Assembly (NCBI GenBank): GCA_029555415.1
Contig: JAKPSI010000082.1
Span: forward strand, 62,001 to 126,000
DNA: 64,000 nucleotides
Direction of reading: 5' to 3'
Source: Bacteroidota bacterium
GTDB lineage: Bacteria > Bacteroidota > Bacteroidia > Chitinophagales > Chitinophagaceae
Under the pieces are notes generated by a model. It saw only the letters and a list, made by a program, of their open reading frames with translations, was not told the origin of the DNA and ran no database searches. Of the stretch, positions 1 through 64,000 are shown piece by piece (within the stretch, counting starts at the first letter, position 1; every line of letters begins with the position of its first letter). The position numbers were made by a program, and so were the translations under genes.

Positions 1-231
1 ACTCCACTCCATCAAGTAACCACTGAGGTATTGCAGCGCGAGATTATGACCATTCTCCACCCACATATACACGAAGAAGCCGATCGCGAGCGTTACCCAG
101 AAGAAGGTTTGGTACAAAGCCTGACGGATACTGATGATGCGGTTCTTCCGGCTCAGGAGCCCGAGGTCCAGCACCAGCGCAACGACCAGTATGATGGCAA
201 AAACGATATAGGTTATCTGCTCATGTGTCAT
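1..231 (-). CDS. TerC-family integral membrane protein (N-terminal part)
   Basis: The first 77 codons of a minus-strand gene that runs off the left edge. The reading begins MTHEQITYIVFAIILVV, giving a first membrane helix at about residues 5-23. A second hydrophobic stretch contains TFFWVTLAIGFFVYMW. The segments DLGLLSRKNRIIS and LSGYLMEWS match the early part of TerC/Alx proteins, in which a DLG-type motif and a GYL-E motif precede the metal-binding helices. TerC proteins are inner-membrane proteins linked to metal (Mn or tellurite) homeostasis. The ATG at 231 lies 19 bases after the gldG stop, so it is probably the third gene of the gldF-gldG transcript. The family call rests on the N-terminus only, because the catalytic or transport core lies outside the window. 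Confidence 0.7.
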   Translation of the reverse strand, partial: MTHEQITYIVFAIILVVALVLDLGLLSRKNRIISIRQALYQTFFWVTLAIGFFVYMWVENGHNLALQYLSGYLMEWS

Positions 232-250
232 GAGGGATCAGCTTCCGGTT

Positions 251-2005
251 TTAGTTGCGGGATACCGCGTATTTTCTTTTCCGGGTTTGTTGATAAATGA
301 ACCCGGCGAGTATAACGAGTAAAATGGGCACCACGGTATTGACCAGTTGCCAGCGGAGTTTTTCTCCTTCCACTTTCTTGCCATCAAGCAGGCGGAGTAC
401 GATGTCTTTGTTACCGGTCTCAATGATCCCTGGTTTGTTGGTAAAATACTCCAGGCAATTCTGTAGAAAACTTCTGTTTGAAAAAGGGATAAAATACTTA
501 GAACCTTCTCTGTCGTTCTGATAGGCATCATAAGTAAACTTATTCCATCCCATTGAAAGCGGCTGAGGTTCGGCGGTTCCGGTCGTCAGATCATTCAAGA
601 CCACATCACCATCGCCGACAACAATTAGTTTTGAAGAAGGAACAGAATTTTCTTTGAAAGGCAATCCAATAGCAGCCAGGCTATCCATGCTTGCTTTCGA
701 AACCCTGTTCTTAAAAAAAGAGTTGAAACCACCTTCCAATAAGACAGCTGCAGGTATCTCAGACTTTCTGAATTTGGCATCTTCAGGGGTCGTCCTGTTC
801 TCGTTCATACTTATCACCGCAGGAGTAGCAATTGTCCGGGAATTGGGAGATGTGAATAGCAAAACAGTTTTCTTGATCCCTTCAGACTTGATCGTATCTA
901 CAGAGTTTGCAAAATGACCGGAAACCGGGCCAAGCCCTTTATTGATAAGGTGTGAGCCCTGCGATTCAAAGATTGGGTAGTAATTCCAAGGCATAAACTC
1001 GAACTGTGGCGCTTCGGGGGTCCCACCAACTATTACAGGAAGGACATCACTTTGCAAGTCCATGATCAGATCCGGATTTACTCTGGCCCCGTATTGGAAG
1101 ATCAGATCAGTCAGGTTCAGGTCCCTGTCATAAGCAACGAATTCTTTTGACCTCAAACTGTCGTTTTCAGCATACAATCTGTCCATGAAGATCATAACAT
1201 GGCCACCACGCATTAAATATTGGTCGATCTTAAGTTTCTCTTCATCAGAGAATCTAAGCGTTGGCTTAACTATGATAAATGCATTGAACTCAGGCGGGAT
1301 CGCTTTCTGAGTCTCAAGGTTGAACTGGTAGAGGTCGAACTTTTCCCTTATCGTTTGTTGAAGATCGAATACATGGAAATCAATTGGCTCTCCGTTTCCT
1401 GTCGCATAGCCAACAATTGCCTTTTTGGGTTCCACCAATTCATCCATTGACTTCAGAAATTGAAATTCTAGCATTGCCTCGGCATTGTTGATCTCAACCT
1501 GGCTGATGAATCTGTTTGAGCCCGGATAAATATTGACCAGCTTTGATTTTCCTTTATAGGAAATGATCGCTACGGGATAAATCATCCTTTGTTCCTGGCC
1601 TGCTTTGACCTGTACAGTAAGATTGATTGGAGTGGCCCCCAATGAAATCAGTGAATCGGCATATTTAGTGTGTGTCCCAGGTAGCTCATCTAACGGGGAT
1701 ATAAACGAATATGTAAAATGTGATGAATTCCTGTCCTTAAGGATCTGTAAAAATTCGTCTACTGTTGTTGCTAATTTTTTGAACCCGGCATTAAAATCGC
1801 CTTTCAAAAACACCTGTACATTCATTTCGTCATCAAGACCCTTCAATAACTCTGTAGTACTCGCACTCAACGTATACCTTTTCTCCTTCGTCAGATCGAA
1901 ACGCGCATGAAACACCGATCCTGCAATATTGAGCAAGGCCACCAGCACCAGCCCGATGAGCCAGCCGTAGCGGGAATGCATGATGATGCGGGAAAGTTTT
2001 TTCAT
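251..2005 (-). CDS. gldG: Gliding-motility ABC transporter auxiliary protein GldG
   Basis: 584 residues. One membrane helix near the N-terminus (about 15-33) and one near the C-terminus (about 555-575, followed by a basic tail) flank a large extracytoplasmic domain of the GldG/DUF4350-like ABC-associated type. Early in the chain, SASTTELLKGLDDEMNVQVF is typical of this family. GldG works with GldF and the ATPase GldA in Flavobacterium gliding, but many Bacteroidota, including non-gliders, keep gldFG. The start is one base after the gldF stop, so the two are translationally coupled. From about 430 to 1890 the DNA is clearly more AT-rich than the ends of the gene and its neighbours, suggesting local allele replacement. 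Confidence 0.88.
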   Translation of the reverse strand: MKKLSRIIMHSRYGWLIGLVLVALLNIAGSVFHARFDLTKEKRYTLSASTTELLKGLDDEMNVQVFLKGDFNAGFKKLATTVDEFLQILKDRNSSHFTYSFISPLDELPGTHTKYADSLISLGATPINLTVQVKAGQEQRMIYPVAIISYKGKSKLVNIYPGSNRFISQVEINNAEAMLEFQFLKSMDELVEPKKAIVGYATGNGEPIDFHVFDLQQTIREKFDLYQFNLETQKAIPPEFNAFIIVKPTLRFSDEEKLKIDQYLMRGGHVMIFMDRLYAENDSLRSKEFVAYDRDLNLTDLIFQYGARVNPDLIMDLQSDVLPVIVGGTPEAPQFEFMPWNYYPIFESQGSHLINKGLGPVSGHFANSVDTIKSEGIKKTVLLFTSPNSRTIATPAVISMNENRTTPEDAKFRKSEIPAAVLLEGGFNSFFKNRVSKASMDSLAAIGLPFKENSVPSSKLIVVGDGDVVLNDLTTGTAEPQPLSMGWNKFTYDAYQNDREGSKYFIPFSNRSFLQNCLEYFTNKPGIIETGNKDIVLRLLDGKKVEGEKLRWQLVNTVVPILLVILAGFIYQQTRKRKYAVSRN

Positions 2006-2006
2006 G

Positions 2007-2726
2007 TCAGCGTTTTAACAGGTTGCGGCCGGTGATGGCCAGGAATAAAAAGATGACAGAACAGAAATAAAGAATATCACGGGTATCGATCAGTCCGCGG
2101 CTGATGCTGCGGTAATGAAAATCGATCCCGGCCATTTCAACATAATAGTCGGCGCCGCCGGACAATGCCGGTAACTGACTTACCGCGCTGAATCCATAAT
2201 ACAGCAACGCGCAGCTGATCAGTGCGATGATGAACGCCACCACCGCGTTATTGGTGAAACTGCTGGTACAAATGCCGATCGCCGTGAATACAGCGGCCAG
2301 AAAGAAAAGTCCGATATAAGCGCCAACGGCCGCGCCGGAATCAATGCCTTCGCCGGCAGCCAGATGTTGTACGGTGAAATAATATACCCAGGTCGGGATC
2401 AGCGCGATGATCACTACGATCAGGCTGCCCAGGTATTTGCCCATCACCACCTGTGTGCGGCTGAGCGGACGGGTCTGAAGGATCTCGAAAGTGCCGGTCT
2501 TGAACTCTTCCGCAAAACTGCGCATCGTGATCGCGGGGATCAGTAACAGCAGGATCCAGGGAGCCAGTTGGAAGAAACGGTCGAGGGTAGCATACCCGAA
2601 ATCGAGGATGTTGTTCTCAAATACGAACAGCACCAACCCGTTCACCAAAAGGAAAACGATGATGGCAATATAGCCGGTCAGGCTGCTGAAAAACTGTCGG
2701 AGTTCTTTTTTACAAACGGACCACAT
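2007..2726 (-). CDS. gldF: Gliding-motility ABC transporter permease GldF
   Basis: About 239 residues with six predicted membrane helices. The protein resembles ABC-2 type permeases: MRSFAEEFKTGTFEILQTRP is the cytoplasmic coupling segment characteristic of GldF and related exporters. The ATG at 2726 is preferred over an in-frame TTG two codons upstream. GldF forms the membrane channel of the GldAFG transporter. The ATPase gldA is not in this window. The gene is followed directly by gldG, and an intrinsic terminator (2785-2809) separates it from the upstream isc operon, so it should have its own promoter in 2727-2784, where I see no good consensus. Confidence 0.88.
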   Translation of the reverse strand: MWSVCKKELRQFFSSLTGYIAIIVFLLVNGLVLFVFENNILDFGYATLDRFFQLAPWILLLLIPAITMRSFAEEFKTGTFEILQTRPLSRTQVVMGKYLGSLIVVIIALIPTWVYYFTVQHLAAGEGIDSGAAVGAYIGLFFLAAVFTAIGICTSSFTNNAVVAFIIALISCALLYYGFSAVSQLPALSGGADYYVEMAGIDFHYRSISRGLIDTRDILYFCSVIFLFLAITGRNLLKR

Positions 2727-2779
2727 ATTCAATTCCCTGCAATATACTGCATCTCCGCTTCCCGGCGGGTTTGACCCAT

Positions 2780-2809
2780 AAAAAATCCTCCTGCGGGAAG
2801 CAGGAGGAT
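2780..2809 (-). terminator. Intrinsic terminator of the isc operon
   Basis: A perfect 10-bp stem (2785-2794 with 2800-2809, arms ATCCTCCTGC and GCAGGAGGAT) with a 5-base loop. On the minus strand it is followed by a run of T. It lies just downstream of iscA and upstream of gldF. Confidence 0.85.
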
Positions 2810-2836
2810 CCGTATCATTTTAAACTGAAATAACGG

Positions 2837-3190
2837 TTATACCGCAAAGCTTTCACCACACCCGCAGGTCCGGCTCGCATTCGGATTACTGAAATAAAAT
2901 CCTTTGCCGTTCAGGCCGTCTGAAAAATCAAGCGTCGTATTCACGAGATAGAGAAAACTCTTCAGGTCCGTTACTACTTTCACTCCATTATCTTCAAATA
3001 CCTGGTCCATTGGTTTGGGCTCATTGTCAAAATCGAGCTTATAACTCAGCCCTGAGCAACCGCCGCCCACTACCCCGACACGGAGGAAATAAGAAGGATC
3101 ACCGCTGATCCCTGCATCCTGCATCAGCTGCTCGACCTTTATCCTGGCCTTGTCGCTGATGTAAATACTGTTTTCAACTACTGCGCTCAT
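2837..3190 (-). CDS. iscA: Iron-sulfur cluster carrier of the IscA/ErpA/SufA family
   Basis: 117 residues. It has the three conserved ligand cysteines of A-type carriers: one in GGGCSGLSY and two in the C-terminal TCGCGESF. A-type proteins accept Fe-S clusters or iron from the IscU scaffold and pass them to apo-targets. It is the last gene of iscS-iscU-iscA and begins 41 bases after iscU. Whether it is functionally IscA or ErpA cannot be settled from sequence alone; the symbol follows the operon context. Confidence 0.87.
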   Translation of the reverse strand: MSAVVENSIYISDKARIKVEQLMQDAGISGDPSYFLRVGVVGGGCSGLSYKLDFDNEPKPMDQVFEDNGVKVVTDLKSFLYLVNTTLDFSDGLNGKGFYFSNPNASRTCGCGESFAV

Positions 3191-3231
3191 CTCTTGTTAC
3201 TTTTCATTTTCAGGCCCCGGGGCCCTTTGTA

Positions 3232-3651
3232 TTAATGAACGATGCTGTCGTCAAATTTGATCTCCGGCAGGCCGTTCTTTACACGGTAATCATTCACCGC
3301 TGCCTTGATGGCGTCTTCCGCCAGTACGGAGCAGTGGATCTTCACCGGAGGAAGATTGAGCTCTTCCACGATCTCCATATTGTCGATCTTGATGGCGTCA
3401 TCCACCGATTTGCCTTTCAGCCATTCCGTAGCAACGGAGCTGGAGGCGATCGCTGAACCACAACCAAAGGTCTTGAATTTGGCATCCTTGATGATACCAG
3501 TGGCTTCATCCACTTCGATCTGCAGACGCATCACGTCACCGCACTCTGGTGCGCCAACGAGACCAGTTCCTACATTCGTTTTGCTTTTGTCAAGCGTTCC
3601 CACGTTCAGCGGGTTCGTGTAGTGGTCGAGTACTTTTTCTGAGTATGCCAT
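3232..3651 (-). CDS. iscU: Fe-S cluster assembly scaffold IscU
   Basis: 139 residues, close to the usual 125-140. The three scaffold cysteines are present, in GAPECGDVM, FGCGSAIASSS and KIHCSVLAEDAIKAA. The conserved Asp next to the first Cys (ECGD) and the hydrophobic-Pro-Pro segment LNLPPVKIHC, the site bound by HscA in enterobacteria, are also there. IscU receives sulfur from IscS and builds [2Fe-2S] clusters. It sits between iscS and iscA with gaps of about 40 bases. No hscA, hscB or fdx gene follows, unlike the proteobacterial isc operon. Confidence 0.93.
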   Translation of the reverse strand: MAYSEKVLDHYTNPLNVGTLDKSKTNVGTGLVGAPECGDVMRLQIEVDEATGIIKDAKFKTFGCGSAIASSSVATEWLKGKSVDDAIKIDNMEIVEELNLPPVKIHCSVLAEDAIKAAVNDYRVKNGLPEIKFDDSIVH

Positions 3652-3694
3652 ATGATTGAATTAAATGTGAATATAGAGGGTTTTCGTTTCTGTT

Positions 3695-4912
3695 TTAATG
3701 ATGCGCCCATTCAATGGAATTCATGTCCACACCTTCTTTGAACATTTCCCACAGCGGACTCATCTCGCGCAGTTTGTTCACGGTATTGGTCACCTGCTCG
3801 ATGGTATAATCGATCTGGTCTTCTGTTGTGAAACGGCCCAGGCCGAAACGCAGGGAACTGTGTGCCAGGTCATCACCGAGTCCGAGGGCCTTCAGTACAT
3901 AAGAAGGTTCCAGGGAGGCGGAAGTACAGGCGGAACCGGATGATACGGCGATATTCTTGTTGAAGCCCATCATCAGTCCTTCCCCTTCCACATATTTGAA
4001 AGAGATATTGCTCACGTGCGGCAGACGGTGTTCTTTGTCGCCGTTAAGATAAGATTCTTCCATTTTCAGTAACGCCGTTTCCAGTTTATCGCGCAGTCCG
4101 CTCAGGCGTTTCGCATCCGCGTCCATTTCCTGCAGGCAGAGCTCACAGGCTTTACCGAATCCCACGATACCGGGTACGTTCAGTGTTCCGCTGCGCATGC
4201 CACGTTCGTGTCCGCCCCCGTCCATCTGGGCGGTCACTTTCACACGGGGATTCTTTCGGCGTACGTACAAAGCACCCACACCTTTGGGGCCGTACATTTT
4301 ATGTGCGGTCATGGCCAGCAGGTCGATACCATCCTTGTTCACATCCACGGGAATCTTACCAACGGCCTGAGTGGCATCAGAGAATACCAGTACACCATGC
4401 TTGCGGGCGATGGCACTGATCTCTTTCATCGGCATCACGGTTCCGATCTCGTTATTGGCATACATGATCGCGATGAGGATCGTGGTCGGTTTGATCGCCG
4501 CTTCCAGTTCAGCCAGATCGATCAGGCCGTTATCCTTCACTTTCAGGTAGGTCACTTCGCCGCCTTCTTTCTCGATATGCTTGCAGGTATCCAGTACCGC
4601 TTTGTGTTCGATATTGCAGGTGATGATATGATTGCCCTTGCTGGCATACATCTCATATACACCTTTGATGGCCAGATTATCAGCCTCAGTAGCGCCGGAA
4701 GTGAAGATCACTTCCTTCGGGTCCGCACCGATCAGTTTGGCTACCTGCTCACGGGCATAGTCAACCGCTTCTTCCGCTACCCAGCCGAAAGGATGGTTAC
4801 GGCTGGCCGCGTTTCCGAAATTATTCGTGAAAAAGGGTATCATCGCCTCCACAACACGGGGGTCGCAGGGCGTGGTAGCATTATGATCCAGGTAAATGGG
4901 AAATTTCAGCAT
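3695..4912 (-). CDS. iscS: Cysteine desulfurase IscS
   Basis: 405 residues from ATG 4912 ([20 protein letters not shown]). It is a PLP-dependent class V aminotransferase-fold enzyme. The PLP lysine is in [14 protein letters not shown] and the persulfide cysteine in [17 protein letters not shown], the loop form typical of IscS/NifS group I enzymes. It removes sulfur from cysteine for Fe-S clusters and other thio-compounds. An in-frame TTG at 4948 would give 12 more residues, but it falls inside the predicted -7 promoter box (4946-4953), so 4912 is chosen. First gene of the isc operon. Confidence 0.93.
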
Positions 4913-4945
4913 AATTCTGTTGGTAGTTTTTGTTTCCAAACAACA

Positions 4946-4953
4946 CAAAATTA
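4946..4953 (-). promoter_or_regulatory. Predicted -7 box of the isc operon promoter
   Basis: On the minus strand this reads TAATTTTG, matching the Bacteroidota -7 consensus TAnnTTTG. It lies about 34 bases upstream of the iscS ATG. No clear -33 TTTG was found at the usual distance, so the call rests on the -7 box and its position. Confidence 0.4.
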
Positions 4954-5050
4954 ACTCAAATGGTTCTATGTGAATCCCTTAAAATTCGTTTTGAATCAGA
5001 TTTTACTGAATTCGTAATCGGTACTTTTACAGGGTCAAAAACAAGGTTTT

Positions 5051-5452
5051 ATGAGAAAGATCGAACATATCGGCATTGCTGTCAGGAGTCTGGCTACTGC
5101 CATCCCCATGTATGAAAAACTGCTCGATACCCCCTGTTACAAAACGGAAACCGTTGAAAACGAGAAGGTAAACACGGCTTTTTTCCGCCAGGGCGATAAT
5201 AAGATCGAATTACTGGAAAGCAGCGACCCGGAGGGGGTGATTGCCCGGTTCATCGGGAAAAAAGGGGAAGGCTTGCACCACGTAGCCTTCGATGTGGAAG
5301 ATATTGAAGCCGAAATGAAGCGGCTCAAAGAAGCCGGTTTCACCCTGTTGAACGAGGTCCCGAAAAAGGGGGCCGACAATAAAATGATCTGTTTTGTTCA
5401 CCCCCGTGACACGGCAGGTGTGCTGGTAGAACTTTGCATGGAGATCCGCTGA
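5051..5452 (+). CDS. mce: Methylmalonyl-CoA epimerase
   Basis: 133 residues of the vicinal-oxygen-chelate fold, two beta-alpha-beta-beta-beta modules. MRKIEHIGIAVRSL at the N-terminus and GEGLHHVAFDVEDIEAEM in the middle carry the conserved metal-binding histidines. VLVELCMEI near the C-terminus carries the conserved glutamate. The enzyme interconverts (R)- and (S)-methylmalonyl-CoA between propionyl-CoA and succinyl-CoA metabolism. It is divergent from the isc operon. Its TGA stop abuts the stop of the converging lipoprotein gene with no base between (TGATCA, 5450-5455). Confidence 0.9.
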   Translation: MRKIEHIGIAVRSLATAIPMYEKLLDTPCYKTETVENEKVNTAFFRQGDNKIELLESSDPEGVIARFIGKKGEGLHHVAFDVEDIEAEMKRLKEAGFTLLNEVPKKGADNKMICFVHPRDTAGVLVELCMEIR

Positions 5453-5998
5453 TCACTCATTCAGCTTATCGATCTTTTTCTGCATGTCATTATCGGTAAG
5501 CGTGATATTATACTTTTTCGCGAAGGCCTGCTGCGCCAAACGGAAATTCTTATCATATCCCGCCTCTTCATCCGTGATGTGCTGAACGATGTCCCTCAGC
5601 TTTTCAACCCCTTCCTCCGTTTCATTGGCACCTTCCTTACGGAGACGGATGATCGCTTTGTATTCATTCCCCATGATCTTCCTGTAAAATCCGAATGAAC
5701 TGATCGCTGCGTCACGCAGGGAGGAGTCCCCTTTGAAGGGCGGCATGCTCCTTACATTCAGAATGATCCCTTCCAGTTCCTTCCCATAAGTATCCAGCAG
5801 GTGATCCGCAGAATCAAGACTGGCATCCGAAACTTCCACGAATTGAAAGATCTGTTTCAGGATCTTTGTCTGTTGCCCAACGATCGCATCATTGTATGAT
5901 ACGGCCGTTTTATATTTCGACTCTTCCGTATTCGTTGCTTTGTGCTTGCAGGAAACAAGGAATATCAGGGACAGCATCAGATAGGTGAACTGGCGCAT
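5453..5998 (-). CDS. Lipoprotein of unknown function
   Basis: 181 residues. A short signal peptide ends in a lipobox (LIFLVSC, Cys about residue 17), so this should be a lipid-anchored periplasmic or surface protein. The mature part is charged and predicted to be largely helical (HLLDTYGKELEGI, GFYRKIMGNEYKAIIRLRKEG), reminiscent of four-helix-bundle surface proteins such as the LIC11966-like family. That resemblance is a guess. No catalytic motif is visible. It converges on mce with directly abutting stop codons. Confidence 0.75.
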   Translation of the reverse strand: MRQFTYLMLSLIFLVSCKHKATNTEESKYKTAVSYNDAIVGQQTKILKQIFQFVEVSDASLDSADHLLDTYGKELEGIILNVRSMPPFKGDSSLRDAAISSFGFYRKIMGNEYKAIIRLRKEGANETEEGVEKLRDIVQHITDEEAGYDKNFRLAQQAFAKKYNITLTDNDMQKKIDKLNE

Positions 5999-6019
5999 AG
6001 CGATGAATTAAGGTTTGAC

Positions 6020-6027
6020 CAAAAGTA
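6020..6027 (-). promoter_or_regulatory. Predicted -7 box for the lipoprotein gene
   Basis: The minus strand reads TACTTTTG, matching TAnnTTTG, 22 bases before the ATG at 5998. The -33 element is unclear. Confidence 0.35.
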
Positions 6028-6067
6028 ACGTGTTTCGTCTGGAACCGTTCACAGGGAGAGATGAAAT

Positions 6068-6841
6068 TCAGGAAGGCTGACCAGTGCGACCATTTTCCGA
6101 TTCGTCCACTATGGAATCCGCATTGATGATCCCGAGTTTTTCAACGGCAAGCTGCGCGGCGATCTGCGACGCATCTTTTTTATTGAAAGCTTTTCCTTCT
6201 GCGATGTACTGCCCGTCGATGGTAGCGGCTACAGTGAAGAGCCTGCGCCCGTTCTCGAGTTTCTCATTCAGCGTCTCGAATTCAAGCTGCCTTCCGTTCT
6301 TGTTAGCCCAGCCGTAGAGCTTGTTCTTGTGATTGATCTCAAGCACTTCCAGATCATCCATGAACATATGTGGCAGGACGATGCATTCCATGACCCATTT
6401 ACTGGTCTTGCGGTATCCATGGTCCAGATAGATCGCGCCAACAAGTGCTTCAAGCGTATTTCCGAAGATCTGACTGGTCTTAAGGGAGCCATCCATCTTA
6501 TTGTAAAGGGTGACCTTTTTAAGTCCCATGCGGATCGCGATATCGTTGAGCTGCTGGCGGTTCACCATTTTGCTCCGCATCTCGGTCAGGAATCCTTCTT
6601 CTTTGTAGGGATAGCGTTTGAAAAGGTAATCGGCGATCAGTGCGCTCAGGATCGCATCGCCCAGGTATTCCAGCCGCTCATTATTCTCATCGGCTCCTTC
6701 ACGAACGGAACGATGGGTCAGGGCTGTTTTATAAAGGGACAGGTTCACCGGCTTGAAGCCAAGTATATTCCGGATCTCTTTTTTGAAATTCGAGCCTGCC
6801 TTTTTTTGAAAGATTTTTTTAAAGAAGTCCACGGTATTCAA
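6068..6841 (-). CDS. rnc: Ribonuclease III
   Basis: 257 residues. The N-terminal catalytic domain contains the RNase III signature ERLEYLGDAILSALIADYLF with the metal-binding Glu and Asp, plus the second acidic site around NTLEALVGAIYLD. The C-terminal third is a double-stranded-RNA-binding domain ending in DASQIAAQLAVEKLG. The enzyme cleaves dsRNA in rRNA and mRNA maturation. There is no ATG at the 5' end: the only plausible starts are TTG 6841 (chosen) and GTG 6832, both 19-28 bases after the fabF stop. Last gene of acpP-fabF-rnc, an order common in Bacteroidota. Confidence 0.93.
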   Translation of the reverse strand: MNTVDFFKKIFQKKAGSNFKKEIRNILGFKPVNLSLYKTALTHRSVREGADENNERLEYLGDAILSALIADYLFKRYPYKEEGFLTEMRSKMVNRQQLNDIAIRMGLKKVTLYNKMDGSLKTSQIFGNTLEALVGAIYLDHGYRKTSKWVMECIVLPHMFMDDLEVLEINHKNKLYGWANKNGRQLEFETLNEKLENGRRLFTVAATIDGQYIAEGKAFNKKDASQIAAQLAVEKLGIINADSIVDESENGRTGQPS

Positions 6842-6860
6842 GCTACATAAAAAATCCCGA

Positions 6861-8114
6861 TCAGCCTTTATACTTTTTAACGATCACGCAGGCGTTGTGT
6901 CCGCCGAAACCGAAAGTATTGCTGAGTGCCGCGTCAACAGTACGCTGCTGGGCTTTATTAAATGTGAAATTCAGGCGCGGGTCCAGTTCAGGATCATCCG
7001 TAAAGTGGTTGATCGTAGGCGGTACCACATCGTGGATCACGGCCTTGATACTGGCGATGGCTTCGATCACACCGGCGGCACCGAGACAGTGACCTGTCAT
7101 GGATTTGGTTGCACTGATGTTGAGATCATACGCATGTTCACCGAAAACGTGCGTGATCGCTTTCACTTCAGCACCATCACCGATGGGGGTGGAAGTTCCG
7201 TGTGTATTGATGTAATGGATCTCTTCGGGTTTCATGCCTGCTTCAGCTAACGCGGCCAGCATTACATTACGTGCGCCCAATCCTTCCGGATGGGGGGCTG
7301 TGATATGGTAAGCATCCGCAGTGGCACCGCAACCCATGATCTCGCAATAGATCCTGGCTCCGCGGGCTTTGGCATGCTCCAGTTCTTCAAGTACCAGCAT
7401 ACCTGCTGCTTCACCCATTACGAATCCGTCGCGGTCCTTATCATAAGGACGGCTGGCCGTTTTGGGATCATCATTCCTTTCGCTCATCGCTTTCATGGCA
7501 TTGAATCCGCCCACACCGGCTTCGCTGATCACCGCTTCACTTCCGCCCGTCAGGATGATATCCGCTTTCCCGAGGCGCAGCAGATTGAATGCATCCATGA
7601 TGGCATTGGTACTGCTGGCGCAGGCACTGACCACCGCGTAGTTGGGACCGCGAAGGTTGTGACGCATGCTGATCTGACCGGCAGCGATGTCGAGGATCAT
7701 CTTTGGGATGAAGAAAGGATTGAAACGCGGAGTCCCGTCGCCTTTCGCGAAATCGGTCACTTCATGCTGGAAGGTGATGAGCCCACCGATGCCGCTTGCG
7801 AAAACAACACCGATACGATCGGGATCGATATTCTCTTTATTCAGCCCCGCATCCGCCATGGCCTGATCACTAACGACCAGTGCGAATTGTGTAAAGCGGT
7901 CGATCTTACGGGCTTCTTTGCGGTCCATGAACTGTGTGGGATCGAATCCCTTTACTTCACAGGCGAACTTTGTACGGAATTTACTTGCATCGAAAAGTGT
8001 GATCATATCCGCACCCGGTACACCGTTGACCAGATTCTCCCAATACTGATCGACAGAATGACCGAGCGGGGTGAGGGCACCCATTCCTGTTACAACTACC
8101 CGTTTAAGTTCCAT
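6861..8114 (-). CDS. fabF: Beta-ketoacyl-ACP synthase II (FabF)
   Basis: 417 residues from ATG 8114 (MELKRVVVTGMGALTPLG). The thiolase-fold condensing enzyme has its complete Cys-His-His triad: Cys in VVSACASSTNAIMDAF, His in YINTHGTSTPIGD, and His in SMTGHCLGAAG. It elongates acyl chains with malonyl-ACP in type II fatty acid synthesis. An upstream in-frame start would run into the acpP-fabF intercistronic hairpin and is rejected. It lies 143 bases downstream of acpP, its substrate carrier. Confidence 0.94.
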   Translation of the reverse strand: MELKRVVVTGMGALTPLGHSVDQYWENLVNGVPGADMITLFDASKFRTKFACEVKGFDPTQFMDRKEARKIDRFTQFALVVSDQAMADAGLNKENIDPDRIGVVFASGIGGLITFQHEVTDFAKGDGTPRFNPFFIPKMILDIAAGQISMRHNLRGPNYAVVSACASSTNAIMDAFNLLRLGKADIILTGGSEAVISEAGVGGFNAMKAMSERNDDPKTASRPYDKDRDGFVMGEAAGMLVLEELEHAKARGARIYCEIMGCGATADAYHITAPHPEGLGARNVMLAALAEAGMKPEEIHYINTHGTSTPIGDGAEVKAITHVFGEHAYDLNISATKSMTGHCLGAAGVIEAIASIKAVIHDVVPPTINHFTDDPELDPRLNFTFNKAQQRTVDAALSNTFGFGGHNACVIVKKYKG

Positions 8115-8146
8115 ATGGACCGAAATGTTTTTGATAAAAGATAAAA

Positions 8147-8180
8147 CCGCCTTCCCTGTAACCAAACAGCAGGAAGGCGG
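8147..8180 (-). promoter_or_regulatory. Intercistronic hairpin between acpP and fabF
   Basis: A perfect 9-bp stem (8147-8155 with 8172-8180, arms CCGCCTTCC and GGAAGGCGG). On the minus strand it is followed by TTTTAT. It is terminator-like but with a short T run. It could act as a partial terminator or an mRNA-stabilising element, letting acpP be expressed above fabF-rnc. Confidence 0.6.
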
Positions 8181-8257
8181 AGTTAATTTATTACTGCCTC
8201 AAAGGGAAACAAGTCTCCGCATTTGCAAGAAACGCCCCGGGCAGCGGGCATTAAGCA

Positions 8258-8494
8258 TTATTTTGCATGCTCTTCCAGGTAGGCAACAGCCTGGCCCACC
8301 GTTGTGATGGTTTCAGCTTGTTCGTCCGGGATAGAGATGTTGAATTCTTTTTCGAATTCCATGATGAGTTCAACGGTGTCTAATGAATCAGCACCTAAAT
8401 CATTGGTGAAAGAAGCTTCATTGGTTACTTCTGCTTCGTCAACACCCAGTTTGTCAACGATGATCTTTTTAACTCTTGATGCAATGTCTGACAT
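8258..8494 (-). CDS. acpP: Acyl carrier protein
   Basis: 78 acidic residues with the phosphopantetheine-attachment motif [15 protein letters not shown]; the Ser in DSLD carries the prosthetic group. It holds the growing acyl chain for FabF and the other Fab enzymes. First gene of acpP-fabF-rnc with its own promoter box upstream. The 143-base gap to fabF holds a strong hairpin. Confidence 0.96.
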
Positions 8495-8519
8495 GTCGTA
8501 AAGTTTTGTTTATTGGCTG

Positions 8520-8527
8520 CAAAAATA
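8520..8527 (-). promoter_or_regulatory. Predicted -7 box of the acpP promoter
   Basis: The minus strand reads TATTTTTG, matching TAnnTTTG, 26 bases before the acpP ATG. It predicts a leader of roughly 15-20 bases. Confidence 0.45.
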
Positions 8528-8708
8528 TACTTTTTGACTTAATCAGCATTGGGAAACGCATTTTTTCCGTTTTTCTCTCAAACCCCTGAAAAAAAGCTAC
8601 TTAGGCCGAATTTTAAAGACCCTAACCTCTTAAATTAAAAAGTACTAACGGTTGGCAGTATAACTCAATCTTTGTAAATTGAACATCCTTCCCACCAATA
8701 ATTTAGTC

Positions 8709-9137
8709 ATGGCGCTGAAAATCATCGAACACGGGTCCCCCGAATACCTTAAAATGGTGAAGTTGCGCATGGATGTCTTGCGTAAACCTCTCGGACTGGG
8801 TTTTACACCCGAAGAGCTGGATTCGGAGAAGGACAATATCCTGCTGGCTGCCTTTGAGGATGAGGATGTCATGGCCTGCTGTATGCTGTTCGAAGAACAA
8901 CCCGGAACGGTCCGCCTGCGTCAGATGGCCGTACTGAACGACCTCCAGGGAAAAGGTATCGGCCGGGCCCTGATGAACTTTGCCGAAAATATCGCCCGCG
9001 ACCGCGGATACAAAAAGCTGCGTATGCATGCCCGTAAGAACGCACAGGGCTTTTATGAAAAGATGGGCTATAAAGTGAAAAGCGATGAATTCACGGAAGT
9101 GACCATCCCCCACTATGTCATGGAAAAAGACCTCTGA
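8709..9137 (+). CDS. GNAT-family N-acetyltransferase
   Basis: 142 residues from ATG 8709; a TTG start at 8679 is possible but less likely. The acetyl-CoA-binding motif A is visible as RLRQMAVLNDLQGKGIGRAL, with the QGKGIG pyrophosphate loop. It is followed by the helix NFAENIARDRGYKKLRMHAR and the typical GFYEKMGYK of GNAT motif B. The substrate is unknown. The small size and the close match between motif A and the ElaA/YjdJ-type enzymes suggest a small-molecule or protein acetylase. It is divergent from acpP and converges with the YcxB-like gene. Confidence 0.82.
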   Translation: MALKIIEHGSPEYLKMVKLRMDVLRKPLGLGFTPEELDSEKDNILLAAFEDEDVMACCMLFEEQPGTVRLRQMAVLNDLQGKGIGRALMNFAENIARDRGYKKLRMHARKNAQGFYEKMGYKVKSDEFTEVTIPHYVMEKDL

Positions 9138-9144
9138 GCAGGTC

Positions 9145-9624
9145 TTATTTTTTTACCACCTTCTCTTTCAACAGGGTTCTCAGTTCGTGTACGCCGTCTT
9201 CCGGCGGACAAGCCGCTTTAGGCACCAGCAGGAAGGAACGGCTGTCGAAATACAAATGGAAGAAATGCGGACTCTCCACATAGCTGCTCAGGTCATTCCA
9301 GTCCCAGCTGCGGGAGCCTTTATCATGCCTTAACGTGAACCCCGAACCGGTGAAGTCCATACTGAATTCATGCTGAAACGTAGTAGCCCTGCGGTACACC
9401 AGCACGGGCAGGATGAACCAGAAACTGATCATCAGCACGATCCAGAGCAGCGAGCCCACCAGAAAAGGCAGGGGCCCTATTTTCTTCAACGCATATAGCG
9501 ATATGGACAGGATCGCGAAAACATTGACCAGGATGAGCATGATTCGGATCTCTGGCCTGCTGATGAAATGATACCGCAGCGCCTGGATCACCTGTTTCTT
9601 ATTATAACCGAAATGGATCGTCAT
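9145..9624 (-). CDS. YcxB-like membrane protein
   Basis: About 159 residues from ATG 9624. The N-terminal half has two membrane helices (about 30-50 and 56-78). The C-terminal half has the pleckstrin-like segment typical of YcxB proteins: FTGSGFTLRHDKGSRSWDW followed by HLYFDSRSFLLVPK. The function of the family is unknown. It starts 11 bases after the phosphatase gene ends, so the two are probably cotranscribed. Confidence 0.7.
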   Translation of the reverse strand: MTIHFGYNKKQVIQALRYHFISRPEIRIMLILVNVFAILSISLYALKKIGPLPFLVGSLLWIVLMISFWFILPVLVYRRATTFQHEFSMDFTGSGFTLRHDKGSRSWDWNDLSSYVESPHFFHLYFDSRSFLLVPKAACPPEDGVHELRTLLKEKVVKK

Positions 9625-9635
9625 TGTAATCAATT

Positions 9636-10988
9636 TTATTTTTCAGGCGACCTGAGTTCTTTTTCTCCCACACCCCAGCTGCCCAGCTTCTCTCCTTTCA
9701 CACCAAAGAATTCGACCAGCATTTTACGGTCGCCCCTATTCCCGCTGAAAGAAAATTTGGCATAATTCTGTTTTTCATCGATCCCCAGTACGCGATAGGG
9801 ATTCACTTTTTCAGATCCGCCGAATGTATGCGTTCCGGATGTAAGTGGCGATACCGTTATATCATATAAAGGATAGTTACCCGGGCGGTCCAGTTTGATC
9901 ACTTCAGAATGATGGCGGTCGCCACTCAGGAAGAATACACCATTGATCTTATTATCGCGCAAAAAATCCATCAGTTCATTATACTCCACGGGATACTGTC
10001 CCAGTTTTTCGAACGGAGACAGCGGATTGAGTACCTGACTGCCGATCATAACGATCTTGAAAGGTGCCTGGCTGAACAGTAATGAATTCTTCAGCCATTC
10101 CATTTGTTGTTCGCCCAGCATGCGTTTGGCGGGATTGGGCTGTCCATTCACCGAGTCCTGCATCTTATCTTCACTCCGGAACCAGCGGTCATCCGTCATG
10201 AATATGTCCACATCGCCCCAGGAGGTCATGGTATAAATGCCCTGTCCGTTCTGTCCATATGAAGGGTTGCAGAAATAGCTCATGAATACTTTGCGGCTCT
10301 CTTCTTTCAGGATATAACTTTTGCCGATATCGTTCGGTCCATAATCATGATCATCCCAGGTTGCGATCTGCGGCATGGCTTTCAGCAGGTTTTGCAGCAC
10401 CGGTTGTGCCCGATCATGATGGGCACGGTACCAGAGCCCCCACTCGCTGTAATAGTCCACTTCACGGGTATACCAGTTATCACCGGTCCACAGCATGAAT
10501 GCTGCTTTTTCCTTTGCCATGGTTTCAAATATGGAGGAATCTCCGCCATAGGGTTTACCGGGACGGTCATATTGCGGTTCATTGAAATAAGCACAGCCTC
10601 CGGTCAGGAAACTGAAATCCGGCGCGGGTTTCCGCCATTGCCAGAGGTCTTTGGTCGTGAAGCTGCCGCCCTTTCCGGAAGGCTTGCCATTCAGGAGGAT
10701 GCTGTATTCATAAGTGGTATTGACATCCAGCCAGCCGATCGTGAATTGCAGCGGATTGAAATCATTACCCAATGCACCTTTATATACTATCGTTTTTTTA
10801 GAAGCCGGGACACCTTGCTGCTGGTATTGCAGGGAGACCGACTTCACCTCAGGAGAAACTTCCATCCACACTTTGGCATCCCTGAGTTCAACAGGGCCGA
10901 GCATGGGGCCGGAGATCAGCCGGGGTTGAGCAAACAGCTGGAAAGTGGAAATCAGCAAGAGGATCAAAACAGAACCGGGCTTATACAT
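9636..10988 (-). CDS. PhoD-like alkaline phosphatase / metallophosphatase
   Basis: 450 residues with a signal peptide (cleavage near FQLFAQ). The N-terminal domain (about 25-125) resembles the fibronectin-like domain of PhoD. The catalytic domain carries the metal-binding motifs MLWTGDNWY, ATWDDHDYGPND and FLSGDRHHSE, in the order seen in PhoD-type phosphodiesterases/phosphatases. It should act in the periplasm or at the surface on phosphate esters. Substrate and metal (Fe/Ca in PhoD) are inferred from the family. It probably forms an operon with the YcxB-like gene downstream. Confidence 0.85.
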   Translation of the reverse strand: MYKPGSVLILLLISTFQLFAQPRLISGPMLGPVELRDAKVWMEVSPEVKSVSLQYQQQGVPASKKTIVYKGALGNDFNPLQFTIGWLDVNTTYEYSILLNGKPSGKGGSFTTKDLWQWRKPAPDFSFLTGGCAYFNEPQYDRPGKPYGGDSSIFETMAKEKAAFMLWTGDNWYTREVDYYSEWGLWYRAHHDRAQPVLQNLLKAMPQIATWDDHDYGPNDIGKSYILKEESRKVFMSYFCNPSYGQNGQGIYTMTSWGDVDIFMTDDRWFRSEDKMQDSVNGQPNPAKRMLGEQQMEWLKNSLLFSQAPFKIVMIGSQVLNPLSPFEKLGQYPVEYNELMDFLRDNKINGVFFLSGDRHHSEVIKLDRPGNYPLYDITVSPLTSGTHTFGGSEKVNPYRVLGIDEKQNYAKFSFSGNRGDRKMLVEFFGVKGEKLGSWGVGEKELRSPEK

Positions 10989-11006
10989 ACGCTTGATTTA
11001 TGGATG

Positions 11007-11014
11007 CAAAAATA
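11007..11014 (-). promoter_or_regulatory. Predicted -7 box for the PhoD-like gene
   Basis: The minus strand reads TATTTTTG (TAnnTTTG), 19 bases before the ATG. A TTTG lies 15 bases further upstream, slightly closer than the usual -33 spacing. Confidence 0.4.
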
Positions 11015-11030
11015 ACGCAGAATAAAAGGC

Positions 11031-11063
11031 AAAAAAAAGCCGGTCCATTGAATGAACCGGCTT
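11031..11063 (-). terminator. Intrinsic terminator of the collagen-like gene
   Basis: The stem AAGCCGGTYC / GAACCGGCTT with a short loop is followed on the minus strand by eight T residues (complement of 11031-11038). It is downstream of the gene ending at 11084. Confidence 0.85.
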
Positions 11064-11083
11064 TGTATAAATAGTTGTAAATA

Positions 11084-11806
11084 TTAAAGTGCTTTATAGC
11101 CCTGACCAGTAGCCGGGATATTGAAAATGCTTGCAACCTGCTCGTATGTCATAGCGCGGAGCTGATCAGCAGTGTAGCTTGTACCACCGATACCAGCTGA
11201 ACGACCACCTGCTACACCACCGGGGATGATGATATAACGGAAGTAGTGACCAGCCAGGAAGCCGAAGCCGCCTGTTCCGGGAAGTACGTTATGCAGGTAT
11301 ACGAAAACTCTGCCAACAGCGGGACGGTAGTTCACTTCTACGAAGTTACCACCACCTGCGCTTACATTATAAGGAAGAGGCTGAGCGTTAGCACCACCAG
11401 TAGGGAGTGCAGGAGACGCTGCGAATGTGTGATAAACAAGTGTCAGACCCTGATCCAGGATCGCCTGGGTCATAGAAGGTGCAGCGAAATTGGCACGGGA
11501 AACAACACCGATCGTAGTGATCGTAGTGTCAGCCCATCCGGCTGCGCCAAATACTGTAGGAGAAGCCAGCCAGCTGGAGTAGATCACATTGGCAGTACCT
11601 GCAGGACCCTGGGGACCCTGAGGACCGATAGGACCCTGAGGACCCGTTGCACCTGTAGCACCCGTTGCGCCTGTAGCACCGGAAGCACCTGTGGGACCCT
11701 GGGGACCAGTTGCGCCTACAGGACCTTCAGGACCTTCTTTGGTACAGCTGACAACAATAAAAGAAATGGATACAAATAAGAGGGAAAGAAGGCTGAACTT
11801 TCTCAT
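11084..11806 (-). CDS. Collagen-like lipoprotein
   Basis: 240 residues. The signal peptide ends in the lipobox FIVVSC (Cys about 21). Immediately after the anchor comes a run of about 15 uninterrupted Gly-X-Y triplets (about residues 25-70, such as [18 protein letters not shown]), the pattern that forms collagen triple helices. A globular C-terminal domain of about 165 residues ([14 protein letters not shown] onward) has no recognised motif. The layout suggests a trimeric stalk projecting a head domain from the membrane. Prolines occupy the X position in several triplets. Function unknown. It is monocistronic with its own terminator. Confidence 0.85.
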
Positions 11807-11936
11807 AAAGTTTGATTTGACTATTAATTAGTTTCGGTATAATAAAAATAAGAGAAATCCGGGAGTTTTCATCCCGGTTTTAAAGGTAAAGGAAAAATTC
11901 ACAAAACCTAACGGCTTTTCAAAAAAAAATTCGCCC

Positions 11937-11966
11937 TTGGGGGATTTAGCTGAACCGCTATATTTG
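11937..11966 (+). promoter_or_regulatory. Strong Bacteroidota-type promoter (-33 and -7)
   Basis: TTG at 11937-11939 is followed after 19 bases by TATATTTG at 11959-11966. Both boxes and the spacing fit the Bacteroidota consensus (TTTG, about N19, TAnnTTTG). It drives the outer-membrane gene starting at 11988. An upstream TTG start of that reading frame at 11937 would coincide with the -33 box, so it is excluded. Confidence 0.65.
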
Positions 11967-11987
11967 TTGTATCTCAAACCCTTAGGT

Positions 11988-12734
11988 ATGTATAAAAAAA
12001 TCGCCCTTTCCCTCTTCGCTGTACTGTGTTTTGGGGCCTTATCCCATGCCCAGTTCAAAAGAGGAACCCGGATGACCGGCGCCACAATTGGAAGTGCCCT
12101 GATGAATTCCGGAACAGCAGATGTAAGTTTCCCGAATATCACCGGCTATACCAACAAAGCCACTTCCTGGAATATCAATTTTAACCCTAATATTGGCTGG
12201 TTCATCTCTGAAAAAACTGCGGTTGGATTCACGATGTCAGTTAACCCCAACGGCACAAAAAACACATTTGAATCGGTTGGGTCCACCTTTCAGGAGGATA
12301 AAGCAAGCCGTTTGAGCCTGGGCATCGGGGGATTTGTGAGGAATTATTTCTCCGCCTCTTCTTCTTTCATGCCATTCGGTCAGTTCAGTCTGAATCTGGG
12401 AATGAACAGCAGTACGACCAGCGGTTTCTTTTACGGCGGGTCCGGCAGCAGCGCATATAAAACCAGCTATGATGGCAAATCTTCAGGAGATTTCTATACG
12501 AACGCTTCCGTTTCATTCGGTATGACCAAACTGATCTCACCGCATACCGGCCTTGACTTTTTTGCCGGCTATACCTATTCCTACAACAAAAGCACTACTA
12601 AAACCACTACCAAACGGGATGACGGGAACAATGGCTCGATCGATCAGACGAGTGAAAGCAACCCCACTTCCAAATTCACTAATCACGGATTCCAGCTTGG
12701 TGTGGGATTCCAGATCTTCCTTGATCCTAAATAA
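11988..12734 (+). CDS. Outer-membrane beta-barrel protein of unknown function
   Basis: 248 residues from ATG 11988. The signal peptide is MYKKIALSLFAVLCFGALSHAQ. The mature part is made of alternating hydrophobic strands (such as ATSWNINFNPNIGWFISEKT and TGLDFFAGYTYSYNKST) with Ser/Thr/Gly-rich loops, and ends on GFQLGVGFQIFL, a typical amphipathic closing strand. It resembles the OmpA/OmpW-like 8-strand porin-family barrels. Specific function cannot be assigned. It converges on the DksA-like gene with a shared terminator between them. Confidence 0.7.
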   Translation: MYKKIALSLFAVLCFGALSHAQFKRGTRMTGATIGSALMNSGTADVSFPNITGYTNKATSWNINFNPNIGWFISEKTAVGFTMSVNPNGTKNTFESVGSTFQEDKASRLSLGIGGFVRNYFSASSSFMPFGQFSLNLGMNSSTTSGFFYGGSGSSAYKTSYDGKSSGDFYTNASVSFGMTKLISPHTGLDFFAGYTYSYNKSTTKTTTKRDDGNNGSIDQTSESNPTSKFTNHGFQLGVGFQIFLDPK

Positions 12735-12758
12735 ATATCTCTGAATAGTCCTAAAATA

Positions 12759-12794
12759 AAAAGCCCCCCAAACGAACATTTGGGGGGCTTTTTT
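12759..12794. terminator. Bidirectional intrinsic terminator
   Basis: A perfect 12-bp stem, AAGCCCCCCAAA with TTTGGGGGGCTT (12761-12772 and 12779-12790). There is an A run before it and a T run after it, so it can end the genes converging from both sides. Confidence 0.88.
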
Positions 12795-12807
12795 ATGCAG
12801 CTACTGC

Positions 12808-13656
12808 TTATTTGTTCATCATTTGCTTGGCCTCGATGCTCAGTGTAGCATGGGGCACCGCACGTAAACGTGCTTTGTCGATCAGCTTACCGGTAACACG
12901 GCAGATGCCATATGTTTTGTTCTCGATGCGCATCATCGCTTTTTCCAGGTGATCGATAAAAGTGATCTGACGGCTGGCCATTTGGCTGAGCTGCTCACGC
13001 TCCATGCTGACGCTGCCGTCTTCCATGGTCATGTAACGCGCTTCATCCATATCACCACCTTCATCCTTGCGGGTGATCAGACCCTGCAGGTAATTCAGTT
13101 CTTTCTTCGCAGCATCCAGTTTTTTCTGGATGATCTCACGGAACTCTGTCAGATCAGAATCTGAATAACGCATCGTCGGTCCTGAAGGGAGCGGCGCCTG
13201 AGCATCCAGTACTGATTTGGTGAATTCCGGTTCGTATTTCACCGAAGTTTTAATCGTTGTTTTCGGGATCACCACTTTCACTGCTTTCGGAGGTTCTTTC
13301 TTGATCACAGGGTTCACTTTCGGTTTGATCGAAACCAGTGACTTGGGATCCACCGCGCCTTTTTTCAATACAGGTTTTGCAGCCGGTACTTCAACTTTGG
13401 CAACAGGTTTAGCGGGTGCGGCAACAGGCTTTACAGCTTTTGCGGCAGGTTTTGCAGGCGCCACTTTTTTAGGAGCAGGCTTTGCAACTTTAGCGGCAGG
13501 TTTTACTGCTGCTTTTTTGGGAGCGGGCTTGGGTGCAGATTTTTTCACAGTTTTCTTTGCTGCCGGTTTTTTCGCAGCTGCTTTTTTAGGGGATTTGGCG
13601 GCCCCACCTTTTGCGGAGGCGGATTTTTTAGGGGCCTGTTTCTTTTTGATAGCCAT
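12808..13656 (-). CDS. DksA/TraR-like protein with a histone-H1-like Lys/Ala/Pro tail
   Basis: 282 residues in two parts. Residues 1 to about 150 are a low-complexity basic segment of Lys, Ala, Pro and Val (repeats of the AAKKPAAKK type), like histone H1 tails and bacterial nucleoid proteins. Residues about 165-282 form a DksA-type coiled coil and C-terminal domain (DLTEFREIIQKKLDAAKKEL, then YGICRVTGKLIDKARLRAVP). The zinc finger is degenerate: only the first Cys is kept where classical DksA has four. DksA proteins act in the RNA polymerase secondary channel. The basic tail implies DNA binding as well. It lies just downstream of ileS (3 bases), probably in one operon. Confidence 0.8.
   Translation of the reverse strand: MAIKKKQAPKKSASAKGGAAKSPKKAAAKKPAAKKTVKKSAPKPAPKKAAVKPAAKVAKPAPKKVAPAKPAAKAVKPVAAPAKPVAKVEVPAAKPVLKKGAVDPKSLVSIKPKVNPVIKKEPPKAVKVVIPKTTIKTSVKYEPEFTKSVLDAQAPLPSGPTMRYSDSDLTEFREIIQKKLDAAKKELNYLQGLITRKDEGGDMDEARYMTMEDGSVSMEREQLSQMASRQITFIDHLEKAMMRIENKTYGICRVTGKLIDKARLRAVPHATLSIEAKQMMNK
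13330..13650. repeat. Low-complexity Lys/Ala/Pro-coding repeats
   Basis: Short imperfect repeats of GCTTTTTTxGGxGC-like units encode the basic tail of the DksA-like protein. On the plus strand they create a long, spurious Gly/Ala/Phe-rich open frame. Such tracts often vary in length between strains. Confidence 0.6.
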
Positions 13657-13659
13657 ATA

Positions 13660-16600
13660 TTACCCTTTTTTTAAAACATTGACTTTCAGTGGAATATCGT
13701 TTACATCGATCTCAGTTCCATCCGCTATGGATTCCACCAGTTCCAGCGAATCCGCTAGAATTTCGGCGCAAATATAGTCTTTAAACTGAGCCAGCGATTC
13801 TTTTAGTCCATCCTTTACCTCGACTTTCACATCAATGCGGTCTGTCAGCTCAAAAGCATTGTCCTTCCTGATCTTCTGGATCCTGTTCACGAACTCACGG
13901 GCATTGCCTTCCGCTTCCAGCTCCGGTGTGATGGTGATATCGAGGGCAACGGTCAGACTGCCTTTGGAAGCCACGGTCCAGCCCGGAATATCCTCACTGC
14001 TGATGTCAACATCGGTGAGTTGTAATATTACGGGTTCGCCCTCAATTGACAAATTATAGTTCCCCTCCTTTTCAAGCTTCGCGATGTCCTCCTGTGTAAA
14101 GGCGGCAAGTGCCGCGGACACGGCTTTCATGCGCGCCCCGAGCCTTTTACCCAATGCCACGAAATTCGGCTTGATCTTCTTGCTGATGAAACTATTATCA
14201 GGCGACAGGTATTCGATACTGCGCACATTCACCTCTGCTTTTACCAGGTCCTCCACCAGCTGCAGCTGTTTCTGCATCTGTGCAGTAAGGGCGGGGATCA
14301 TGACTTTTTGCAGCGGCTGGCGAACTTTGATATTTACTTTCTTACGTAATGAAAGGATGAGTGATGAAACATCCTGTGCCATCGACATCCTTTCTTCCAG
14401 TGCCGTGTCGATCATGGACTCATCCGCAACCGGATAATCCACATGATGCACGGACTCCATTTTATAACGGCCCGTAACGGCTTCCAGGTTATTGAACAAG
14501 GCATCACTGAAGAACGGAGAGATCGGTGCCATCAGGCGCACAACGGTTTCCAGGCATTCATACAAGGTCTGGTAAGCGGCGATCTTATCCGTTTCATACT
14601 CCCCTTTCCAGAAACGGCGGCGGCATAAACGGACATACCAGTTACTCAGCTGACTGTCCACGAAGTCCTCGATCAGGCGACCTGCCTGTGTGGGCTCATA
14701 ATCATCGAATGCGGCGGTCACTTTCTTCACCAGTGTGTGCAGGGAAGAAAGGATCCAGCGGTCGATCTCGGGTCTTTGCGCCACCGGGATCGGTGCTTCA
14801 CTGAAGGTGAATCCATCCACATTCGCATACAGTGCGAAGAACTGATAGGTATTATATAAGGTACCGAAGAATTTGCGCTGCACTTCTTTGATACCTTCCA
14901 GGTCAAATTTGAGATTATCCCAGGGCGAAGCATTAGTGATCAGGTACCAGCGTGTGGCATCCGCACCGAATTTTTCAATGGTCTCGAACGGGTTCACCAC
15001 ATTGCCCAGTCGCTTACTCATCTTGTTCCCGTTCTTATCCAGTACCAGTCCGTTCGATACACAGGTCTTGTATGCTACGGAATCGAACAGCAGACAGGCG
15101 ATGGCATGCAGGGTATAGAACCAGCCACGGGTCTGATCCACGCCTTCCGCGATGAAATCGGCAGGGAACGCGGATTTGAAAGCTTCTTTATTCTCGAAGG
15201 GAAAATGCAGTTGCGCATAAGGCATCGCCCCGGAGTCGAACCATACGTCGATCAGATCGGGTACGCGTTTCATCGGCTGACCGGAAGGGCTCACCAGGAT
15301 GATATCGTCCACGTAGGGCTTATGCAGATCGAGGATGCCCTCGTGCAGATAATGTTTATTGACATCGCCACCCAGTTGGGTACTGGCTTTCTGAATGCCT
15401 TCATTCAGTTCGGCTACGGAACTGATACATACTTCTTCCTTACCGTCTTCTGTACGCCAGATCGGGAGTGGCGTTCCCCAGTAACGGCTGCGGCTCAGGT
15501 TCCAGTCCACCATGTTCTCCAGCCAGTTACCAAAACGGCCTTCGCCGGTTGATTTCGGTTTCCAGTTGATGGTCTTGTTCAGTTCGACCATGCGGTCTTT
15601 GATCGCAGTAGTTTTAATGAACCAGGCATCCAGCGGATAATAGAGAACGGGTTTATCGGTACGCCAGCAATGCGGATAGCTGTGTTCGTATTTTTCAACT
15701 TTGAATGCGCGGTTCTCTTTTTTCAGTTTCACCGCGATATCAACATTCACATCCGCGTATGCCGGATCGTCTTTATAATTCTTGACGAAGCGGTTGCTGA
15801 ATTCACCGAGGCCATCCACGAATTTCCCTTCACGGTCCACCATGGTCAGGATACCGATACCGAATTTCTTTCCGACACGATAGTCATCCGCACCGAACGC
15901 AGGTGCAGTATGCACGATACCCGTACCATCTTCAGTAGTAACGAAATCACCGGAAATGACACGGAAAGGATCGCCGCCGGCATTGGCAGCACTGTTCGCT
16001 TCATAAGGAAGCAGCTGTTCGTAACGGCATTCTTCCAGTTGTGATCCTTTGCAGGTCAGCAGTACTTTCCAGGGGATCAGTTTATCCGCAGGCGTATAAG
16101 CAGCAAAGTCAGCGTTCTCTCCATCTGCCTTGAAATACTTACCCAGCAAGGCTTTCGCAAGGATCACGTTCACGGGAACATGCGTATAGGGATTGAAAGT
16201 TTGTACAATGACATAATCGATGTTCGGACCAACGGTCAATCCAAGGTTAGAAGGCAATGTCCACGGCGTGGTCGTCCATGCCAGGAAGAAGAGCTCGTTG
16301 CTCATAGCGCCTGGCCCGGAACTATTCAATGCTTCGAACAGAAATGCGGACTTCGCATCCTGCACTGCTTTGAACATCGCGACAGCAGAAGTATCCTTCA
16401 CATCCTTGTAAGTGCCGGGCTGATTCAGTTCATGTGAACTGAGTCCGGTACCCGCGGCAGGTGAGTAAGGCTGAATGCTGACGCTCTGGTACAGCAATCC
16501 TTTTTTATAGAGCTCACTCAGTAACCACCAGAGTGTTTCGATGTATTCATTCTTGAAAGTGATATAGGGATCATTGAGATCCACCCAGTAACCCATCTTG

Positions 16601-17019
16601 CGGGTAATATCATCCCATTTATCCTTGTAACGCAACACCGCTTCGCGGCATTTACGGTTATATTCTTCAACAGAGATCTTGGTACCGATATCTTCTTTGG
16701 TGATGCCGAGTTCTTTTTCTACACCCAATTCGATCGGGAGACCATGCGTATCCCAACCGCCTTTGCGTTTGACCTGGAAACCTTTCATGGTCTTGTAGCG
16801 GCAGACCAGGTCCTTCAGCGTTCTTGAAATAACGTGGTGAATACCGGGCATACCATTGGCGCTGGGAGGTCCCTCATAAAAAACGAAAGGAGTAGCTCCT
16901 TCGCGAAGTGACACACTTTTTTCGAAGGCCTGGTTTTCAGACCATTTCGCAAGAATCTCCTGCTCGATCGAAGGCAGATTCAGTCCGGTAAATTCCCTGT
17001 ATTTAGCACTCATAGCCAT
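13660..17019 (-). CDS. ileS: Isoleucyl-tRNA synthetase
   Basis: 1119 residues, a class I synthetase. The HIGH-type motif is ANGMPGIHHVISRTLKD (HH form, as in eukaryote-like IleRS). It is followed by GGWDTHGLPIELGVEKELG, the CP1 editing domain with TEDGTGIVHTAPAFGADD, and the KMSKS loop as NKMSKRLGNVVNPFE. The C-terminal anticodon-binding region starts near residue 720. The length and HH variant match the long IleRS type common in Bacteroidota. Two ATG codons (17019 and 17013) are usable. It is followed after 3 bases by the DksA-like gene. Confidence 0.95.
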   Translation of the reverse strand: MAMSAKYREFTGLNLPSIEQEILAKWSENQAFEKSVSLREGATPFVFYEGPPSANGMPGIHHVISRTLKDLVCRYKTMKGFQVKRKGGWDTHGLPIELGVEKELGITKEDIGTKISVEEYNRKCREAVLRYKDKWDDITRKMGYWVDLNDPYITFKNEYIETLWWLLSELYKKGLLYQSVSIQPYSPAAGTGLSSHELNQPGTYKDVKDTSAVAMFKAVQDAKSAFLFEALNSSGPGAMSNELFFLAWTTTPWTLPSNLGLTVGPNIDYVIVQTFNPYTHVPVNVILAKALLGKYFKADGENADFAAYTPADKLIPWKVLLTCKGSQLEECRYEQLLPYEANSAANAGGDPFRVISGDFVTTEDGTGIVHTAPAFGADDYRVGKKFGIGILTMVDREGKFVDGLGEFSNRFVKNYKDDPAYADVNVDIAVKLKKENRAFKVEKYEHSYPHCWRTDKPVLYYPLDAWFIKTTAIKDRMVELNKTINWKPKSTGEGRFGNWLENMVDWNLSRSRYWGTPLPIWRTEDGKEEVCISSVAELNEGIQKASTQLGGDVNKHYLHEGILDLHKPYVDDIILVSPSGQPMKRVPDLIDVWFDSGAMPYAQLHFPFENKEAFKSAFPADFIAEGVDQTRGWFYTLHAIACLLFDSVAYKTCVSNGLVLDKNGNKMSKRLGNVVNPFETIEKFGADATRWYLITNASPWDNLKFDLEGIKEVQRKFFGTLYNTYQFFALYANVDGFTFSEAPIPVAQRPEIDRWILSSLHTLVKKVTAAFDDYEPTQAGRLIEDFVDSQLSNWYVRLCRRRFWKGEYETDKIAAYQTLYECLETVVRLMAPISPFFSDALFNNLEAVTGRYKMESVHHVDYPVADESMIDTALEERMSMAQDVSSLILSLRKKVNIKVRQPLQKVMIPALTAQMQKQLQLVEDLVKAEVNVRSIEYLSPDNSFISKKIKPNFVALGKRLGARMKAVSAALAAFTQEDIAKLEKEGNYNLSIEGEPVILQLTDVDISSEDIPGWTVASKGSLTVALDITITPELEAEGNAREFVNRIQKIRKDNAFELTDRIDVKVEVKDGLKESLAQFKDYICAEILADSLELVESIADGTEIDVNDIPLKVNVLKKG

Positions 17020-17032
17020 TCTAAAATGGCTG

Positions 17033-17040
17033 CAAAGTTA
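17033..17040 (-). promoter_or_regulatory. Predicted -7 box of the ileS promoter
   Basis: The minus strand reads TAACTTTG, matching TAnnTTTG, 14 bases before the ileS ATG. It predicts a very short leader. Confidence 0.4.
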
Positions 17041-17075
17041 CGAAATATTACGGCCCCTGCCGCGCCGGGATCCAA

Positions 17076-17111
17076 ACAAAAACCCCTCCGGGCGGGGTAG
17101 CCGGGAGGGGT
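17076..17111 (-). terminator. Intrinsic terminator of the TonB receptor-hmuY operon
   Basis: The stem ACCCCTCC / GGAGGGGT (17082-17089 with 17104-17111) encloses a GC-rich inner loop. On the minus strand it is followed by TTTTTG. It lies 21 bases after the hmuY-like stop. Confidence 0.75.
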
Positions 17112-17132
17112 GTACGATACGTTGGTTTTCCT

Positions 17133-17786
17133 TTAAAATGTCGTGCTGTTACTGAACGTATAACGGAAGGTATAATAACGCTGTTCGCTGGTTTTGATCT
17201 CATCGGTAGCGGAAGCGGAAGGTGTTACCCCGCCCCTGTAATAATTCAGGATCTCCACTTTGGCAAATCTGCCGTCTGCGGTCTTAATGACCAGTACACG
17301 GCCAGGGATCGGAGTCAGGAGATTGGTCGCGCCATCATAGCTGTACCAGCCTTTGCCACTGCCTTTGGTGATGGCATAGGAAGGATAAGCATCGGTTTTA
17401 AAAACGGAGTCTGCGGGAACCGTGGTCAGGTTATCGTATGCACCTACCAGCACAAAAGCTCCACCGGCACCGGGGCCACTGGTTCCTGCATTGACACGGA
17501 TCGTGGAACCGTTGAATGCCAGGTCCCAGTTGGAAGATGCGGAATCCGCATTACTGACCCATGCATTGGTGCGAAGGTTGAAAAAAGAATATTTACCTAC
17601 GCCAACCGGCTGACCACTGACGAGGCCAACGATGGTATCTGCGGGCAGGTTCTTCACGGTAACGATCTTACCACTGACCGCTACACTGAATGCATTGGGG
17701 TCAACGGGTTTCGTTACATTTTTGTCTTTGGTGCAGGCTGTGAAAACGACAGCGAGGGCGAGGGCGGAAATGATCGTGTTTTTCAT
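17133..17786 (-). CDS. HmuY-family (heme-binding-like) lipoprotein
   Basis: 217 residues. The signal peptide ends in the lipobox VVFTAC. The body matches the HmuY fold pattern: KYSFFNLRTNAWVSNADSAS, then SNWDLAFNGSTIRVNAGTSG, then a Gly-rich turn, and near the end EQRYYTFRYTF. HmuY of Porphyromonas captures heme on the cell surface and delivers it to the TonB-dependent receptor HmuR. Here the gene follows a TonB receptor by 45 bases, the same partnership in reversed order. Ligand specificity is inferred; the two axial His residues of HmuY are not evident, so heme binding may use other ligands or the ligand may differ. Confidence 0.78.
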   Translation of the reverse strand: MKNTIISALALAVVFTACTKDKNVTKPVDPNAFSVAVSGKIVTVKNLPADTIVGLVSGQPVGVGKYSFFNLRTNAWVSNADSASSNWDLAFNGSTIRVNAGTSGPGAGGAFVLVGAYDNLTTVPADSVFKTDAYPSYAITKGSGKGWYSYDGATNLLTPIPGRVLVIKTADGRFAKVEILNYYRGGVTPSASATDEIKTSEQRYYTFRYTFSNSTTF

Positions 17787-17831
17787 CGTTGTTTCTGTTT
17801 ATGAATGAATTGATTTGTTTACTGTTTTATT

Positions 17832-19961
17832 TCAGGGAATGAGTTTGAATTGAGCGGAGAGATAGATCATGCGACCCGCCAGATTGGGCAGATTGTTGAT
17901 ATCACGGTAGTTCAGCACATTGTCCATACCACCCTGCACACGAATCCCGTTTTTGAACTGGCGACCCGCGGAAATATTCAGCTGCACATATCCTTTCGCG
18001 AATTCATCCTGTTTGTTGTACAATCCGTTACCATCCGCGTCAGACACTACCCATTTGCTGCGGTACAGGATACGGCTTGTGGCGAAGAATTTTTTATTAT
18101 CATAACTCAGTTTCAGGTTCGCCATATTGCGGCTGCGGTTGGGAAGCCCGACATAGTCAGCTTTGGTGAGCAGACGGCTGAAACCATTTTCATCACGCGT
18201 AAAGACGGTTTTTGAATCGATCTTTTGCAGATCGGCTTTATCAGCGGTATAGAGGTACTGATAGCCGGCATTCACTCTGAATTTTTCATTGAACTGATAA
18301 GCAGCCTCCAGTTCAACACCCTGGGTGAACGCATTCTTTACATTGATATAACTGTAGATCTGAGTTCCGTTGCTGCGGACCGCCACTTCCCGGGCATCGA
18401 TCAGGTTCTCGATATCATTGCGGAATACATTGAAATTGAAATTCAGTTTGTCGGTCGGTGTATAGGTACCCCCTGCGTTCACTCCTGTTGAATATTCAGG
18501 TGTCAGTTGTTTCAGTTTGCTGTAATCATCACGGATCTCGGCGATCTGACCAAGTCTGTTCAGCTGATCGATGATCCTGACCGCGTCGATACTTCCGAAA
18601 ACGGAATAACCACCGGCCGCGTTATTGGTGAAATTGAGGTAGAGCTGACGGAAGTCGGGGGCCTTGAAACCACGACCCACAGAGGCTTTCAGCGACAGCT
18701 TTTTGCTCACGGTATATCGAAGCGCCAGTTTCGGACTGAAGGCCGCGGCAAAAAGTTTATTATCATCATAACGAACACCAGCGATCACCGTTACAGCATC
18801 GGCTGGTCTCCATTCATACTGCGCGAATCCATAAGCGATCGTATTCTGTTTCCTGCTGCTGATATCATCATAGCGTGTGCTGTTCACCTGATCGATGGCA
18901 TAACCGCCACCGGCGGTCAGCGTGGAACGGGTCCAGGAAACATCGGTCTGGTTCTCGGCGCGGTAAAAATGCTGACGGAATTCATCATCATATACACTGT
19001 CCGTGAATTCCCTGAAATGGAGGATCTGTGATCCGTTATAGGTCGTAGCATACAAGCGTGTTGTATTCTTCACTTTATCAGAGAACTGGTGCAACAATAC
19101 GGCATTCATGTTCAGGTCATTGTTCGCTTCACGACCATATGAGTGTGTGATGCCGCCATTGTTTGTGGTCGCGAATTCCTGTTTGATATGATCGTATGCG
19201 TCACGAACGGAAAGACTGAGTTTCGTTTTCTGACTGAAGCGATAGCTCAGTTGTAACTGATTGGTGAAACGTTTAACAGGCTGCGGTACGCGTTCAGCGG
19301 AGTAAAGTCTGAAACTGACCGCATCGAACAGGTTGGCGTCAGAAAAGAACTGGATGCCGAGTTTACCGATGGTGGTACTGCCCTGCAGACTGAAGTCCAT
19401 GTTCTCAAAAGTGGATGAAGCACCGGGAAGACCCCAGCCTTTATCAGGATTACCGAATCCGTAACGGATACCGGCATTCAGTTTTTTACGGAAAGAATTA
19501 TCAGTGATCACATTGATCACCCCTGCCATGGCTTCTGAACCATACAAACTGGAAGAAGGTCCTTTCACGATCTCGATCTTACGGACATTACCCACCGCCA
19601 CGCGGTTCAGGTCCAGCACACCGGCGGTGCGGCCTACCAGCGGTTCACCATCCACCATGATCAGGGTATAGTCAGGGCTCAGTCCCTGCATCTGCACACC
19701 AACACCGAATCCGTTGGTCATATATAAACCGGCCTGTTCCTGTAAGATATCACGGAGCCGCAGCGAGCCGGCCTGTTGTATCGTTTTCTGATCGATCACC
19801 CGCACAGGCACAGCCACATTGGAAATTTTCCTTTCGGTTCTGGTTGCCGTAACCACGATCTCATCCAGCTCTTTGGGACGGGTTGTGTCTTCCGGGCCGA
19901 ACTGTGCGAAGAGGATCGCTGAATATAAGGCCGCTGCTGAAGTGAGGATGATCTTTTTCAT
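17832..19961 (-). CDS. TonB-dependent outer-membrane receptor (HmuR/BtuB-like)
   Basis: 709 residues from ATG 19961, with a signal peptide (SAAALYSAILFAQ). The TonB-box region is followed by ELDEIVVTATRTERKISNVA, then the plug domain (LRDILQEQAGLYM, TLIMVDGEPLVGRTAG, KIEIVKGPSSSLYGSEAMAG), and a 22-strand barrel ending in AGRMIYLSAQFKLIP. It has no carboxypeptidase-like N-terminal extension of SusC proteins, so it is of the siderophore/heme/cobalamin class. Pairing with an HmuY-like lipoprotein points to heme or another metal-chelate. An 8-bp inverted repeat lies upstream. Confidence 0.87.
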   Translation of the reverse strand: MKKIILTSAAALYSAILFAQFGPEDTTRPKELDEIVVTATRTERKISNVAVPVRVIDQKTIQQAGSLRLRDILQEQAGLYMTNGFGVGVQMQGLSPDYTLIMVDGEPLVGRTAGVLDLNRVAVGNVRKIEIVKGPSSSLYGSEAMAGVINVITDNSFRKKLNAGIRYGFGNPDKGWGLPGASSTFENMDFSLQGSTTIGKLGIQFFSDANLFDAVSFRLYSAERVPQPVKRFTNQLQLSYRFSQKTKLSLSVRDAYDHIKQEFATTNNGGITHSYGREANNDLNMNAVLLHQFSDKVKNTTRLYATTYNGSQILHFREFTDSVYDDEFRQHFYRAENQTDVSWTRSTLTAGGGYAIDQVNSTRYDDISSRKQNTIAYGFAQYEWRPADAVTVIAGVRYDDNKLFAAAFSPKLALRYTVSKKLSLKASVGRGFKAPDFRQLYLNFTNNAAGGYSVFGSIDAVRIIDQLNRLGQIAEIRDDYSKLKQLTPEYSTGVNAGGTYTPTDKLNFNFNVFRNDIENLIDAREVAVRSNGTQIYSYINVKNAFTQGVELEAAYQFNEKFRVNAGYQYLYTADKADLQKIDSKTVFTRDENGFSRLLTKADYVGLPNRSRNMANLKLSYDNKKFFATSRILYRSKWVVSDADGNGLYNKQDEFAKGYVQLNISAGRQFKNGIRVQGGMDNVLNYRDINNLPNLAGRMIYLSAQFKLIP

Positions 19962-20007
19962 TTTCGTTGTATTCTGATGCAAAGATTTATCCGCACATGC
20001 ATCTTTT

Positions 20008-20028
20008 TATCATGAGTTTGTCATGATA
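20008..20028. promoter_or_regulatory. Inverted repeat upstream of the TonB receptor, candidate operator
   Basis: A perfect 8-bp inverted repeat with a 5-base centre (TATCATGA gtttg TCATGATA), about 47 bases before the receptor ATG. The size and position suit a dimeric regulator (Fur-type or similar). No transcription factor is proven. Confidence 0.45.
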
Positions 20029-20129
20029 CATCATCATACAATCGTTTGACAATGAAGTGACAACTTCAAATGAAATATCATCGCGTAAACGGGAGAAGAT
20101 CAGCCGGGGGCTTGACTTATCTCATATCC

Positions 20130-20162
20130 AAAAAAAAAGCAGCGGTGATGACACCGCTGCTT
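20130..20162 (-). terminator. Intrinsic terminator of the cytochrome operon
   Basis: The stem AGCAGCGGTG / CACCGCTGCT (loop ATGA) is followed on the minus strand by nine T residues. It ends the operon whose last gene stops at 20185 and separates it from the TonB receptor gene. Confidence 0.88.
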
Positions 20163-20184
20163 CTCAATGGAATTATTTGTTCTG

Positions 20185-21744
20185 TTAATTCGAATACAAG
20201 TGTCCTGCATTGATCCAGGCCGTGATCGTTGCCTTCTCAGCCGTTGTCAACAGGGGTTGCGGGTTGATCGGCATTCTCGTCATTGTATAGGTAACAGCAG
20301 TTTTATTGATCTGGCTCCAGTAGGTAACGATACTGCAATCCGCGTCAAAGTTGTACCCTTTGGGCGAGCCACCATTCATGTGACAACCTGAACCACCGCA
20401 ACGGTTCGTGATCAGTGTACGCACAGCAGCGAACAGCGGTCCGCTGGCAACGTTGGCCACCACCACAGCTACGGTTTTGGTACAACCGTTCAGATCTTTT
20501 GCGGTAACGTTAAAAGTGTTAGCCGCCAATCCGGTGAAAACATTCCCTGCCTGATAGGCACCACCATTCAGGCTATACGTGAATCCGGTTGAGCCGGATG
20601 CGTTCACTGTGATACTTCCGGTATTGGATGCTGCGCAAGGCGTATTGCCCACAACGGTTGTTGCCAGTACGATATTGGTACTTGAGCAAGGGTTTGTGGC
20701 GGTTAAAGTGATCGTATTCGTACCCAGACATCCGGCGGATGTTTTGGCGGTAACGGTATAAGTACCGGCTGCAAGTCCGCTGAACACATTCGAAGCCTGA
20801 TAAGTTCCGTTATTCAGACTGTATGTGTATCCTGAACCACCACTTGCGGTGGCAGTGATGGAACCATTGGACTGCCCGGTCGAGGGATCCGTTTTAGCAA
20901 GTGCCACGGTAATGGTGACACCACTGCAGGGATTCGTGGAACCTAAAGCAACCTGTGCAACACCGGTACAGCCATTGGAATTCTTTGCTGTGACGGTATA
21001 GTTGCCGGTTGCAAGTCCTGTGAATGTTCCGGATGCCTGGTATGCACCACCATTCAGGCTATAGGTAAATCCGGTACTGCCGGAAGCCGTTGCGGTGATA
21101 GAGCCATTGGATTGTCCGGTCGTGGGGTTCACTTGTGTCGTGGCAACAGTGATCGTTACACCCGCACAAGGATTGAAAGATCCAACTGTAACCTGAGCCG
21201 AACCGGTACAACCAGCGGAACTCTTTGCAGTAATGGTATAGTTACCTGAAGCCAGTCCTGTGAAACTTCCACTGGCCTGGTAATTGACACCGTCAATGCT
21301 GTAAGTAAAGCCGGTGGCACCACTTGCTGTTGCAGTGATCGCTCCATTGGTCTGACCCACGGTAGCGTCGGTCTTTGTCGTTGCAACGGTGATCGTTACA
21401 CCTGCACAGGGATCGTTCAAACCGATCGGAACATGTGCGGTATCCGTACAGCCCCAGCTATTCTTTACCACGATCGTATAGTCAAGGTAAGGAGGGAGGT
21501 TATAGAATGAGCCGCTGTCCTGAAAGGCATTCCCGTTCAGGCTGTATCTGAAACCGGAGCCACCGGTAGCGGTTGCCCGGATGATACCATTATTAAGATT
21601 CGGACTGGCATCTGTTTTTTGTGTGCTGATCAGGATCGGGTCAGATGTACAGGGGTCGGTAGGGATCTCATGTCTGCAGGAGTGAAGCAGACTGAACAGT
21701 ACAACTCCGCTCATCATCAGGGATAATACAAGTATTTTTTTCAT
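20185..21744 (-). CDS. SprB-repeat lipoprotein with a C-terminal cytochrome-c-like domain
   Basis: 519 residues. The signal peptide ends in a lipobox (FSLLHSC). Five repeats of about 80 residues follow, each with a Cys near its start, a core such as NGSITATASGSTGFTYSLNG, and an end such as NYTVTAKNSNGCTG; these match SprB repeats of Bacteroidota adhesins. The last about 90 residues form a cytochrome-c-like domain with the heme-attachment motif CGGSGCH (four residues between the cysteines instead of two) and a candidate distal Met in TMTRMPINP, closing with TAEKATITAWINAGHL. An adhesin-like stalk carrying a heme domain on the surface is unusual. Last gene of the cytochrome operon. Confidence 0.82.
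   Translation of the reverse strand: MKKILVLSLMMSGVVLFSLLHSCRHEIPTDPCTSDPILISTQKTDASPNLNNGIIRATATGGSGFRYSLNGNAFQDSGSFYNLPPYLDYTIVVKNSWGCTDTAHVPIGLNDPCAGVTITVATTKTDATVGQTNGAITATASGATGFTYSIDGVNYQASGSFTGLASGNYTITAKSSAGCTGSAQVTVGSFNPCAGVTITVATTQVNPTTGQSNGSITATASGSTGFTYSLNGGAYQASGTFTGLATGNYTVTAKNSNGCTGVAQVALGSTNPCSGVTITVALAKTDPSTGQSNGSITATASGGSGYTYSLNNGTYQASNVFSGLAAGTYTVTAKTSAGCLGTNTITLTATNPCSSTNIVLATTVVGNTPCAASNTGSITVNASGSTGFTYSLNGGAYQAGNVFTGLAANTFNVTAKDLNGCTKTVAVVVANVASGPLFAAVRTLITNRCGGSGCHMNGGSPKGYNFDADCSIVTYWSQINKTAVTYTMTRMPINPQPLLTTAEKATITAWINAGHLYSN
20480..21650. repeat. Tandem repeats of about 240 bp (SprB-repeat coding)
   Basis: Imperfect tandem units encoding the SprB repeats, best conserved between about 20900 and 21420. 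Recurrent blocks such as GTAACGGTTAYACC..CCNGCACAGGG on the plus strand mark the unit starts. They may recombine and change repeat number. Confidence 0.65.
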
Positions 21745-21828
21745 CGGTCAGTTGTTGTGGCGGTGTATCCGGGTTCTAATCGGACACACAGCCCGTTAAT
21801 TGATCGGTGGATCAAACGGGGTTGGCTA

Positions 21829-22725
21829 TTAAAAACTCTTTCTTTTTTTGATCTGGAATACACGGGACAAGTTGAATCCAAAGCGGATATCTCCTTTCGC
21901 CCAGTTACCGGTGGTTTCAGTGATGAACGCGCGTTCATTCATACCGGTACTGTTGGAGAAATGCAGTTGGAAAACGTGACCACCTGTTTCAATATCAAAG
22001 CCCACGGACAACGGATGATAATACCCGCTGTCAGGCATACCGATGATCACATGGGTATAATCCCAGGTGAACGCGATACGCTGTGATAATTTGATACGTC
22101 CGCCGAAACCCAGCGCATACACGTTGTTGGGATCGGCATTCAGATCCACCAGATTCCGGTGCACCATGGTAGGCACCAGTTGCAGACTCAACCCTTCACT
22201 GAATTTGCGTCCGAGTATCATTTCAAAATAATATCCGAGGCGTGAAGTGAAGAAATTCTGACGGGTCGGATCTGCCCAGGGCAATCCATCCATGGTCATT
22301 CCGGCAACCAGTGCAACGGTGAGCGGTGAATGGTGGGGACCTGTTGACTGACGGATCGGTGCGTATTTGATGAATCCATCCAGTTCCTTTTTATAGGTAC
22401 TGCGTCCGAAACCGAACATCAGGTTCTTCATGACACCGAAATCAAATCCCATGCGCATACTGGCCTGGTCCATCCCGAAGAAATTCTTGTACCCCTGGTT
22501 CACCAGCCCGAAGCGGTGAAGGATACGGAAGTCCATCGTACCGGGATTCAGGAATTCCATGGAATGTCCGTTAATGACACGGGGTGATTTGAAAGCGTAT
22601 TTGACATATTCTTTTTTGGGCTTATCCTCTCCAACCAGCTTAAGCAGATCCGTATCCTGTGCCCATACCGGCGCAGTACCGAGCAAAAGCAATGATAAAA
22701 GAAGGCAGCCTGTGAACTTATTCAT
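21829..22725 (-). CDS. DUF5777-type beta-barrel protein
   Basis: 298 residues with a signal peptide (LLLLGTAPVWAQ). The mature protein starts with a charged segment (KPKKEYVKYAFKSPRVINGH) followed by barrel-like strands such as MDFRILHRFGLVNQGYKNFF and RIAFTWDYTHVIIGM. This layout matches the DUF5777 barrel family, often next to YceI and cytochrome genes in Bacteroidota. Function unknown. It ends in a basic tail (QIKKRKSF), odd for a barrel. It belongs to the cytochrome operon, 26 bases after yceI. Confidence 0.68.
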   Translation of the reverse strand: MNKFTGCLLLSLLLLGTAPVWAQDTDLLKLVGEDKPKKEYVKYAFKSPRVINGHSMEFLNPGTMDFRILHRFGLVNQGYKNFFGMDQASMRMGFDFGVMKNLMFGFGRSTYKKELDGFIKYAPIRQSTGPHHSPLTVALVAGMTMDGLPWADPTRQNFFTSRLGYYFEMILGRKFSEGLSLQLVPTMVHRNLVDLNADPNNVYALGFGGRIKLSQRIAFTWDYTHVIIGMPDSGYYHPLSVGFDIETGGHVFQLHFSNSTGMNERAFITETTGNWAKGDIRFGFNLSRVFQIKKRKSF

Positions 22726-22751
22726 ACTAATCAGTTTTACTATTGAACGAC

Positions 22752-23315
22752 TCAGTTTTTCTTCAGGGGTTCCAGCAGACAGTCCACTGAAATTTTAGCG
22801 GTCTTAGCCACCTTATCACTTACCAGTGAAGGGATGGCCACTTTATAGTCGCTCAGCAAAACATTGAAATCAGCTGAAGCGGTGATCTTGCCACCTGCGA
22901 TGACAAGCTTACCATCGGTTTCAGCGGTTTTGGTTTCACCATGGATGGTCAGGTTTCCTTTTACCTTAACGGGATAGGTACCGTCCTTGGCATAGTTGAC
23001 CTGACTGTTATTGGCGATCTGTCCTTTGAATTCTGCTTTGGGGAACTTACCCGTCTCCACATAATTCTCATTGAAGTGCTCCTGCATCAGGGCTCTTTCA
23101 AATTCGAATCCTTTCATGAGCATAGAGAACTGGATGTCACCTTTCTTGGTATCAACAACACAGGTAACGCTTTTATTGGTACCTGCGATCTTTTCAGGAG
23201 AGGAAGAAGTAGTGGCATCAAAACCGATCTTACCCGTCTTTGTAAAGAAAATATCCTGGGCTGACAGGCAGGAAGCGGTACTGATGAATGCCAGCAGTAA
23301 AATGAATTGTTTCAT
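22752..23315 (-). CDS. YceI-family protein
   Basis: 187 residues with a signal peptide (FISTASCLSAQ). The lipocalin-like YceI domain is recognisable from the pattern DIQFSMLMKGFEFERALMQE, then ETGKFPKAEFKG, then VKGNLTIHGETKTAETDGKL. YceI proteins bind isoprenoid-like lipids in a periplasmic beta-barrel. The family is often found beside cytochromes and may supply quinone-like ligands; this is inference. It is cotranscribed with the OB-fold gene (37-base gap) and the DUF5777 gene. Confidence 0.83.
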   Translation of the reverse strand: MKQFILLLAFISTASCLSAQDIFFTKTGKIGFDATTSSSPEKIAGTNKSVTCVVDTKKGDIQFSMLMKGFEFERALMQEHFNENYVETGKFPKAEFKGQIANNSQVNYAKDGTYPVKVKGNLTIHGETKTAETDGKLVIAGGKITASADFNVLLSDYKVAIPSLVSDKVAKTAKISVDCLLEPLKKN

Positions 23316-23352
23316 GGTTTTTCGTGTTTGTGTTTGTGTGATTTGATTGTGT

Positions 23353-23817
23353 TTAATTTTTGATGCTGAGCTTTTTGAGCACAGCTCTGTTGAGGATCAC
23401 ATCGGAACCCAGCAGTTCATCTGCCATGTATCCGGTACAGATCCCTTTCATGGATACAGGATTGCCTTTGCTGACCAGTCCGGCATCCGCATTGTGCGCA
23501 CTATCCATGCTGCAACGCACGGATGACATGCTGCTGGTATCGCCCAGAACGATCGTATAATATCCTTTTTCGTCCTTTACGATATCCTTGATAGCACCAC
23601 TCACCTCTACAACCTTTCCGAGGAATTTCGTGTTACTGGCTTTTTCATTGGCTGCGAACTCCCCGATGAGATCGGTCGCCGCGAGACTGAAAGCCGCCTT
23701 CTCATGCTTGAGGTCCTTATTCTTCCTGTTGTATTCTTTCCAGGCATAGTATCCGGCACCTGCGATGAGGACCAGCAGTACCAGAACGATCGTCCATATG
23801 ATCTTTTTACGTTTCAT
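23353..23817 (-). CDS. Membrane-anchored OB-fold (tRNA_anti-like) protein
   Basis: 154 residues. One N-terminal membrane helix (about 7-27, IIWTIVLVLLVLIAGAGYYAW) is followed by a charged linker and an OB-fold domain (FLGKVVEVSGAIKDIVKDE, YYTIVLGDTSSMSSVRCSMD, GNPVSMKGICTGYMADELLG). This matches the tRNA_anti-like family, whose members are not tRNA binders and are often fused or next to secreted proteins. Two Cys residues face each other in the fold. Function unknown. Part of the cytochrome operon. Confidence 0.72.
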   Translation of the reverse strand: MKRKKIIWTIVLVLLVLIAGAGYYAWKEYNRKNKDLKHEKAAFSLAATDLIGEFAANEKASNTKFLGKVVEVSGAIKDIVKDEKGYYTIVLGDTSSMSSVRCSMDSAHNADAGLVSKGNPVSMKGICTGYMADELLGSDVILNRAVLKKLSIKN

Positions 23818-23843
23818 GGTGGTGTTTTGTGTTGATGAACGCC

Positions 23844-24233
23844 TTAGTTATTCAGCAGACCGCCATCGATCCATTTTTTGATATCCGCGATCTGGCAGGT
23901 GCTGAGTTTCGGACTGCCTTGCGGCATGGCGCTGTACCCTGAGGCATAGCTGACCGAACCGTACAGTTTTCCGCTTTGTGCCACCGCCTTATCCGTAGCA
24001 TAAGTTCCCATCTGGATATTTCCGGAAGGGAAGGATCCGGTGTGACAGCTATAACAATAACGCTGGAAAACTGGAACGATCTTCAGTGAATAGGAGACCG
24101 TAGTTGATGTATCGGTACAGGGACCTGTTGCGCCGCCATACAGAAGGTCGGCTTTATCGTAATAGCAGGAACTCATGAAACTGATCATCAGTGCTGTTCC
24201 TGTAACTAAAATACCGAGTTTGATTTTCTTCAT
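23844..24233 (-). CDS. Monoheme cytochrome-c-like lipoprotein
   Basis: 129 residues from ATG 24233; an upstream in-frame TTG is rejected. The signal peptide ends in a lipobox (ISFMSSC). It has one heme-attachment motif CYSCH (CXXCH) preceded by IVPVFQRY, and a candidate axial Met in GYSAMPQG. It ends in QIADIKKWIDGGLLNN, the usual closing helix of these domains. The domain is closely similar to the second domain of the neighbouring protein at 24245-24934, suggesting duplication. Electron-transfer partner unknown. Confidence 0.82.
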   Translation of the reverse strand: MKKIKLGILVTGTALMISFMSSCYYDKADLLYGGATGPCTDTSTTVSYSLKIVPVFQRYCYSCHTGSFPSGNIQMGTYATDKAVAQSGKLYGSVSYASGYSAMPQGSPKLSTCQIADIKKWIDGGLLNN

Positions 24234-24244
24234 GTTCAATTTGT

Positions 24245-24934
24245 TTAATTATTAGGAGTGCCGGCAGCGATCCATTTCTGGATCTGCTTGATCTTACAGT
24301 CAGAGAATTTATATCCATTCTTCGGCATGGCAGAGTATCCGGTTTGTTGCGCTACGGAACCATAAAGCTTTCCGCTTACTGCAGCTGATTTCACACCTGA
24401 GTAAGTAGAGAGGTCGATACCACCACCGGCATTGGAAGGGCTGTGACAACCCACACAGGAAACATCCATCATGGGTTTGATCGCCCCGCTGAAAGTGAAT
24501 GTGGCCGTATCACAGGCTGCAGTGCAGAAATTATTCTTGCCGCCCTGGTTGATCCATTTTGCAAGCAATGCCTTCTGTGCCGTCGTGAAACTTGCAACCG
24601 GTCGCTGCGGCATACTGTTATTATTAATGACCTTATACAGCTTTGAGCCTGATGCATTGCCCGGTTTAACGTACGCGGAGATCGTTGCGTAATTGATAAG
24701 CGTCACGCCTTCCCGGTGCGATGCGGCATCGTGACAGCCGGACATACTGCAATTGGAAGTGATCAGCGGAAGGATCTCATTCACGAAATAAACCGTGTCA
24801 GGACTACAGGTCGCTGCAGCGGGAGGAAGGGGGCCGGTGCCACCACCGCCCGGATAAAGGATCTCATGGCGACAAGCGAACAATACAAGGCCTACTACCA
24901 GAACGATTGCCAGATAGATCTTACTGTTTCTCAT
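24245..24934 (-). CDS. Diheme cytochrome-c-like lipoprotein
   Basis: 229 residues from ATG 24934. The signal peptide ends in LVLFAC. Two cytochrome domains follow. Domain 1 (about 50-135) has the motif CSMSGCH, four residues between the cysteines, with a candidate Met ligand in NNSMPQRP and closing helix ALLAKWINQGG. Domain 2 (about 145-229) has the standard CVGCH, Met in GYSAMPKNG and closing helix IKQIQKWIAAG. A short Gly/Pro linker separates the anchor from domain 1. It should be a surface or periplasmic electron carrier. It is 11 bases upstream of the monoheme gene and appears to be the first gene of the operon. Confidence 0.83.
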   Translation of the reverse strand: MRNSKIYLAIVLVVGLVLFACRHEILYPGGGGTGPLPPAAATCSPDTVYFVNEILPLITSNCSMSGCHDAASHREGVTLINYATISAYVKPGNASGSKLYKVINNNSMPQRPVASFTTAQKALLAKWINQGGKNNFCTAACDTATFTFSGAIKPMMDVSCVGCHSPSNAGGGIDLSTYSGVKSAAVSGKLYGSVAQQTGYSAMPKNGYKFSDCKIKQIQKWIAAGTPNN

Positions 24935-25054
24935 AAGGGTTGTTGTTTTATGATTATGATGATACATGACTGCGATCCGGCTTATGGCGGAACAGTTGGC
25001 TTGTTATTAATTAATAGTAGATAGGTAAAGCAGAACCGGTGTATCCGGTTCAGA

Positions 25055-25441
25055 TCAGCATACAGGCCGGGGAGGCTGCAGGATCACTTCCGTTTTGATC
25101 TCAGGTACAGTAGATGCCCTGAATAAACAAAAAACAGAAGAAAAAGGGAAATCAGGGTGAGCGATCTCAATATGCATATTTACCGGTGCCATTGCTCCGG
25201 TAGAAACTACAGCATGATGAATATTGTGAAACGGGAGTTTCATATCCTCTTTGTCATCAGAAGTAGTTCCATCATCACCTGAATAATGTTCGATCAGGAA
25301 ACTGATAAAAGTCGTGGACCTGTCATTCAATTGGTGAAAATGATAGTGCCTGACCAACTGAGGCAAACTGAAGATCTGACCCATTTCGGTATTACCGAAA
25401 AGGTGCAAACTGATCAGAACTATGGCCAGGGTTTTACGCAT
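25055..25441 (-). CDS. Small secreted protein of unknown function
   Basis: 128 residues from ATG 25441 (MRKTLAIVLISLHLFGNTEM). A hydrophobic N-terminus is followed by the pattern PQLVRHYHFHQLNDRSTTFI, HYSGDDGTTSDDKEDMKLPF and NIHHA. Similar small proteins with a LP-x-H-F-x-H element and an acidic D/E cluster before KLPF are frequent near TonB-receptor and metal-transport genes of Bacteroidota, but have no known role. The many His residues (HYHFH, HNIHH) could bind metal. It lies between the AraC gene and the cytochrome operon. Confidence 0.6.
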   Translation of the reverse strand: MRKTLAIVLISLHLFGNTEMGQIFSLPQLVRHYHFHQLNDRSTTFISFLIEHYSGDDGTTSDDKEDMKLPFHNIHHAVVSTGAMAPVNMHIEIAHPDFPFSSVFCLFRASTVPEIKTEVILQPPRPVC

Positions 25442-25456
25442 ACATGACAATCAAGC

Positions 25457-25488
25457 CAAAAATAATGCCGTACTCAGGCAACCTGCAA
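25457..25488 (-). promoter_or_regulatory. Predicted promoter of the small secreted protein
   Basis: The minus strand has TTG (25486-25488), then 21 bases, then TATTTTTG (25457-25464), close to the Bacteroidota consensus. The start codon is 16 bases further on. Confidence 0.45.
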
Positions 25489-25597
25489 TGATTTTTTACG
25501 ATTTACAAGTTTTTTATCCCGAAATCGAGTACTTCTAAGTGTCTTTTCTACGATTTCTTCTATCTGGCAAACAAGCGTAAGTTCGAAAATAAGCAGA

Positions 25598-26539
25598 TCA
25601 CCTTAGTAGTAACTCACATGGCTTAAGGCCTGTGTGCTTCTTAAAGGCGGTCGAGAAGTGAGATATAGAAGAATATCCTAATAGGAGTGACACTTCTGTC
25701 ACACTCAGTCCTTTTTCATACAATAGATAGCGGGCGTGTTCCATACGCTGGCTTTGATAGAAATCGAATACCGTTGTGCCGAACATTTCCTTGAACCCTT
25801 TCTTCAGGTAACATTCATTGATGGCCACCTTCCGGCTCAGTTCCTTGATGGTGATCGGCTCCCCGATATGCTTTAATAAAATATCCCGCGCATTGTCGAT
25901 CTTCTCACGGTCAGCCTCACTCGCCAGAAACTTACAATTGATCACATCGATCTCGCGTTCGCCCACCATACAATCGAGACTGTGCAGCAGGAGCATTTGC
26001 GACTGAGCATTCAGGTAAATATTCTCCAGACTGTCGCTATAAGTATGATTCAGTACCGCCTCCAGCACCATACGGGTCTTGCCGCACAAAGGCAGCATCT
26101 TGCTGAATGAGGAAACATGTTTGAAATGAAGGATATCATCCGACAGCATCGTATTGCCTTTACGCGGCTTCACGAACTGGGAAAGGTGCACCGGACTGAA
26201 ACGGAAACTCAGTACATCCACACTGTCCACCCGCTCCTGACAACCCGCACTGGCACCGAACTGGCATTTATCGCACTCCACTTCTTTCTTCCGGCAGTAC
26301 ACATTACCGCTTACGCAGAATTTCAGTTCCAGATAATTCTCTTTGGATCTGCTCTTATCATAATGATACACCAGCATACCGGTGTCTTCAATATTCCATT
26401 GGGGATTGCGCTGGTAACGCTGGATGCTGTACTGTACAGAACCCGGGATCTGCTGCTCCCTGCTGTACAGACTGACCCACTGATCCTGCAGGGTCATTTG
26501 CCGGTAGGCCAGGGATAATATGTCGGGAGGGTTATGCAC
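25598..26539 (-). CDS. AraC-family transcriptional regulator with a cysteine cluster
   Basis: 313 residues from GTG 26539 (alternative ATG at 26497). The C-terminal AraC domain has two helix-turn-helix units, about residues 215-313 (TIKELSRKVAINECYLKKGF and SVTEVSLLLGYSSISHFSTA, ending FKKHTGLKP). The layout resembles PchR-like regulators. The N-terminal half holds five cysteines (75, 82, 89, 92, 100), four of them as CX6CX2CX7C, which could bind a metal, an Fe-S cluster or heme. It is the first gene of the co-oriented block and a good candidate for its regulator. A -7 box lies just upstream. Confidence 0.82.
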   Translation of the reverse strand: MHNPPDILSLAYRQMTLQDQWVSLYSREQQIPGSVQYSIQRYQRNPQWNIEDTGMLVYHYDKSRSKENYLELKFCVSGNVYCRKKEVECDKCQFGASAGCQERVDSVDVLSFRFSPVHLSQFVKPRKGNTMLSDDILHFKHVSSFSKMLPLCGKTRMVLEAVLNHTYSDSLENIYLNAQSQMLLLHSLDCMVGEREIDVINCKFLASEADREKIDNARDILLKHIGEPITIKELSRKVAINECYLKKGFKEMFGTTVFDFYQSQRMEHARYLLYEKGLSVTEVSLLLGYSSISHFSTAFKKHTGLKPCELLLR

Positions 26540-26558
26540 CAGATCATTGTTTAAACAG

Positions 26559-26566
26559 CAAAGTTA
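26559..26566 (-). promoter_or_regulatory. Predicted -7 box of the AraC regulator gene
   Basis: The minus strand reads TAACTTTG (TAnnTTTG), 20 bases before the GTG start. Confidence 0.42.
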
Positions 26567-26669
26567 ATCAACTAACGGCGGATTTCCGGCAATATCGGCC
26601 CGAATCAGCCAGCAGCCTGATTTTTAACAATTGGAAGGCAAAAAAAGTTATGATTTTGCCCGTATCTGT

Positions 26670-26677
26670 TAACTTTG
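26670..26677 (+). promoter_or_regulatory. Predicted -7 box of the lpxA promoter
   Basis: TAACTTTG matches TAnnTTTG, about 45 bases before the lpxA ATG. The best upstream TTTG is only 11 bases away, so the -33 element is uncertain. Confidence 0.35.
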
Positions 26678-26721
26678 CCGGACCCCACTCTGAAAAGGGC
26701 AGGGCAACCATCAAGCTGTAC

Positions 26722-27528
26722 ATGATTCATCCTCATACATATATACACCCCAACGCAAGACTGGCGACCAATGTCAAGATCGATCCTTTTACGGTCATTC
26801 ACCAGGACGTAGAGATCGGTGATGGCACCTGGATCGGCTCCAATGTGACCATCATGGAAGGCGCAAGGATCGGTAAGAACTGCCGGATCTTCCCGGGTGC
26901 GGTCATCGCAGCCATTCCGCAGGACCTGAAATTCCAGGGTGAATATTCCAATGTATATATCGGCGACGGTACCACCATCCGTGAATTCGTAACGGTGAAC
27001 AGAGGTACCATGGACCGTGACAAGACCGTGATCGGTAAGAACTGCCTGATCATGGCATACTGCCACTTCGCGCACGATTGTCTGGTCGGTGATAATTGTA
27101 TCATGAGTAACAACACGCAGGTAGCAGGTCACGCCACGATCGGCGACTGGGCCATCATCGGCGGTATGTGCGCCGTGCACCAGTTCGTGAAGATCGGACA
27201 GCATTCCTTCATCAGCGGTGGTTCACTTGTAGGCAAAGATGTTCCTCCTTATATCAAAGCCGGTCGTACCCCGCTCAGCTATGCGGGGGTGAATTCCATC
27301 GGACTGAAACGCCGCGGCTTCAGCATCGAACGCATCAACCATATCCTGGATATCTACAGGGTACTGTATAATAAAGGCATGAACACCAGCCAGGCGGTTG
27401 AGTATATCGAAGAAGAAATGCCCGCCACTGATGAACGTGACGAGATCGTGACCTTCATCCGCGAAAGCGGCCGCGGTATCATCAAAAGATTCACCAAAGG
27501 CACCAACGATGACGATCTCCCTATCTGA
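26722..27528 (+). CDS. lpxA: UDP-N-acetylglucosamine acyltransferase LpxA
   Basis: 268 residues from ATG 26722 (MIHPHTYIHPNARLATNVKI). The N-terminal two thirds are hexapeptide repeats of the left-handed beta-helix (IGDGTWIGSNVTIMEGARIG and onward). The catalytic-site region is MAYCHFAHDCLVGDNCIMSN, with the catalytic His in the HFAHDC context. The C-terminal helical domain follows. It adds the first acyl chain to UDP-GlcNAc in lipid A synthesis. The 3' end overlaps the ABC ATPase gene by 20 bases. The usual lpxC/fabZ fusion partner is not adjacent. Confidence 0.93.
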   Translation: MIHPHTYIHPNARLATNVKIDPFTVIHQDVEIGDGTWIGSNVTIMEGARIGKNCRIFPGAVIAAIPQDLKFQGEYSNVYIGDGTTIREFVTVNRGTMDRDKTVIGKNCLIMAYCHFAHDCLVGDNCIMSNNTQVAGHATIGDWAIIGGMCAVHQFVKIGQHSFISGGSLVGKDVPPYIKAGRTPLSYAGVNSIGLKRRGFSIERINHILDIYRVLYNKGMNTSQAVEYIEEEMPATDERDEIVTFIRESGRGIIKRFTKGTNDDDLPI

Positions 27529-28129
27529 TGCCGGCAAACGCTTCAACCGCGACTGGATCTTCCGTCACGTCAATTTTCAATTCCACTCCGGAACTTCTTA
27601 CGCCATTACCGGTCCTAACGGCTCCGGCAAAAGCACGCTGCTGCAGGTTTTGAGCGGCGGTACCATGACCAATGAAGGCAAGATCAGCTTCACTGAGAAC
27701 GGTAAAGAGATCCCTTCCGAAAATATCTATCGTCATGTTTCGATCTGCGCTCCCTATCTGGAAGTGATCGAAGAAATGACGCTGCTTGAATTCCTGGCAT
27801 TCCACAGTGGCTTCAAACCCTTCCTGCCCGGCTTCACACACCAGCGTATCGTGGAGATCCTCGGGTTGGAAAAAGCCGCGAACAAACAGATCCGTTATTA
27901 TTCTTCCGGCATGAAACAACGCGTGAAGCTCGCGCAATGCATCCTGTCCGACTCCGCCATCGTTCTACTCGACGAACCCTGCACCAATCTCGACATCACC
28001 GGTATCAATCTCTATCACCAACTCATCGCCGAAAACGCGAAGGACCGCCTGGTACTCGTGAGCAGCAATGATGAAGTGGAATACCGCTTCTGCACGGAGA
28101 AGATCAATATCAACGATTATAAATCCTGA
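27509..28129 (+). CDS. ABC transporter ATP-binding protein
   Basis: 206 residues. It is a single, complete ABC nucleotide-binding domain: Walker A GPNGSGKSTLL (about 35-45), signature YSSGMKQRVKLAQ (about 130), Walker B AIVLLDEPCTNLD (about 150) and H-loop replaced by a Ser-rich VSSNDEVEYR. The canonical switch His is missing at that point. No membrane subunit is encoded next to it. It starts 20 bases before the end of lpxA, so the two are translationally coupled, suggesting a role in envelope biogenesis. The transported substrate is unknown. Confidence 0.85.
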   Translation: MTISLSDAGKRFNRDWIFRHVNFQFHSGTSYAITGPNGSGKSTLLQVLSGGTMTNEGKISFTENGKEIPSENIYRHVSICAPYLEVIEEMTLLEFLAFHSGFKPFLPGFTHQRIVEILGLEKAANKQIRYYSSGMKQRVKLAQCILSDSAIVLLDEPCTNLDITGINLYHQLIAENAKDRLVLVSSNDEVEYRFCTEKININDYKS

Positions 28130-28155
28130 TAGGCTATTTAGATTTCACGCGGCGG

Positions 28156-28211
28156 CGCAACGACGCAACGCTTTAAAGAGATCCCCTACTTCGTTCGGGA
28201 TGACAGGATGA
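28156..28211 (+). repeat. Dispersed intergenic repeat, copy 1
   Basis: The segment contains ACGACGCAACG and then ATCCC..ACTTCGTTCGGGAT followed by GACAGGATGA. The ATCCC/GGGAT arms can pair into a small hairpin. A second copy in the same orientation lies at 29354-29407, so the thioredoxin-like gene is bracketed. It looks like the REP-like sequences scattered between genes of many Bacteroidota. Confidence 0.65.
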
Positions 28212-28289
28212 TAATTCCTGATAATATTTATTCTGTACCTTATTTATTGAAAAGAACCCCGGCATCTCCCTCCAACCAACCTTATTACC

Positions 28290-29321
28290 ATGAAGCCTTT
28301 TCTGCTCTTAATCTTCTTTCTCACAACACTGCAATCTCAGGCCCAGCAAGCCTTTCACATCAAAGGAAAGATAAGCGTCCTTTCAGGCAGCAAAGAATTG
28401 ATCCTGCAGACCAATGCAGGAGAGATCAGGTCGGGAATTCAGGCAGATGGTAGTTTCAGCCTCAACGGAGAGGCCAATGAACCGGGTATCGCATTCATCA
28501 AAACGGACAGTTCCGCGCCGGATATCATCTGGATCGAGCCGGGAGATTACTCCATTGAATGCAAAGAGATCCATTACCCGGGCATCAAACGGGTATTATT
28601 CAGAACACCTGCTCTGAATGGTCCGCAGGATGCGAAGATCCAACACGGATACAGCCAGTCTTTATACAGTATACGTGGCGACTCCAATCAAACAGCAAAA
28701 GAAAAATACAGGGAGTTCGCACTGAAATATCTTGACAGCACCATCCGGAAATTCCCGCATTCTAAAGCCTTACCGGAAATCTTGCGAAGTGCACAGAATT
28801 ATATCGGCGATGAAGCTACGGCCGCCTTCCAATCCATGCTGGATACGGATCAGCGCACGGACGGGAACAGCAAACAACTCGACAACTATTTCGCCCGCAA
28901 AAAGAAGATCGAAGCGGAAAAATATTTCGAGGATTTTTCGATCACGGATTCCAGCGGAAATGTATTTCAGCTTTCCTCCCTGAAGAACAAAAAACTCATC
29001 CTGATCGATTTCTGGTCCAGCGACTGCTATCCCTGCCGTGCTAAACACCCCCGCCTGGTTGCTCTTTATGAAAAGTATGCATCAAAAGGACTCGGCATTG
29101 TCAGTGTTTCACTGGATGACGAAAGGGATGCATGGGTCAAAGCCATTCAAAAAGATAAACTGAACTGGACGAATGTCTCCGACCTCAAAGGCTGGGATGC
29201 GCCGGTTGCGCTGCATTATTATATCACGAGTATTCCCTTTGCCTTCTGGCTTGACGGGGACCGGAAGATCATCAGCACGAAAGACCTGAGTGATGAAGAG
29301 ATCGTAAAGTTGTTGCAATGA
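28290..29321 (+). CDS. TlpA-like thioredoxin-family protein with N-terminal DUF4369-like domain
   Basis: 343 residues with a signal peptide (FFLTTLQSQAQQ). The N-terminal part (about 20-110) is a beta-rich domain of the DUF4369 kind (FHIKGKISVLSGSKELILQT). A helical middle follows, and a C-terminal thioredoxin fold (about 205-343) with the redox motif SDCYPCRAKHP (CYPC) and the cis-Pro region YYITSIPFAFW. It should be a periplasmic thiol-disulfide oxidoreductase, as in ResA/TlpA cytochrome-maturation or resistance proteins. Substrate unknown. It is isolated, with REP-like repeats on both sides. Confidence 0.85.
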   Translation: MKPFLLLIFFLTTLQSQAQQAFHIKGKISVLSGSKELILQTNAGEIRSGIQADGSFSLNGEANEPGIAFIKTDSSAPDIIWIEPGDYSIECKEIHYPGIKRVLFRTPALNGPQDAKIQHGYSQSLYSIRGDSNQTAKEKYREFALKYLDSTIRKFPHSKALPEILRSAQNYIGDEATAAFQSMLDTDQRTDGNSKQLDNYFARKKKIEAEKYFEDFSITDSSGNVFQLSSLKNKKLILIDFWSSDCYPCRAKHPRLVALYEKYASKGLGIVSVSLDDERDAWVKAIQKDKLNWTNVSDLKGWDAPVALHYYITSIPFAFWLDGDRKIISTKDLSDEEIVKLLQ

Positions 29322-29353
29322 CCGGCATTTCGAGCTTGCAGGGAACGTTCACG

Positions 29354-29407
29354 CTACGACGCAACGAAATAAAAAGATCCCTCACTTCGTTCGGGATGAC
29401 AGGATGA
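29354..29407 (+). repeat. Dispersed intergenic repeat, copy 2
   Basis: Shares ACGACGCAACG and ACTTCGTTCGGGATGACAGG with copy 1 (28156-28211), same orientation, differing in the spacer. It is followed by a 7-bp stem-loop (29406-29412 with 29421-29427, GAGCACC and GGTGCTC). Confidence 0.65.
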
Positions 29408-29489
29408 GCACCAGAAGAAGGGTGCTCATATTCCGGCGAGACTGGTCCCGCTTAGAACGGACTAACGGCTAAAGACTACTGGCTACCGA

Positions 29490-30704
29490 CTATCGCTGGC
29501 TTGCGATCAGCAAGTTCAGATCCGTATACTTCAGGTCGAACCGCTGGCTGAGGTAAAAGTTCGTCAGCGCGCCTTTGAAGAGATAGATGCCGCTCCGGAG
29601 GTGGATCTTGTGCCAGAGCAGGTTTTCAAATCCTCCCTCCTCACCCGCTTCCAGCAACAATGGCATCAGTACATTACTGATCGCCTGTGAAGCGGTACGC
29701 GCGAATCCGGAAGGAATATTGGGGACACAGTAATGGATCACACCATACTTATTGAACACAGGATGTTCATGGCTCGTGATCTCAGAAGTTTCAAAACAAC
29801 CGCCGCGGTCAATGCTCACATCAATGATCACGGAACCCGCGCGCATATTGCTCACCATTTCTTCCGTTACCACTAATGGTGTGCGGCCGGTCTCAGAACC
29901 GAGTGCACCTACGGCCACTTCACAGGTCTTGAGCTGCTTGGCCAGCATGCGCGGTTCAATGACAGAGGTCCATAAACGGTGACCGATATTATTCTGTAAT
30001 CTTTTTAAACGATACACGCTGTTGTCGAACACTTTCACGGAAGCGCCGAGTGCGAGGGCCGCTCTCGCAGCATATTCACCCACGATACCGGCACCGATAA
30101 TGATGACCTTTGTGGGAGCGATACCGGAGATACCGCCCAGCAGTACTCCTTTACCATGATTGGCCGAACTGAGATATTGTGCCGCGATCAGCAACACCGC
30201 ACTGCCCGCGATCTCACTCATGCTGCGCACGATCGGGTAACTGTCGCTGTCGTCCTTTAAGTTCTCAAAAGAAATAGCCGTGATCTTCTTCTCCATCATC
30301 TTCTCCAGCAGTTCTGCTTTGAGAATGGACAAATGGATCGGAGAAATAATGACCTGATTGAATTGGAGGAGGGGAATATCTTCTTCGATCACCGGCGCGC
30401 TTTTCACCAGGATCGGTGCTTTGAATACTTCGGCACGGTCGTAAACAATACGAGCGCCCGCCTCACTGTAATCCTTATCCCGGAAATGCGAAGCTTCTCC
30501 GGCGTTATGCTCGATCACTACCTGATGACCATTACTCACCAATACACTCACCGCATCCGGTGTCAGTGCAATTCTGTTCTCCTGAAATGCGATCTCGCGG
30601 GGGATCCCGATATGCATGCCCTGTGCTCTGGGTTTGATATCCAGCGTTTCTTCCAGGGTCTCGTAACTGAAGGAAGTACTTATTTTAGGTTTTTGCTGGC
30701 TCAT
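29490..30704 (-). CDS. ald: Alanine dehydrogenase
   Basis: 404 residues. N-terminal catalytic half: GIPREIAFQENRIALTPDAV (substrate-binding Arg in RIALTP), APILVKSAPV (catalytic Lys region) and VIISPIHLSIL (His). NAD-binding half: KVIIIGAGIVGEYAARAALA (Rossmann GxGxxG). The enzyme interconverts L-alanine and pyruvate plus ammonia. The N-terminus carries about 28 extra residues before the conserved GIPRE. Saccharopine/transhydrogenase family members are similar, but motif order fits Ald. It has its own promoter box at 30746-30753, directly after tsaE. Confidence 0.87.
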   Translation of the reverse strand: MSQQKPKISTSFSYETLEETLDIKPRAQGMHIGIPREIAFQENRIALTPDAVSVLVSNGHQVVIEHNAGEASHFRDKDYSEAGARIVYDRAEVFKAPILVKSAPVIEEDIPLLQFNQVIISPIHLSILKAELLEKMMEKKITAISFENLKDDSDSYPIVRSMSEIAGSAVLLIAAQYLSSANHGKGVLLGGISGIAPTKVIIIGAGIVGEYAARAALALGASVKVFDNSVYRLKRLQNNIGHRLWTSVIEPRMLAKQLKTCEVAVGALGSETGRTPLVVTEEMVSNMRAGSVIIDVSIDRGGCFETSEITSHEHPVFNKYGVIHYCVPNIPSGFARTASQAISNVLMPLLLEAGEEGGFENLLWHKIHLRSGIYLFKGALTNFYLSQRFDLKYTDLNLLIASQR

Positions 30705-30745
30705 GCTTTCATTTCAGCGGGTGATCGGTAGCAACCGTTGTTTCT

Positions 30746-30753
30746 CAAAAATA
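30746..30753 (-). promoter_or_regulatory. Predicted -7 box of the ald promoter
   Basis: The minus strand reads TATTTTTG (TAnnTTTG), 42 bases before the ald ATG and 2 bases after the tsaE stop. Confidence 0.42.
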
Positions 30754-30754
30754 A

Positions 30755-31180
30755 CTAATTATTGCCGATTCTGAGCCGCCGGGTCTGTGCATCAACCGGT
30801 TCGATATGAACCTGCACTGTATCGTCCGGAAACAGCCCCGGTGCACGTTCCGGCCATTCCACCAGGCAATAATGGCCGCTGAACAGGCAGTCTTCCACCC
30901 CGGCCCTGACCGCATCTTCCGGACTGTTGAGCCGGTAAAGGTCGATATGATAGATGGTGACCGGTACCCCCTGCTCCAATCCTCCATATTCATTGATCAG
31001 TGAAAAGGTTGGACTCCCCATTCCCTGTTTCACCCCTTTTTGCCGGCAAAGTGCCTGAATGAAAGTGGTTTTGCCGGCGCCCATTTGTCCATGGAAAGCG
31101 AACACCTTTGCCGTTCCAGCCTGTTGCCAGAAAGCCGCCGCCGCCGCTTCCATATTTTCAAGTGAAAACACCAGTTCCAT
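30755..31180 (-). CDS. tsaE: tRNA threonylcarbamoyladenosine biosynthesis ATPase TsaE
   Basis: 141 residues from ATG 31180 (MELVFSLENMEAAAAAFWQQ). P-loop GQMGAGKTTFIQAL (Walker A), switch region GSPTFSLINEY, and IYHIDLYRLNSPEDAVRAGV with the conserved DLYR, then CLVEWPERA. It is the ATPase that, with TsaB and TsaD, puts t6A37 on ANN-decoding tRNAs. A longer in-frame reading reaching 31612 exists but runs into the divergent copper ATPase gene and is rejected. The family length (about 140-155) supports this start. Confidence 0.92.
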   Translation of the reverse strand: MELVFSLENMEAAAAAFWQQAGTAKVFAFHGQMGAGKTTFIQALCRQKGVKQGMGSPTFSLINEYGGLEQGVPVTIYHIDLYRLNSPEDAVRAGVEDCLFSGHYCLVEWPERAPGLFPDDTVQVHIEPVDAQTRRLRIGNN

Positions 31181-31267
31181 ACCACAAAAATCAGGATTAG
31201 CAACCATGTTGCCAAGATATTCCGCTTTGCGCATCAGGCCGTTTTCCTGATTCGGTAATTTTACAGC

Positions 31268-33388
31268 ATGGAGCAAGTACAATGGAAGGTGGAAGGTATG
31301 GACTGCAATACCTGTGCACTGAACATCAATAAATACCTGTCGAAAAAAGGTATGAAGAATGTGAAGGTGAACTTTGCCACGGGTGATGTAAGCTTTGACA
31401 TGGAAGGCAATAACGCCAAAGAAGAGCTGGCCAAAGGCATCCATGACCTTGGCTATGAAGTGGCCGGAGAAGTAGCAGTCAACGCCGCCAAACGCCGTTT
31501 CCTCACTAACCATTTTCAACGCTTCCTGTTCTGCCTGCCTTTTACCGCCCTGCTGATGCTGCCCATGATCCCGGGACTGATGATCCACTGGCTGCATGAT
31601 CCCTGGGTGCAATTATCATTGACTTTGCCCGTGTATCTGGTCGGCATGAAATTCTTCGGCAAGAGCGCCTGGAAGAGCATCCGCAACGGTATGCCGAATA
31701 TGAATGTGCTGATCTCGATCGGCGCCACCGCATCTTTCTTTTACAGTTTATACGGCACACTGACCGGACAAGCCGCGCAGTTCATGTACTATGAAACAAC
31801 GGCCACCATCATCACCCTGGTCTTCTTCGGTAATTATCTGGAAGACGCTTCGGTCGCCTCTACACAAAAAGCACTCAACAAACTGGCCCGCTCACAGAAA
31901 GTGATGGCGAACATGATCGCGTTCGACGATCAGCACCAGGAAAATATCTTCCCGATCGAGAATACACAATTGCGGGTCGGCGATTTGGTACTGATCAAGA
32001 GTGGTGAACAGGTGCCGGTCGATTGCAAGATCCTCTGGGGTGAAGCCCATGTGAATGAAGCCATCATCACCGGCGAAAGCACACCGGTACATAAACTCAA
32101 AAAAGATAAACTCATCGGCGGAAGCCTGTTGCATGATGGTACCGTGAAAGCACAGGTCACCGCGGTCGGGAACGATACGATCCTTTCCGGCATCATCAAC
32201 CTCGTGAAAAAAGCGCAGGGTGATAAACCACCTGTGCAGTTACTGGCGGATAAGATCAGCGGTGTTTTCATCCCGGTCGTACTCGGGATCGCCGCACTCA
32301 CATTCATCATCAACTGGGCCGTACTGAAAGAACTCACACCGGCATTATTACGGAGTATCGCTGTACTGGTCATCGCCTGCCCCTGCGCTATGGGACTGGC
32401 CACACCGGCCGCGATCGCGGTAGGACTCGGTCGCGCCGCCAAGAACGGTATCCTGTTCCGCAACGCGCACAGCCTGGAACTGTTCAAGGATATCAAACAG
32501 GTGGTATTCGATAAGACAGGTACACTCACCACCGGTGAGTTCACGATTGGCAACTGGCAGACGATGCCCGGAACGGTAACAGAGGATGAATTCAAAAACA
32601 TTCTGTTCTCACTCGAAAAATATTCCAATCACCCGATCGCTTCAAGTATCACAAAGAGCTGGAAGACCAATCAACCCCTGAGCTGGACGAAGATCGAAGA
32701 GATCAAAGGCACAGGTATCCGAGCAACAGACAAAGAAGGGAATACCTGGTTCGCGGGTTCATATCAGATCGCATCGGCATACACGACCGACAGAAGTCAC
32801 AACATTTATCTCGTCAAGAACAGCACCCTGCAGGGCTGGGTGGATGTGAAGGATGAGATCAGGCCTGAAGCTAAAGATGTGATCGGCTTCCTGCATGCAA
32901 AAGGGATCAAAACGATATTATTGAGCGGCGATACCTATGCTAAATGCCAGCCACTTGCTGCCCAGCTGGGAATCGATACCGTGCTGGCAGAACAAACCCC
33001 TGAACAAAAACTCCAGGCGATATCCGACTTCACGGCCAAGGCCCCGACCATCATGGTCGGCGATGGCATCAATGACGCACCCGCACTGGCGCGCGCAACG
33101 GTCGGCATTTCCATGAGCGATGCCTCACAGATCGCCATGCAGACCGCACAAGTGGTGCTGATGAATCACGGCTTGAAGAACCTGCCCTTGTCCATGGGAC
33201 TGGGCCGCCACACTTATATCACCATCAAACAGAACCTCGGCTGGGCCTTCGCTTACAATGTCGTTGCGATACCGGTCGCGGCACTGGGACTGCTCACGCC
33301 CACCTTCAGCGCACTGGTGATGGGGTTCAGCGACGTCGTACTGGCCGTTAATTCCGTCCGTTTGTTCGTGAAAAAAGTGGAGGATTGA
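31268..33388 (+). CDS. copA: Copper-type heavy-metal P-type ATPase (CopA-like)
   Basis: 706 residues. N-terminal heavy-metal-associated domain with GMDCNTC (CXXC). Eight predicted membrane helices. The membrane metal site is ACPCAMGLATP (CPC, P1B-1 type), the phosphorylation site FDKTGTLTTG, the TGES loop as IITGESTPV, the ATP-binding HP motif as SNHPIASS, and the hinge MVGDGINDAP. These features indicate Cu+ or Ag+ export from the cytosol. There is a single metal-binding domain at the N-terminus. It is divergent from tsaE, with an 87-base gap that contains small inverted repeats. Confidence 0.93.
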   Translation: MEQVQWKVEGMDCNTCALNINKYLSKKGMKNVKVNFATGDVSFDMEGNNAKEELAKGIHDLGYEVAGEVAVNAAKRRFLTNHFQRFLFCLPFTALLMLPMIPGLMIHWLHDPWVQLSLTLPVYLVGMKFFGKSAWKSIRNGMPNMNVLISIGATASFFYSLYGTLTGQAAQFMYYETTATIITLVFFGNYLEDASVASTQKALNKLARSQKVMANMIAFDDQHQENIFPIENTQLRVGDLVLIKSGEQVPVDCKILWGEAHVNEAIITGESTPVHKLKKDKLIGGSLLHDGTVKAQVTAVGNDTILSGIINLVKKAQGDKPPVQLLADKISGVFIPVVLGIAALTFIINWAVLKELTPALLRSIAVLVIACPCAMGLATPAAIAVGLGRAAKNGILFRNAHSLELFKDIKQVVFDKTGTLTTGEFTIGNWQTMPGTVTEDEFKNILFSLEKYSNHPIASSITKSWKTNQPLSWTKIEEIKGTGIRATDKEGNTWFAGSYQIASAYTTDRSHNIYLVKNSTLQGWVDVKDEIRPEAKDVIGFLHAKGIKTILLSGDTYAKCQPLAAQLGIDTVLAEQTPEQKLQAISDFTAKAPTIMVGDGINDAPALARATVGISMSDASQIAMQTAQVVLMNHGLKNLPLSMGLGRHTYITIKQNLGWAFAYNVVAIPVAALGLLTPTFSALVMGFSDVVLAVNSVRLFVKKVED

Positions 33389-33430
33389 TCGCTTTCCCGG
33401 CTCCATTCTTCGCTATCTTCAGCAGGCATT

Positions 33431-35335
33431 TTGGAAAACATCCACCAAATATTAAAACAGTACTGGGGCTTTGATACGTTCCGTCCTTTGCAGGAGGATA
33501 TCATCCGCACCGCGCTGAATAATGAAGATGCGCTGGCACTGTTGCCTACAGGTGGTGGCAAATCCCTTTGCTATCAGGTGCCGGGTATGGCCCGGCCGGG
33601 TTTATGTCTTGTCATTTCACCGCTGATCGCACTGATGAAGGACCAGGTGGATTCGCTGCGCAAAAAAGGGATCACTGCATTTGCATTGTATGCGGGCATG
33701 ACGCGTAAAGAGGTCATCAATGCATTGAAAGTAGCGGGTCAGAGTAACTGCAAATTCTTATACGTTTCTCCTGAGCGACTGGAAAGTTCATTATTCAAAG
33801 AATACCTGCCCGGTTTGGATATTAGTCTGATCGCTGTGGATGAGGCGCACTGCATTTCCCAATGGGGTTATGATTTCCGTCCGCCCTATTTACGGATCGG
33901 TGAATTGAGAAAAGAATTACCGGATGTACCGGTGCTCGCGTTAACAGCATCTGCCACTACGGAAGTGCAGGATGATATCTGCGACAGGCTGGGCTTCAAA
34001 GAAAGGAAGATCTTCAGGCAGTCGTTCGAAAGACCCCGGCTTTCTTACAGCGTATTCAAAGTGGAAGCCAAGATCACGAAGATCGCCGAGATCCTGGAAC
34101 GGGTGCCCGGCACCGCGCTTGTGTATTGCAAGAGCCGCAAGCGTTGTAAAGAGATCAGCGATCTGTTGCAACTCAGAAAAATATCCGCCAATTATTATCA
34201 TGCCGGACTGGGATCGGAAGAACGCAGCAAGCGACAACAGGACTGGATCACCAACCAAACACGTGTGATCGTCTGTACCAATGCCTTTGGTATGGGGATC
34301 GATAAACCGGATGTGCGTGTTGTGATCCATGCCGATCCGCCGGATTGTACGGAACACTATTATCAGGAAGCGGGCCGGGCGGGGCGTGATGGCAAGAATG
34401 CGTATGCGGTACTGTTGTATGAAGAAAAAGACCTGCTAGACCTGGAAGACCTGCCCAACCAGCGTTTCCCGGAGCCTGATGAGATCAGGAACGTGTATCA
34501 GGCACTGGCGAATTATTTTCAACTGCCATCAGGTGAAGGACAGGGACAATACTTTGAATTCGACCTTGCTGATTTCGTGAAGAAATTCAAACTGCAGACC
34601 TATCCGGTCATCTATGCTTTGAAAACACTGGAACAGGAAGGATGGCTTTCATTCAACGAACAGGTCTTCATTCAGGCCAGTGTTGAATTCACGGCTAACA
34701 GGGAAAGGCTGGAACAACTGGAAAATGATGAGCCGGAACTGTCGCAGTTATCCAAAGCGCTGTTGCGCACCTATGAAGGGATCTTCGACAACCCGACTTA
34801 TGTATCAGAACGATTGCTGGCTGGCCTTACGCGCCGTGATCTGGAAACGGTCCTGCAGCAACTGCGCCGTTTGCAGGAACTGGGTGTAATCGAATACCAG
34901 CCACAAAAGGATAATCCGCAGATCTATTTCATCCGCAACCGCATCCGTACAGAAGAGTTGCGGATCGATGGAAAAGCTTATATGGAGCGGAAAAAGCAGA
35001 TGGAAACGCGTATTGCGGCCATGACCACATTCATCCGCGATACAAAAACCTGCCGGAGCAAAAGCATCGGCGCATATTTCGGAGATAAGAAATTGCCTGA
35101 TTGCGGCATCTGCGACAACTGCCTGAACGCAAAGGCCACGGAGATGAACAAAGAAGAATTTGAGAAGATCCGGTTACAGATCGAAAGCGCGCTGCACTAC
35201 GGCCCTTTGCAGGCGGACACCTTACTTGCACAGCTGACAACGGTTAAAAAAGAAAAAGCCTGGAAAGTGATCGATCACCTCCAGGCTGAACAAATTATCA
35301 TGACGGACAGCAAAGGCTGGATCCGTTTGAAATGA
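33431..35335 (+). CDS. recQ: RecQ-family ATP-dependent DNA helicase
   Basis: 634 residues. It has helicase motif 0 (YWGFDTFRPLQEDII), Walker A LLPTGGGKSLCYQVP, DEAH-type box VDEAHCISQWGYDFRP, the helicase motif VLALTASATTEV, and motif VI YYQEAGRAGRDGK. The zinc-binding RQC region is seen as TCRSKSIGAYFGD and CGICDNC. After it comes a winged-helix-like end, but no HRDC domain. The start must be non-ATG: TTG at 33431 (or ATT just before), because there is no ATG between the in-frame copA stop (33386) and the Walker A motif. It is convergent with the HerA-like gene, with abutting stops (TGATCA). Confidence 0.93.
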   Translation: MENIHQILKQYWGFDTFRPLQEDIIRTALNNEDALALLPTGGGKSLCYQVPGMARPGLCLVISPLIALMKDQVDSLRKKGITAFALYAGMTRKEVINALKVAGQSNCKFLYVSPERLESSLFKEYLPGLDISLIAVDEAHCISQWGYDFRPPYLRIGELRKELPDVPVLALTASATTEVQDDICDRLGFKERKIFRQSFERPRLSYSVFKVEAKITKIAEILERVPGTALVYCKSRKRCKEISDLLQLRKISANYYHAGLGSEERSKRQQDWITNQTRVIVCTNAFGMGIDKPDVRVVIHADPPDCTEHYYQEAGRAGRDGKNAYAVLLYEEKDLLDLEDLPNQRFPEPDEIRNVYQALANYFQLPSGEGQGQYFEFDLADFVKKFKLQTYPVIYALKTLEQEGWLSFNEQVFIQASVEFTANRERLEQLENDEPELSQLSKALLRTYEGIFDNPTYVSERLLAGLTRRDLETVLQQLRRLQELGVIEYQPQKDNPQIYFIRNRIRTEELRIDGKAYMERKKQMETRIAAMTTFIRDTKTCRSKSIGAYFGDKKLPDCGICDNCLNAKATEMNKEEFEKIRLQIESALHYGPLQADTLLAQLTTVKKEKAWKVIDHLQAEQIIMTDSKGWIRLK

Positions 35336-36889
35336 TCAGAATAAACTTTTCCTTCTTCTTGTACTTCCGCCCAAACCCAATACACCCAATAAACTTCGGA
35401 CGATCTGATTACCCGCTGTACGCGTCATGCTTTTCACGATCGGGTTATCGAGTATCCCTTTTTCTTTGGCTGCGGGGCGTTTATCTTCTTTCTCTTCTTC
35501 CTGTTGCTGTTTCACTTCAGCTGCTTTCTCTTCTGCTGCATTGAGTTTTTCTGTCAGGATCTCGAAGGCACTCTTATTGTCGATCACCTGATTGTATTTC
35601 GCAGCGATCTTTGAATGAGAGATGATGTTATCGATCTCGCCATCGGTCAGGATGTCCATCCGGCTGCGCGGCGGGGCCATCATACAATGCACGAGCGGTG
35701 TCGGGATGCCCTTTTCATTCAGCATGGTCACCAGTGCTTCTCCGATACCGAGCTGGGTGATGAGGTCTTCGGTCTTATAGAATTCCGTTTCCGGATAGTT
35801 CTCTGAGGTTTGTTTGATCACTTTGCGGTCGGCCGCGGTGAACGCGCGTAACGCATGCTGCACCTTGAGTCCCAGCTGTGCCAGCACGGAAGCGGGCACA
35901 TCCATGGGGTTCTGTGTACAGAAGAAAATGCCAATGCCTTTGGAGCGTACGAGTTTGATGATGGTCTCGATCTGCTGCAGCAAGGCGTCACTGGCTTCCT
36001 GGAAGATCAGATGGGCCTCATCGATGAAAAGGACCAGTTTGGGTTTGTCGATATCACCTTCTTCCGGACTGGTGGCATAGAGTTCGGCCAGCAGCTGGAG
36101 CATGAAGGTGGAAAAGAGTTTGGGGCGGTCCTGCAGATCGGTCACACGAACGATGGAGATCATACCGCGACCGTCATCGCCGATGCGCAGCAGATCATCC
36201 ACTTCAAAACTTTTTTCTCCAAAAAAAACATCGGCTCCCTGTTGCTGCAGTTCGATCACTTTCCGCAAGATGGTGCCGGTGGAAGTGGTCGATATTTTTC
36301 CATAAGTTTTTTCAAGTTCGGCTTTCCCTTCATCACTGACATATTGCAACACTTTGATGAAGTCCTTCAGATCGAGCAACGGCAACTTCGTATCATCACA
36401 GAATTTGAAGATCATGGAAACGAAGCCGCCCTGAGTATCATTCAGGCCCAGGATCTTGGAAAGCAGGACCGGGCCGAATTCACTGACAGTGGCACGCAGT
36501 CTTGTCCCTTTCTGATTACTGAGTGTGAGCAGTTCGGCGGGATAGGCGGCGGGAGTATAATTGACATTGAGTTGCTGACAGCGGTCCTTGATCTTATCGT
36601 TGATCGTTCCTGCCGCGGCGATACCACTGAGGTCTCCTTTGATATCCATGAGCAGTACCGGCACACTGGCATCGCTCAATCCTTCGCTGAGCATTTGCAG
36701 GGTTTTGGTCTTACCGGTTCCGGTCGCACCGGCGATCAGGCCATGGCGGTTCATCGTCTTGAGCGGGATACTGACATCAGCACCCGGAACGACTTTACCA
36801 TCGAGTACCGCCCCTCCTATTTTGAAACTTTCGCCTTTGAAAGTGTATCCTTCCTTTACCGCCGCTGAAAATTTTTCAATATCTGCCAT
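35336..36889 (-). CDS. HerA-like (YjgR/DUF853) ATPase
   Basis: 517 residues. Walker A is AGATGTGKTKTLQML (about 52-66) and Walker B KPKLVLFIDEAHLIF (about 285-299), in an ATPase of the HerA/VirB4 FtsK-like group. VPVLLMDIKGDLSGIAA (about 77) is a hallmark of the DUF853/YjgR family. The C-terminal part (about 440-517) is a charged coiled coil (KLNAAEEKAAEVKQQQEEEK) followed by a basic end. Members are predicted DNA-translocating or nucleotide-handling ATPases with poorly known function. Converges on recQ. Confidence 0.85.
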   Translation of the reverse strand: MADIEKFSAAVKEGYTFKGESFKIGGAVLDGKVVPGADVSIPLKTMNRHGLIAGATGTGKTKTLQMLSEGLSDASVPVLLMDIKGDLSGIAAAGTINDKIKDRCQQLNVNYTPAAYPAELLTLSNQKGTRLRATVSEFGPVLLSKILGLNDTQGGFVSMIFKFCDDTKLPLLDLKDFIKVLQYVSDEGKAELEKTYGKISTTSTGTILRKVIELQQQGADVFFGEKSFEVDDLLRIGDDGRGMISIVRVTDLQDRPKLFSTFMLQLLAELYATSPEEGDIDKPKLVLFIDEAHLIFQEASDALLQQIETIIKLVRSKGIGIFFCTQNPMDVPASVLAQLGLKVQHALRAFTAADRKVIKQTSENYPETEFYKTEDLITQLGIGEALVTMLNEKGIPTPLVHCMMAPPRSRMDILTDGEIDNIISHSKIAAKYNQVIDNKSAFEILTEKLNAAEEKAAEVKQQQEEEKEDKRPAAKEKGILDNPIVKSMTRTAGNQIVRSLLGVLGLGGSTRRRKSLF

Positions 36890-37060
36890 GGAAAATGTTT
36901 TGCCGAAAGTTACATAAATGCATGAAAATGAAAGCTAATGTATGTCCGGATAACAAACACATAACTGATCAAGGGGGTGCCTGAAAATAATTTATCCCTT
37001 TTAAATACTTTTTTATTGTTTATCAATAAATTTTTATATTTTAGCGACAAATTAAAGAAT

Positions 37061-37786
37061 ATGAAGATCATCAAATGGTGGGTTGACCGTTTTGCGATCG
37101 GCGGCCTGATGCTGGGTTCTTTGTTCAGCACGCTTACAGGGATCCTCCTCCTTTTATATGCTGTTTTTTTCATTGACCCCTACATCAAAACAGGAAAGAA
37201 CAACACTTTCGGGATCAGCGAATTTCAGAACGGGATACCGGTTCAGGTGAAGATGCCGTCTTACAAGACCTGGACAGCTGCAATACCTTATCCTGACAGT
37301 TCAGGAACAGGACGGATATTTCTGAATACCGCTGCAGGTCCTTTAAGAAATGGCGCGACTGTTACAACAGGGCAGTTTGATACAGGTACATTATATGTTA
37401 CTACTACAGACAGAATGCAGCGCTTCTTATTATTGCTGCCAGCGATCCTGAAAGTGCTGACCTTCTCATTCGTAGCATGGCAGATCGCGGTGTTATTGAG
37501 CACGGTGAGGGCCGGCGAATCATTCAGCACCGAGAACAACAAGCGTTTATTGCGGTCTGGCTGGCTGATCTTAGGCATTTACCTGTTCTTGACTGTCTAT
37601 GAAATATTCTATCAACCTTTTGGGGCATATACGATGCATACCTTTTCAGGAGAAAGGGTAACTGATATCTATCCGGATCAGCAGGTCAGCTTCAGCTGGC
37701 TGGTAGCAGGTTGTATCTTTATCATTCTTTCATTGGCCTTCCGCAAAGGCGAAACCTTACAACAGGAACAGGACCTGACCGTTTAA
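37061..37786 (+). CDS. DUF2975-type membrane protein
   Basis: 241 residues from ATG 37061 (MKIIKWWVDRFAIGGLMLGS). Four predicted membrane helices (about 14-36, 118-142, 168-188 and 215-235) with a large extracytoplasmic loop after the first. This layout, followed by a tiny XRE regulator one base after the stop, is the common DUF2975-YozG arrangement. Function unknown; the pair may act as a membrane sensor plus regulator. An AT-rich leader (TTG at 37016 and TATATTTT at 37035) is a weak promoter candidate. Confidence 0.72.
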   Translation: MKIIKWWVDRFAIGGLMLGSLFSTLTGILLLLYAVFFIDPYIKTGKNNTFGISEFQNGIPVQVKMPSYKTWTAAIPYPDSSGTGRIFLNTAAGPLRNGATVTTGQFDTGTLYVTTTDRMQRFLLLLPAILKVLTFSFVAWQIAVLLSTVRAGESFSTENNKRLLRSGWLILGIYLFLTVYEIFYQPFGAYTMHTFSGERVTDIYPDQQVSFSWLVAGCIFIILSLAFRKGETLQQEQDLTV

Positions 37787-37787
37787 T

Positions 37788-38021
37788 ATGCCTATAGTCG
37801 TCAACCTTGATGTTATGCTGGCCCGGCGCAAGATGTCGCTCACCGAATTAAGTGAGCGCGTGGGCATCACCATGGCCAACCTCAGTATCCTGAAAAGCGG
37901 TAAAGCAAAAGCCGTGCGTTTCTCCACCCTGGAAGAGATCTGTAAAGTACTGGAATGTCAGCCGGGTGATCTGCTGGAGTATATGAATGAGAAAGAATTT
38001 AAGAAGCTGATGGGGTCATAA
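37788..38021 (+). CDS. XRE-family (YozG-like) small regulator
   Basis: 77 residues, almost entirely one Cro/C1-type helix-turn-helix (LDVMLARRKMSLTELSERVG, then NLSILKSGKAKAVRFSTLEE, then ICKVLECQPGDLLEY). The strong ending CQPGDLLEY is typical of YozG-like partners of DUF2975. It starts one base after the membrane gene, so they are cotranscribed and translationally coupled. It overlaps the tail of the converging groES-like gene by 6 bases. Confidence 0.85.
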   Translation: MPIVVNLDVMLARRKMSLTELSERVGITMANLSILKSGKAKAVRFSTLEEICKVLECQPGDLLEYMNEKEFKKLMGS

Positions 38022-38387
38022 CTCTTCTTCCCTTTCCAGCATGAGGATGGCTCCCTGCGGGACGATGAAGTATTTCTCACCTTCATACATCACTTCCGTG
38101 GCACCGCTGACCAGAAAAATGGCCAGATCACCTTCTTTGGCCTGCAGGGGCACATATTTCACTTTTTCGTCCTCCCCCTTCCAGGCTTCATCCTCTACGG
38201 GCATGGGAATGGCATAACCCGGACCTGTTTTGATCACATAACCCTGTTGTACTTTTTCCCTTTCCTGTACGCCGGGCGGCAGATAGAGGCCACTGGCCGT
38301 TCTTTCATCCGGACGGGTGGGTTTGATCAGCATTCGGTCGCCGATCACAATAAGTTTTTTGAGGCGATTATCAGGTGTGATATGCAT
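38016..38387 (-). CDS. GroES-like (Cpn10) protein without a GroEL partner
   Basis: 123 residues. It has the Cpn10 beta-barrel pattern (LIVIGDRMLIKPTRPDERTASGL, then REKVQQGYVIKTGPG, then AKEGDLAIFLVSGATEVMYE, then KYFIVPQGAILMLE). The usual GroES mobile loop (residues near 16-35) is GLYLPPGVQER. Normal GroES is about 97 residues; this one has about 25 extra, mainly between the second and third blocks (YAIPMPVEDEAWKGEDEKVK). It is a divergent paralog. The canonical groES-groEL pair is not in this window. Confidence 0.78.
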   Translation of the reverse strand: MHITPDNRLKKLIVIGDRMLIKPTRPDERTASGLYLPPGVQEREKVQQGYVIKTGPGYAIPMPVEDEAWKGEDEKVKYVPLQAKEGDLAIFLVSGATEVMYEGEKYFIVPQGAILMLEREEEL

Positions 38388-38411
38388 GGCACAGTTTTTA
38401 TACTACACTTA

Positions 38412-38419
38412 CAAAATTA
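38412..38419 (-). promoter_or_regulatory. Predicted -7 box of the groES-like gene
   Basis: The minus strand reads TAATTTTG, a full match to TAnnTTTG, 25 bases before the ATG. Confidence 0.42.
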
Positions 38420-38526
38420 AGCCGCAATGGAGCCTGAGGATCACGCTTTTAACAAAAAATTTCGCCCCGTTCCTTTCTGGCACCAAATGCTTTAACTTTA
38501 TTTGTCACCAATATAATACACCTACC

Positions 38527-39222
38527 ATGGATACAAAGAAACCCAAGGTCCTGTTATGCGAGGATGATCCGAATTTAGGGACCGTACTGAAGAATTATCT
38601 GGAACTGAACGATTATGATGTGACCCTGGAAAGGGATGGCCGTCTCGGACTGGCTGCTTTCCAGCGTGAGAAATTCGAACTGTGCCTGCTGGACGTTATG
38701 ATGCCCAATATGGATGGCTTTACATTGGCGGAAGAGATCCGCGATGTGGATCCCGATATTCCGCTGTTCTTCCTGAGTGCCAAGACCATGAAAGAAGACA
38801 TCATCCAGGGATATAAACTGGGTGCGGATGATTATATCACCAAACCTTTCGACAGTGAAGTACTGCTGCTGAAGATCAAAGCGATCCTGAAGCGCAATGA
38901 AGAATTGAATAAGGAAAGTGAGAATAAGGAATTCACGCTCTCTTCTTACCACTTCAATCCAAAGCTGCGTCAGCTGACGCATAACGGCATCACACAAACG
39001 CTTTCACCGAAAGAGAATGAGTTGCTGAAAATGCTGGCCGAACACCTGAATGATCTGCTGCCGCGCGAACAGGCGCTGAAGAAGATCTGGGGCAGTGATA
39101 CATATTTCAACGGCCGCAGTATGGATGTGTACATCGCGAAGCTCCGTAAGTACCTGAAAGATGACGAGAAGATCGAGATCGTGAATATTCACGGTAATGG
39201 CTTCCGCCTCGTGGTACAATAA
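38527..39222 (+). CDS. OmpR-family response regulator (RprY-like)
   Basis: 231 residues from ATG 38527. N-terminal receiver: acidic pair CEDDPNLG, phosphoacceptor Asp in LLDVMMPNMDG, Thr/Ser in LFFLSAKTM, Lys in DDYITKPFDSE. C-terminal winged helix DNA-binding domain (about 128-231) with TLSPKENELLKMLAEH and RSMDVYIAKLRKYLKDDE, as in OmpR/PhoB. It resembles RprY of Bacteroides. The sensor kinase is not adjacent (no histidine kinase in this window). Strong terminator immediately after. Confidence 0.93.
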   Translation: MDTKKPKVLLCEDDPNLGTVLKNYLELNDYDVTLERDGRLGLAAFQREKFELCLLDVMMPNMDGFTLAEEIRDVDPDIPLFFLSAKTMKEDIIQGYKLGADDYITKPFDSEVLLLKIKAILKRNEELNKESENKEFTLSSYHFNPKLRQLTHNGITQTLSPKENELLKMLAEHLNDLLPREQALKKIWGSDTYFNGRSMDVYIAKLRKYLKDDEKIEIVNIHGNGFRLVVQ

Positions 39223-39244
39223 GAAATTTGAACAGATTTTACAG

Positions 39245-39271
39245 ATCCCGGCCGAAGCGCCGGGATTTTTT
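39245..39271 (+). terminator. Intrinsic terminator of the response-regulator gene
   Basis: The 8-bp stem ATCCCGGC / GCCGGGAT (loop CGAAGC) is followed by six T. It lies 22 bases after the stop and touches the end of the opposing lipoprotein gene. Confidence 0.85.
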
Positions 39272-39635
39272 ATGGCCTTGCTTTGGCATCAAGGATCTTC
39301 AGATGGGGATAGGTAAGTCCCATTGTGTTACAGGCGAATTCTTCTGATACCGGAATTTTCGTTACGCTCACATATAATTTCTGGCCGGTCACATTTAAAC
39401 TTGATTGCAATGACTGACCAACATAGGTCAGGTCTTCAGCACTGGTGACCATACGGATCCTTGCACTGTCTTCCGAGAATTCCAGCACAGGGCGGTTGCA
39501 ACTCAGGTCACTGTTGGTCACCACTGTTGCCTTAAAATAATAGATCTGGTAAGGCATGGGGCAATCGCAGATGCGTCCTTTGTTACAGGCCATGCCGGCG
39601 ATCATGAAAACGGATATGATAAGAACACGTAACAT
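39270..39635 (-). CDS. Lipoprotein of unknown function
   Basis: 121 residues from ATG 39635; an ATG five codons earlier is also possible. Signal peptide with a lipobox (VFMIAGMAC). The mature part starts NKGRICDCPMPYQIYYFKAT and carries several Cys (CDC, SCNRP, ACNTM), so it may be disulfide-bonded outside the cytoplasm. No domain recognised. It is next to ruvB (37 bases downstream of its start side) on the same strand, possibly cotranscribed. Confidence 0.65.
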   Translation of the reverse strand: MLRVLIISVFMIAGMACNKGRICDCPMPYQIYYFKATVVTNSDLSCNRPVLEFSEDSARIRMVTSAEDLTYVGQSLQSSLNVTGQKLYVSVTKIPVSEEFACNTMGLTYPHLKILDAKARP

Positions 39636-39671
39636 ACAATAAGAAGACATTTTTCCGGCGATGTTCGCTGC

Positions 39672-40703
39672 TCACCAGAGTCCGCCCTGGGAACCGGGAT
39701 GATCTCGTTTCTTGCCCAGGTGTTCGTAAGCCTTCGCTGTCACTTCACGCCCCCGGGGGGTACGCTGCAGGAATCCTTCCTGGATCAGGAAAGGTTCGTA
39801 AACTTCTTCAATAGTGCCAGATTCCTCCCCTACAGCGGTGGCGATTGTGGTGATCCCAACGGGTCCGCCTTTGAATTTATCGATGATGGTGAGCAGGATG
39901 CGGTTGTCCATGTCATCCAGTCCGTATTCATCCACATTCAGTGCTTTGAGTGAATGCTGGGTAATGCCCAGGTCGATGATACCATCATTGAGTACCTGCG
40001 CGAAGTCACGTACCCGCCGTAACAAGCCATTGGCGATACGGGGTGTACCGCGGCTTCTGCGGGAGATCTCTCCGATCGCGTCGGAAGAAATTTCAGTACC
40101 AAGGATACCGGCTGAACGTTTGATGATGCCGCCCAGCGTTGCAGCGGTATAATATTCGAGCCTTGATTTGATCGCAAAACGGGAAAGCAATGGTGCTGTA
40201 AGTAATCCGCTTCTTGTGGTAGCACCGATCAGTGTAAAAGGGTTCAGGTTGATCTGGATGCTGCGCGCATTGGGACCGGAGTCGATCATGATATCGATGC
40301 GATAGTCTTCCATGGCGGCATACAGATATTCTTCCACAACCGTACTGAGCCGGTGGATCTCATCGATGAACAGTACATCACGGGGTTCAAGGTTCGTGAG
40401 TAGTCCGGCCAGGTCACCCGGCTTTTCGATCACCGGGCCTGAGGTCTCTTTGATATTCACCCCCAGCTCATTGGCTACGATCCGGGAAAGGGTTGTTTTT
40501 CCGAGTCCGGGAGGGCCGTGGAAGAGCACATGATCAAGTGCTTCACCCCTGATGCTGGCGGCCTTGATGAAGATGCGGAGGTTCTCGATGGTCTGGGCCT
40601 GCCCTTCAAAATCACTGATCTGTGTGGGGCGGATGCTGTTCTCGAATTCCTTTTCGGCAGCGCTCAGCGGCAGATCATCCTTATGTAAATCGGGGTTGGC
40701 CAT
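39672..40703 (-). CDS. ruvB: Holliday junction helicase RuvB
   Basis: 343 residues. The N-terminal segment ends in [20 protein letters not shown], followed by Walker [16 protein letters not shown], Walker [13 protein letters not shown], sensor I region [18 protein letters not shown], and the RuvB winged-helix C-terminus ([20 protein letters not shown]). It is the AAA+ motor that, with RuvA, drives branch migration. Neither ruvA nor ruvC is adjacent. The start is close to, and divergent from, the MarR gene, with no promoter consensus visible. Confidence 0.96.
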
Positions 40704-40743
40704 ACGTAAAAATAATTATTCCGGTCGGGAAGCCCCTGAAAAA

Positions 40744-40763
40744 TATATTTGTACATACAAACA
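40744..40763 (+). promoter_or_regulatory. marR promoter -7 box overlapping a palindromic operator
   Basis: TATATTTG (40744-40751) matches TAnnTTTG, and the perfect palindrome TTTGTA-CA-TACAAA (40748-40761) overlaps it. A regulator bound here would block RNA polymerase. The same palindrome recurs at 41227-41240, before the target gene. Confidence 0.68.
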
Positions 40764-40783
40764 AAAAATATTTTCTTTGTGGC

Positions 40784-41209
40784 GTGAAGACAAGTGAAAG
40801 CAAATATTGCAAGTGTCTGTATTTTACCGCCAATGCCCTGGCGCGTAAGGTGGAGAAGCTGGCGCAGGAGAGCTGGAGCAAGGTGGACCTCTCTCCCAGT
40901 CACGCCTATTTGCTGATGCTTGCCCTTGAAGAACCCGGTTTACAACCCGGTATGATCGCGGACCAGCTGCAATTACAGCCCAGCACGATCACCCGGCTGA
41001 TCGAAAAACTGGAGGACAAGAAATTGCTGATCCGTGTAACGGAAGGAAAAGCCACGAATGTGTACCCCACCGCCCGTGCAAAAGATATGCTCCCTAAACT
41101 GAAAGAATGTCTGCATGATTTTTATAATAAGTATTCCGCGATCCTGGGAAAGGATGAAAGCGGTAAACTGGTACAGTCGATGAGCAAAGTGGCCGATAAA
41201 CTCCCCTGA
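40784..41209 (+). CDS. MarR-family transcriptional regulator
   Basis: 141 residues from GTG 40784; an open frame that extends upstream into ruvB is rejected. Winged-helix MarR fold: QPGMIADQLQLQPSTITRLI (recognition helix) and wing LIRVTEGKATNVYPTARAKD. A CXC pair near the N-terminus (KYCKCLYFTANALAR) could act as a redox switch. It is encoded immediately upstream of two oxidoreductase genes. Its own promoter and the promoter of the next gene carry nearly identical 17-bp palindromic sites, consistent with autoregulation and repression of that operon. Confidence 0.87.
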   Translation: MKTSESKYCKCLYFTANALARKVEKLAQESWSKVDLSPSHAYLLMLALEEPGLQPGMIADQLQLQPSTITRLIEKLEDKKLLIRVTEGKATNVYPTARAKDMLPKLKECLHDFYNKYSAILGKDESGKLVQSMSKVADKLP

Positions 41210-41225
41210 TTTTTTTTAACCAATC

Positions 41226-41242
41226 ATTTGTATATACAAACA
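41226..41242 (+). promoter_or_regulatory. Palindromic operator before the NmrA-like gene
   Basis: TTTGTA-TA-TACAAA (41227-41240) is perfectly palindromic and sits in an ATTTGTAnATACAAACA 17-mer that differs from the copy at 40747-40763 by one base. It lies 20 bases before the start of the NmrA-like gene and is the likely site of the MarR protein. Confidence 0.68.
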
Positions 41243-41259
41243 TTAAAAACAACAACAAC

Positions 41260-42150
41260 ATGAAGATCGTAGTAACAGGTGCCTCCGGGCATATCAGTGG
41301 TAAACTGGCTGAAACACTGCTCAAAGCAGGACATTCCGTGACCGTCATTGGTCGTAGTGCCACCCATCTTGAAAAGCTCATCGCCGCAGGGGCAACAGCA
41401 GCGGAAGGTTCCGTTGAAGACGTCGAATTCCTGTCCCGAACTTTCAGTGGTGCAGACGCAGTGTACACTATGGTTCCTCCGAATTTCGGTGCCAGCGACT
41501 GGAAAGGCTGGATCGGTGGTATCGGTGCGAATTATGCAAAAGCTATCAGATCCGCTGGCGTGAAATATGTGGTGAACCTGAGCAGTGTGGGTGCACATTT
41601 GCCGGAAGGCTGCGGTCCGGTCAGCGGATTGTATCGTGTGGAGCAGGCGCTCAATGCGCTGGAAGGTGTGCATGTCAAACATCTCCGCCCCATGTACTTC
41701 TACGATAATCTGCTGGCCAACATCGCCATGGTGAAGAACATGAATATCATTGGCGGGAATTTCGGAGGCGGAGAAAATAAACTGTCCCTGGTATCCCCTT
41801 CAGATATCGCTGATGCAGCCTTTGAAGAACTGAATACACTGTCGTTCTCCGGCAATTCTGTCCGGTATATCGCAAGTGATGAGCGGACAGGTACCGAAAT
41901 AGCATCCGTACTGGGTTCAGCGATCGGAAAGCCCGGTTTACCATGGGTGGAGTTTACGGATGAACAAAGCATACAGGGCATGCTCATGGCAGGTTTGCCG
42001 CAAGAAGTGGCGTCCAACTATACGGAGATGGGGCAAGCCCTCCGAAACGGAACGATGCAGGCTGACTTCAAAGCGAACCACTCCGTTACCGGAAAGACCA
42101 AACTGGAAGACTTCGCGAAAGTATTCGCAGAGGTATATCAGCAACAATAA
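41260..42150 (+). CDS. NmrA-like NAD(P)-binding oxidoreductase
   Basis: 296 residues. Rossmann start KIVVTGASGHISGKLAETLL (GxxGxxG). NmrA/HSCARG pattern: GADAVYTMVPPNFG, then VVNLSSVGAHLPEG, then LRPMYFYDNLLAN. It belongs to the atypical SDR group that either binds NAD(P) as a redox sensor or acts as a quinone-type reductase. It is under the predicted MarR operator and 17 bases upstream of a second oxidoreductase gene. Confidence 0.82.
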   Translation: MKIVVTGASGHISGKLAETLLKAGHSVTVIGRSATHLEKLIAAGATAAEGSVEDVEFLSRTFSGADAVYTMVPPNFGASDWKGWIGGIGANYAKAIRSAGVKYVVNLSSVGAHLPEGCGPVSGLYRVEQALNALEGVHVKHLRPMYFYDNLLANIAMVKNMNIIGGNFGGGENKLSLVSPSDIADAAFEELNTLSFSGNSVRYIASDERTGTEIASVLGSAIGKPGLPWVEFTDEQSIQGMLMAGLPQEVASNYTEMGQALRNGTMQADFKANHSVTGKTKLEDFAKVFAEVYQQQ

Positions 42151-42167
42151 CCATTAAACCAATTATC

Positions 42168-42815
42168 ATGAAAGTAGGGATCATCGGAAGCGGTATCGTT
42201 GGCCAGGTGCTGGCGAAAGCGTTCCATGCGGAAGGACATCAGGTCTTGCTTGGGACACGGGATGTTCAGAAAGAGGAGTTGAAAAAATTCATTACAGAAA
42301 ATCCGGAGATCAGGGTGGCTGTATTTGAGCAGGCAGCATCATTCGCGGAGATCATCGTGCTGGCAACAGGTGGTGCGGTGACACTGGATGCGATCCGCTT
42401 AACGGGCATAGCACATTTTTCGGGCAAGATCGTGATCGACACAACGAACCCGATCTCCAAAGAAGCGCCGGAAAACGGTGTATTGAAGTATTTCAGCAGC
42501 CTCAACCGTTCTTTGTTCGAGGACATCCAGCAATTATTACCGGAGGCGAAACTGGTGAAAGCCTTTAATAGTGTTGGCAATGCATTCATGTACAAGCCTT
42601 CCTTCCCTGGCGGAAAGCCAACGATGTTCATTTGCGGGAATGATGATACCGCGAAAAGTACGGTCACCTCCATTCTGACCGCATTCGGATGGGAGTCCGA
42701 GGATATGGGAAAAGCGGAATCAGCACGGGCCATCGAGCCACTTTGTATACTCTGGTGTATACCGGGATTCATCCATAATCAATGGACACATGCATTCAAA
42801 TTGCTGAAAGCATAA
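42168..42815 (+). CDS. NADP-dependent (F420-reductase-type) oxidoreductase
   Basis: 215 residues. Starts with a Rossmann motif, KVGIIGSGIVGQVLAKAF, and continues with EGHQVLLGTRDVQ, IVIDTTNPIS and LVKAFNSVGNAFMYKP, the pattern of the NADPH-F420 oxidoreductase-like family (NAD_binding_10/F420_oxidored). In bacteria without F420 these act on other small molecules. Likely cotranscribed with the NmrA-like gene. A terminator follows. Confidence 0.82.
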   Translation: MKVGIIGSGIVGQVLAKAFHAEGHQVLLGTRDVQKEELKKFITENPEIRVAVFEQAASFAEIIVLATGGAVTLDAIRLTGIAHFSGKIVIDTTNPISKEAPENGVLKYFSSLNRSLFEDIQQLLPEAKLVKAFNSVGNAFMYKPSFPGGKPTMFICGNDDTAKSTVTSILTAFGWESEDMGKAESARAIEPLCILWCIPGFIHNQWTHAFKLLKA

Positions 42816-42818
42816 AAG

Positions 42819-42848
42819 AAAGCCCCGACGTTACAATCGGGGCTTTTT
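42819..42848. terminator. Bidirectional intrinsic terminator
   Basis: The stem AAGCCCCGA / TCGGGGCTT (42820-42828 with 42837-42845) has an A run before and a T run after. It separates the oxidoreductase operon from the converging M23 peptidase gene. Confidence 0.86.
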
Positions 42849-42850
42849 CA

Positions 42851-43549
42851 TTACAAATACCTTTCGAGCTGCAGGATCCATTCCGGATCAGGGCAGAGGT
42901 TGAGCCAATGATCTTTTTCAGAGAACCTGCAAACACCTGGATAGTCCCCATGATAGTCGAGCATATCATCGATGAGTTGAAAATGCAGGTGCGGCGGCCA
43001 GTGTCCATTTTCAGCAGCGATACCGAAAGCGGAGAAGCGTTCCCCTTTCGCGATCTTTTTTCCGGTCGTTAGTCCTTTCAGGGATGCTCTTGTAAGATGT
43101 CCGTAAAGTGTATAAAAGCCCTTCCCTTCGATCATATGTGAAAGAATGATGGTGGCACCATAATCCCCGAAGCGGTCATTATCCGCGAAACTGTGCACTA
43201 TGCCGTCGCAGGGTGCGAATACGGGTGTACCGGCAGCTCCCCAGATATCCGTTCCGAGATGTAATCGCCTGGGCTCATCACCGGGACGATCCGCATTAAA
43301 GACCGCACTGCGGTCGTACAATGTCCGGTGTTCCGCGTAACCTCCGATCCCATAAGTTGCTTTCTCCGATCCGAGCTGACGGTCCACCAATTCAGAGAAC
43401 ACAGCGGTATTGGTCAGCACATCTGCCGGCAACCAATTATTATGGCGGGTGAAATCGAAGCGGATAAAACGGATACCGGGCCCGACAGGAACAACGGGAT
43501 GGAATTCCGTAAAATGGCGTTGAAGTACCGTGATCAGGTGCGTCTGCAT
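42851..43549 (-). CDS. M23-family metallopeptidase
   Basis: 232 residues from ATG 43549 (MQTHLITVLQRHFTEFHPVV). An in-frame upstream TTG (43585) would overlap the terminator of the next gene and is rejected. The Zn-binding motif is HLGTDIWGAAGTPVFAPCDG (HxxxD), and HPHLHFQ is present as WPPHLHFQL (HxH), as in lysostaphin/LytM endopeptidases. ILSHMIEGKGFYTLYGHLTR is the loop between them. There is no obvious signal peptide, so the location (cytoplasm or unusual secretion) is unclear. Cleaves peptide cross-bridges in the family. Confidence 0.85.
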   Translation of the reverse strand: MQTHLITVLQRHFTEFHPVVPVGPGIRFIRFDFTRHNNWLPADVLTNTAVFSELVDRQLGSEKATYGIGGYAEHRTLYDRSAVFNADRPGDEPRRLHLGTDIWGAAGTPVFAPCDGIVHSFADNDRFGDYGATIILSHMIEGKGFYTLYGHLTRASLKGLTTGKKIAKGERFSAFGIAAENGHWPPHLHFQLIDDMLDYHGDYPGVCRFSEKDHWLNLCPDPEWILQLERYL

Positions 43550-43572
43550 ATCTAAAGATAAGGATGTCCAAA

Positions 43573-43605
43573 AATAAAAAAGCATCCCGTAAAAACGGGA
43601 TGCTT
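43573..43605 (-). terminator. Intrinsic terminator of the M36 protease gene
   Basis: The 11-bp stem AAGCATCCCGT / ACGGGATGCTT is followed on the minus strand by an AT-rich run with T. It is 25 bases after the stop at 43631. Confidence 0.85.
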
Positions 43606-43630
43606 ATATGATATCAGTTATGAACTTTTA

Positions 43631-46600
43631 TTACGGACGTCCTACGATCACCTTGAAGGCCTTCTCAGAAGTACGTGCGCCGTCTTTATAGTAGAAGCGT
43701 ACCATGTAGACACCTGCAGGCAGGCTTGTCAGATCTACATTTACTACTCTGCCATAACGCAGACCGCCATATTCCTGGTTACGTACCAGCAGGCCACCAT
43801 CTGTGAACACCTTCATGTTAAGGTAATTGTACAGGGTGCTGTTGACACGGATATTGAAGTTACCGTTGTTCGGGTTCGGGAACAGGATCACACCGTCGTT
43901 GCTCAGCAGGCGGACACGTTCCGGACATTCTTCCACTTTAGCTACAACCGTTGCGCTGTTAGCACAACCAGCAGTGCTGATGTAAGTATATGTCAGCGGA
44001 TACTGACCCACAGCTGTTGCTGACGGGATGAAATTGAATCCGGATACGCCGATACCAGACCATGCACCACCTGTCGGTGTACCCAGCGGAAGCAGGTTCA
44101 CCAGTGTATCGCTGATACAAACCCTTGACGGGAAGGCAGCGATCGAAACAGCAGGCGTTGCATTTACGGTCAGCGTAGCAGCATTGGATGTAACAGTTGA
44201 ACATGTATTGCTAACGATCACACGGTATTGATTACCGCTCAGTGATGTAGTTACACCAGTAAGTACCAGAGATGCTGCACCAGACGGAATGTTGGTCCAA
44301 GTAGTACCACCGTTAGTGCTTACCTGCCACTGATAGTTCTGGAAGTTGCCACCAGATACAACAGTAAAGGTTGCATTCGTACCCTGACATACAGCCTGAT
44401 TAACAGGTTGTGTCGTGATCGTAGCAGGTTGCACCACATTCACAGTTACGCTGGTTGCAGCTGATGTACAAGTAGCAGTTGCTCTTGTTACGGAATAAGT
44501 GGTCGTTACGTTCGGTTTAGCATAAACAGGACTTGCATACGTACCACCAACATAAGGAATAGTTGCAAGTGCGTTCGTGTAGAGACCTGTGATCGGACTC
44601 CAGATACCACCTGTGATCTCAAAGGTCATACTCCAGCCGCTGATAGATCCGGCGTCACCGGATACATCATCCACACCGAAGAGGCTCCAGGTTCCGTTCA
44701 TGTTACCGGTGAAGGTAGACAGTGTCGGTACCGCCTGGGTTACAGAGCCAGGACCGGGAGCGACCCATGTATCTGTTGCACCAATGTTTGTCGGTTTGTA
44801 TGTACCTGCAACCAACGGGCTAGGTATGGCAGCAACGGCTGCATCATCAATTGTAATGTTCACATTGGAAATTGATGTTGTTCCGGCAGCATCAGACATC
44901 AATACTACACTTGTACCGGTATTCGGTTGCTGCAGCAGGATATCCAGGTCGGACGGGAACGTATGGGTAATACCATTGATCGTTACAGATTTAACACGTA
45001 CACCGGAAGTAGGCAGACCCGCTACTGTGATCGTAGACGGATAAGGCCCGGCAATACCCACTGTAGTTCCGGTAGCAGGGATAGCAACAGGTCCGGCAGC
45101 CTGAGAGTTGATCGTAGTTGATGAAACGGTCAGCGTAGCAGTACCGTTCAGACAAACAGTAGCGCTTGACGGAGTTACAACAGGAGCAGCCGGAGTAGCA
45201 TTCACTACAGTGGTTGCTGTGTTGGTACAACCTGTAGCAGCAAGCGTTCCTGTTACTGTATAAGTAGTGTTCAGGAGCGGGTTTGCAGTTACGGTTGCGC
45301 CGGTTGTTGAACTGAGGCCGGCAGCAGGTGACCATGTATAAGAATCAGAGTTACCGGTTGCGGTCAGGGCTACAGGACCGCACTGGCCTGTCGGGCTTAC
45401 CGCGATGGTCGGTTTCGGATTCACTGTTACAGTAACCGTGGCGTTGCCAGAGTTACAAGTACCGGTCGTTCCGAAAACAGTATAAGTAGTCGTAGTAGCA
45501 GGGCTTGCATATACCGTATTCGCGGAAGTATTCGCAACATACGGGATCGTACCTGCTGCATCCAGCCAGAGGCCTGTTGCAGGCACCCATACTGCTGCAG
45601 AAGCTGTATAGTTGATCGTGATACTCCATGATGTAAGTGTACCCACATCACCTGAACCGTTATCACGCATACCGAGTGTCCAGTTACCATTCGCTACGGA
45701 ATAGAGTCCGCCGAATGTGGTCACTGTCGGTGTGAAGCCGGTTGGCGGATTCGCTGCAAGCGCATCCGCTGCGAATGTACCGGTGAACGGTGCAGTACCA
45801 GTAGCCAGAGATACTGAAGATGCAGAACTGATGGTTGTGTTGACGAAGTTGTCTCCGTTACTGCCACGTCCATTGATCAGGTTCAGGATCGCGCCATTGG
45901 GAGCTTTCAGGTTGAAGATCATATCACCATCCCAGGTATGTGTCATATTGAGGTTCACACTTACACCTGTAACAGTAGCCCCAGCCGGGATACCGCTAAC
46001 GGCGAGTGCATGAGAGATACCTGCAGGTGAGTTATCCGGAACAGTGACAGTGATCGAACCGGAAGAAACGGTAGCAGTACCGATCGCTGCAGAAGCGGTC
46101 AGTTGCTGGAAGCTTCCTGCGCAGATCACGGGAGCTGAAGGTGTGATGACCGGTGTCGGCGGTGTAGCCAGCACGTTCACACTTGCGCTGCTTGAACAAC
46201 CCGTAGCGGTGATCGTACCAGTTACAGTGTACACAGTGTTCACTGCCGGGTTGGCAATAACTGTGGTACCTGTAGCGGTATTCAGACCGGTGGCCGGTGT
46301 CCATGCATAAGTATTAGCGTTACCGTTCGCGGTCAGTGTTACAGGAGCGCAAAGACCACTCGGACCTGCATTCACTGTCGGAACAGGGTTCACTGTAAGT
46401 GTTGCTGCAGTTGTTGTTGAAGTACCGCAGGGGTTTGTTACCACGCAACGGAACTGGTATCCGTTATACACTACGCTTGCACCATTGATCAGAAGGATCG
46501 GAGTGTTCACGTTAGCGAACGGAGCAACGTTTGCGAGGTTGATCCAGGTACCACCGCCATTGGTGCTCACCTGCCACTGATAAGACGGCGGGATCGGAGC

Positions 46601-49600
46601 ATTGTCGGCCATACTGAAGGATGTATTCACACCAGCACAGATGGTCCTGCTCTGCGGGTTCGCAGTAATGTTAGGCGCACCTGTTGAAGTGATATTTACT
46701 GTTGATACAACAGAGCAACCCAATACATCGGTAGATGTCAGGGTGTAAGTCTGCAGACCAGCAGGGATCGCAGTGATGCTGAAGTTACCGGTTTGGTTGT
46801 TCGCGCCGGTAGGTGCATTTTGTACGATGGTACCAGCGCCGGTCAGCGTGTGGGTAATATTACCCGCAACCACCAGGGCCCAGTCAACCAGCGTACCGGT
46901 TTCACCTGCATTATTATCAGAAACGGTCAGTGTCCATGTGCCTGAAGTTCCGCAGGGGAATGTCAGACCTGCCCAGTTATGAGCAGCACCGTTCACGTCA
47001 GAAGGTTTGTAAGTACCTGCAGCGATGGTACCAGAAGCTGCCGTTTCAGGCAGAACTGTAGCACCAGCCAGGTCGAACAGATAAACACCAGACAGGTCGT
47101 CGGCGTTACCTGTACCCGTTGCAGGAACACCCGGGCGATCGAACGCGTAGGTTGTACCGCAGGGGCTTGTCAGTTTAACGATCACATCACCGGCAGATGT
47201 ATGATTCAGGTTCACGCGCAGTTTCAGGTTGCTGGAAGCAGGGATAGAAACTGAGGGCAGTTGCAGTGCTGAAGAAACACCTGCGGGATCATTATCAGGA
47301 ATGGCTGTATTAACAACACCACTGGAAGCGATGACAGCATTGCTGGTCGCACCACCATTAGCCGTACCTGTGATCGCGGAAGAACCCGGTGCGCAAACCA
47401 CGTTCGGTGTTGCGGATACCGCAGTATGGGTCAGTGCCGGGCTAACGTAGATCGCAGCGGCATTGGAAGTAGCTGTACCGCAGAAGCCGGTCACCACACA
47501 ATGGTAAATATTACCATTCAGTGCATTGGTCGGGTTGGTAATAGTATATGTAGCGCTGGTTGCACCCGGAACAGCGGTCCATGTAGTACCGTTGTTGGCA
47601 CTCACTTCCCACTGATAAGTGATCAATGTACCTGTAGCAGTTACAGAGAACACTCCGTTACCTGCAGTAGAACATCTTACCACACTGGCCGGTTGTGCAG
47701 TAATGGCAGGCGCTGTACAGGAAGCAGGCAGGATCAGTGTGGTCGTATCCGCAGTGATCACGCGCACATTCGTATTGTCGAACAGGCTGGAGCGCATATC
47801 CACGGTAGCGACAGCTTTCATAGAGATATCATCGATCCACCAGCCGGTTGCGGAAACGCTGTTATCAGAACCTTCGCGGAAGCGGATCTTCACGTTAGCC
47901 TGATTGGCGAACGGAGTCATGTTCACTACTGTCTTCACCCAACCACCACTTGAACCGGTCCAAGCAGAACGGCCAGCGAGCGGGTTAGAGAAGTTCAGAG
48001 AGATCGTTCCGTTATAACCACCGGAAACGATGTTTGCGCCGAGGTCAGTCCAGGTCGTACCACCGTTGGTACTGATCTCAACGACAGCACCGTCGAAGCC
48101 GGATTCCAGTGCGTAGTTATGCCAGAAAGTAAGTTGCGGAGGTGTTGCACCAAATGACATGGAAGCCGTTGTTGCAATGATCTGATCGGATACAGAACTG
48201 ATATCCGCAGAGAAGAATGCATTCGGAGCACTATGGCTTGATGTATTGGTAACAACCCAATGTGTTGTAGTTGTAGAGGTCTCGGTCCAGAAGGCCGGGA
48301 TCGTTGCGCCGGTTACCTGCTCGTCGATCAGTGTTGTCGGCGGGAAGTAACTACCCACGTTCACATTCACAGTGAAGGTGAATGCTGCTGAAGAGTTGGC
48401 TGCAACAGTTACCGGGTTGAAAGACACAACGCGGTTGAGCGCATCATAGGTACCACCACTTACATAGGTAACATTTAAAGGCAGTGTATCACGCAATGTA
48501 TAGTTGGTCATTGCAGTACATGCATCCGTTACGATGTTCTGGGTGTAAACGATATTCTGACCTTCCAGAACAGCGGTGATACCAGTGTTCAGTGTCAGAC
48601 CACCACCACCAACGGTGAAGTCGGCAACCTGGTCAGTAGCACTATTGGAAGAACCCTGAGAAGCGTTACGGCCCATACCTCTTTTCGCGAATGCTTTCCA
48701 GATGGCGCAGCTGTACTTCTTATTAAAGAACAGTGTATCTGCTTTCAGGATCGCGTTACGTGCATCGATGAAGCCGGGGCTGCAGGGCTGCAGGCGCATA
48801 CCTTCGATCACCAGTTTCATTGCGGAAGCGTTACCCACCATGGAAGCGGTCGGTCCCGGATCCAGGAAAGTGGGGTCGATGGCATTATCCTGTTTGATGA
48901 TCTCCCAGGTCATTTCCCAAATGGCCATACACCAGATCTCACCGATATTATGTACTTCCGTACCGATGATACCTGTTCCCATGTTCGCATAGGTCAGGGG
49001 GTTGATAGCGAGGTTAGTTGAATAAGGGAAGTTACGGATACCGGCGCCTGAAGTCGGCTGACCCAGTACGTAAGTACCCATCGGACGTGCGAGCGGACCA
49101 TCATTCACTGTAGCTGTAGCCCAGTTAGTGGTCATCATCAGCGCCATATAATCAGACCATCCTTCACCACCTTCTTCCGCGTTACCCAGACAGGATACGT
49201 TAGCCGGACCACCGGTAAGCCTGTTACTGATACCATGACCGTATTCGTGTGTAATTACACCGTTATCCAGATCACCATCACGTTGCGGTGAAGTTGTCGT
49301 AAAGAGGAACATCTGCATGCGGGGTCTTGAACCATCGGAAGGCGTTGCGAAGTTCGCGTTGTTCGTACCACCGGCATCCTGTGCATCTGCAATAACATAG
49401 TCAGCACCCAGACCACCACGGCTCTGGTTATCATTCTGGAAGTTACCACCCACCTCATCGAAACCATAAGCATAGGACATATCGTGCATCAGGTTGTTCC
49501 AGTAGAACAGGTTCGTGATAGCCGCTTTCTGGTTATTGAGGGTAGCCTCTGTAGGAGACTGGGTAAAATCGTAAAGGTTAGGGAAGGTCAGCGTGGGCTG

Positions 49601-50602
49601 AGGAGTGGTTGAGTTGGTGGAAAGACCGAAGGTAGCATTGCTGCCATCCCTGTCTTCCTGCGCCCAAACGTTATTACCACGGGCACTGTCATGATAGATC
49701 GAACCATCATAATGCCATTTCAGGCTTGTCGCGTTTCCGGGTGTCAGCGTCCAGGGATCAGTATGATCTGAAGGAGTACCACCGGTATGCTGGGGACTTT
49801 CAGCCGGATATTTAATTACTTTATAGGTAGCGGAGTTGACAACAAAGGGTTTGAACTCCCATTTGTTATTCAGGTTGCGGTTGATCACGAAATTATTTCC
49901 CGCATTCCTTTTCTCAGTGAAGAACTGAGCAGGGCTTTCTTTTTTATTGTCCCAGCTGTCTTTAACAGTCAGGCTTTCTTTACCGATCACTGTACCTGTA
50001 GCCGCGTCAACGCGAACCAGCCAGTAATCAGAGGATCTCAGGGGCGTAACGAACACCTGCCATACCAGGCGTACATCTTCCTTACCATTCTTCGGATACC
50101 ATAACAGTTCTGCTGTGATATTTTCTGAAGTAATGCCGAGTTTACCGAATTCAAAACGATGACCATTGTTCAGAATGGCGACCGGAACGGCTTGCTCAAG
50201 CGGCGTGATCTTCAGCTCAGAGAACGCTGCGGAAAGCGCGGTGAGCGCAGTAGCAGCAGGTACACCATTCTTCAGATTGGCGACCTTCTCAATGCTGCCA
50301 AGCCTTGAACCGGCGTTGGAAACGACTTTGTTATTCTGGAAGGCCAGCACCTGTACCTGGTTATAAACTGGAATTCCCTGGTATGCCTGTTGCAGGTATA
50401 CCATGCGGACATTGGAACCGGGAATCACATAAGATCCTCCCACGATAGCATTATCACTGCTGATATCAGAATTGGAAAGGCCGAGGGCCGCGCTGTTCTG
50501 GCGCAGCAGCTGCAGAGCAGCTTCCTTGTCCGTTTCTGTTACCTGTGCTTTACCGATAAAAGCGATCGCCAACAATACCGTAAGCAGTAAAAGTTTTTTC
50601 AT
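43631..50602 (-). CDS. Giant M36 (fungalysin) metalloprotease with proprotein-convertase P domains and T9SS sorting domain
   Basis: About 2323 residues from ATG 50602 ([20 protein letters not shown]). Order: signal peptide; propeptide (FTP/PepSY-like, about 20-230); M36 catalytic domain (about 310-680) with [10 protein letters not shown] (residues 452-456 HEYGH) and the downstream Glu in [16 protein letters not shown]; then adhesion-type domains including Ig-like domains and three P-domain copies (47300-46870, 46060-45610, 45080-44610, on the minus strand). The C-terminus ([18 protein letters not shown], then [20 protein letters not shown]) is a type A T9SS sorting domain. It should be exported and attached to the surface by the type IX system. 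Confidence 0.9.
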
Positions 50603-50894
50603 GAACGTAAGTGTTAAGTTAAAAGGTATGGTATAGTAATGGTATGGTTTTGCAGGACTAATTCGGAGGTTTCTACAGGAGTGGGATTTTCCGGGCATGG
50701 AAATTCCTGCAATAAAGAAGGGAGAAAAATCACTTTCTTCGTAAGCAGGTTTGGTATCATAAAAATCCGCTGTAATATAGGGAATAAACTAAAATCCACC
50801 CAAATCAAATCCTTCTGGTTTTCCGTAAAATATTTCCTACCCCGGGGTCGTTATATAACTGATTCGTCTGAAACCCTTTACCAAACAGTCTCTA
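50603..50894. other. Divergent intergenic region
   Basis: 292 bases between the M36 protease and the secreted-protein gene. Direct repeats GGTATGG (50625 and 50639 area) and several near-consensus AT-rich stretches are present, but no full -33/-7 pair could be picked. No RNA gene seen. Confidence 0.4.
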
Positions 50895-51932
50895 TTGAAA
50901 AAAAGTACTTCTGCCGCCCTGCTGACCACCCTCCTGTTGCTGGCCTCCGGCTACCTCTCTGCTCAGATGATCACCGGGGTCTGGAAAGGCCGGATCAACC
51001 GCCAGAAAGCGGAATTGAAAATCATACTCAATGGCGACAGCCTGACAGGAACATCCTACTATTTTGAATCCCCCAACCGCTACCGGCGCTATAGCATTAA
51101 AGGTTATTTTGACCCCCAGACCAATGAAGCGGTTTGGTGGGACGATCAGCTGATCGCTGAAAAGCCCGCCCGTTCCGGACCCGGGGCCGCAGCCCTGCTT
51201 TCGCGGGCCGATTTCAACTGCCCGGGCGGGACGACAATGATGCTGATCGGGAAAAGCGGACCCGGTACGGACCGCTCAGAACTGACCGGTGACCTCAACC
51301 TGGATAAAACAGGCCTTTCCGATTTCAAAGACGAATGGGATTTTATCATCGATAATTTCACGGCAGGTGCCAATGACCCCTACCTGATCGACAGTGTGGA
51401 ACAGATCGCTTCGCATCCTGTACTTCCGGAACCACCCATCGTTTCCGCACCTCCGGTAAGGACCCCACCTATCGTTATTGTGAAGGAGGCCCCTGTTAAA
51501 AAACCGGAAAAGACTGAGCCCGTGGTCGTACAAACGCCGCCCATACAGCGCCCGCCGGTTCAAATACCCACGATCGAAGAAAAATTCAGGATGCGCAGGA
51601 CCATCCTCACGACCGAAATACCTGTCAGTGGTGATTCCATCGAACTGCGTTTCTATGATAACGCGGAGATCGACGGCGATTCCATTTCCCTTTTCCTCAA
51701 TGGCAAAATGATCTTCCAGCATATCCGCCTGCTCGGAACCGCTTATGTGATCAAACTGCCCGTTGCAGATATGCAGGACGTGAACGAACTGGTTATGGTA
51801 GCCGAAAATCTGGGCAGCATCCCGCCCAATACCTCCTTCATGGTGGCATTGGTGGGCGAACAGCGCTACGAGGCCCGGCTGGAAAGCACCGAAGGCAGCA
51901 GTGCGATGGTGCGCCTGACCAAAAAACGATGA
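50895..51932 (+). CDS. Secreted protein with proline-rich linker, unknown function
   Basis: 345 residues beginning with a TTG codon (no ATG or other upstream start before the in-frame stop at 50856). The signal peptide is KKSTSAALLTTLLLLASGYLSAQ. The N-terminal domain (about 25-155) starts ITGVWKGRINRQKAEL and has the RYSIKGYFDPQTNEAVWWDD pattern. A Pro/Val-rich linker (about 175-235, PPIVSAPPVRTPPIVIV type) leads to a compact C-terminal beta domain (about 240-345, SIELRFYDNAEIDGDSISLF). Function unknown; the architecture (domain-linker-domain) suggests an outer-membrane or surface protein. Confidence 0.7.
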   Translation: MKKSTSAALLTTLLLLASGYLSAQMITGVWKGRINRQKAELKIILNGDSLTGTSYYFESPNRYRRYSIKGYFDPQTNEAVWWDDQLIAEKPARSGPGAAALLSRADFNCPGGTTMMLIGKSGPGTDRSELTGDLNLDKTGLSDFKDEWDFIIDNFTAGANDPYLIDSVEQIASHPVLPEPPIVSAPPVRTPPIVIVKEAPVKKPEKTEPVVVQTPPIQRPPVQIPTIEEKFRMRRTILTTEIPVSGDSIELRFYDNAEIDGDSISLFLNGKMIFQHIRLLGTAYVIKLPVADMQDVNELVMVAENLGSIPPNTSFMVALVGEQRYEARLESTEGSSAMVRLTKKR

Positions 51933-51936
51933 CCCC

Positions 51937-54900
51937 TTATTTCAATTGCTTCAGGATCTCCTCAATGGCACGCTCCAGTTGCGGGTCCTTTCCATTGATC
52001 TTATCTGAAAAGCCGTTGATGACCAGGATATCCGGCTGTACGCCTGTTTTCTCCAGGTCCTTTCCATCCAGCGTGTAACAACCCCAGGCCGGCATGCGTA
52101 CGGTTGAACCATCAACCAGACCAACACCACTGGTGAAGATGATCCAGCGATAGGTATTGTTGCCGACGATCTTGCCAAGCTTGAGCGCTTTGAATCCCTG
52201 TGAGGTCATTTCCGCATCACTGAGTGATTGTTCATTCGTCAGTAAGATGATCGGTTTATCACTGGGCGCGAAATTCGACTGATTCGTTTTTTGCCCTTCC
52301 CGGTATTTCCATTGCAGATAAGAGCGCTGACTCAGGAATTTCAGCACATCATCATGCACATTGCCGCCGGTATTGTACCGAAGGTCGAAAATGAGCGCGT
52401 CTTTCGAATTGAGTTCCCTGGTCATGTCGATGATGAACTGCTCCAGTTCACCCTGTCCCATATTCTTCATGTACCCATAAGCGATACGTCCCTTACCCAG
52501 TTCATCCACCCTTTTCTGATTGCGGTCGATCCATTCATCATACAGATTGTTGAATAAAGTGGACTGCGGATGCAATTCGTATTCAAAGGTCTGTCCCGCG
52601 CGACCGAAGGTCAGTCTGAGTTCCTTGTCCAGCGAGGGTTGTGTGAAATAATAATTGCGGTCAACCGAAGGATCAACGGTCACGTCATTCACTTTCAGCA
52701 GCTGATCGCCGGGGCGGATATCGATCCCTTTTTTATCAGCTGCGGAACGCAATACCACATATTTCACTTTGTAGGGCTGATCATCTTCGAAGATCACACC
52801 GGTTTCCATCGTGCGGTTGCTGAGCGCGATGGTTTCATCTTCACCGAAGGTGCCGAATCCCTGATGGGATGAGTTGAGTTCGCCCAGCATATCGTTGAGC
52901 AATACACGCAGATCGGCGCGGTTATTCAGATAAGGAATGAAGCGGCGATAGTACTCGCGGGTCTTTGCCCAGTCGAGCCCGTGAAAATGCTCATCATAAT
53001 AATTCTCCTGCATCTGTGCCCAGGCCTCTTCGAACAACTGGCTGAATTCTTCCGCCAGGTTCCTGCGGAAGGTGAAGCTGATGCTGACCGGCTCGGCCTT
53101 GTTCGCATCAAGGTTCAGTTTATTGATGGTGCCGTTACAGAGCACATATAATTTATCACTCACTTCGCGGAAATCGGATCCGCCGCCTTCCGTACCGGCG
53201 ATCTTTTCCGTTTTATTCTGTTCAAATGGTTCTGTGACCGTTTTCCAGAGCGCAACCCGTCCTTCTCCATGGTTGCTGCTGTAGATCACGGAAACCTTAT
53301 CTCCTTTCTGATAAACATAACTGAGGAATTGCGTACCGAGTCCCGGGCTCAACTGCTCCAGCCTTTCCATCAGCCGGTCCGTATCGAATGTAACAGGCTT
53401 CACATCCGGGGTTGCGGCCTTTTTGCTCGTATCTTTTTTCTCTTCTTTGAAAAGGTCATTGAATTTATCGAACCGGAACGGATCATCCGATTTTTCAAGT
53501 GCAGCACGGTACACTTTCGCATCCGGCATACCGAAAGGATAGGCGGGCTTCAGGCGCTGACTGGTGAAATAAATGTACTTGCCATCGGCGCCCCACAGCG
53601 GATCATTCTCTGTGATCGCTGTTTTGGTGAGATTCGTGATCTGCCCGTCCTGGATCCTGTACAAGAATATGTCCTGCTCAAAATTCCGGTAGGCCGTATA
53701 CATAACATACGCTTCATCCGGTGAAAACGAAGGATTGCTGTTATCGAATCCCCAGAACTCATCTTTCACGATCGTTTTGCTGTCACCGGTTTTGATATCC
53801 AGCATCCGCAATTCATCACGGCCGCTGAGATACAGGAGTTTGGTCCTTTTTTTATTGATGACCAGCGAGCGGTCATTCCGGTTCTCCTTCGTAAGCTGCT
53901 TCAGTGGTGAACTTCCATCAGCCCCTACGGTGAACAGATTGGTGTATCCCTGATACGTTTGCGTGAAAAGGATGGTCTTGTTATCATCCTGCCAGCGCAA
54001 TTCCGTTACACGTTCTGCAGAACCCCGGTCGATCTGACGGATGAACTTTCCTTCCACATCACTCACGAATAATTCTCCTCTGGAAACGAAAGCCAGTTTC
54101 TTCCCATCCGGTGAAACATCAAACGTGCTGATATTACTACGCACTTCAAAATCCTTTTCTTTGGGCAAAGTATTGTTCCGGTTCACGGTGATATCCAGTT
54201 TTTCAGCCTTCCCTTTCTCCGTATCATAGATCCAGAGCTGGTAATCTTTCTCAAAAACCACTTTACCGCCTTTGGCATTGACCTGCGGCGTTTTGATGGA
54301 TGTACTGAAACTGGTCAGGCCTTTTTTCTTGCCGTTATCCAATGTCGCCAGGTTGTACTCGCCATTGGTTTCATCTGAAATGAAGTACACGCGCCCTGAC
54401 TGATCGATCGTTGTGGCAAAATCCTTTCCTTCCCAGTCGGTATACTTTTTATACGCCTTAGTTGCGGGGTCATACGACTGTATATCCGGATTGAACGGAC
54501 CTTTGTAACGTTTACGTTGCGCCTGATTCGCACTTTCCCAGGTATCATTGAAGAAGATCTCCCCTGTTTTCGGGTGTTCCACGAGGTTATGGTCGAACTG
54601 GAAGAAATAATTGCCGAATACGCGGCGTGGCGTTCCGCCGGTCGCGGCTACTTTGAAACCGGAGATCTGTCCCATCCGGTTGCTGTTGAAATATATACTC
54701 TTTGAATCCCAGCTCCAGCTGGTCACTTCATCGTTGGCACTGTGCCAGGTCAGCTGTTTCACTTCGCCACCACCGAAAGGAATGAGGTAAACATCGGCAT
54801 TGCCGAACTGCCTTCCCGTGAAAGCGATCCATTTACCATCAGGAGAAACTCGCGGACTGGTCTCATAACCCTGCATGGCAGTGAGCCTGGTCGCTTTACC

Positions 54901-55062
54901 ATCATTCACTGCGGCTTTCCAGAGATCGCCTTCAAAACTGAAGATGACGGTTTGCCCGTCAGGCGTCAGACAGGGATTGGAAAGGAAATAGACCGGCGAC
55001 TGCTGCGCATTCATAACAAAAGCGAACAGCATAGCAACGGTCAGGTGCAGAAGTTTTCTCAT
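51937..55062 (-). CDS. Tricorn-like S41 protease
   Basis: 1041 residues. Signal peptide (AMLFAFVMNAQ). Residues about 25-700 are repeated WD40/beta-propeller-type blades, including VYFLSNPCLTPDGQTVIFSF and SWDSKSIYFNSNRMGQISGF. A PDZ-like domain follows (about 765-850, IDIRPGDQLLKVNDVTVD). The C-terminal S41 catalytic part holds the nucleophile Ser in LLTNEQSLSDAEM and the region RYNTGGNVHDDV. This is the tricorn protease homolog (propeller plus PDZ plus S41) found in many bacteria, degrading peptides. Only 4 bases separate its stop from that of the secreted protein converging on it. Confidence 0.92.
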   Translation of the reverse strand: MRKLLHLTVAMLFAFVMNAQQSPVYFLSNPCLTPDGQTVIFSFEGDLWKAAVNDGKATRLTAMQGYETSPRVSPDGKWIAFTGRQFGNADVYLIPFGGGEVKQLTWHSANDEVTSWSWDSKSIYFNSNRMGQISGFKVAATGGTPRRVFGNYFFQFDHNLVEHPKTGEIFFNDTWESANQAQRKRYKGPFNPDIQSYDPATKAYKKYTDWEGKDFATTIDQSGRVYFISDETNGEYNLATLDNGKKKGLTSFSTSIKTPQVNAKGGKVVFEKDYQLWIYDTEKGKAEKLDITVNRNNTLPKEKDFEVRSNISTFDVSPDGKKLAFVSRGELFVSDVEGKFIRQIDRGSAERVTELRWQDDNKTILFTQTYQGYTNLFTVGADGSSPLKQLTKENRNDRSLVINKKRTKLLYLSGRDELRMLDIKTGDSKTIVKDEFWGFDNSNPSFSPDEAYVMYTAYRNFEQDIFLYRIQDGQITNLTKTAITENDPLWGADGKYIYFTSQRLKPAYPFGMPDAKVYRAALEKSDDPFRFDKFNDLFKEEKKDTSKKAATPDVKPVTFDTDRLMERLEQLSPGLGTQFLSYVYQKGDKVSVIYSSNHGEGRVALWKTVTEPFEQNKTEKIAGTEGGGSDFREVSDKLYVLCNGTINKLNLDANKAEPVSISFTFRRNLAEEFSQLFEEAWAQMQENYYDEHFHGLDWAKTREYYRRFIPYLNNRADLRVLLNDMLGELNSSHQGFGTFGEDETIALSNRTMETGVIFEDDQPYKVKYVVLRSAADKKGIDIRPGDQLLKVNDVTVDPSVDRNYYFTQPSLDKELRLTFGRAGQTFEYELHPQSTLFNNLYDEWIDRNQKRVDELGKGRIAYGYMKNMGQGELEQFIIDMTRELNSKDALIFDLRYNTGGNVHDDVLKFLSQRSYLQWKYREGQKTNQSNFAPSDKPIILLTNEQSLSDAEMTSQGFKALKLGKIVGNNTYRWIIFTSGVGLVDGSTVRMPAWGCYTLDGKDLEKTGVQPDILVINGFSDKINGKDPQLERAIEEILKQLK

Positions 55063-55138
55063 TTCAGTGGTTTTAGATATGGAATGTACGAAGGGAAATG
55101 AGAAAGCTACTTCCGCCTGTCAAAAAGTATGCATGTAC

Positions 55139-55627
55139 TCAGCGGGTCATCCGGTATTCATTGCGCATCATGAAGCTATCCGTCTTATTGAACCTTACGT
55201 CTTCGCGGATGCGCAGATCGGTCTGCCCGAATGTATACCTGTGGCGGATCGTGGCCGGGCGGTCATCATCCGTACCCTCATATTCAGTCAGGAAACTCAG
55301 CGTTTTACCTTCCGCTTTTTTCTCCAGGATCCTCGCCCCGTCAAAATAATGACCGCCTTTGGTGATCGCCAGTGTATCGTAACTATTGGCTTTGGGCTCG
55401 TCAGGGTATTCATGGAAGATGATCACATGGCCGGGCAGTGCGGCCGGAATGCTGATATCCAAATTCGCGGGCATGGTATAAGGCTTCTTTGTGCCGTAAT
55501 CGATATAGGTCAGACTGCCTTTCCAATGCCCTGCGGCAAAGAGCAGTTCATCAGCCCTGAGCCTGGGTTTATTTTCATTGAGCAGGAAAGTGAAAGGAAC
55601 AAGCAGGAAAGCAGCGATGAATTTCAT
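55139..55627 (-). CDS. Secreted protein of unknown function
   Basis: 162 residues from ATG 55627 (MKFIAAFLLVPFTFLLNENK). A hydrophobic N-terminus is followed by beta-rich sequence (WKGSLTYIDYGTKKPYTM, HVIIFHEYPDEPKANSYD, SFLTEYEGTDDDRPATIRHR), like lipocalin/fatty-acid-binding folds. No motif recognised. It lies between the tricorn gene and leuS on the same strand, with the leuS terminator just upstream, so it should have its own promoter. Confidence 0.62.
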   Translation of the reverse strand: MKFIAAFLLVPFTFLLNENKPRLRADELLFAAGHWKGSLTYIDYGTKKPYTMPANLDISIPAALPGHVIIFHEYPDEPKANSYDTLAITKGGHYFDGARILEKKAEGKTLSFLTEYEGTDDDRPATIRHRYTFGQTDLRIREDVRFNKTDSFMMRNEYRMTR

Positions 55628-55646
55628 GGAGGTTTTTGCAGTGAAC

Positions 55647-55676
55647 AAAAAAGCCGGTGAAATGGTTCACCGGCTT
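55647..55676 (-). terminator. Intrinsic terminator of leuS
   Basis: The 10-11 bp stem AAGCCGGTGAA / TTCACCGGCTT (loop ATGG) is followed on the minus strand by a T run. It lies 21 bases after the leuS stop. Confidence 0.88.
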
Positions 55677-55696
55677 TGTAAAATATCGTTGAATGG

Positions 55697-58690
55697 TCAG
55701 ATCACCACGTTGATCATCTTGTTCTTCACATAAATGATCTTCTTCGGCGCTTTGCCTTCCAGCCATTTCTGTACCGTGGCATCGGCCAGCACCAGGGCCT
55801 CCACTTCCGCCTGTGTGGCGGTCAGGGCGATGGTGAGTTCCGCACGGGTCTTGCCATTGATGGCCACCGGATAAGCTTTCGCTGTTTCCTTGACATGACT
55901 TTCGATGAAAACAGGATAAGCCGCATCAATGATGCTTTCTTTATGTCCCAGCAATGACCACAGCTCTTCACAGATATGCGGTGCATACGGTGTGAGCAGG
56001 ATCAGCAAGGGTTCAAGGATCGCGCGCTTGTGGCAGTTGAGGTCCGACAGCTCATTGGTAGCGATCATGAATGCGCTCACCGCGGTATTGAAACTGAAAC
56101 GTTCAGTGTCATTCTCGATCTTACGGATCGTGTTGTGCAGCACTTTCAGTTCAGCGGGTGTGGCTGCATCTTCAGTGACGATCAGTCCCTTCATTTCATC
56201 GGCGAACAAACGCCAGAATTTCTTCAGGAAACGGTGCACCCCTTCAATGCCCTTGGTGTCCCAGGGTTTGCTCATTTCCACCGGGCCGAGGAACATTTCA
56301 TACATGCGGAAGGTGTCGGCACCGAATTTATCAACCAATACATCGGGGTTAACGGTATTGAATTTCGACTTCGACATTTTCTCCACTTCGGAACCTGTCA
56401 AATAAGACCCCATGCGCTCTTGCTCACCCCCTGCAATAAACTCACCCCGTTTTTCGCCGCTTTCGAATTTTGGTGTTGTGAAATTATAATCTTCAAAAAT
56501 GAATTCGGCGTGTTTATTCTCAGCTTTGATCTTTTTGAACTGCTCAATATCTAATTCATAGCCATCAACAATATTTACATCTACATGCAGTTGAGTTATA
56601 TCGAATTTCTTAATCTCGATTTCCCCCAAATTGTTCGGATAATACATTAACGGAAGCATTCTTCTTAGAGCATCAAGAATGCCCCATTCATTATCTAAAT
56701 CATTGTTTATATATTTTTCATACAAGCCTTTAGATACATATATCTGAGGCCGCAGTAATCCATTGCTATCAAATGGATCTTTCTCAAAATGAATTTGTAA
56801 ACGATACACGAACCGGCTGCTTCCCTGGATCATTCCCTGGTTCACCAGTTTTTTGAAAGGCTCATCGTGTCCGATGAAACCCAGGTCATACAAGGCTTTC
56901 GTCCACATGCGGCTGTACAGCAAATGCCCGACCGCGTGTTCCGTTCCGCCGATGTACAGATCCACTTGCCCCCAGTAATCAGATACTTTACGGTCGCAGA
57001 AAGCCTGATCATTCTGCGGATCCATATAACGAAGGAAGTACCAACTGCTGCCGGCATAACCGGGCATGGTATTCGTTTCCAGTTCACGTGCTACCCATTC
57101 AGGGATGTTCGCGAGCGGACCCTCGCCTTCGGGACCGGGTTTGTAATTATCAACGTGCGGTAATTCCAGCGGGAGTTCGTTCGCATCCATCGGATAGGCG
57201 ACGCCTTCTTTCCACTTGATCGGGAAAGGCTCACCCCAGTAACGCTGGCGGCTGAACGCGGCATCACGCATCTTGAAATTCACTTTGCGTTTGCCAATGC
57301 CCATTTCTTCAAGCTTATCGATCACGATATCGATCGCGTCCTTCATTTTCACGCCATTCAGGAAACCTGAATTTTCCAGCAATGCTTCTTTCGTAGCATT
57401 CGCTTCTTCGCCATTATAAAATGAACCGATGATATTGGTGATGGGAATAGAGAAGTACTGCGCGAACTTATGGTCACGTTCATCGCCGCAAGGCACCGCC
57501 ATGATGGCACCGGTTCCGTAACCGGCCAGCACGTATTCAGAGATCCAGATGGGGATCTGCCGCTGATCGAAAGGATTCACGGCATAAGCACCGGTGAATA
57601 CGCCACTGATCTTCTTCTCCGCCATACGCTCGCGCTCACTGCGGCTTTTCACGTAAGCGATGTATTCTTCCACCGTAGTTTTCTGTTCCGCTGTGGTGAT
57701 CGTTTCCACCAGTTCATGTTCCGGGGCAATGACCATAAAGTCAACACCGAAAATAGTATCGGGTCTTGTTGTATATACTTTCAGTGAGGTTTTCTTGTCT
57801 GAATCCTTTGTGCCGAATACTTCAAAATCTATTTCCGCTCCGCTGGATTTTCCGATCCAGTTGGTCTGCATTTCTTTCATCGCTTCACTGAACTCGATGC
57901 GGTCGAGTCCTTCCAGCAAACGATCCGCGTATTCCGTGATGCGCAGGTACCACTGACGGAGTTTCTTTTTCACAACTGGGTGTCCGCCTCTTTCGCTCAC
58001 ACCGTTCACCACTTCATCATTGGCGAGTACGGTACCGAGGGCTTCGCACCAGTTCACTTCACCGTAACCGCAAAAAGCGAGTCGGTAGTTCATCAGGATT
58101 TCCTGGCGGCGTTTCTCGTCAAAATTTTTCCAGTCGGCTGCAGTGAAGGCCAGACCTGCATCTCCGGGACAAGCATGCGCTGCATTGCCTTCTTTTTCAA
58201 AAATGGCGATGAGCTCAATCAGTGGTTGCGCTTTCTTCGTTTGTCTGTTGAAAAAAGAATGGAAAAGTTGCAGGAAGATCCACTGTGTCCATTTATAATA
58301 ACCGGGTTCGCAGGTGCGGACCTCGCGTGACCAGTCGTAGCAGAATCCGATATTATCGAGCTGCCTTCTGAAATTGGCGATGTTATTCTCAGTGGATACG
58401 GCGGGATGGATACCATGATCGATGGCATATTGTTCCGCAGGTAATCCGAACGCGTCATAACCCATCGGGTGCAGGACGTTGAAACCCTTCAGTCGCTTAT
58501 AACGGCTGTAGATATCGGAGGCGATATAACCGAGTGGGTGGCCCACATGCAATCCCGCACCGCTGGGGTAAGGGAACATATCGAGCACATAACATTTGGG
58601 GCGTGTGAAATCATTGGCCACTTTATAAGCGCCGGTTTCATTCCAGTGTGCCTGCCATTTCTTTTCAATATTCCTGAACTGGTATTCCAT
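55697..58690 (-). CDS. leuS: Leucyl-tRNA synthetase with an unusual insertion
   Basis: 997 residues from ATG 58690 (MEYQFRNIEKKW; an ATG two codons earlier also exists). Class I synthetase with HIGH motif PYPSGAGLHVGHPLGYIASD, the editing domain (CP1) with GTGAIMAVPCGDERDHKFA, and KMSKS in EKMSKSKFNTVNPDVLVDKF. Usual Bacteroidota LeuRS proteins are about 920-950 residues. The extra length lies between LVNQGMIQGSSRFVYRLQ (about 620) and VEKMSKS (about 780): two blocks, IHFEKDPFDSNGLLRPQIYV and YNFTTPKFESGEKRGEF with neighbours. The DNA there (56450-56810) is AT-rich compared with the rest of the gene. Confidence 0.93.
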   Translation of the reverse strand: MEYQFRNIEKKWQAHWNETGAYKVANDFTRPKCYVLDMFPYPSGAGLHVGHPLGYIASDIYSRYKRLKGFNVLHPMGYDAFGLPAEQYAIDHGIHPAVSTENNIANFRRQLDNIGFCYDWSREVRTCEPGYYKWTQWIFLQLFHSFFNRQTKKAQPLIELIAIFEKEGNAAHACPGDAGLAFTAADWKNFDEKRRQEILMNYRLAFCGYGEVNWCEALGTVLANDEVVNGVSERGGHPVVKKKLRQWYLRITEYADRLLEGLDRIEFSEAMKEMQTNWIGKSSGAEIDFEVFGTKDSDKKTSLKVYTTRPDTIFGVDFMVIAPEHELVETITTAEQKTTVEEYIAYVKSRSERERMAEKKISGVFTGAYAVNPFDQRQIPIWISEYVLAGYGTGAIMAVPCGDERDHKFAQYFSIPITNIIGSFYNGEEANATKEALLENSGFLNGVKMKDAIDIVIDKLEEMGIGKRKVNFKMRDAAFSRQRYWGEPFPIKWKEGVAYPMDANELPLELPHVDNYKPGPEGEGPLANIPEWVARELETNTMPGYAGSSWYFLRYMDPQNDQAFCDRKVSDYWGQVDLYIGGTEHAVGHLLYSRMWTKALYDLGFIGHDEPFKKLVNQGMIQGSSRFVYRLQIHFEKDPFDSNGLLRPQIYVSKGLYEKYINNDLDNEWGILDALRRMLPLMYYPNNLGEIEIKKFDITQLHVDVNIVDGYELDIEQFKKIKAENKHAEFIFEDYNFTTPKFESGEKRGEFIAGGEQERMGSYLTGSEVEKMSKSKFNTVNPDVLVDKFGADTFRMYEMFLGPVEMSKPWDTKGIEGVHRFLKKFWRLFADEMKGLIVTEDAATPAELKVLHNTIRKIENDTERFSFNTAVSAFMIATNELSDLNCHKRAILEPLLILLTPYAPHICEELWSLLGHKESIIDAAYPVFIESHVKETAKAYPVAINGKTRAELTIALTATQAEVEALVLADATVQKWLEGKAPKKIIYVKNKMINVVI
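56450..56810. other. AT-rich insertion inside leuS
   Basis: The segment encoding the extra blocks before the KMSKS loop is visibly more AT-rich than the surrounding gene and keeps the reading frame open. It may be an acquired or recombined segment in the leucyl-specific region, or a lineage-specific insertion. Confidence 0.6.
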
Positions 58691-58854
58691 AATCATTCAT
58701 GTTGTTGCGGTACTGTTACCCTTTCGTTGCCGGAAAGATCGACCGGCGGCGGCATGACGTTGAGAAAACGTTAAAAACCCGGAAAGCGGCAATACAGTGG
58801 TACTGCAACCGTTTTGTGGAGGAACAAAAATACGGATTGTAGGCCTGAATCTGT

Positions 58855-58862
58855 TATTTTTG
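58855..58862 (+). promoter_or_regulatory. Predicted -7 box of the ftsX promoter
   Basis: TATTTTTG matches TAnnTTTG, 62 bases before the ftsX ATG. TTG lies 15 bases upstream, slightly close for a -33 box. Confidence 0.38.
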
Positions 58863-58924
58863 CCCGTCTGGCTGCATGAAACAGCAGCATCAGGCACAAC
58901 CTGTTAAATCCAAAATCAGCAAGC

Positions 58925-59794
58925 ATGTCCCAAGCCGGAAAATCATCCATTAAACGCGGAAAACCGTCCTATTTCATGTCCATCCTGGGGGTCACACTCG
59001 TGCTCTTCCTGCTGGGCATCATCGGATGGCTGATGATCAACGCGAATAAACTCGGCAACTATTTCAAGGAAAGCGTGGAAGTAAGGGCGTATCTGCGGGG
59101 TGACCTGAACCCCAAGGACAGCGTAGCCCTGATGAATTATATCAGTGCGAAACCGTATGTGAAATCCGTTGAATTCGTGACCAAAGAAGCCGCGATCAAG
59201 TCGATGGCGCAGGATGACCAGGACTGGAACAAGGTACTGGATGCCAACCCGCTGCCGAACAGCATCAACTTCAAAGTGAAAAAGGAATACCTGAATGTGG
59301 ATTCCCTGAAAACGATCAAAACGGACCTGGAGCTGCAGACCTATGTGAATGATGTGCAGTATCCGGAGGCGCTGGTGGACAAGATGAATAAGAACATCGA
59401 GAAGATCAGTCTGTACGCGCTCGTTATCGCGGTATTACTTTCGATCGTGGTCATTATCCTGATCGATAATACGATCCGTCTGGCGATGTTCAGCAACCGT
59501 TTCCTCATCAAGACCATGCAAATGGTGGGTGCAACGCGCAATTTCATCGCCCGTCCGATGAACATCAAGGCGGTGGTGAATGGTTCCATCAGTGCAGCGA
59601 TCGCGATCGTGGCCATCTGGCTCATCATCGTGTTCCTGGAAAGCCGGATACCTTATCTGAATACCATCCATGATAACTTCTCCCTGTTCCTGTTATTCCT
59701 CGGGATGCTGGTACTGGGTATTTGTATCACCGTATTCAGTACACACCGGAGTGTGGTCAAGTACCTGAAAATGAAGCTGGACGACCTGTATTGA
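58925..59794 (+). CDS. ftsX: Cell-division ABC transporter permease FtsX
   Basis: 289 residues. One N-terminal membrane helix (about 20-40, TLVLFLLGIIGWLM), an extracytoplasmic domain (about 45-165), then three helices forming the FtsX permease domain (about 165-285). MVGATRNFIARPMNIKAVVN is the typical FtsX cytoplasmic loop. With the ATPase FtsE it controls cell-wall hydrolases at the division site. ftsE is not adjacent. Followed by a DUF3098 gene and uppP, an arrangement common in Bacteroidota. Confidence 0.92.
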   Translation: MSQAGKSSIKRGKPSYFMSILGVTLVLFLLGIIGWLMINANKLGNYFKESVEVRAYLRGDLNPKDSVALMNYISAKPYVKSVEFVTKEAAIKSMAQDDQDWNKVLDANPLPNSINFKVKKEYLNVDSLKTIKTDLELQTYVNDVQYPEALVDKMNKNIEKISLYALVIAVLLSIVVIILIDNTIRLAMFSNRFLIKTMQMVGATRNFIARPMNIKAVVNGSISAAIAIVAIWLIIVFLESRIPYLNTIHDNFSLFLLFLGMLVLGICITVFSTHRSVVKYLKMKLDDLY

Positions 59795-59798
59795 TCCT

Positions 59799-59817
59799 CC
59801 CGTCGCTAAAGGACGGG
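59799..59817 (+). other. Stem-loop after ftsX
   Basis: CCCGTC / GACGGG with a 7-base loop, 5 bases after the ftsX stop, without a T run. It may protect the mRNA end or slow transcription. Confidence 0.4.
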
Positions 59818-59905
59818 ACAGGCACCTGATACATCCGGAACTTCAGCGTCCGGATTTGCCCGGATTGCGGCTTATAGCTATATTGCAGACCCAAACAGCA
59901 AGAAA

Positions 59906-60151
59906 ATGAGCGACAACAAACAAACACAGATCTTTTCAAAAGATAATTATATCTGGATGGCCGCAGGCATCGTCGTACTGGCGCTCGGCTTCTTCTTACT
60001 TTCCGGTGGCAAAAGTGATGACCCGAATGTATTTGACAAGGCCAAGGTGTACAGCACGACCCGGATCACGGTAGCTCCGATCCTGATCCTGGCGGGTTTG
60101 GTGATCGAGATCTTCGCTATTTTCCGCAAGCCTAAAGCAGTTCAGGAATAA
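59906..60151 (+). CDS. DUF3098 membrane protein
   Basis: 81 residues with two membrane helices (about 17-33, MAAGIVVLALGFFLLSGG, and about 55-74, ITVAPILILAGLVIEIFA). NVFDKAKVYSTTRITVAP between them is the family hallmark. DUF3098 proteins sit between ftsX and uppP in Bacteroidota and may help in envelope or cell-wall lipid recycling. Role unknown. Confidence 0.88.
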   Translation: MSDNKQTQIFSKDNYIWMAAGIVVLALGFFLLSGGKSDDPNVFDKAKVYSTTRITVAPILILAGLVIEIFAIFRKPKAVQE

Positions 60152-60171
60152 CGATATTTTTTGTTTTTTTT

Positions 60172-60197
60172 AGCGGTGACCCTTCACCGCTTTTTTT
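60172..60197 (+). terminator. Intrinsic terminator after the DUF3098 gene
   Basis: The stem AGCGGTGA / TCACCGCT (loop CCCT) is followed by seven T. It implies that uppP downstream has its own promoter or depends on read-through. Confidence 0.82.
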
Positions 60198-60248
60198 ATG
60201 CCCTGAAAATCCCAAAGAATTACCTTTAGGCCCAACTAATCTGAAATT

Positions 60249-61073
60249 ATGGGCATTGTTGAAGCAGTTATTCTGGGTATCGTGGAAGGGCTGACCGAAT
60301 TCCTTCCGGTTTCCTCCACCGGCCACATGATCATCACCAGTTCCATGCTGGGTATTCAGCATGATGAATTCACCAAGTTGTTCGAGGTTGCGATCCAGTT
60401 CGGCGCCATTCTGGCCGTTGTGATCCTGTACGCTCGGAAGTTCTTTGAATTCAGGCGCTGGGAGTTCTATGCCAAACTGATCGTTGGGGTGATGCCCGCA
60501 TTAATTCTCGGTTTTTTATTTTCCTCTAAAATAGATGAGCTGCTGGAAAGTCCTACCGTGGTAGCGATCAGCATGCTGGCCGGTGGTATCGTGTTGTTGT
60601 TCATTGACAGCGCATTCAAGGAGCATCCGATCGAGTCGGATGATCAGATCACTTATCCCAAGGCATTCATTGTGGGTTTATGGCAGACCATCGCCATGAT
60701 CCCCGGAGTGAGCCGCAGTGCAGCTTCCATCATAGGTGGTATGCAACAAAAATTCACAAGGAATCTGGCGGCCGAGTTCTCATTCTTCCTGGCGGTACCG
60801 ACGATGTTCGCGGCCACGGCCTATTCCCTGTTCCTGAAAAAATGGGAGCATGAAGGTGTGGTCAGAAAAGGGTATGAGATCATCACGGCCAGCCGTGACA
60901 ATACGATCACTTTCATTGTCGGCAATGTGGTCGCCTTTGTAGTGGCCATTTTCGCGATCCGGCTGTTCATCAACTACCTGAAGATCTATGGTTTCAAAGT
61001 GTTCGGGATCTACAGGATCCTGGCGGGCATCATCCTGCTTATCCTGCTTTTTACCGGGGTGATCGAAAAATAA
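60249..61073 (+). CDS. uppP: Undecaprenyl-diphosphatase UppP
   Basis: 274 residues, polytopic (about seven helices). The two family motifs are present: [20 protein letters not shown] near the N-terminus (E-rich catalytic segment) and [16 protein letters not shown] in the second half (PGxSRS). The enzyme dephosphorylates undecaprenyl pyrophosphate to recycle the carrier for cell-wall and O-antigen sugars. It confers bacitracin tolerance in many bacteria. Third gene of the conserved ftsX-DUF3098-uppP cluster. Confidence 0.93.
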
Positions 61074-61140
61074 TATACTCCTTTTGAGGGATTGCCTCCG
61101 GCGGATATTTTCCTTAACTATGCCTAAAATCAAAAAAACA

Positions 61141-61614
61141 ATGAAAAAGATCAGCTCCCTGCTTCTCCTTACATCAGTACTGATTATCGCCGGATGTACT
61201 AATTATGGCAAGAAAGCCACACACGGACATATTGAATTCTATTACAAGGACGGGATCAGTGCAGAGCAGGCCCAGCGTGCAGCCGACCTTTTCTACTCGA
61301 TCGATTCGGCCGGCAATAACAGCAAAACAGAAAAAAGTGTTCAGCTTATCAAGGTCAATGACACGGTCTGCTTCCGCATGGTGGTAGATGAGAAGAAGGC
61401 CAAAGACATGTCTGATGATATTTTCAACACAATCGGCTCCATATTCTCTGACAGTGTATTCAATCACGCACCTGTAAAGCTGGAACTGACCGACAATACA
61501 TTCAACACCATTCGTATCGTTAAGTATCAAAAGATCGACTTCGGCCCTGAACCTGCACAGCAAGACACAACTTCAGAAGTAAAACCTGCTGAAAGCGGTA
61601 CGGGCAACCAATAA
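61141..61614 (+). CDS. Lipoprotein of unknown function
   Basis: 157 residues from ATG 61141 (an ATG seven codons earlier is also possible). Signal peptide ends in a lipobox (VLIIAGC). The body has an alternating pattern with DGISAEQAQRAADLFYSIDS and ends in a Pro/Thr/Glu-rich tail. No domain recognised. A terminator follows immediately. Confidence 0.7.
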   Translation: MKKISSLLLLTSVLIIAGCTNYGKKATHGHIEFYYKDGISAEQAQRAADLFYSIDSAGNNSKTEKSVQLIKVNDTVCFRMVVDEKKAKDMSDDIFNTIGSIFSDSVFNHAPVKLELTDNTFNTIRIVKYQKIDFGPEPAQQDTTSEVKPAESGTGNQ

Positions 61615-61636
61615 TTAACCCTCATACCAATATAAG

Positions 61637-61664
61637 AGCCCCTTCTGCTGAAGGGGCTTTTTTT
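61637..61664 (+). terminator. Intrinsic terminator of the lipoprotein gene
   Basis: The 9-bp stem AGCCCCTTC / GAAGGGGCT (loop TGCT) is followed by seven T. Confidence 0.88.
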
Positions 61665-61694
61665 GTAACCGAATTCCCTAAATCCTTAATTTTA
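61662..61694 (+). promoter_or_regulatory. Predicted promoter of the MFS-MBL operon
   Basis: TTTG (61662-61665), 21 bases, then TAATTTTA (61687-61694), close to TAnnTTTG. The MFS ATG is 18 bases downstream. The -33 box overlaps the T run of the previous terminator. Confidence 0.4.
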
Positions 61695-61711
61695 GAGCAA
61701 AGCATCAATCC

Positions 61712-63022
61712 ATGCAAACGGCTCCGAAAAAAGTAGTAACAGGGTGGGCTATGTACGACTGGGCCAATTCGGTCTACAACCTCGTTATCACTTCCACCAT
61801 CTTTCCCGCTTATTACGAAGCCGTCACCGGTGATAATAATGAAGCTACCACAGCAGATACGGTCCGTTTCCTGGGCCGGGAATTCGTGAACACTTCACTC
61901 TACAACTACGCGCTGGCTTTCGCCATGCTGCTGGTCGCGTTCATTTCCCCGCTGCTTTCTTCCATTGCCGATTTCAGGGGCAACAAGAAGAAATTCATGA
62001 ATTTCTTCCTGACCATGGGAAGTTTCGCCTGCGCCTCCATGTTCTTTTTCACGAAAGGGAGGCTGGAGATCGGTATCGCATCCATGATCATCGCGTGTAT
62101 CGGCTTCTGGGGCTCCCTGGTCTATTACAATTCATTCCTTCCTGAGATCGCTGCACCGGAAGACCGTGATAAGGTCAGCGCGAAGGGTTTCGCATATGGC
62201 TATGTCGGCAGTGTGATCCTGCAGCTGATCTGTTTCGTTTTCGCGATGAAGCCAGAGTTATTCGGCATCGCGAAGTCCGATAATATCCAGTACCGCATCT
62301 GCTTTTTACTGGTTGGTGTCTGGTGGTGGGGCTTTGGCCAGTTCTCGCTCAGCAGGCTGCCTTCTTCTGTTCCTGCAGGCACCGGAGAACAAAAGAACAT
62401 CCTGACCAATGGTTACCGGGAACTGCGCAAAGTATTCGGCCAGCTCTCACATCTTCCATTGTTGAAACGATTCTTGTCCGCTTTCTTTTTCTATAATATG
62501 GGTGTGCAAACGGTGATGCTGGCTGCCACATTGTACGGCAAAAGTGAATTACAGATCCCCACCGAAAATCTCATCGTGGCGATCCTGATCATTCAGCTCA
62601 TCGCGATACCCGGGGCTTATGCCATTTCCAAACTTTCTTCAGTTACCGGTAATATGAAAGCGCTGATGATCTGTGTTGCTTTCTGGATCGTGGCCTGCAT
62701 CGCGGGATATTATATCCCCAAGAAAGGGATCATGGAATTCTATATTCTGGCGGTGCTCGTTGGTTTTGTCATGGGCGGCATACAGTCGCTCAGCCGCTCC
62801 ACCTACTCCAAACTGATGCCCGTAACCAAGGATACCGCCTCCTTCTTCAGTTTTTATGATGTTACGGAAAAGATCGCGATCGTGATCGGCATGTTCAGTT
62901 TCGGATATATCAATGAACTGACTGGCTCGCAACGCAGCTCTGTGCTGGCATTGATGATCTATTTCATCATCGGACTGATCCTGTTGTTCTATACACAGAT
63001 GATCAATAAAAAAGAAGCATGA
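61712..63022 (+). CDS. MFS transporter of the Atg22/UMF1 type
   Basis: 436 residues with 12 predicted membrane helices. The N-terminus (KVVTGWAMYDWANSVYNLVI) is the hallmark of the Atg22-like (UMF1) family of major-facilitator proteins, and GGIQSLSRSTYSKLMP with DTASFFSFYDVTEKIAIVIG is the second conserved block. Atg22 relatives export amino acids, but the bacterial substrate is unknown. The stop overlaps the start of the MBL-fold gene (ATGA, 63019-63022). Confidence 0.86.
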   Translation: MQTAPKKVVTGWAMYDWANSVYNLVITSTIFPAYYEAVTGDNNEATTADTVRFLGREFVNTSLYNYALAFAMLLVAFISPLLSSIADFRGNKKKFMNFFLTMGSFACASMFFFTKGRLEIGIASMIIACIGFWGSLVYYNSFLPEIAAPEDRDKVSAKGFAYGYVGSVILQLICFVFAMKPELFGIAKSDNIQYRICFLLVGVWWWGFGQFSLSRLPSSVPAGTGEQKNILTNGYRELRKVFGQLSHLPLLKRFLSAFFFYNMGVQTVMLAATLYGKSELQIPTENLIVAILIIQLIAIPGAYAISKLSSVTGNMKALMICVAFWIVACIAGYYIPKKGIMEFYILAVLVGFVMGGIQSLSRSTYSKLMPVTKDTASFFSFYDVTEKIAIVIGMFSFGYINELTGSQRSSVLALMIYFIIGLILLFYTQMINKKEA

Positions 63023-63879
63023 ACCTTTACAGTGTAAATACCGGTTATTTCAAACTGGACGGCGGTGCCATGTATGGCGTTGTGCCGAAGTCGATCTGGC
63101 AAAAACTCAACCCCGCGGATGACAACAACATGTGTTCCTGGGCGCTCCGTTCCTTACTGATCGAAGACGGAAAACGGCTGATCCTGATCGATAATGGTAT
63201 GGGTGATAAACAGGATGCCAAATTCTTCGGACATTATTATATGCATGGTGATGATACCCTTGAGAGATCACTGGCCAACCACGGGTTCCATGCAGATGAC
63301 ATCACGGATGTCATCCTCACCCATCTGCACTTCGATCATTGCGGAGGCAGCATTCTCCGGCAGGGTGATAAACTGATCCCCGCTTTTAAGAACGCGGTCT
63401 ACTGGAGCAATGAACGCCACTGGAACTGGGCGGTGCATCCCAATGAAAGAGAAAAAGCATCCTTCCTCAAAGAAAACATACTGCCGATACAGGAAAGCGG
63501 TCAGCTGCAATTCGTACCGGTGGCTGATAGCCATGATGGCAAATTGGGCATGAGTCCTTTAACGGAGAATGTATCCGTCCGTTTCGTACACGGACATACA
63601 GATGCGATGATGCTGCCACAGTTCAGCCACAAGGGAAGGACATTCGTATATACAGCGGACCTTTTGCCTTCCGTGGGACATATTCCATTGCCTTACGTGA
63701 TGGCCTATGATATGTTCCCGCTGACAACACTGCAGGAGAAAAGATCATTCCTCACAGAAGCTGCTGAGAACAACTATGTTCTGTTCTTTGAACATGATCC
63801 GGTGAATGAATGCTGTACGCTGAAACAAACAGAAAGAGGCATCCGTCATAATGAGCTGTTCCCGCTCTCTGCTTTTTGA
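63019..63879 (+). CDS. MBL-fold metallo-hydrolase
   Basis: 286 residues. Metallo-beta-lactamase fold with HLHFDHCGG (HxHxDH), then VRFVHGHTDAMM and TADLLPSVGH carrying the further metal ligands, and a final His in FEHDPVNEC. Substrate unknown; quorum-quenching lactonases and other hydrolases share this pattern. Translationally coupled with the MFS gene (4-base overlap), so the two may handle the same compound. The 3' end overlaps the converging gene by 34 bases. Confidence 0.85.
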   Translation: MNLYSVNTGYFKLDGGAMYGVVPKSIWQKLNPADDNNMCSWALRSLLIEDGKRLILIDNGMGDKQDAKFFGHYYMHGDDTLERSLANHGFHADDITDVILTHLHFDHCGGSILRQGDKLIPAFKNAVYWSNERHWNWAVHPNEREKASFLKENILPIQESGQLQFVPVADSHDGKLGMSPLTENVSVRFVHGHTDAMMLPQFSHKGRTFVYTADLLPSVGHIPLPYVMAYDMFPLTTLQEKRSFLTEAAENNYVLFFEHDPVNECCTLKQTERGIRHNELFPLSAF

Positions 63880-64000
63880 CCTTCTTCTTTTTCCCGCCAG
63901 ATCCTTTTCAGTAACAGAATGAGGACGCTGCCTGCGATCGCGGGTATCACCAGATTGATGAACCAGATACTGGCTGTTGCCAGGAGGATGCCGGTCAGAT
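63846..64000 (-). CDS. Membrane protein, C-terminal end (partial)
   Basis: The last 50 codons of a gene entering from the right edge (in frame from position 63998). The sequence LTGILLATASIWFINLVIPA and then IAGSVLILLLKRIWREKEEG gives one or two membrane helices and a polar tail. Unknown family. It overlaps the MBL-fold gene tail-to-tail by 34 bases. Confidence 0.6.
   Translation of the reverse strand, partial: LTGILLATASIWFINLVIPAIAGSVLILLLKRIWREKEEGQKAESGNSSL

What the first reader, a model, noticed from the sequence alone, without database searches (positions are those of the whole stretch)
56450..56810. AT-rich expansion of LeuRS next to the KMSKS loop
About 60-70 extra residues in two blocks sit between GMIQGSSRFVYRLQ and VEKMSKS, where Bacteroidota enzymes have a shorter link. 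The DNA is clearly more AT-rich than the flanks while the frame is intact. The region belongs to the leucine-specific insertion that contacts the tRNA, so it may change tRNA handling or mark horizontal acquisition.
Basis: partly seen in the sequence, partly recalled or inferred. Interest (0 to 1): 0.55.

Follow-up and report, generated by a model that had tools for sequence, protein, structure and literature searches.

The report
Swappable hypervariable domain in leucyl-tRNA synthetase
One domain of an essential, otherwise conserved enzyme (the one that loads leucine onto its tRNA) has been replaced wholesale, again and again, between related bacteria, as if something attacks it and lineages keep changing the lock.

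Summary
leuS (55697-58696, minus strand, 999 aa) has a 146-residue leucine-specific domain (LSD) before KMSKS, where many relatives have 70-78. Its DNA is AT-rich beyond what its amino acids require (GC3 0.36, expected 0.56, z -5.7). The shift starts just after SSRFVYR and covers parts that are not extra, so the domain looks replaced, not lengthened.

In 188 LeuRS of the family and order the long LSD is hypervariable. Of 8 pairs with cores >= 95% identical and at least one long LSD, 6 have LSDs of 35-48% identity, 2 of 91-94%. Several segment types are shared by distant cores but not by sisters (one group's single clade rejected, p-AU 1e-53). In two genome pairs leuS is the only internal, or the lowest, such case among 82 and 130 orthologue pairs. 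tRNA-Leu genes barely change.

Best reading: a horizontally exchanged LSD cassette, folded and constrained within types, probably diversified by LeuRS-directed antagonists. For the window itself, exchange rests on composition; its tree test is inconclusive (p-AU 0.16). The antagonist is inferred, helped by published TM84 work (PMC5059758). Neutral exchange is the main rival.

The parts
55697..58696 (-). leuS, leucyl-tRNA synthetase, 999 aa
   Evidence: Open frame; Pfam PF13603 LeuRS editing domain 194 bits and PF08264 anticodon-binding domain 64 bits; single copy in the genome; best solved relatives are leucine--tRNA ligases, 7nua E 4.1e-177
56384..56821 (-). Leucine-specific domain (LSD), residues 626-771, long form of 146 residues; the hypervariable, exchangeable unit
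   Evidence: Window residues 625-768 fall in the gap of the alignment to Neisseria LeuRS 7nua, opposite its residues 586-630; the Neisseria paper gives 586-638 as LS domain plus KMSKS loop (PMC9424281, passages); anchors
56489..56800 (-). AT-rich, apparently replaced stretch, residues 633-736, beginning directly after SSRFVYR
   Evidence: GC 0.21-0.37 and GC3 0.18-0.38 against 0.53-0.61 expected in its four pieces; flanking 40 codons GC3 0.70 and 0.65
56744..56800 (-). Variable block 1, residues 633-651
   Evidence: Extra against short forms; GC3 0.26, z -3.5
56600..56710 (-). Variable block 2, residues 663-699; about half of it a predicted helix (H46-63 of the LSD model, residues 667-684 of the enzyme)
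   Evidence: GC3 0.38, z -3.1
56489..56599 (-). Part kept in short and long forms (ITQLHVDVNIVDG...FED, residues 700-736), here also AT-rich
   Evidence: Alignments; GC3 0.30, z -3.6
56396..56488 (-). Variable block 3, residues 737-767, low-confidence in the models; composition nearly normal (GC3 0.42, z -1.4)
   Evidence: Mean pLDDT of the two blocks over LSD-model residues 121-140 is 65 and 50; below 50 at 741-761
56366..56380 (-). KMSKS catalytic motif, residues 773-777
   Evidence: Translation; K773 M774 S775 K776 invariant in the 81-row alignment

Best explanation
The feature is a long allele of an exchangeable LSD cassette in LeuRS. Shown here for the family: the LSD is swapped as a unit between lineages, with breakpoints close to the conserved SRFVYR and GxEVEKMSKS edges; long-form segments fall into many types, several of them shared between distant cores while sister species carry unrelated ones; the segments are under purifying selection within types, and the window's LSD is predicted to fold. 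Inferred: that the window's own LSD came in this way (its foreign composition and sharp edge say so, its tree test does not decide), that swaps run by homologous recombination on the conserved edges, and that diversity is kept by selection from agents that act on LeuRS through or near the LSD (a nucleotide antibiotic of the agrocin 84/TM84 kind, or a phage or toxin protein that binds LeuRS), so that a new LSD type escapes recognition while aminoacylation is preserved. I put exchange at about 0.9 for the family and 0.75 for the window, and the antagonist part at about 0.4 given the exchange.
For: Pairs with core >= 0.95 and at least one long LSD: 6 of 8 have LSD identity 0.35-0.48 (e.g. L194/L064 core 0.97, LSD 0.35, 76 vs 136 aa; L204/L187 0.97, 0.45; L222/L218 0.96, 0.36). 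Short-short pairs at core >= 0.95 keep 0.91 on average (n=9). Flanking bins of 28 swapped pairs are close to those of 58 unswapped pairs. Incongruence: of 25 long LSD segments with a long-LSD core neighbour >= 0.85 only 5 have it as best segment match; in 15 of the other 20 the core neighbour scores at or below the shuffled maximum of 33, and 7 of those 15 have a strong match (>= 80) in a distant core, e.g. L187 scores 12 with sister L183 (core 0.95) and 168 with L173 (core 0.72). Cores of L187, L173 and L189, which share a segment type, reject one clade, p-AU 1.2e-53. Gene specificity: leuS lowest of 130, and the only internal case of 82 orthologue pairs. Within-type w 0.10-0.47 in 8 of 13 pairs where estimable. 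LSD model pLDDT 85.9, pTM 0.80. tRNA-Leu almost unchanged across a swap. In published work the LS domain of a sensitive LeuRS put into the AgnB2 triple mutant enlarged the clearing zone, and that construct's IC50 for TM84 was 34-fold below wild-type AgnB2 (PMC5059758, sections 9 and 12 read).
Against: For the window itself the tree gives no proof: held together with its best segment match L091 the core tree is not rejected (p-AU 0.16). An earlier test with L063 added was rejected (p 0.0013), but L063's segment is unrelated to the window's (score 25), so I do not count it. No recent donor: 0 of 3916 long-long pairs have LSD identity above core identity; phage and IMG/VR searches gave nothing usable. 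At core >= 0.88, 7 of 14 long-long pairs keep the same type, and 2 of 8 pairs at core >= 0.95 keep LSD identity 0.91-0.94. LSD GC3 follows host GC3 (slope 0.92, r 0.74), which does not fit one foreign AT-rich source. Short/long states are clustered on the tree (38 changes against a mean of 63 in 100 shuffles). Short LSDs are also slightly AT-shifted (mean z -0.91). ValRS of one pair also has a variable stretch (0.38). In the TM84 work the 34-fold figure includes the three active-site changes, the LS domain alone had no effect in wild-type AgnB2, and H. pylori LeuRS without LSD was still inhibited. No antagonist of these bacteria's LeuRS is known to me or was found.
Confidence: 0.43

Rival explanations
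1. Neutral exchange: the LSD is a tolerant domain; recombination on conserved edges brings in random variants and no selective agent is needed.
For: LS domain is absent in some bacteria and not absolutely required for aminoacylation or editing (PMC5059758); many sizes are tolerated here, 63-184 aa; flanks give natural recombination edges.
Against: Segments are under purifying selection within types (w 0.10-0.47 in 8 of 13 pairs) and the window's LSD folds confidently; other proteins do not show it in 82 and 130 orthologue pairs, apart from one protein at 0.38 and two N-terminal ends.
Confidence: 0.32
2. Co-adaptation with tRNA-Leu: LSD changes follow changes of the tRNA substrate.
For: The LS domain binds tRNA and discriminates isoacceptors in E. 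coli (PMC5059758).
Against: G186 and G317 differ in LSD (136 vs 76 aa, identity 0.35) but four of five tRNA-Leu are identical over their full length and the fifth (CAA) has three substitutions. One pair only.
Confidence: 0.08
3. Fast divergence in place: no exchange, the LSD simply evolves quickly and is AT-rich from relaxed codon selection.
For: LSD GC3 follows the host (r 0.74); the long LSDs aligned share one architecture; the window is not separated from L091 by its core tree.
Against: Length change and replacement between 97% identical enzymes; segment types shared across distant cores but not by sisters; slower-evolving, compositionally near-normal long types exist (genus g15 and the Puia-like group).
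Confidence: 0.1
4. Remnant of a mobile nuclease insertion, like the DUF559 modules found in leuS of relatives.
For: DUF559 nuclease domains with palindrome-like flanks sit in frame in leuS of five relatives and in aroC of this very genome.
Against: Those insert at other leuS loops (core 293 and 534); 34 of 35 long LSDs have no Pfam hit at E <= 0.01 and one has a marginal unrelated hit; the LSD model has no PDB match.
Confidence: 0.05

Closest known systems
Leucine-specific (LS) domain of bacterial LeuRS (Neisseria, E. coli)
   Same: Same place between the catalytic core and KMSKS (PMC9424281 passages); the known domain moves with the KMSKS loop and helps place tRNA (PMC5059758, PMC9424281)
   Different: 146 aa instead of about 45 in Neisseria; hypervariable, swapped between relatives, AT-rich; no sequence or fold match to solved LSDs
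AgnB2, agrocin 84 self-immunity LeuRS
   Same: LSD variation (there, loss) contributes to the response to a LeuRS-directed antibiotic (PMC5059758)
   Different: AgnB2 lacks the domain and adds active-site changes; here the domain is enlarged and exchanged, and no antibiotic is known
Target-recognition domains of type I restriction HsdS subunits (recalled, no call)
   Same: Exchangeable variable cassettes between conserved edges, types shared across lineages
   Different: Here inside an essential aminoacyl-tRNA synthetase, single copy; no second LSD-like match in the one genome searched at E <= 0.001
Rickettsia palindromic elements: selfish DNA in protein genes (recalled, no call)
   Same: In-frame extra DNA in essential genes; relevant to the DUF559 inserts seen in passing
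   Different: The LSD is a native domain replaced by another version, not a repeat inserted anew

Membership tests
Bacterial leucyl-tRNA synthetase | LeuRS editing (CP1) domain and class I catalytic/anticodon domains | tested here: met
   PF13603 194 bits, PF00133, PF09334, PF08264
Bacterial leucyl-tRNA synthetase | HIGH-like and KMSKS motifs intact | tested here: met
   HVGH 50-53 and KMSK 773-776 invariant in 81 rows
LS domain of LeuRS | Insertion directly before the KMSKS loop at the position of the solved LS domain | tested here: met
   alignment gap opposite 7nua 586-630; PMC9424281 passages
LS domain of LeuRS | Sequence or fold similarity to solved LS domains | tested here: not met
   Foldseek best E 2.8, no VIA match among 33 chains; profile search best E 0.44, to an unrelated protein. 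So it is the LSD by position, not shown to be homologous to the solved ones
Intein or homing insertion | Intein/homing endonuclease domain in the protein | tested here: not met
   Pfam scans of the whole protein and of the LSD show none
Exchangeable cassette (HsdS-TRD-like behaviour), family level | Conserved edges, type sharing across lineages, unrelated types in sisters | tested here: met
   p-AU 1.2e-53 for L187/L173/L189
Exchangeable cassette (HsdS-TRD-like behaviour), the window itself | Core tree separates the window from the LeuRS that shares its segment type | tested here: inconclusive
   Window with L091: p-AU 0.162
Exchangeable cassette (HsdS-TRD-like behaviour) | Within-species polymorphism under frequency-dependent selection | not testable with these tools
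   The genome sets hold one genome per species

The most novel reading that the evidence does not exclude
LeuRS carries a trans-lineage 'allelic' recognition domain: Chitinophagaceae maintain many LSD types by repeated cassette exchange because LeuRS is a contested target (antibiotic, phage or toxin), making an essential housekeeping enzyme a hypervariable immunity-like locus.
Probability: 0.35. Interest if true: 0.85.

Novelty: new variant of a known kind. Interest (0 to 1): 0.7.

Why it matters
Aminoacyl-tRNA synthetases are usually treated as conserved enzymes and as drug targets. A domain beside the active site that is swapped wholesale between some sister species, while the rest of the enzyme stays 95-97% identical, points to an unseen selective agent acting on LeuRS, or at least to an unusual recombination hot spot, and gives a ready list of natural LSD variants with which to look for it. 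It also warns that leuS gene trees and marker alignments should leave this domain out.

Tried and rejected
Simple AT-rich insertion in two blocks: rejected, because the retained LSD parts are equally AT-shifted. Amino-acid make-up as the cause of AT-richness: rejected. Second LeuRS copy as donor: none in the genome. Phage or plasmid source: one partial phage-record hit at E 4e-5, the 76 plasmid records match only below 60% identity, the IMG/VR scan found 158 pattern matches and no relative. Fold of the LSD: no PDB match. Nuclease origin of the LSD: no Pfam support. Assembly error: unlikely, since long, mutually different LSDs occur in G235 (3 contigs), G343 (1 contig) and the cultured Hydrotalea sandarakina DSM 23241 and Flavihumibacter petaseus NBRC 106054. 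Phylogenetic proof for the window: my first test grouped the window with L091 and L063 by overall LSD identity and rejected a clade (p 0.0013); on checking, L063's segment is unrelated (score 25) and the proper pair, window with L091, is not rejected (p 0.16), so that argument was withdrawn and the odds for the window's own exchange lowered. Sampling caveats: relatives were ranked by score against a long-LSD query, so the 89:99 ratio is not a prevalence; pairs share members and are not independent; 2 partial rows and 7 rows without anchor motifs were dropped, and 7 of 245 loci gave no complete frame; segment comparison used 72 of the 89 long LSDs, those with the common SSRF...HVDV frame. Of the three G186/G317 cases with a window under 0.45, two lie near mechanically called N-terminal ends and I discounted them by inspection. 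Literature: searches (CC-licensed PMC library only, listings seen) showed no report of hypervariable LeuRS LSDs; searches showed none of in-frame DUF559 insertions. Papers: PMC5059758 passages and sections 9 and 12 read; PMC9424281 passages only.
Full report
Observation. leuS lies at 55697-58696 on the minus strand and encodes 999 aa without interruption. It is the only LeuRS of the 3.97 Mb, 139-contig genome. GC drops to 0.30-0.33 over 56480-56779 against about 0.5 around it. Compared with relatives the protein has +14, +36 and +26 residues between GMIQG and EKMSKS. This is the place of the leucine-specific domain: residues 625-768 are unaligned opposite residues 586-630 of Neisseria LeuRS 7nua, and the Neisseria structure paper describes 586-638 as LS domain with KMSKS loop (PMC9424281, passages).

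Composition. Using the codon choices of the rest of the gene and the LSD's own amino acids, GC3 should be 0.56; it is 0.36 (z -5.7), below every other same-length window in the gene (lowest 0.52). Piece by piece, SSRFVYR and the 40 codons on either side are normal (GC3 0.71, 0.70, 0.65), but everything from residue 633 to 736 is shifted, including the two pieces that short forms also have (IYVSKGLYEKY GC3 0.18; 700-736 GC3 0.30, z -3.6); block 3 (737-767) is nearly normal. The AT-rich tract therefore looks like a replaced domain, not two inserts.

Relatives. Searches of 59 relatives (59 of 59 matched at E <= 0.001, G032 only weakly), 394 family genomes (393 of 394) and GTDB contigs (best 80 of 413 kept) gave the comparison set; named relatives are Chitinophagaceae (Flavihumibacter, Lacibacter, Sediminibacterium, Hydrotalea, Niastella and others). 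From 245 loci I obtained 195 distinct complete LeuRS and 41 exact duplicates; 2 partial rows were dropped and 7 loci gave no complete frame. Seven of the 195 lacked the anchor motifs, leaving 188, mostly of the family, some of other families of the order. LSD length is bimodal: 99 short (<= 90 aa), 89 long (>= 95 aa). Selection of loci by score favours long forms, so this is not a prevalence. Long LSDs are AT-shifted beyond their amino acids in 58 of 89 cases (z < -2; mean -3.2), short ones in 15 of 99 (mean -0.9).

Hypervariability. For short-short pairs LSD identity follows core identity: 0.91 at core >= 0.95 (n=9), 0.85 at 0.90-0.95 (n=25). For long-long pairs it is 0.67 (n=4) and 0.46 (n=7); for short-long pairs 0.42 (n=4) and 0.33 (n=8). 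Of the 8 pairs at core >= 0.95 with at least one long LSD, 6 lie at 0.35-0.48 and 2 at 0.91-0.94. Examples: L194/L064 core 0.97, LSD 0.35; L204/L187 0.97, 0.45; L222/L218 0.96, 0.36; L120/L097 0.95, 0.40; L171/L095 0.91, 0.21. In DNA alignments of six swapped pairs identity collapses inside the LSD and recovers at its edges, while two control pairs stay aligned throughout. In 28 swapped pairs (core >= 0.87) the flanking 10-codon bins average 0.84-0.91, against 0.84-0.92 in 58 unswapped pairs and 0.70-0.87 in 293 pairs at core 0.76-0.79; slight dips occur at single bins (for example 0.849 against 0.892 at codons 31-40 after the LSD), so tracts end near the LSD. The short/long state needs at least 38 changes on the 188-row core tree; 100 shuffles average 63, minimum 53, so it is labile but not random.

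Exchange in the family. I cut the variable segment out of 72 of the 89 long LSDs, those of the common SSRF...HVDV frame. Two thousand shuffled comparisons gave a maximum score of 33. Of 25 segments with a core neighbour at >= 0.85 identity in this set, 5 have that neighbour as best match and 20 do not; in 15 of the 20 the neighbour scores at or below 33, in 2 it scores 39.5, in 3 it is of the same type but not the top hit. Seven of the 15 have a match of 80 or more in a distant core: L187 scores 12 with its sister L183 (core 0.95) but 168 with L173 (core 0.72) and 162 with L189 (0.78); L183 scores 178 with L155 (0.79); L195 and L220 score 176 (0.76); L189 scores 3 with its sister L192 (0.89) and 176 with L173; L098 and L212 score 83 (0.76). 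Held together as one clade, the cores of L187, L173 and L189 are rejected with p-AU 1.2e-53 (31 rows, quick tree). At score >= 80 the 72 segments form 49 clusters, 39 of them single; at core >= 0.88, 7 of 14 pairs are of the same type and 7 unrelated. No recent donor was found: 0 of 3916 long-long pairs have LSD identity above core identity.

The window itself. Its segment matches L091 best (score 100, core 0.79; next 53.5). On the core tree the window groups with short-LSD enzymes and L091 with Lacibacter-like ones, but holding window and L091 together is not rejected (p-AU 0.16). A first test that added L063 was rejected (p 0.0013) but L063's segment is unrelated (score 25). For this genome the case for replacement therefore rests on composition with a sharp edge and on what its relatives do.

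Specificity. In about 190-200 kb of two genome pairs, orthologues were compared for their worst 50-column window. G186/G317: 82 pairs with >= 0.85 identity elsewhere, three with a window below 0.45, namely leuS (0.18) and two near N-terminal ends of mechanically called ORFs. G235/G343: 130 such pairs, two below 0.45, leuS the lowest (0.14) and one other protein at 0.38. IleRS of the same pairs is at 0.90 and 0.86, ValRS at 0.70 and 0.66, but ValRS of a third pair (G069/G336, overall 0.87) has a window at 0.38.

Function. Within types the segment is under purifying selection: w 0.10, 0.41, 0.13, 0.12, 0.47, 0.21, 0.19 and 0.34 in the eight of 13 pairs where dS could be estimated, against 0.03-0.08 for the rest of the gene where estimable; four of these dS values exceed 2, one pair rests on ten differences, and the window/L091 pair is among the five that could not be estimated. 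AlphaFold2 gives a confident fold for the window's LSD alone (pLDDT 85.9, pTM 0.80, 35 rows) and a weaker one in the full enzyme (78.3, pTM 0.70), with block 3 of low confidence. No solved structure matches. The five tRNA-Leu genes of G186 and G317, whose LSDs differ in length and sequence, are identical in four cases, with three substitutions in CAA; so co-adaptation to tRNA is unlikely there.

Interpretation. The literature read says the LS domain moves with KMSKS, guides tRNA, is not absolutely required, and is absent in some bacteria; AgnB2, the self-immunity LeuRS of the agrocin 84 producer, lacks it. Adding an LS domain to the AgnB2 triple mutant enlarged the clearing zone, and that construct's IC50 was 1.8 uM against 61.3 uM for wild-type AgnB2 (a figure that includes the triple mutation), while adding it to wild-type AgnB2 had no effect and H. 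pylori LeuRS without it was still inhibited (PMC5059758, sections 9 and 12). A contested LeuRS is therefore a reasonable, unproven reason for the swapping. Neutral exchange in a tolerant domain is the main rival and cannot be excluded with one genome per species. Against a single foreign source, LSD GC3 follows host GC3 (slope 0.92, r 0.74), although more isolated long LSDs tend to be more AT-shifted (81 cases, Spearman 0.34, p 0.002). Long LSDs (98-193 aa) were also found in 9 of 22 readable LeuRS of 25 fetched in a phylum-wide sample, 7 of them in other families of the class, so the module is not confined to this family.

Side finding. DUF559 nuclease domains flanked by what look like translated palindromic repeats sit in frame in leuS of the five relatives chosen for such inserts (G007, G013 twice, G025, G027, G029), in aroC of the window's own genome and in a mutase-like gene of G029; one more relative (L055) has a PBECR3 nuclease domain in leuS. 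They use other sites than the LSD and I treat them as a separate phenomenon.

Noticed in passing
L324 946-2442 (G000:C96 near 27375-27695): In the window's own genome the chorismate synthase gene (aroC, named by recall from its sequence) is a 499-aa open frame that carries a DUF559 (PF04480) nuclease domain in frame, flanked by repeat-like peptides (SPLTPLQGRGE..., SPSPQEREPEGE...): a probable mobile nuclease with palindromic ends inside a biosynthetic gene.
   Followed up: partly
L034, L051, L052, L053, L054: LeuRS of five relatives carries in-frame DUF559 nuclease inserts at CP1 (core 293) or core 534, one enzyme with two (1315 aa).
   Followed up: partly
L055: LeuRS of a relative from another family of the order has an in-frame PBECR3 (phage barnase/EndoU-like nuclease, PF18812, E 1.6e-18) insert at core 293.
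   Followed up: no
L331 868-3324: DUF559 domain in frame inside a methylmalonyl-CoA mutase/IcmF-like gene of G029 (gene named by recall).
   Followed up: no
L295/L296: IleRS of G069 has an open frame of 1328 aa with an unaligned stretch in frame where the other IleRS match directly.
   Followed up: no
L249: LSD of 184 aa with an extra stretch inside it, while four relatives at core 0.91-0.93 have LSDs of 70 aa.
   Followed up: no
window 43633-50698: Giant ORF (about 2350 aa, minus strand) with internal stretches of low GC3 (146-codon windows at 0.33-0.36); the one 80-codon window listed has normal overall GC, 0.46.
   Followed up: no
L301/L303: ValRS of the pair G069/G336 also has a variable stretch (worst 50-column window 0.38 at column 611).
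   Followed up: no
leuS elsewhere, pairs: Other divergent bins in some close pairs about 80-110 codons before the LSD and about 60-80 codons after it, suggesting further variable loops in LeuRS.
   Followed up: no
GenBank MT837415.1, bases 7-171: A record labelled 'Bacteriophage sp.' begins with a LeuRS-like fragment (38% identity, query residues 76-156), possibly mislabelled bacterial DNA.
   Followed up: no
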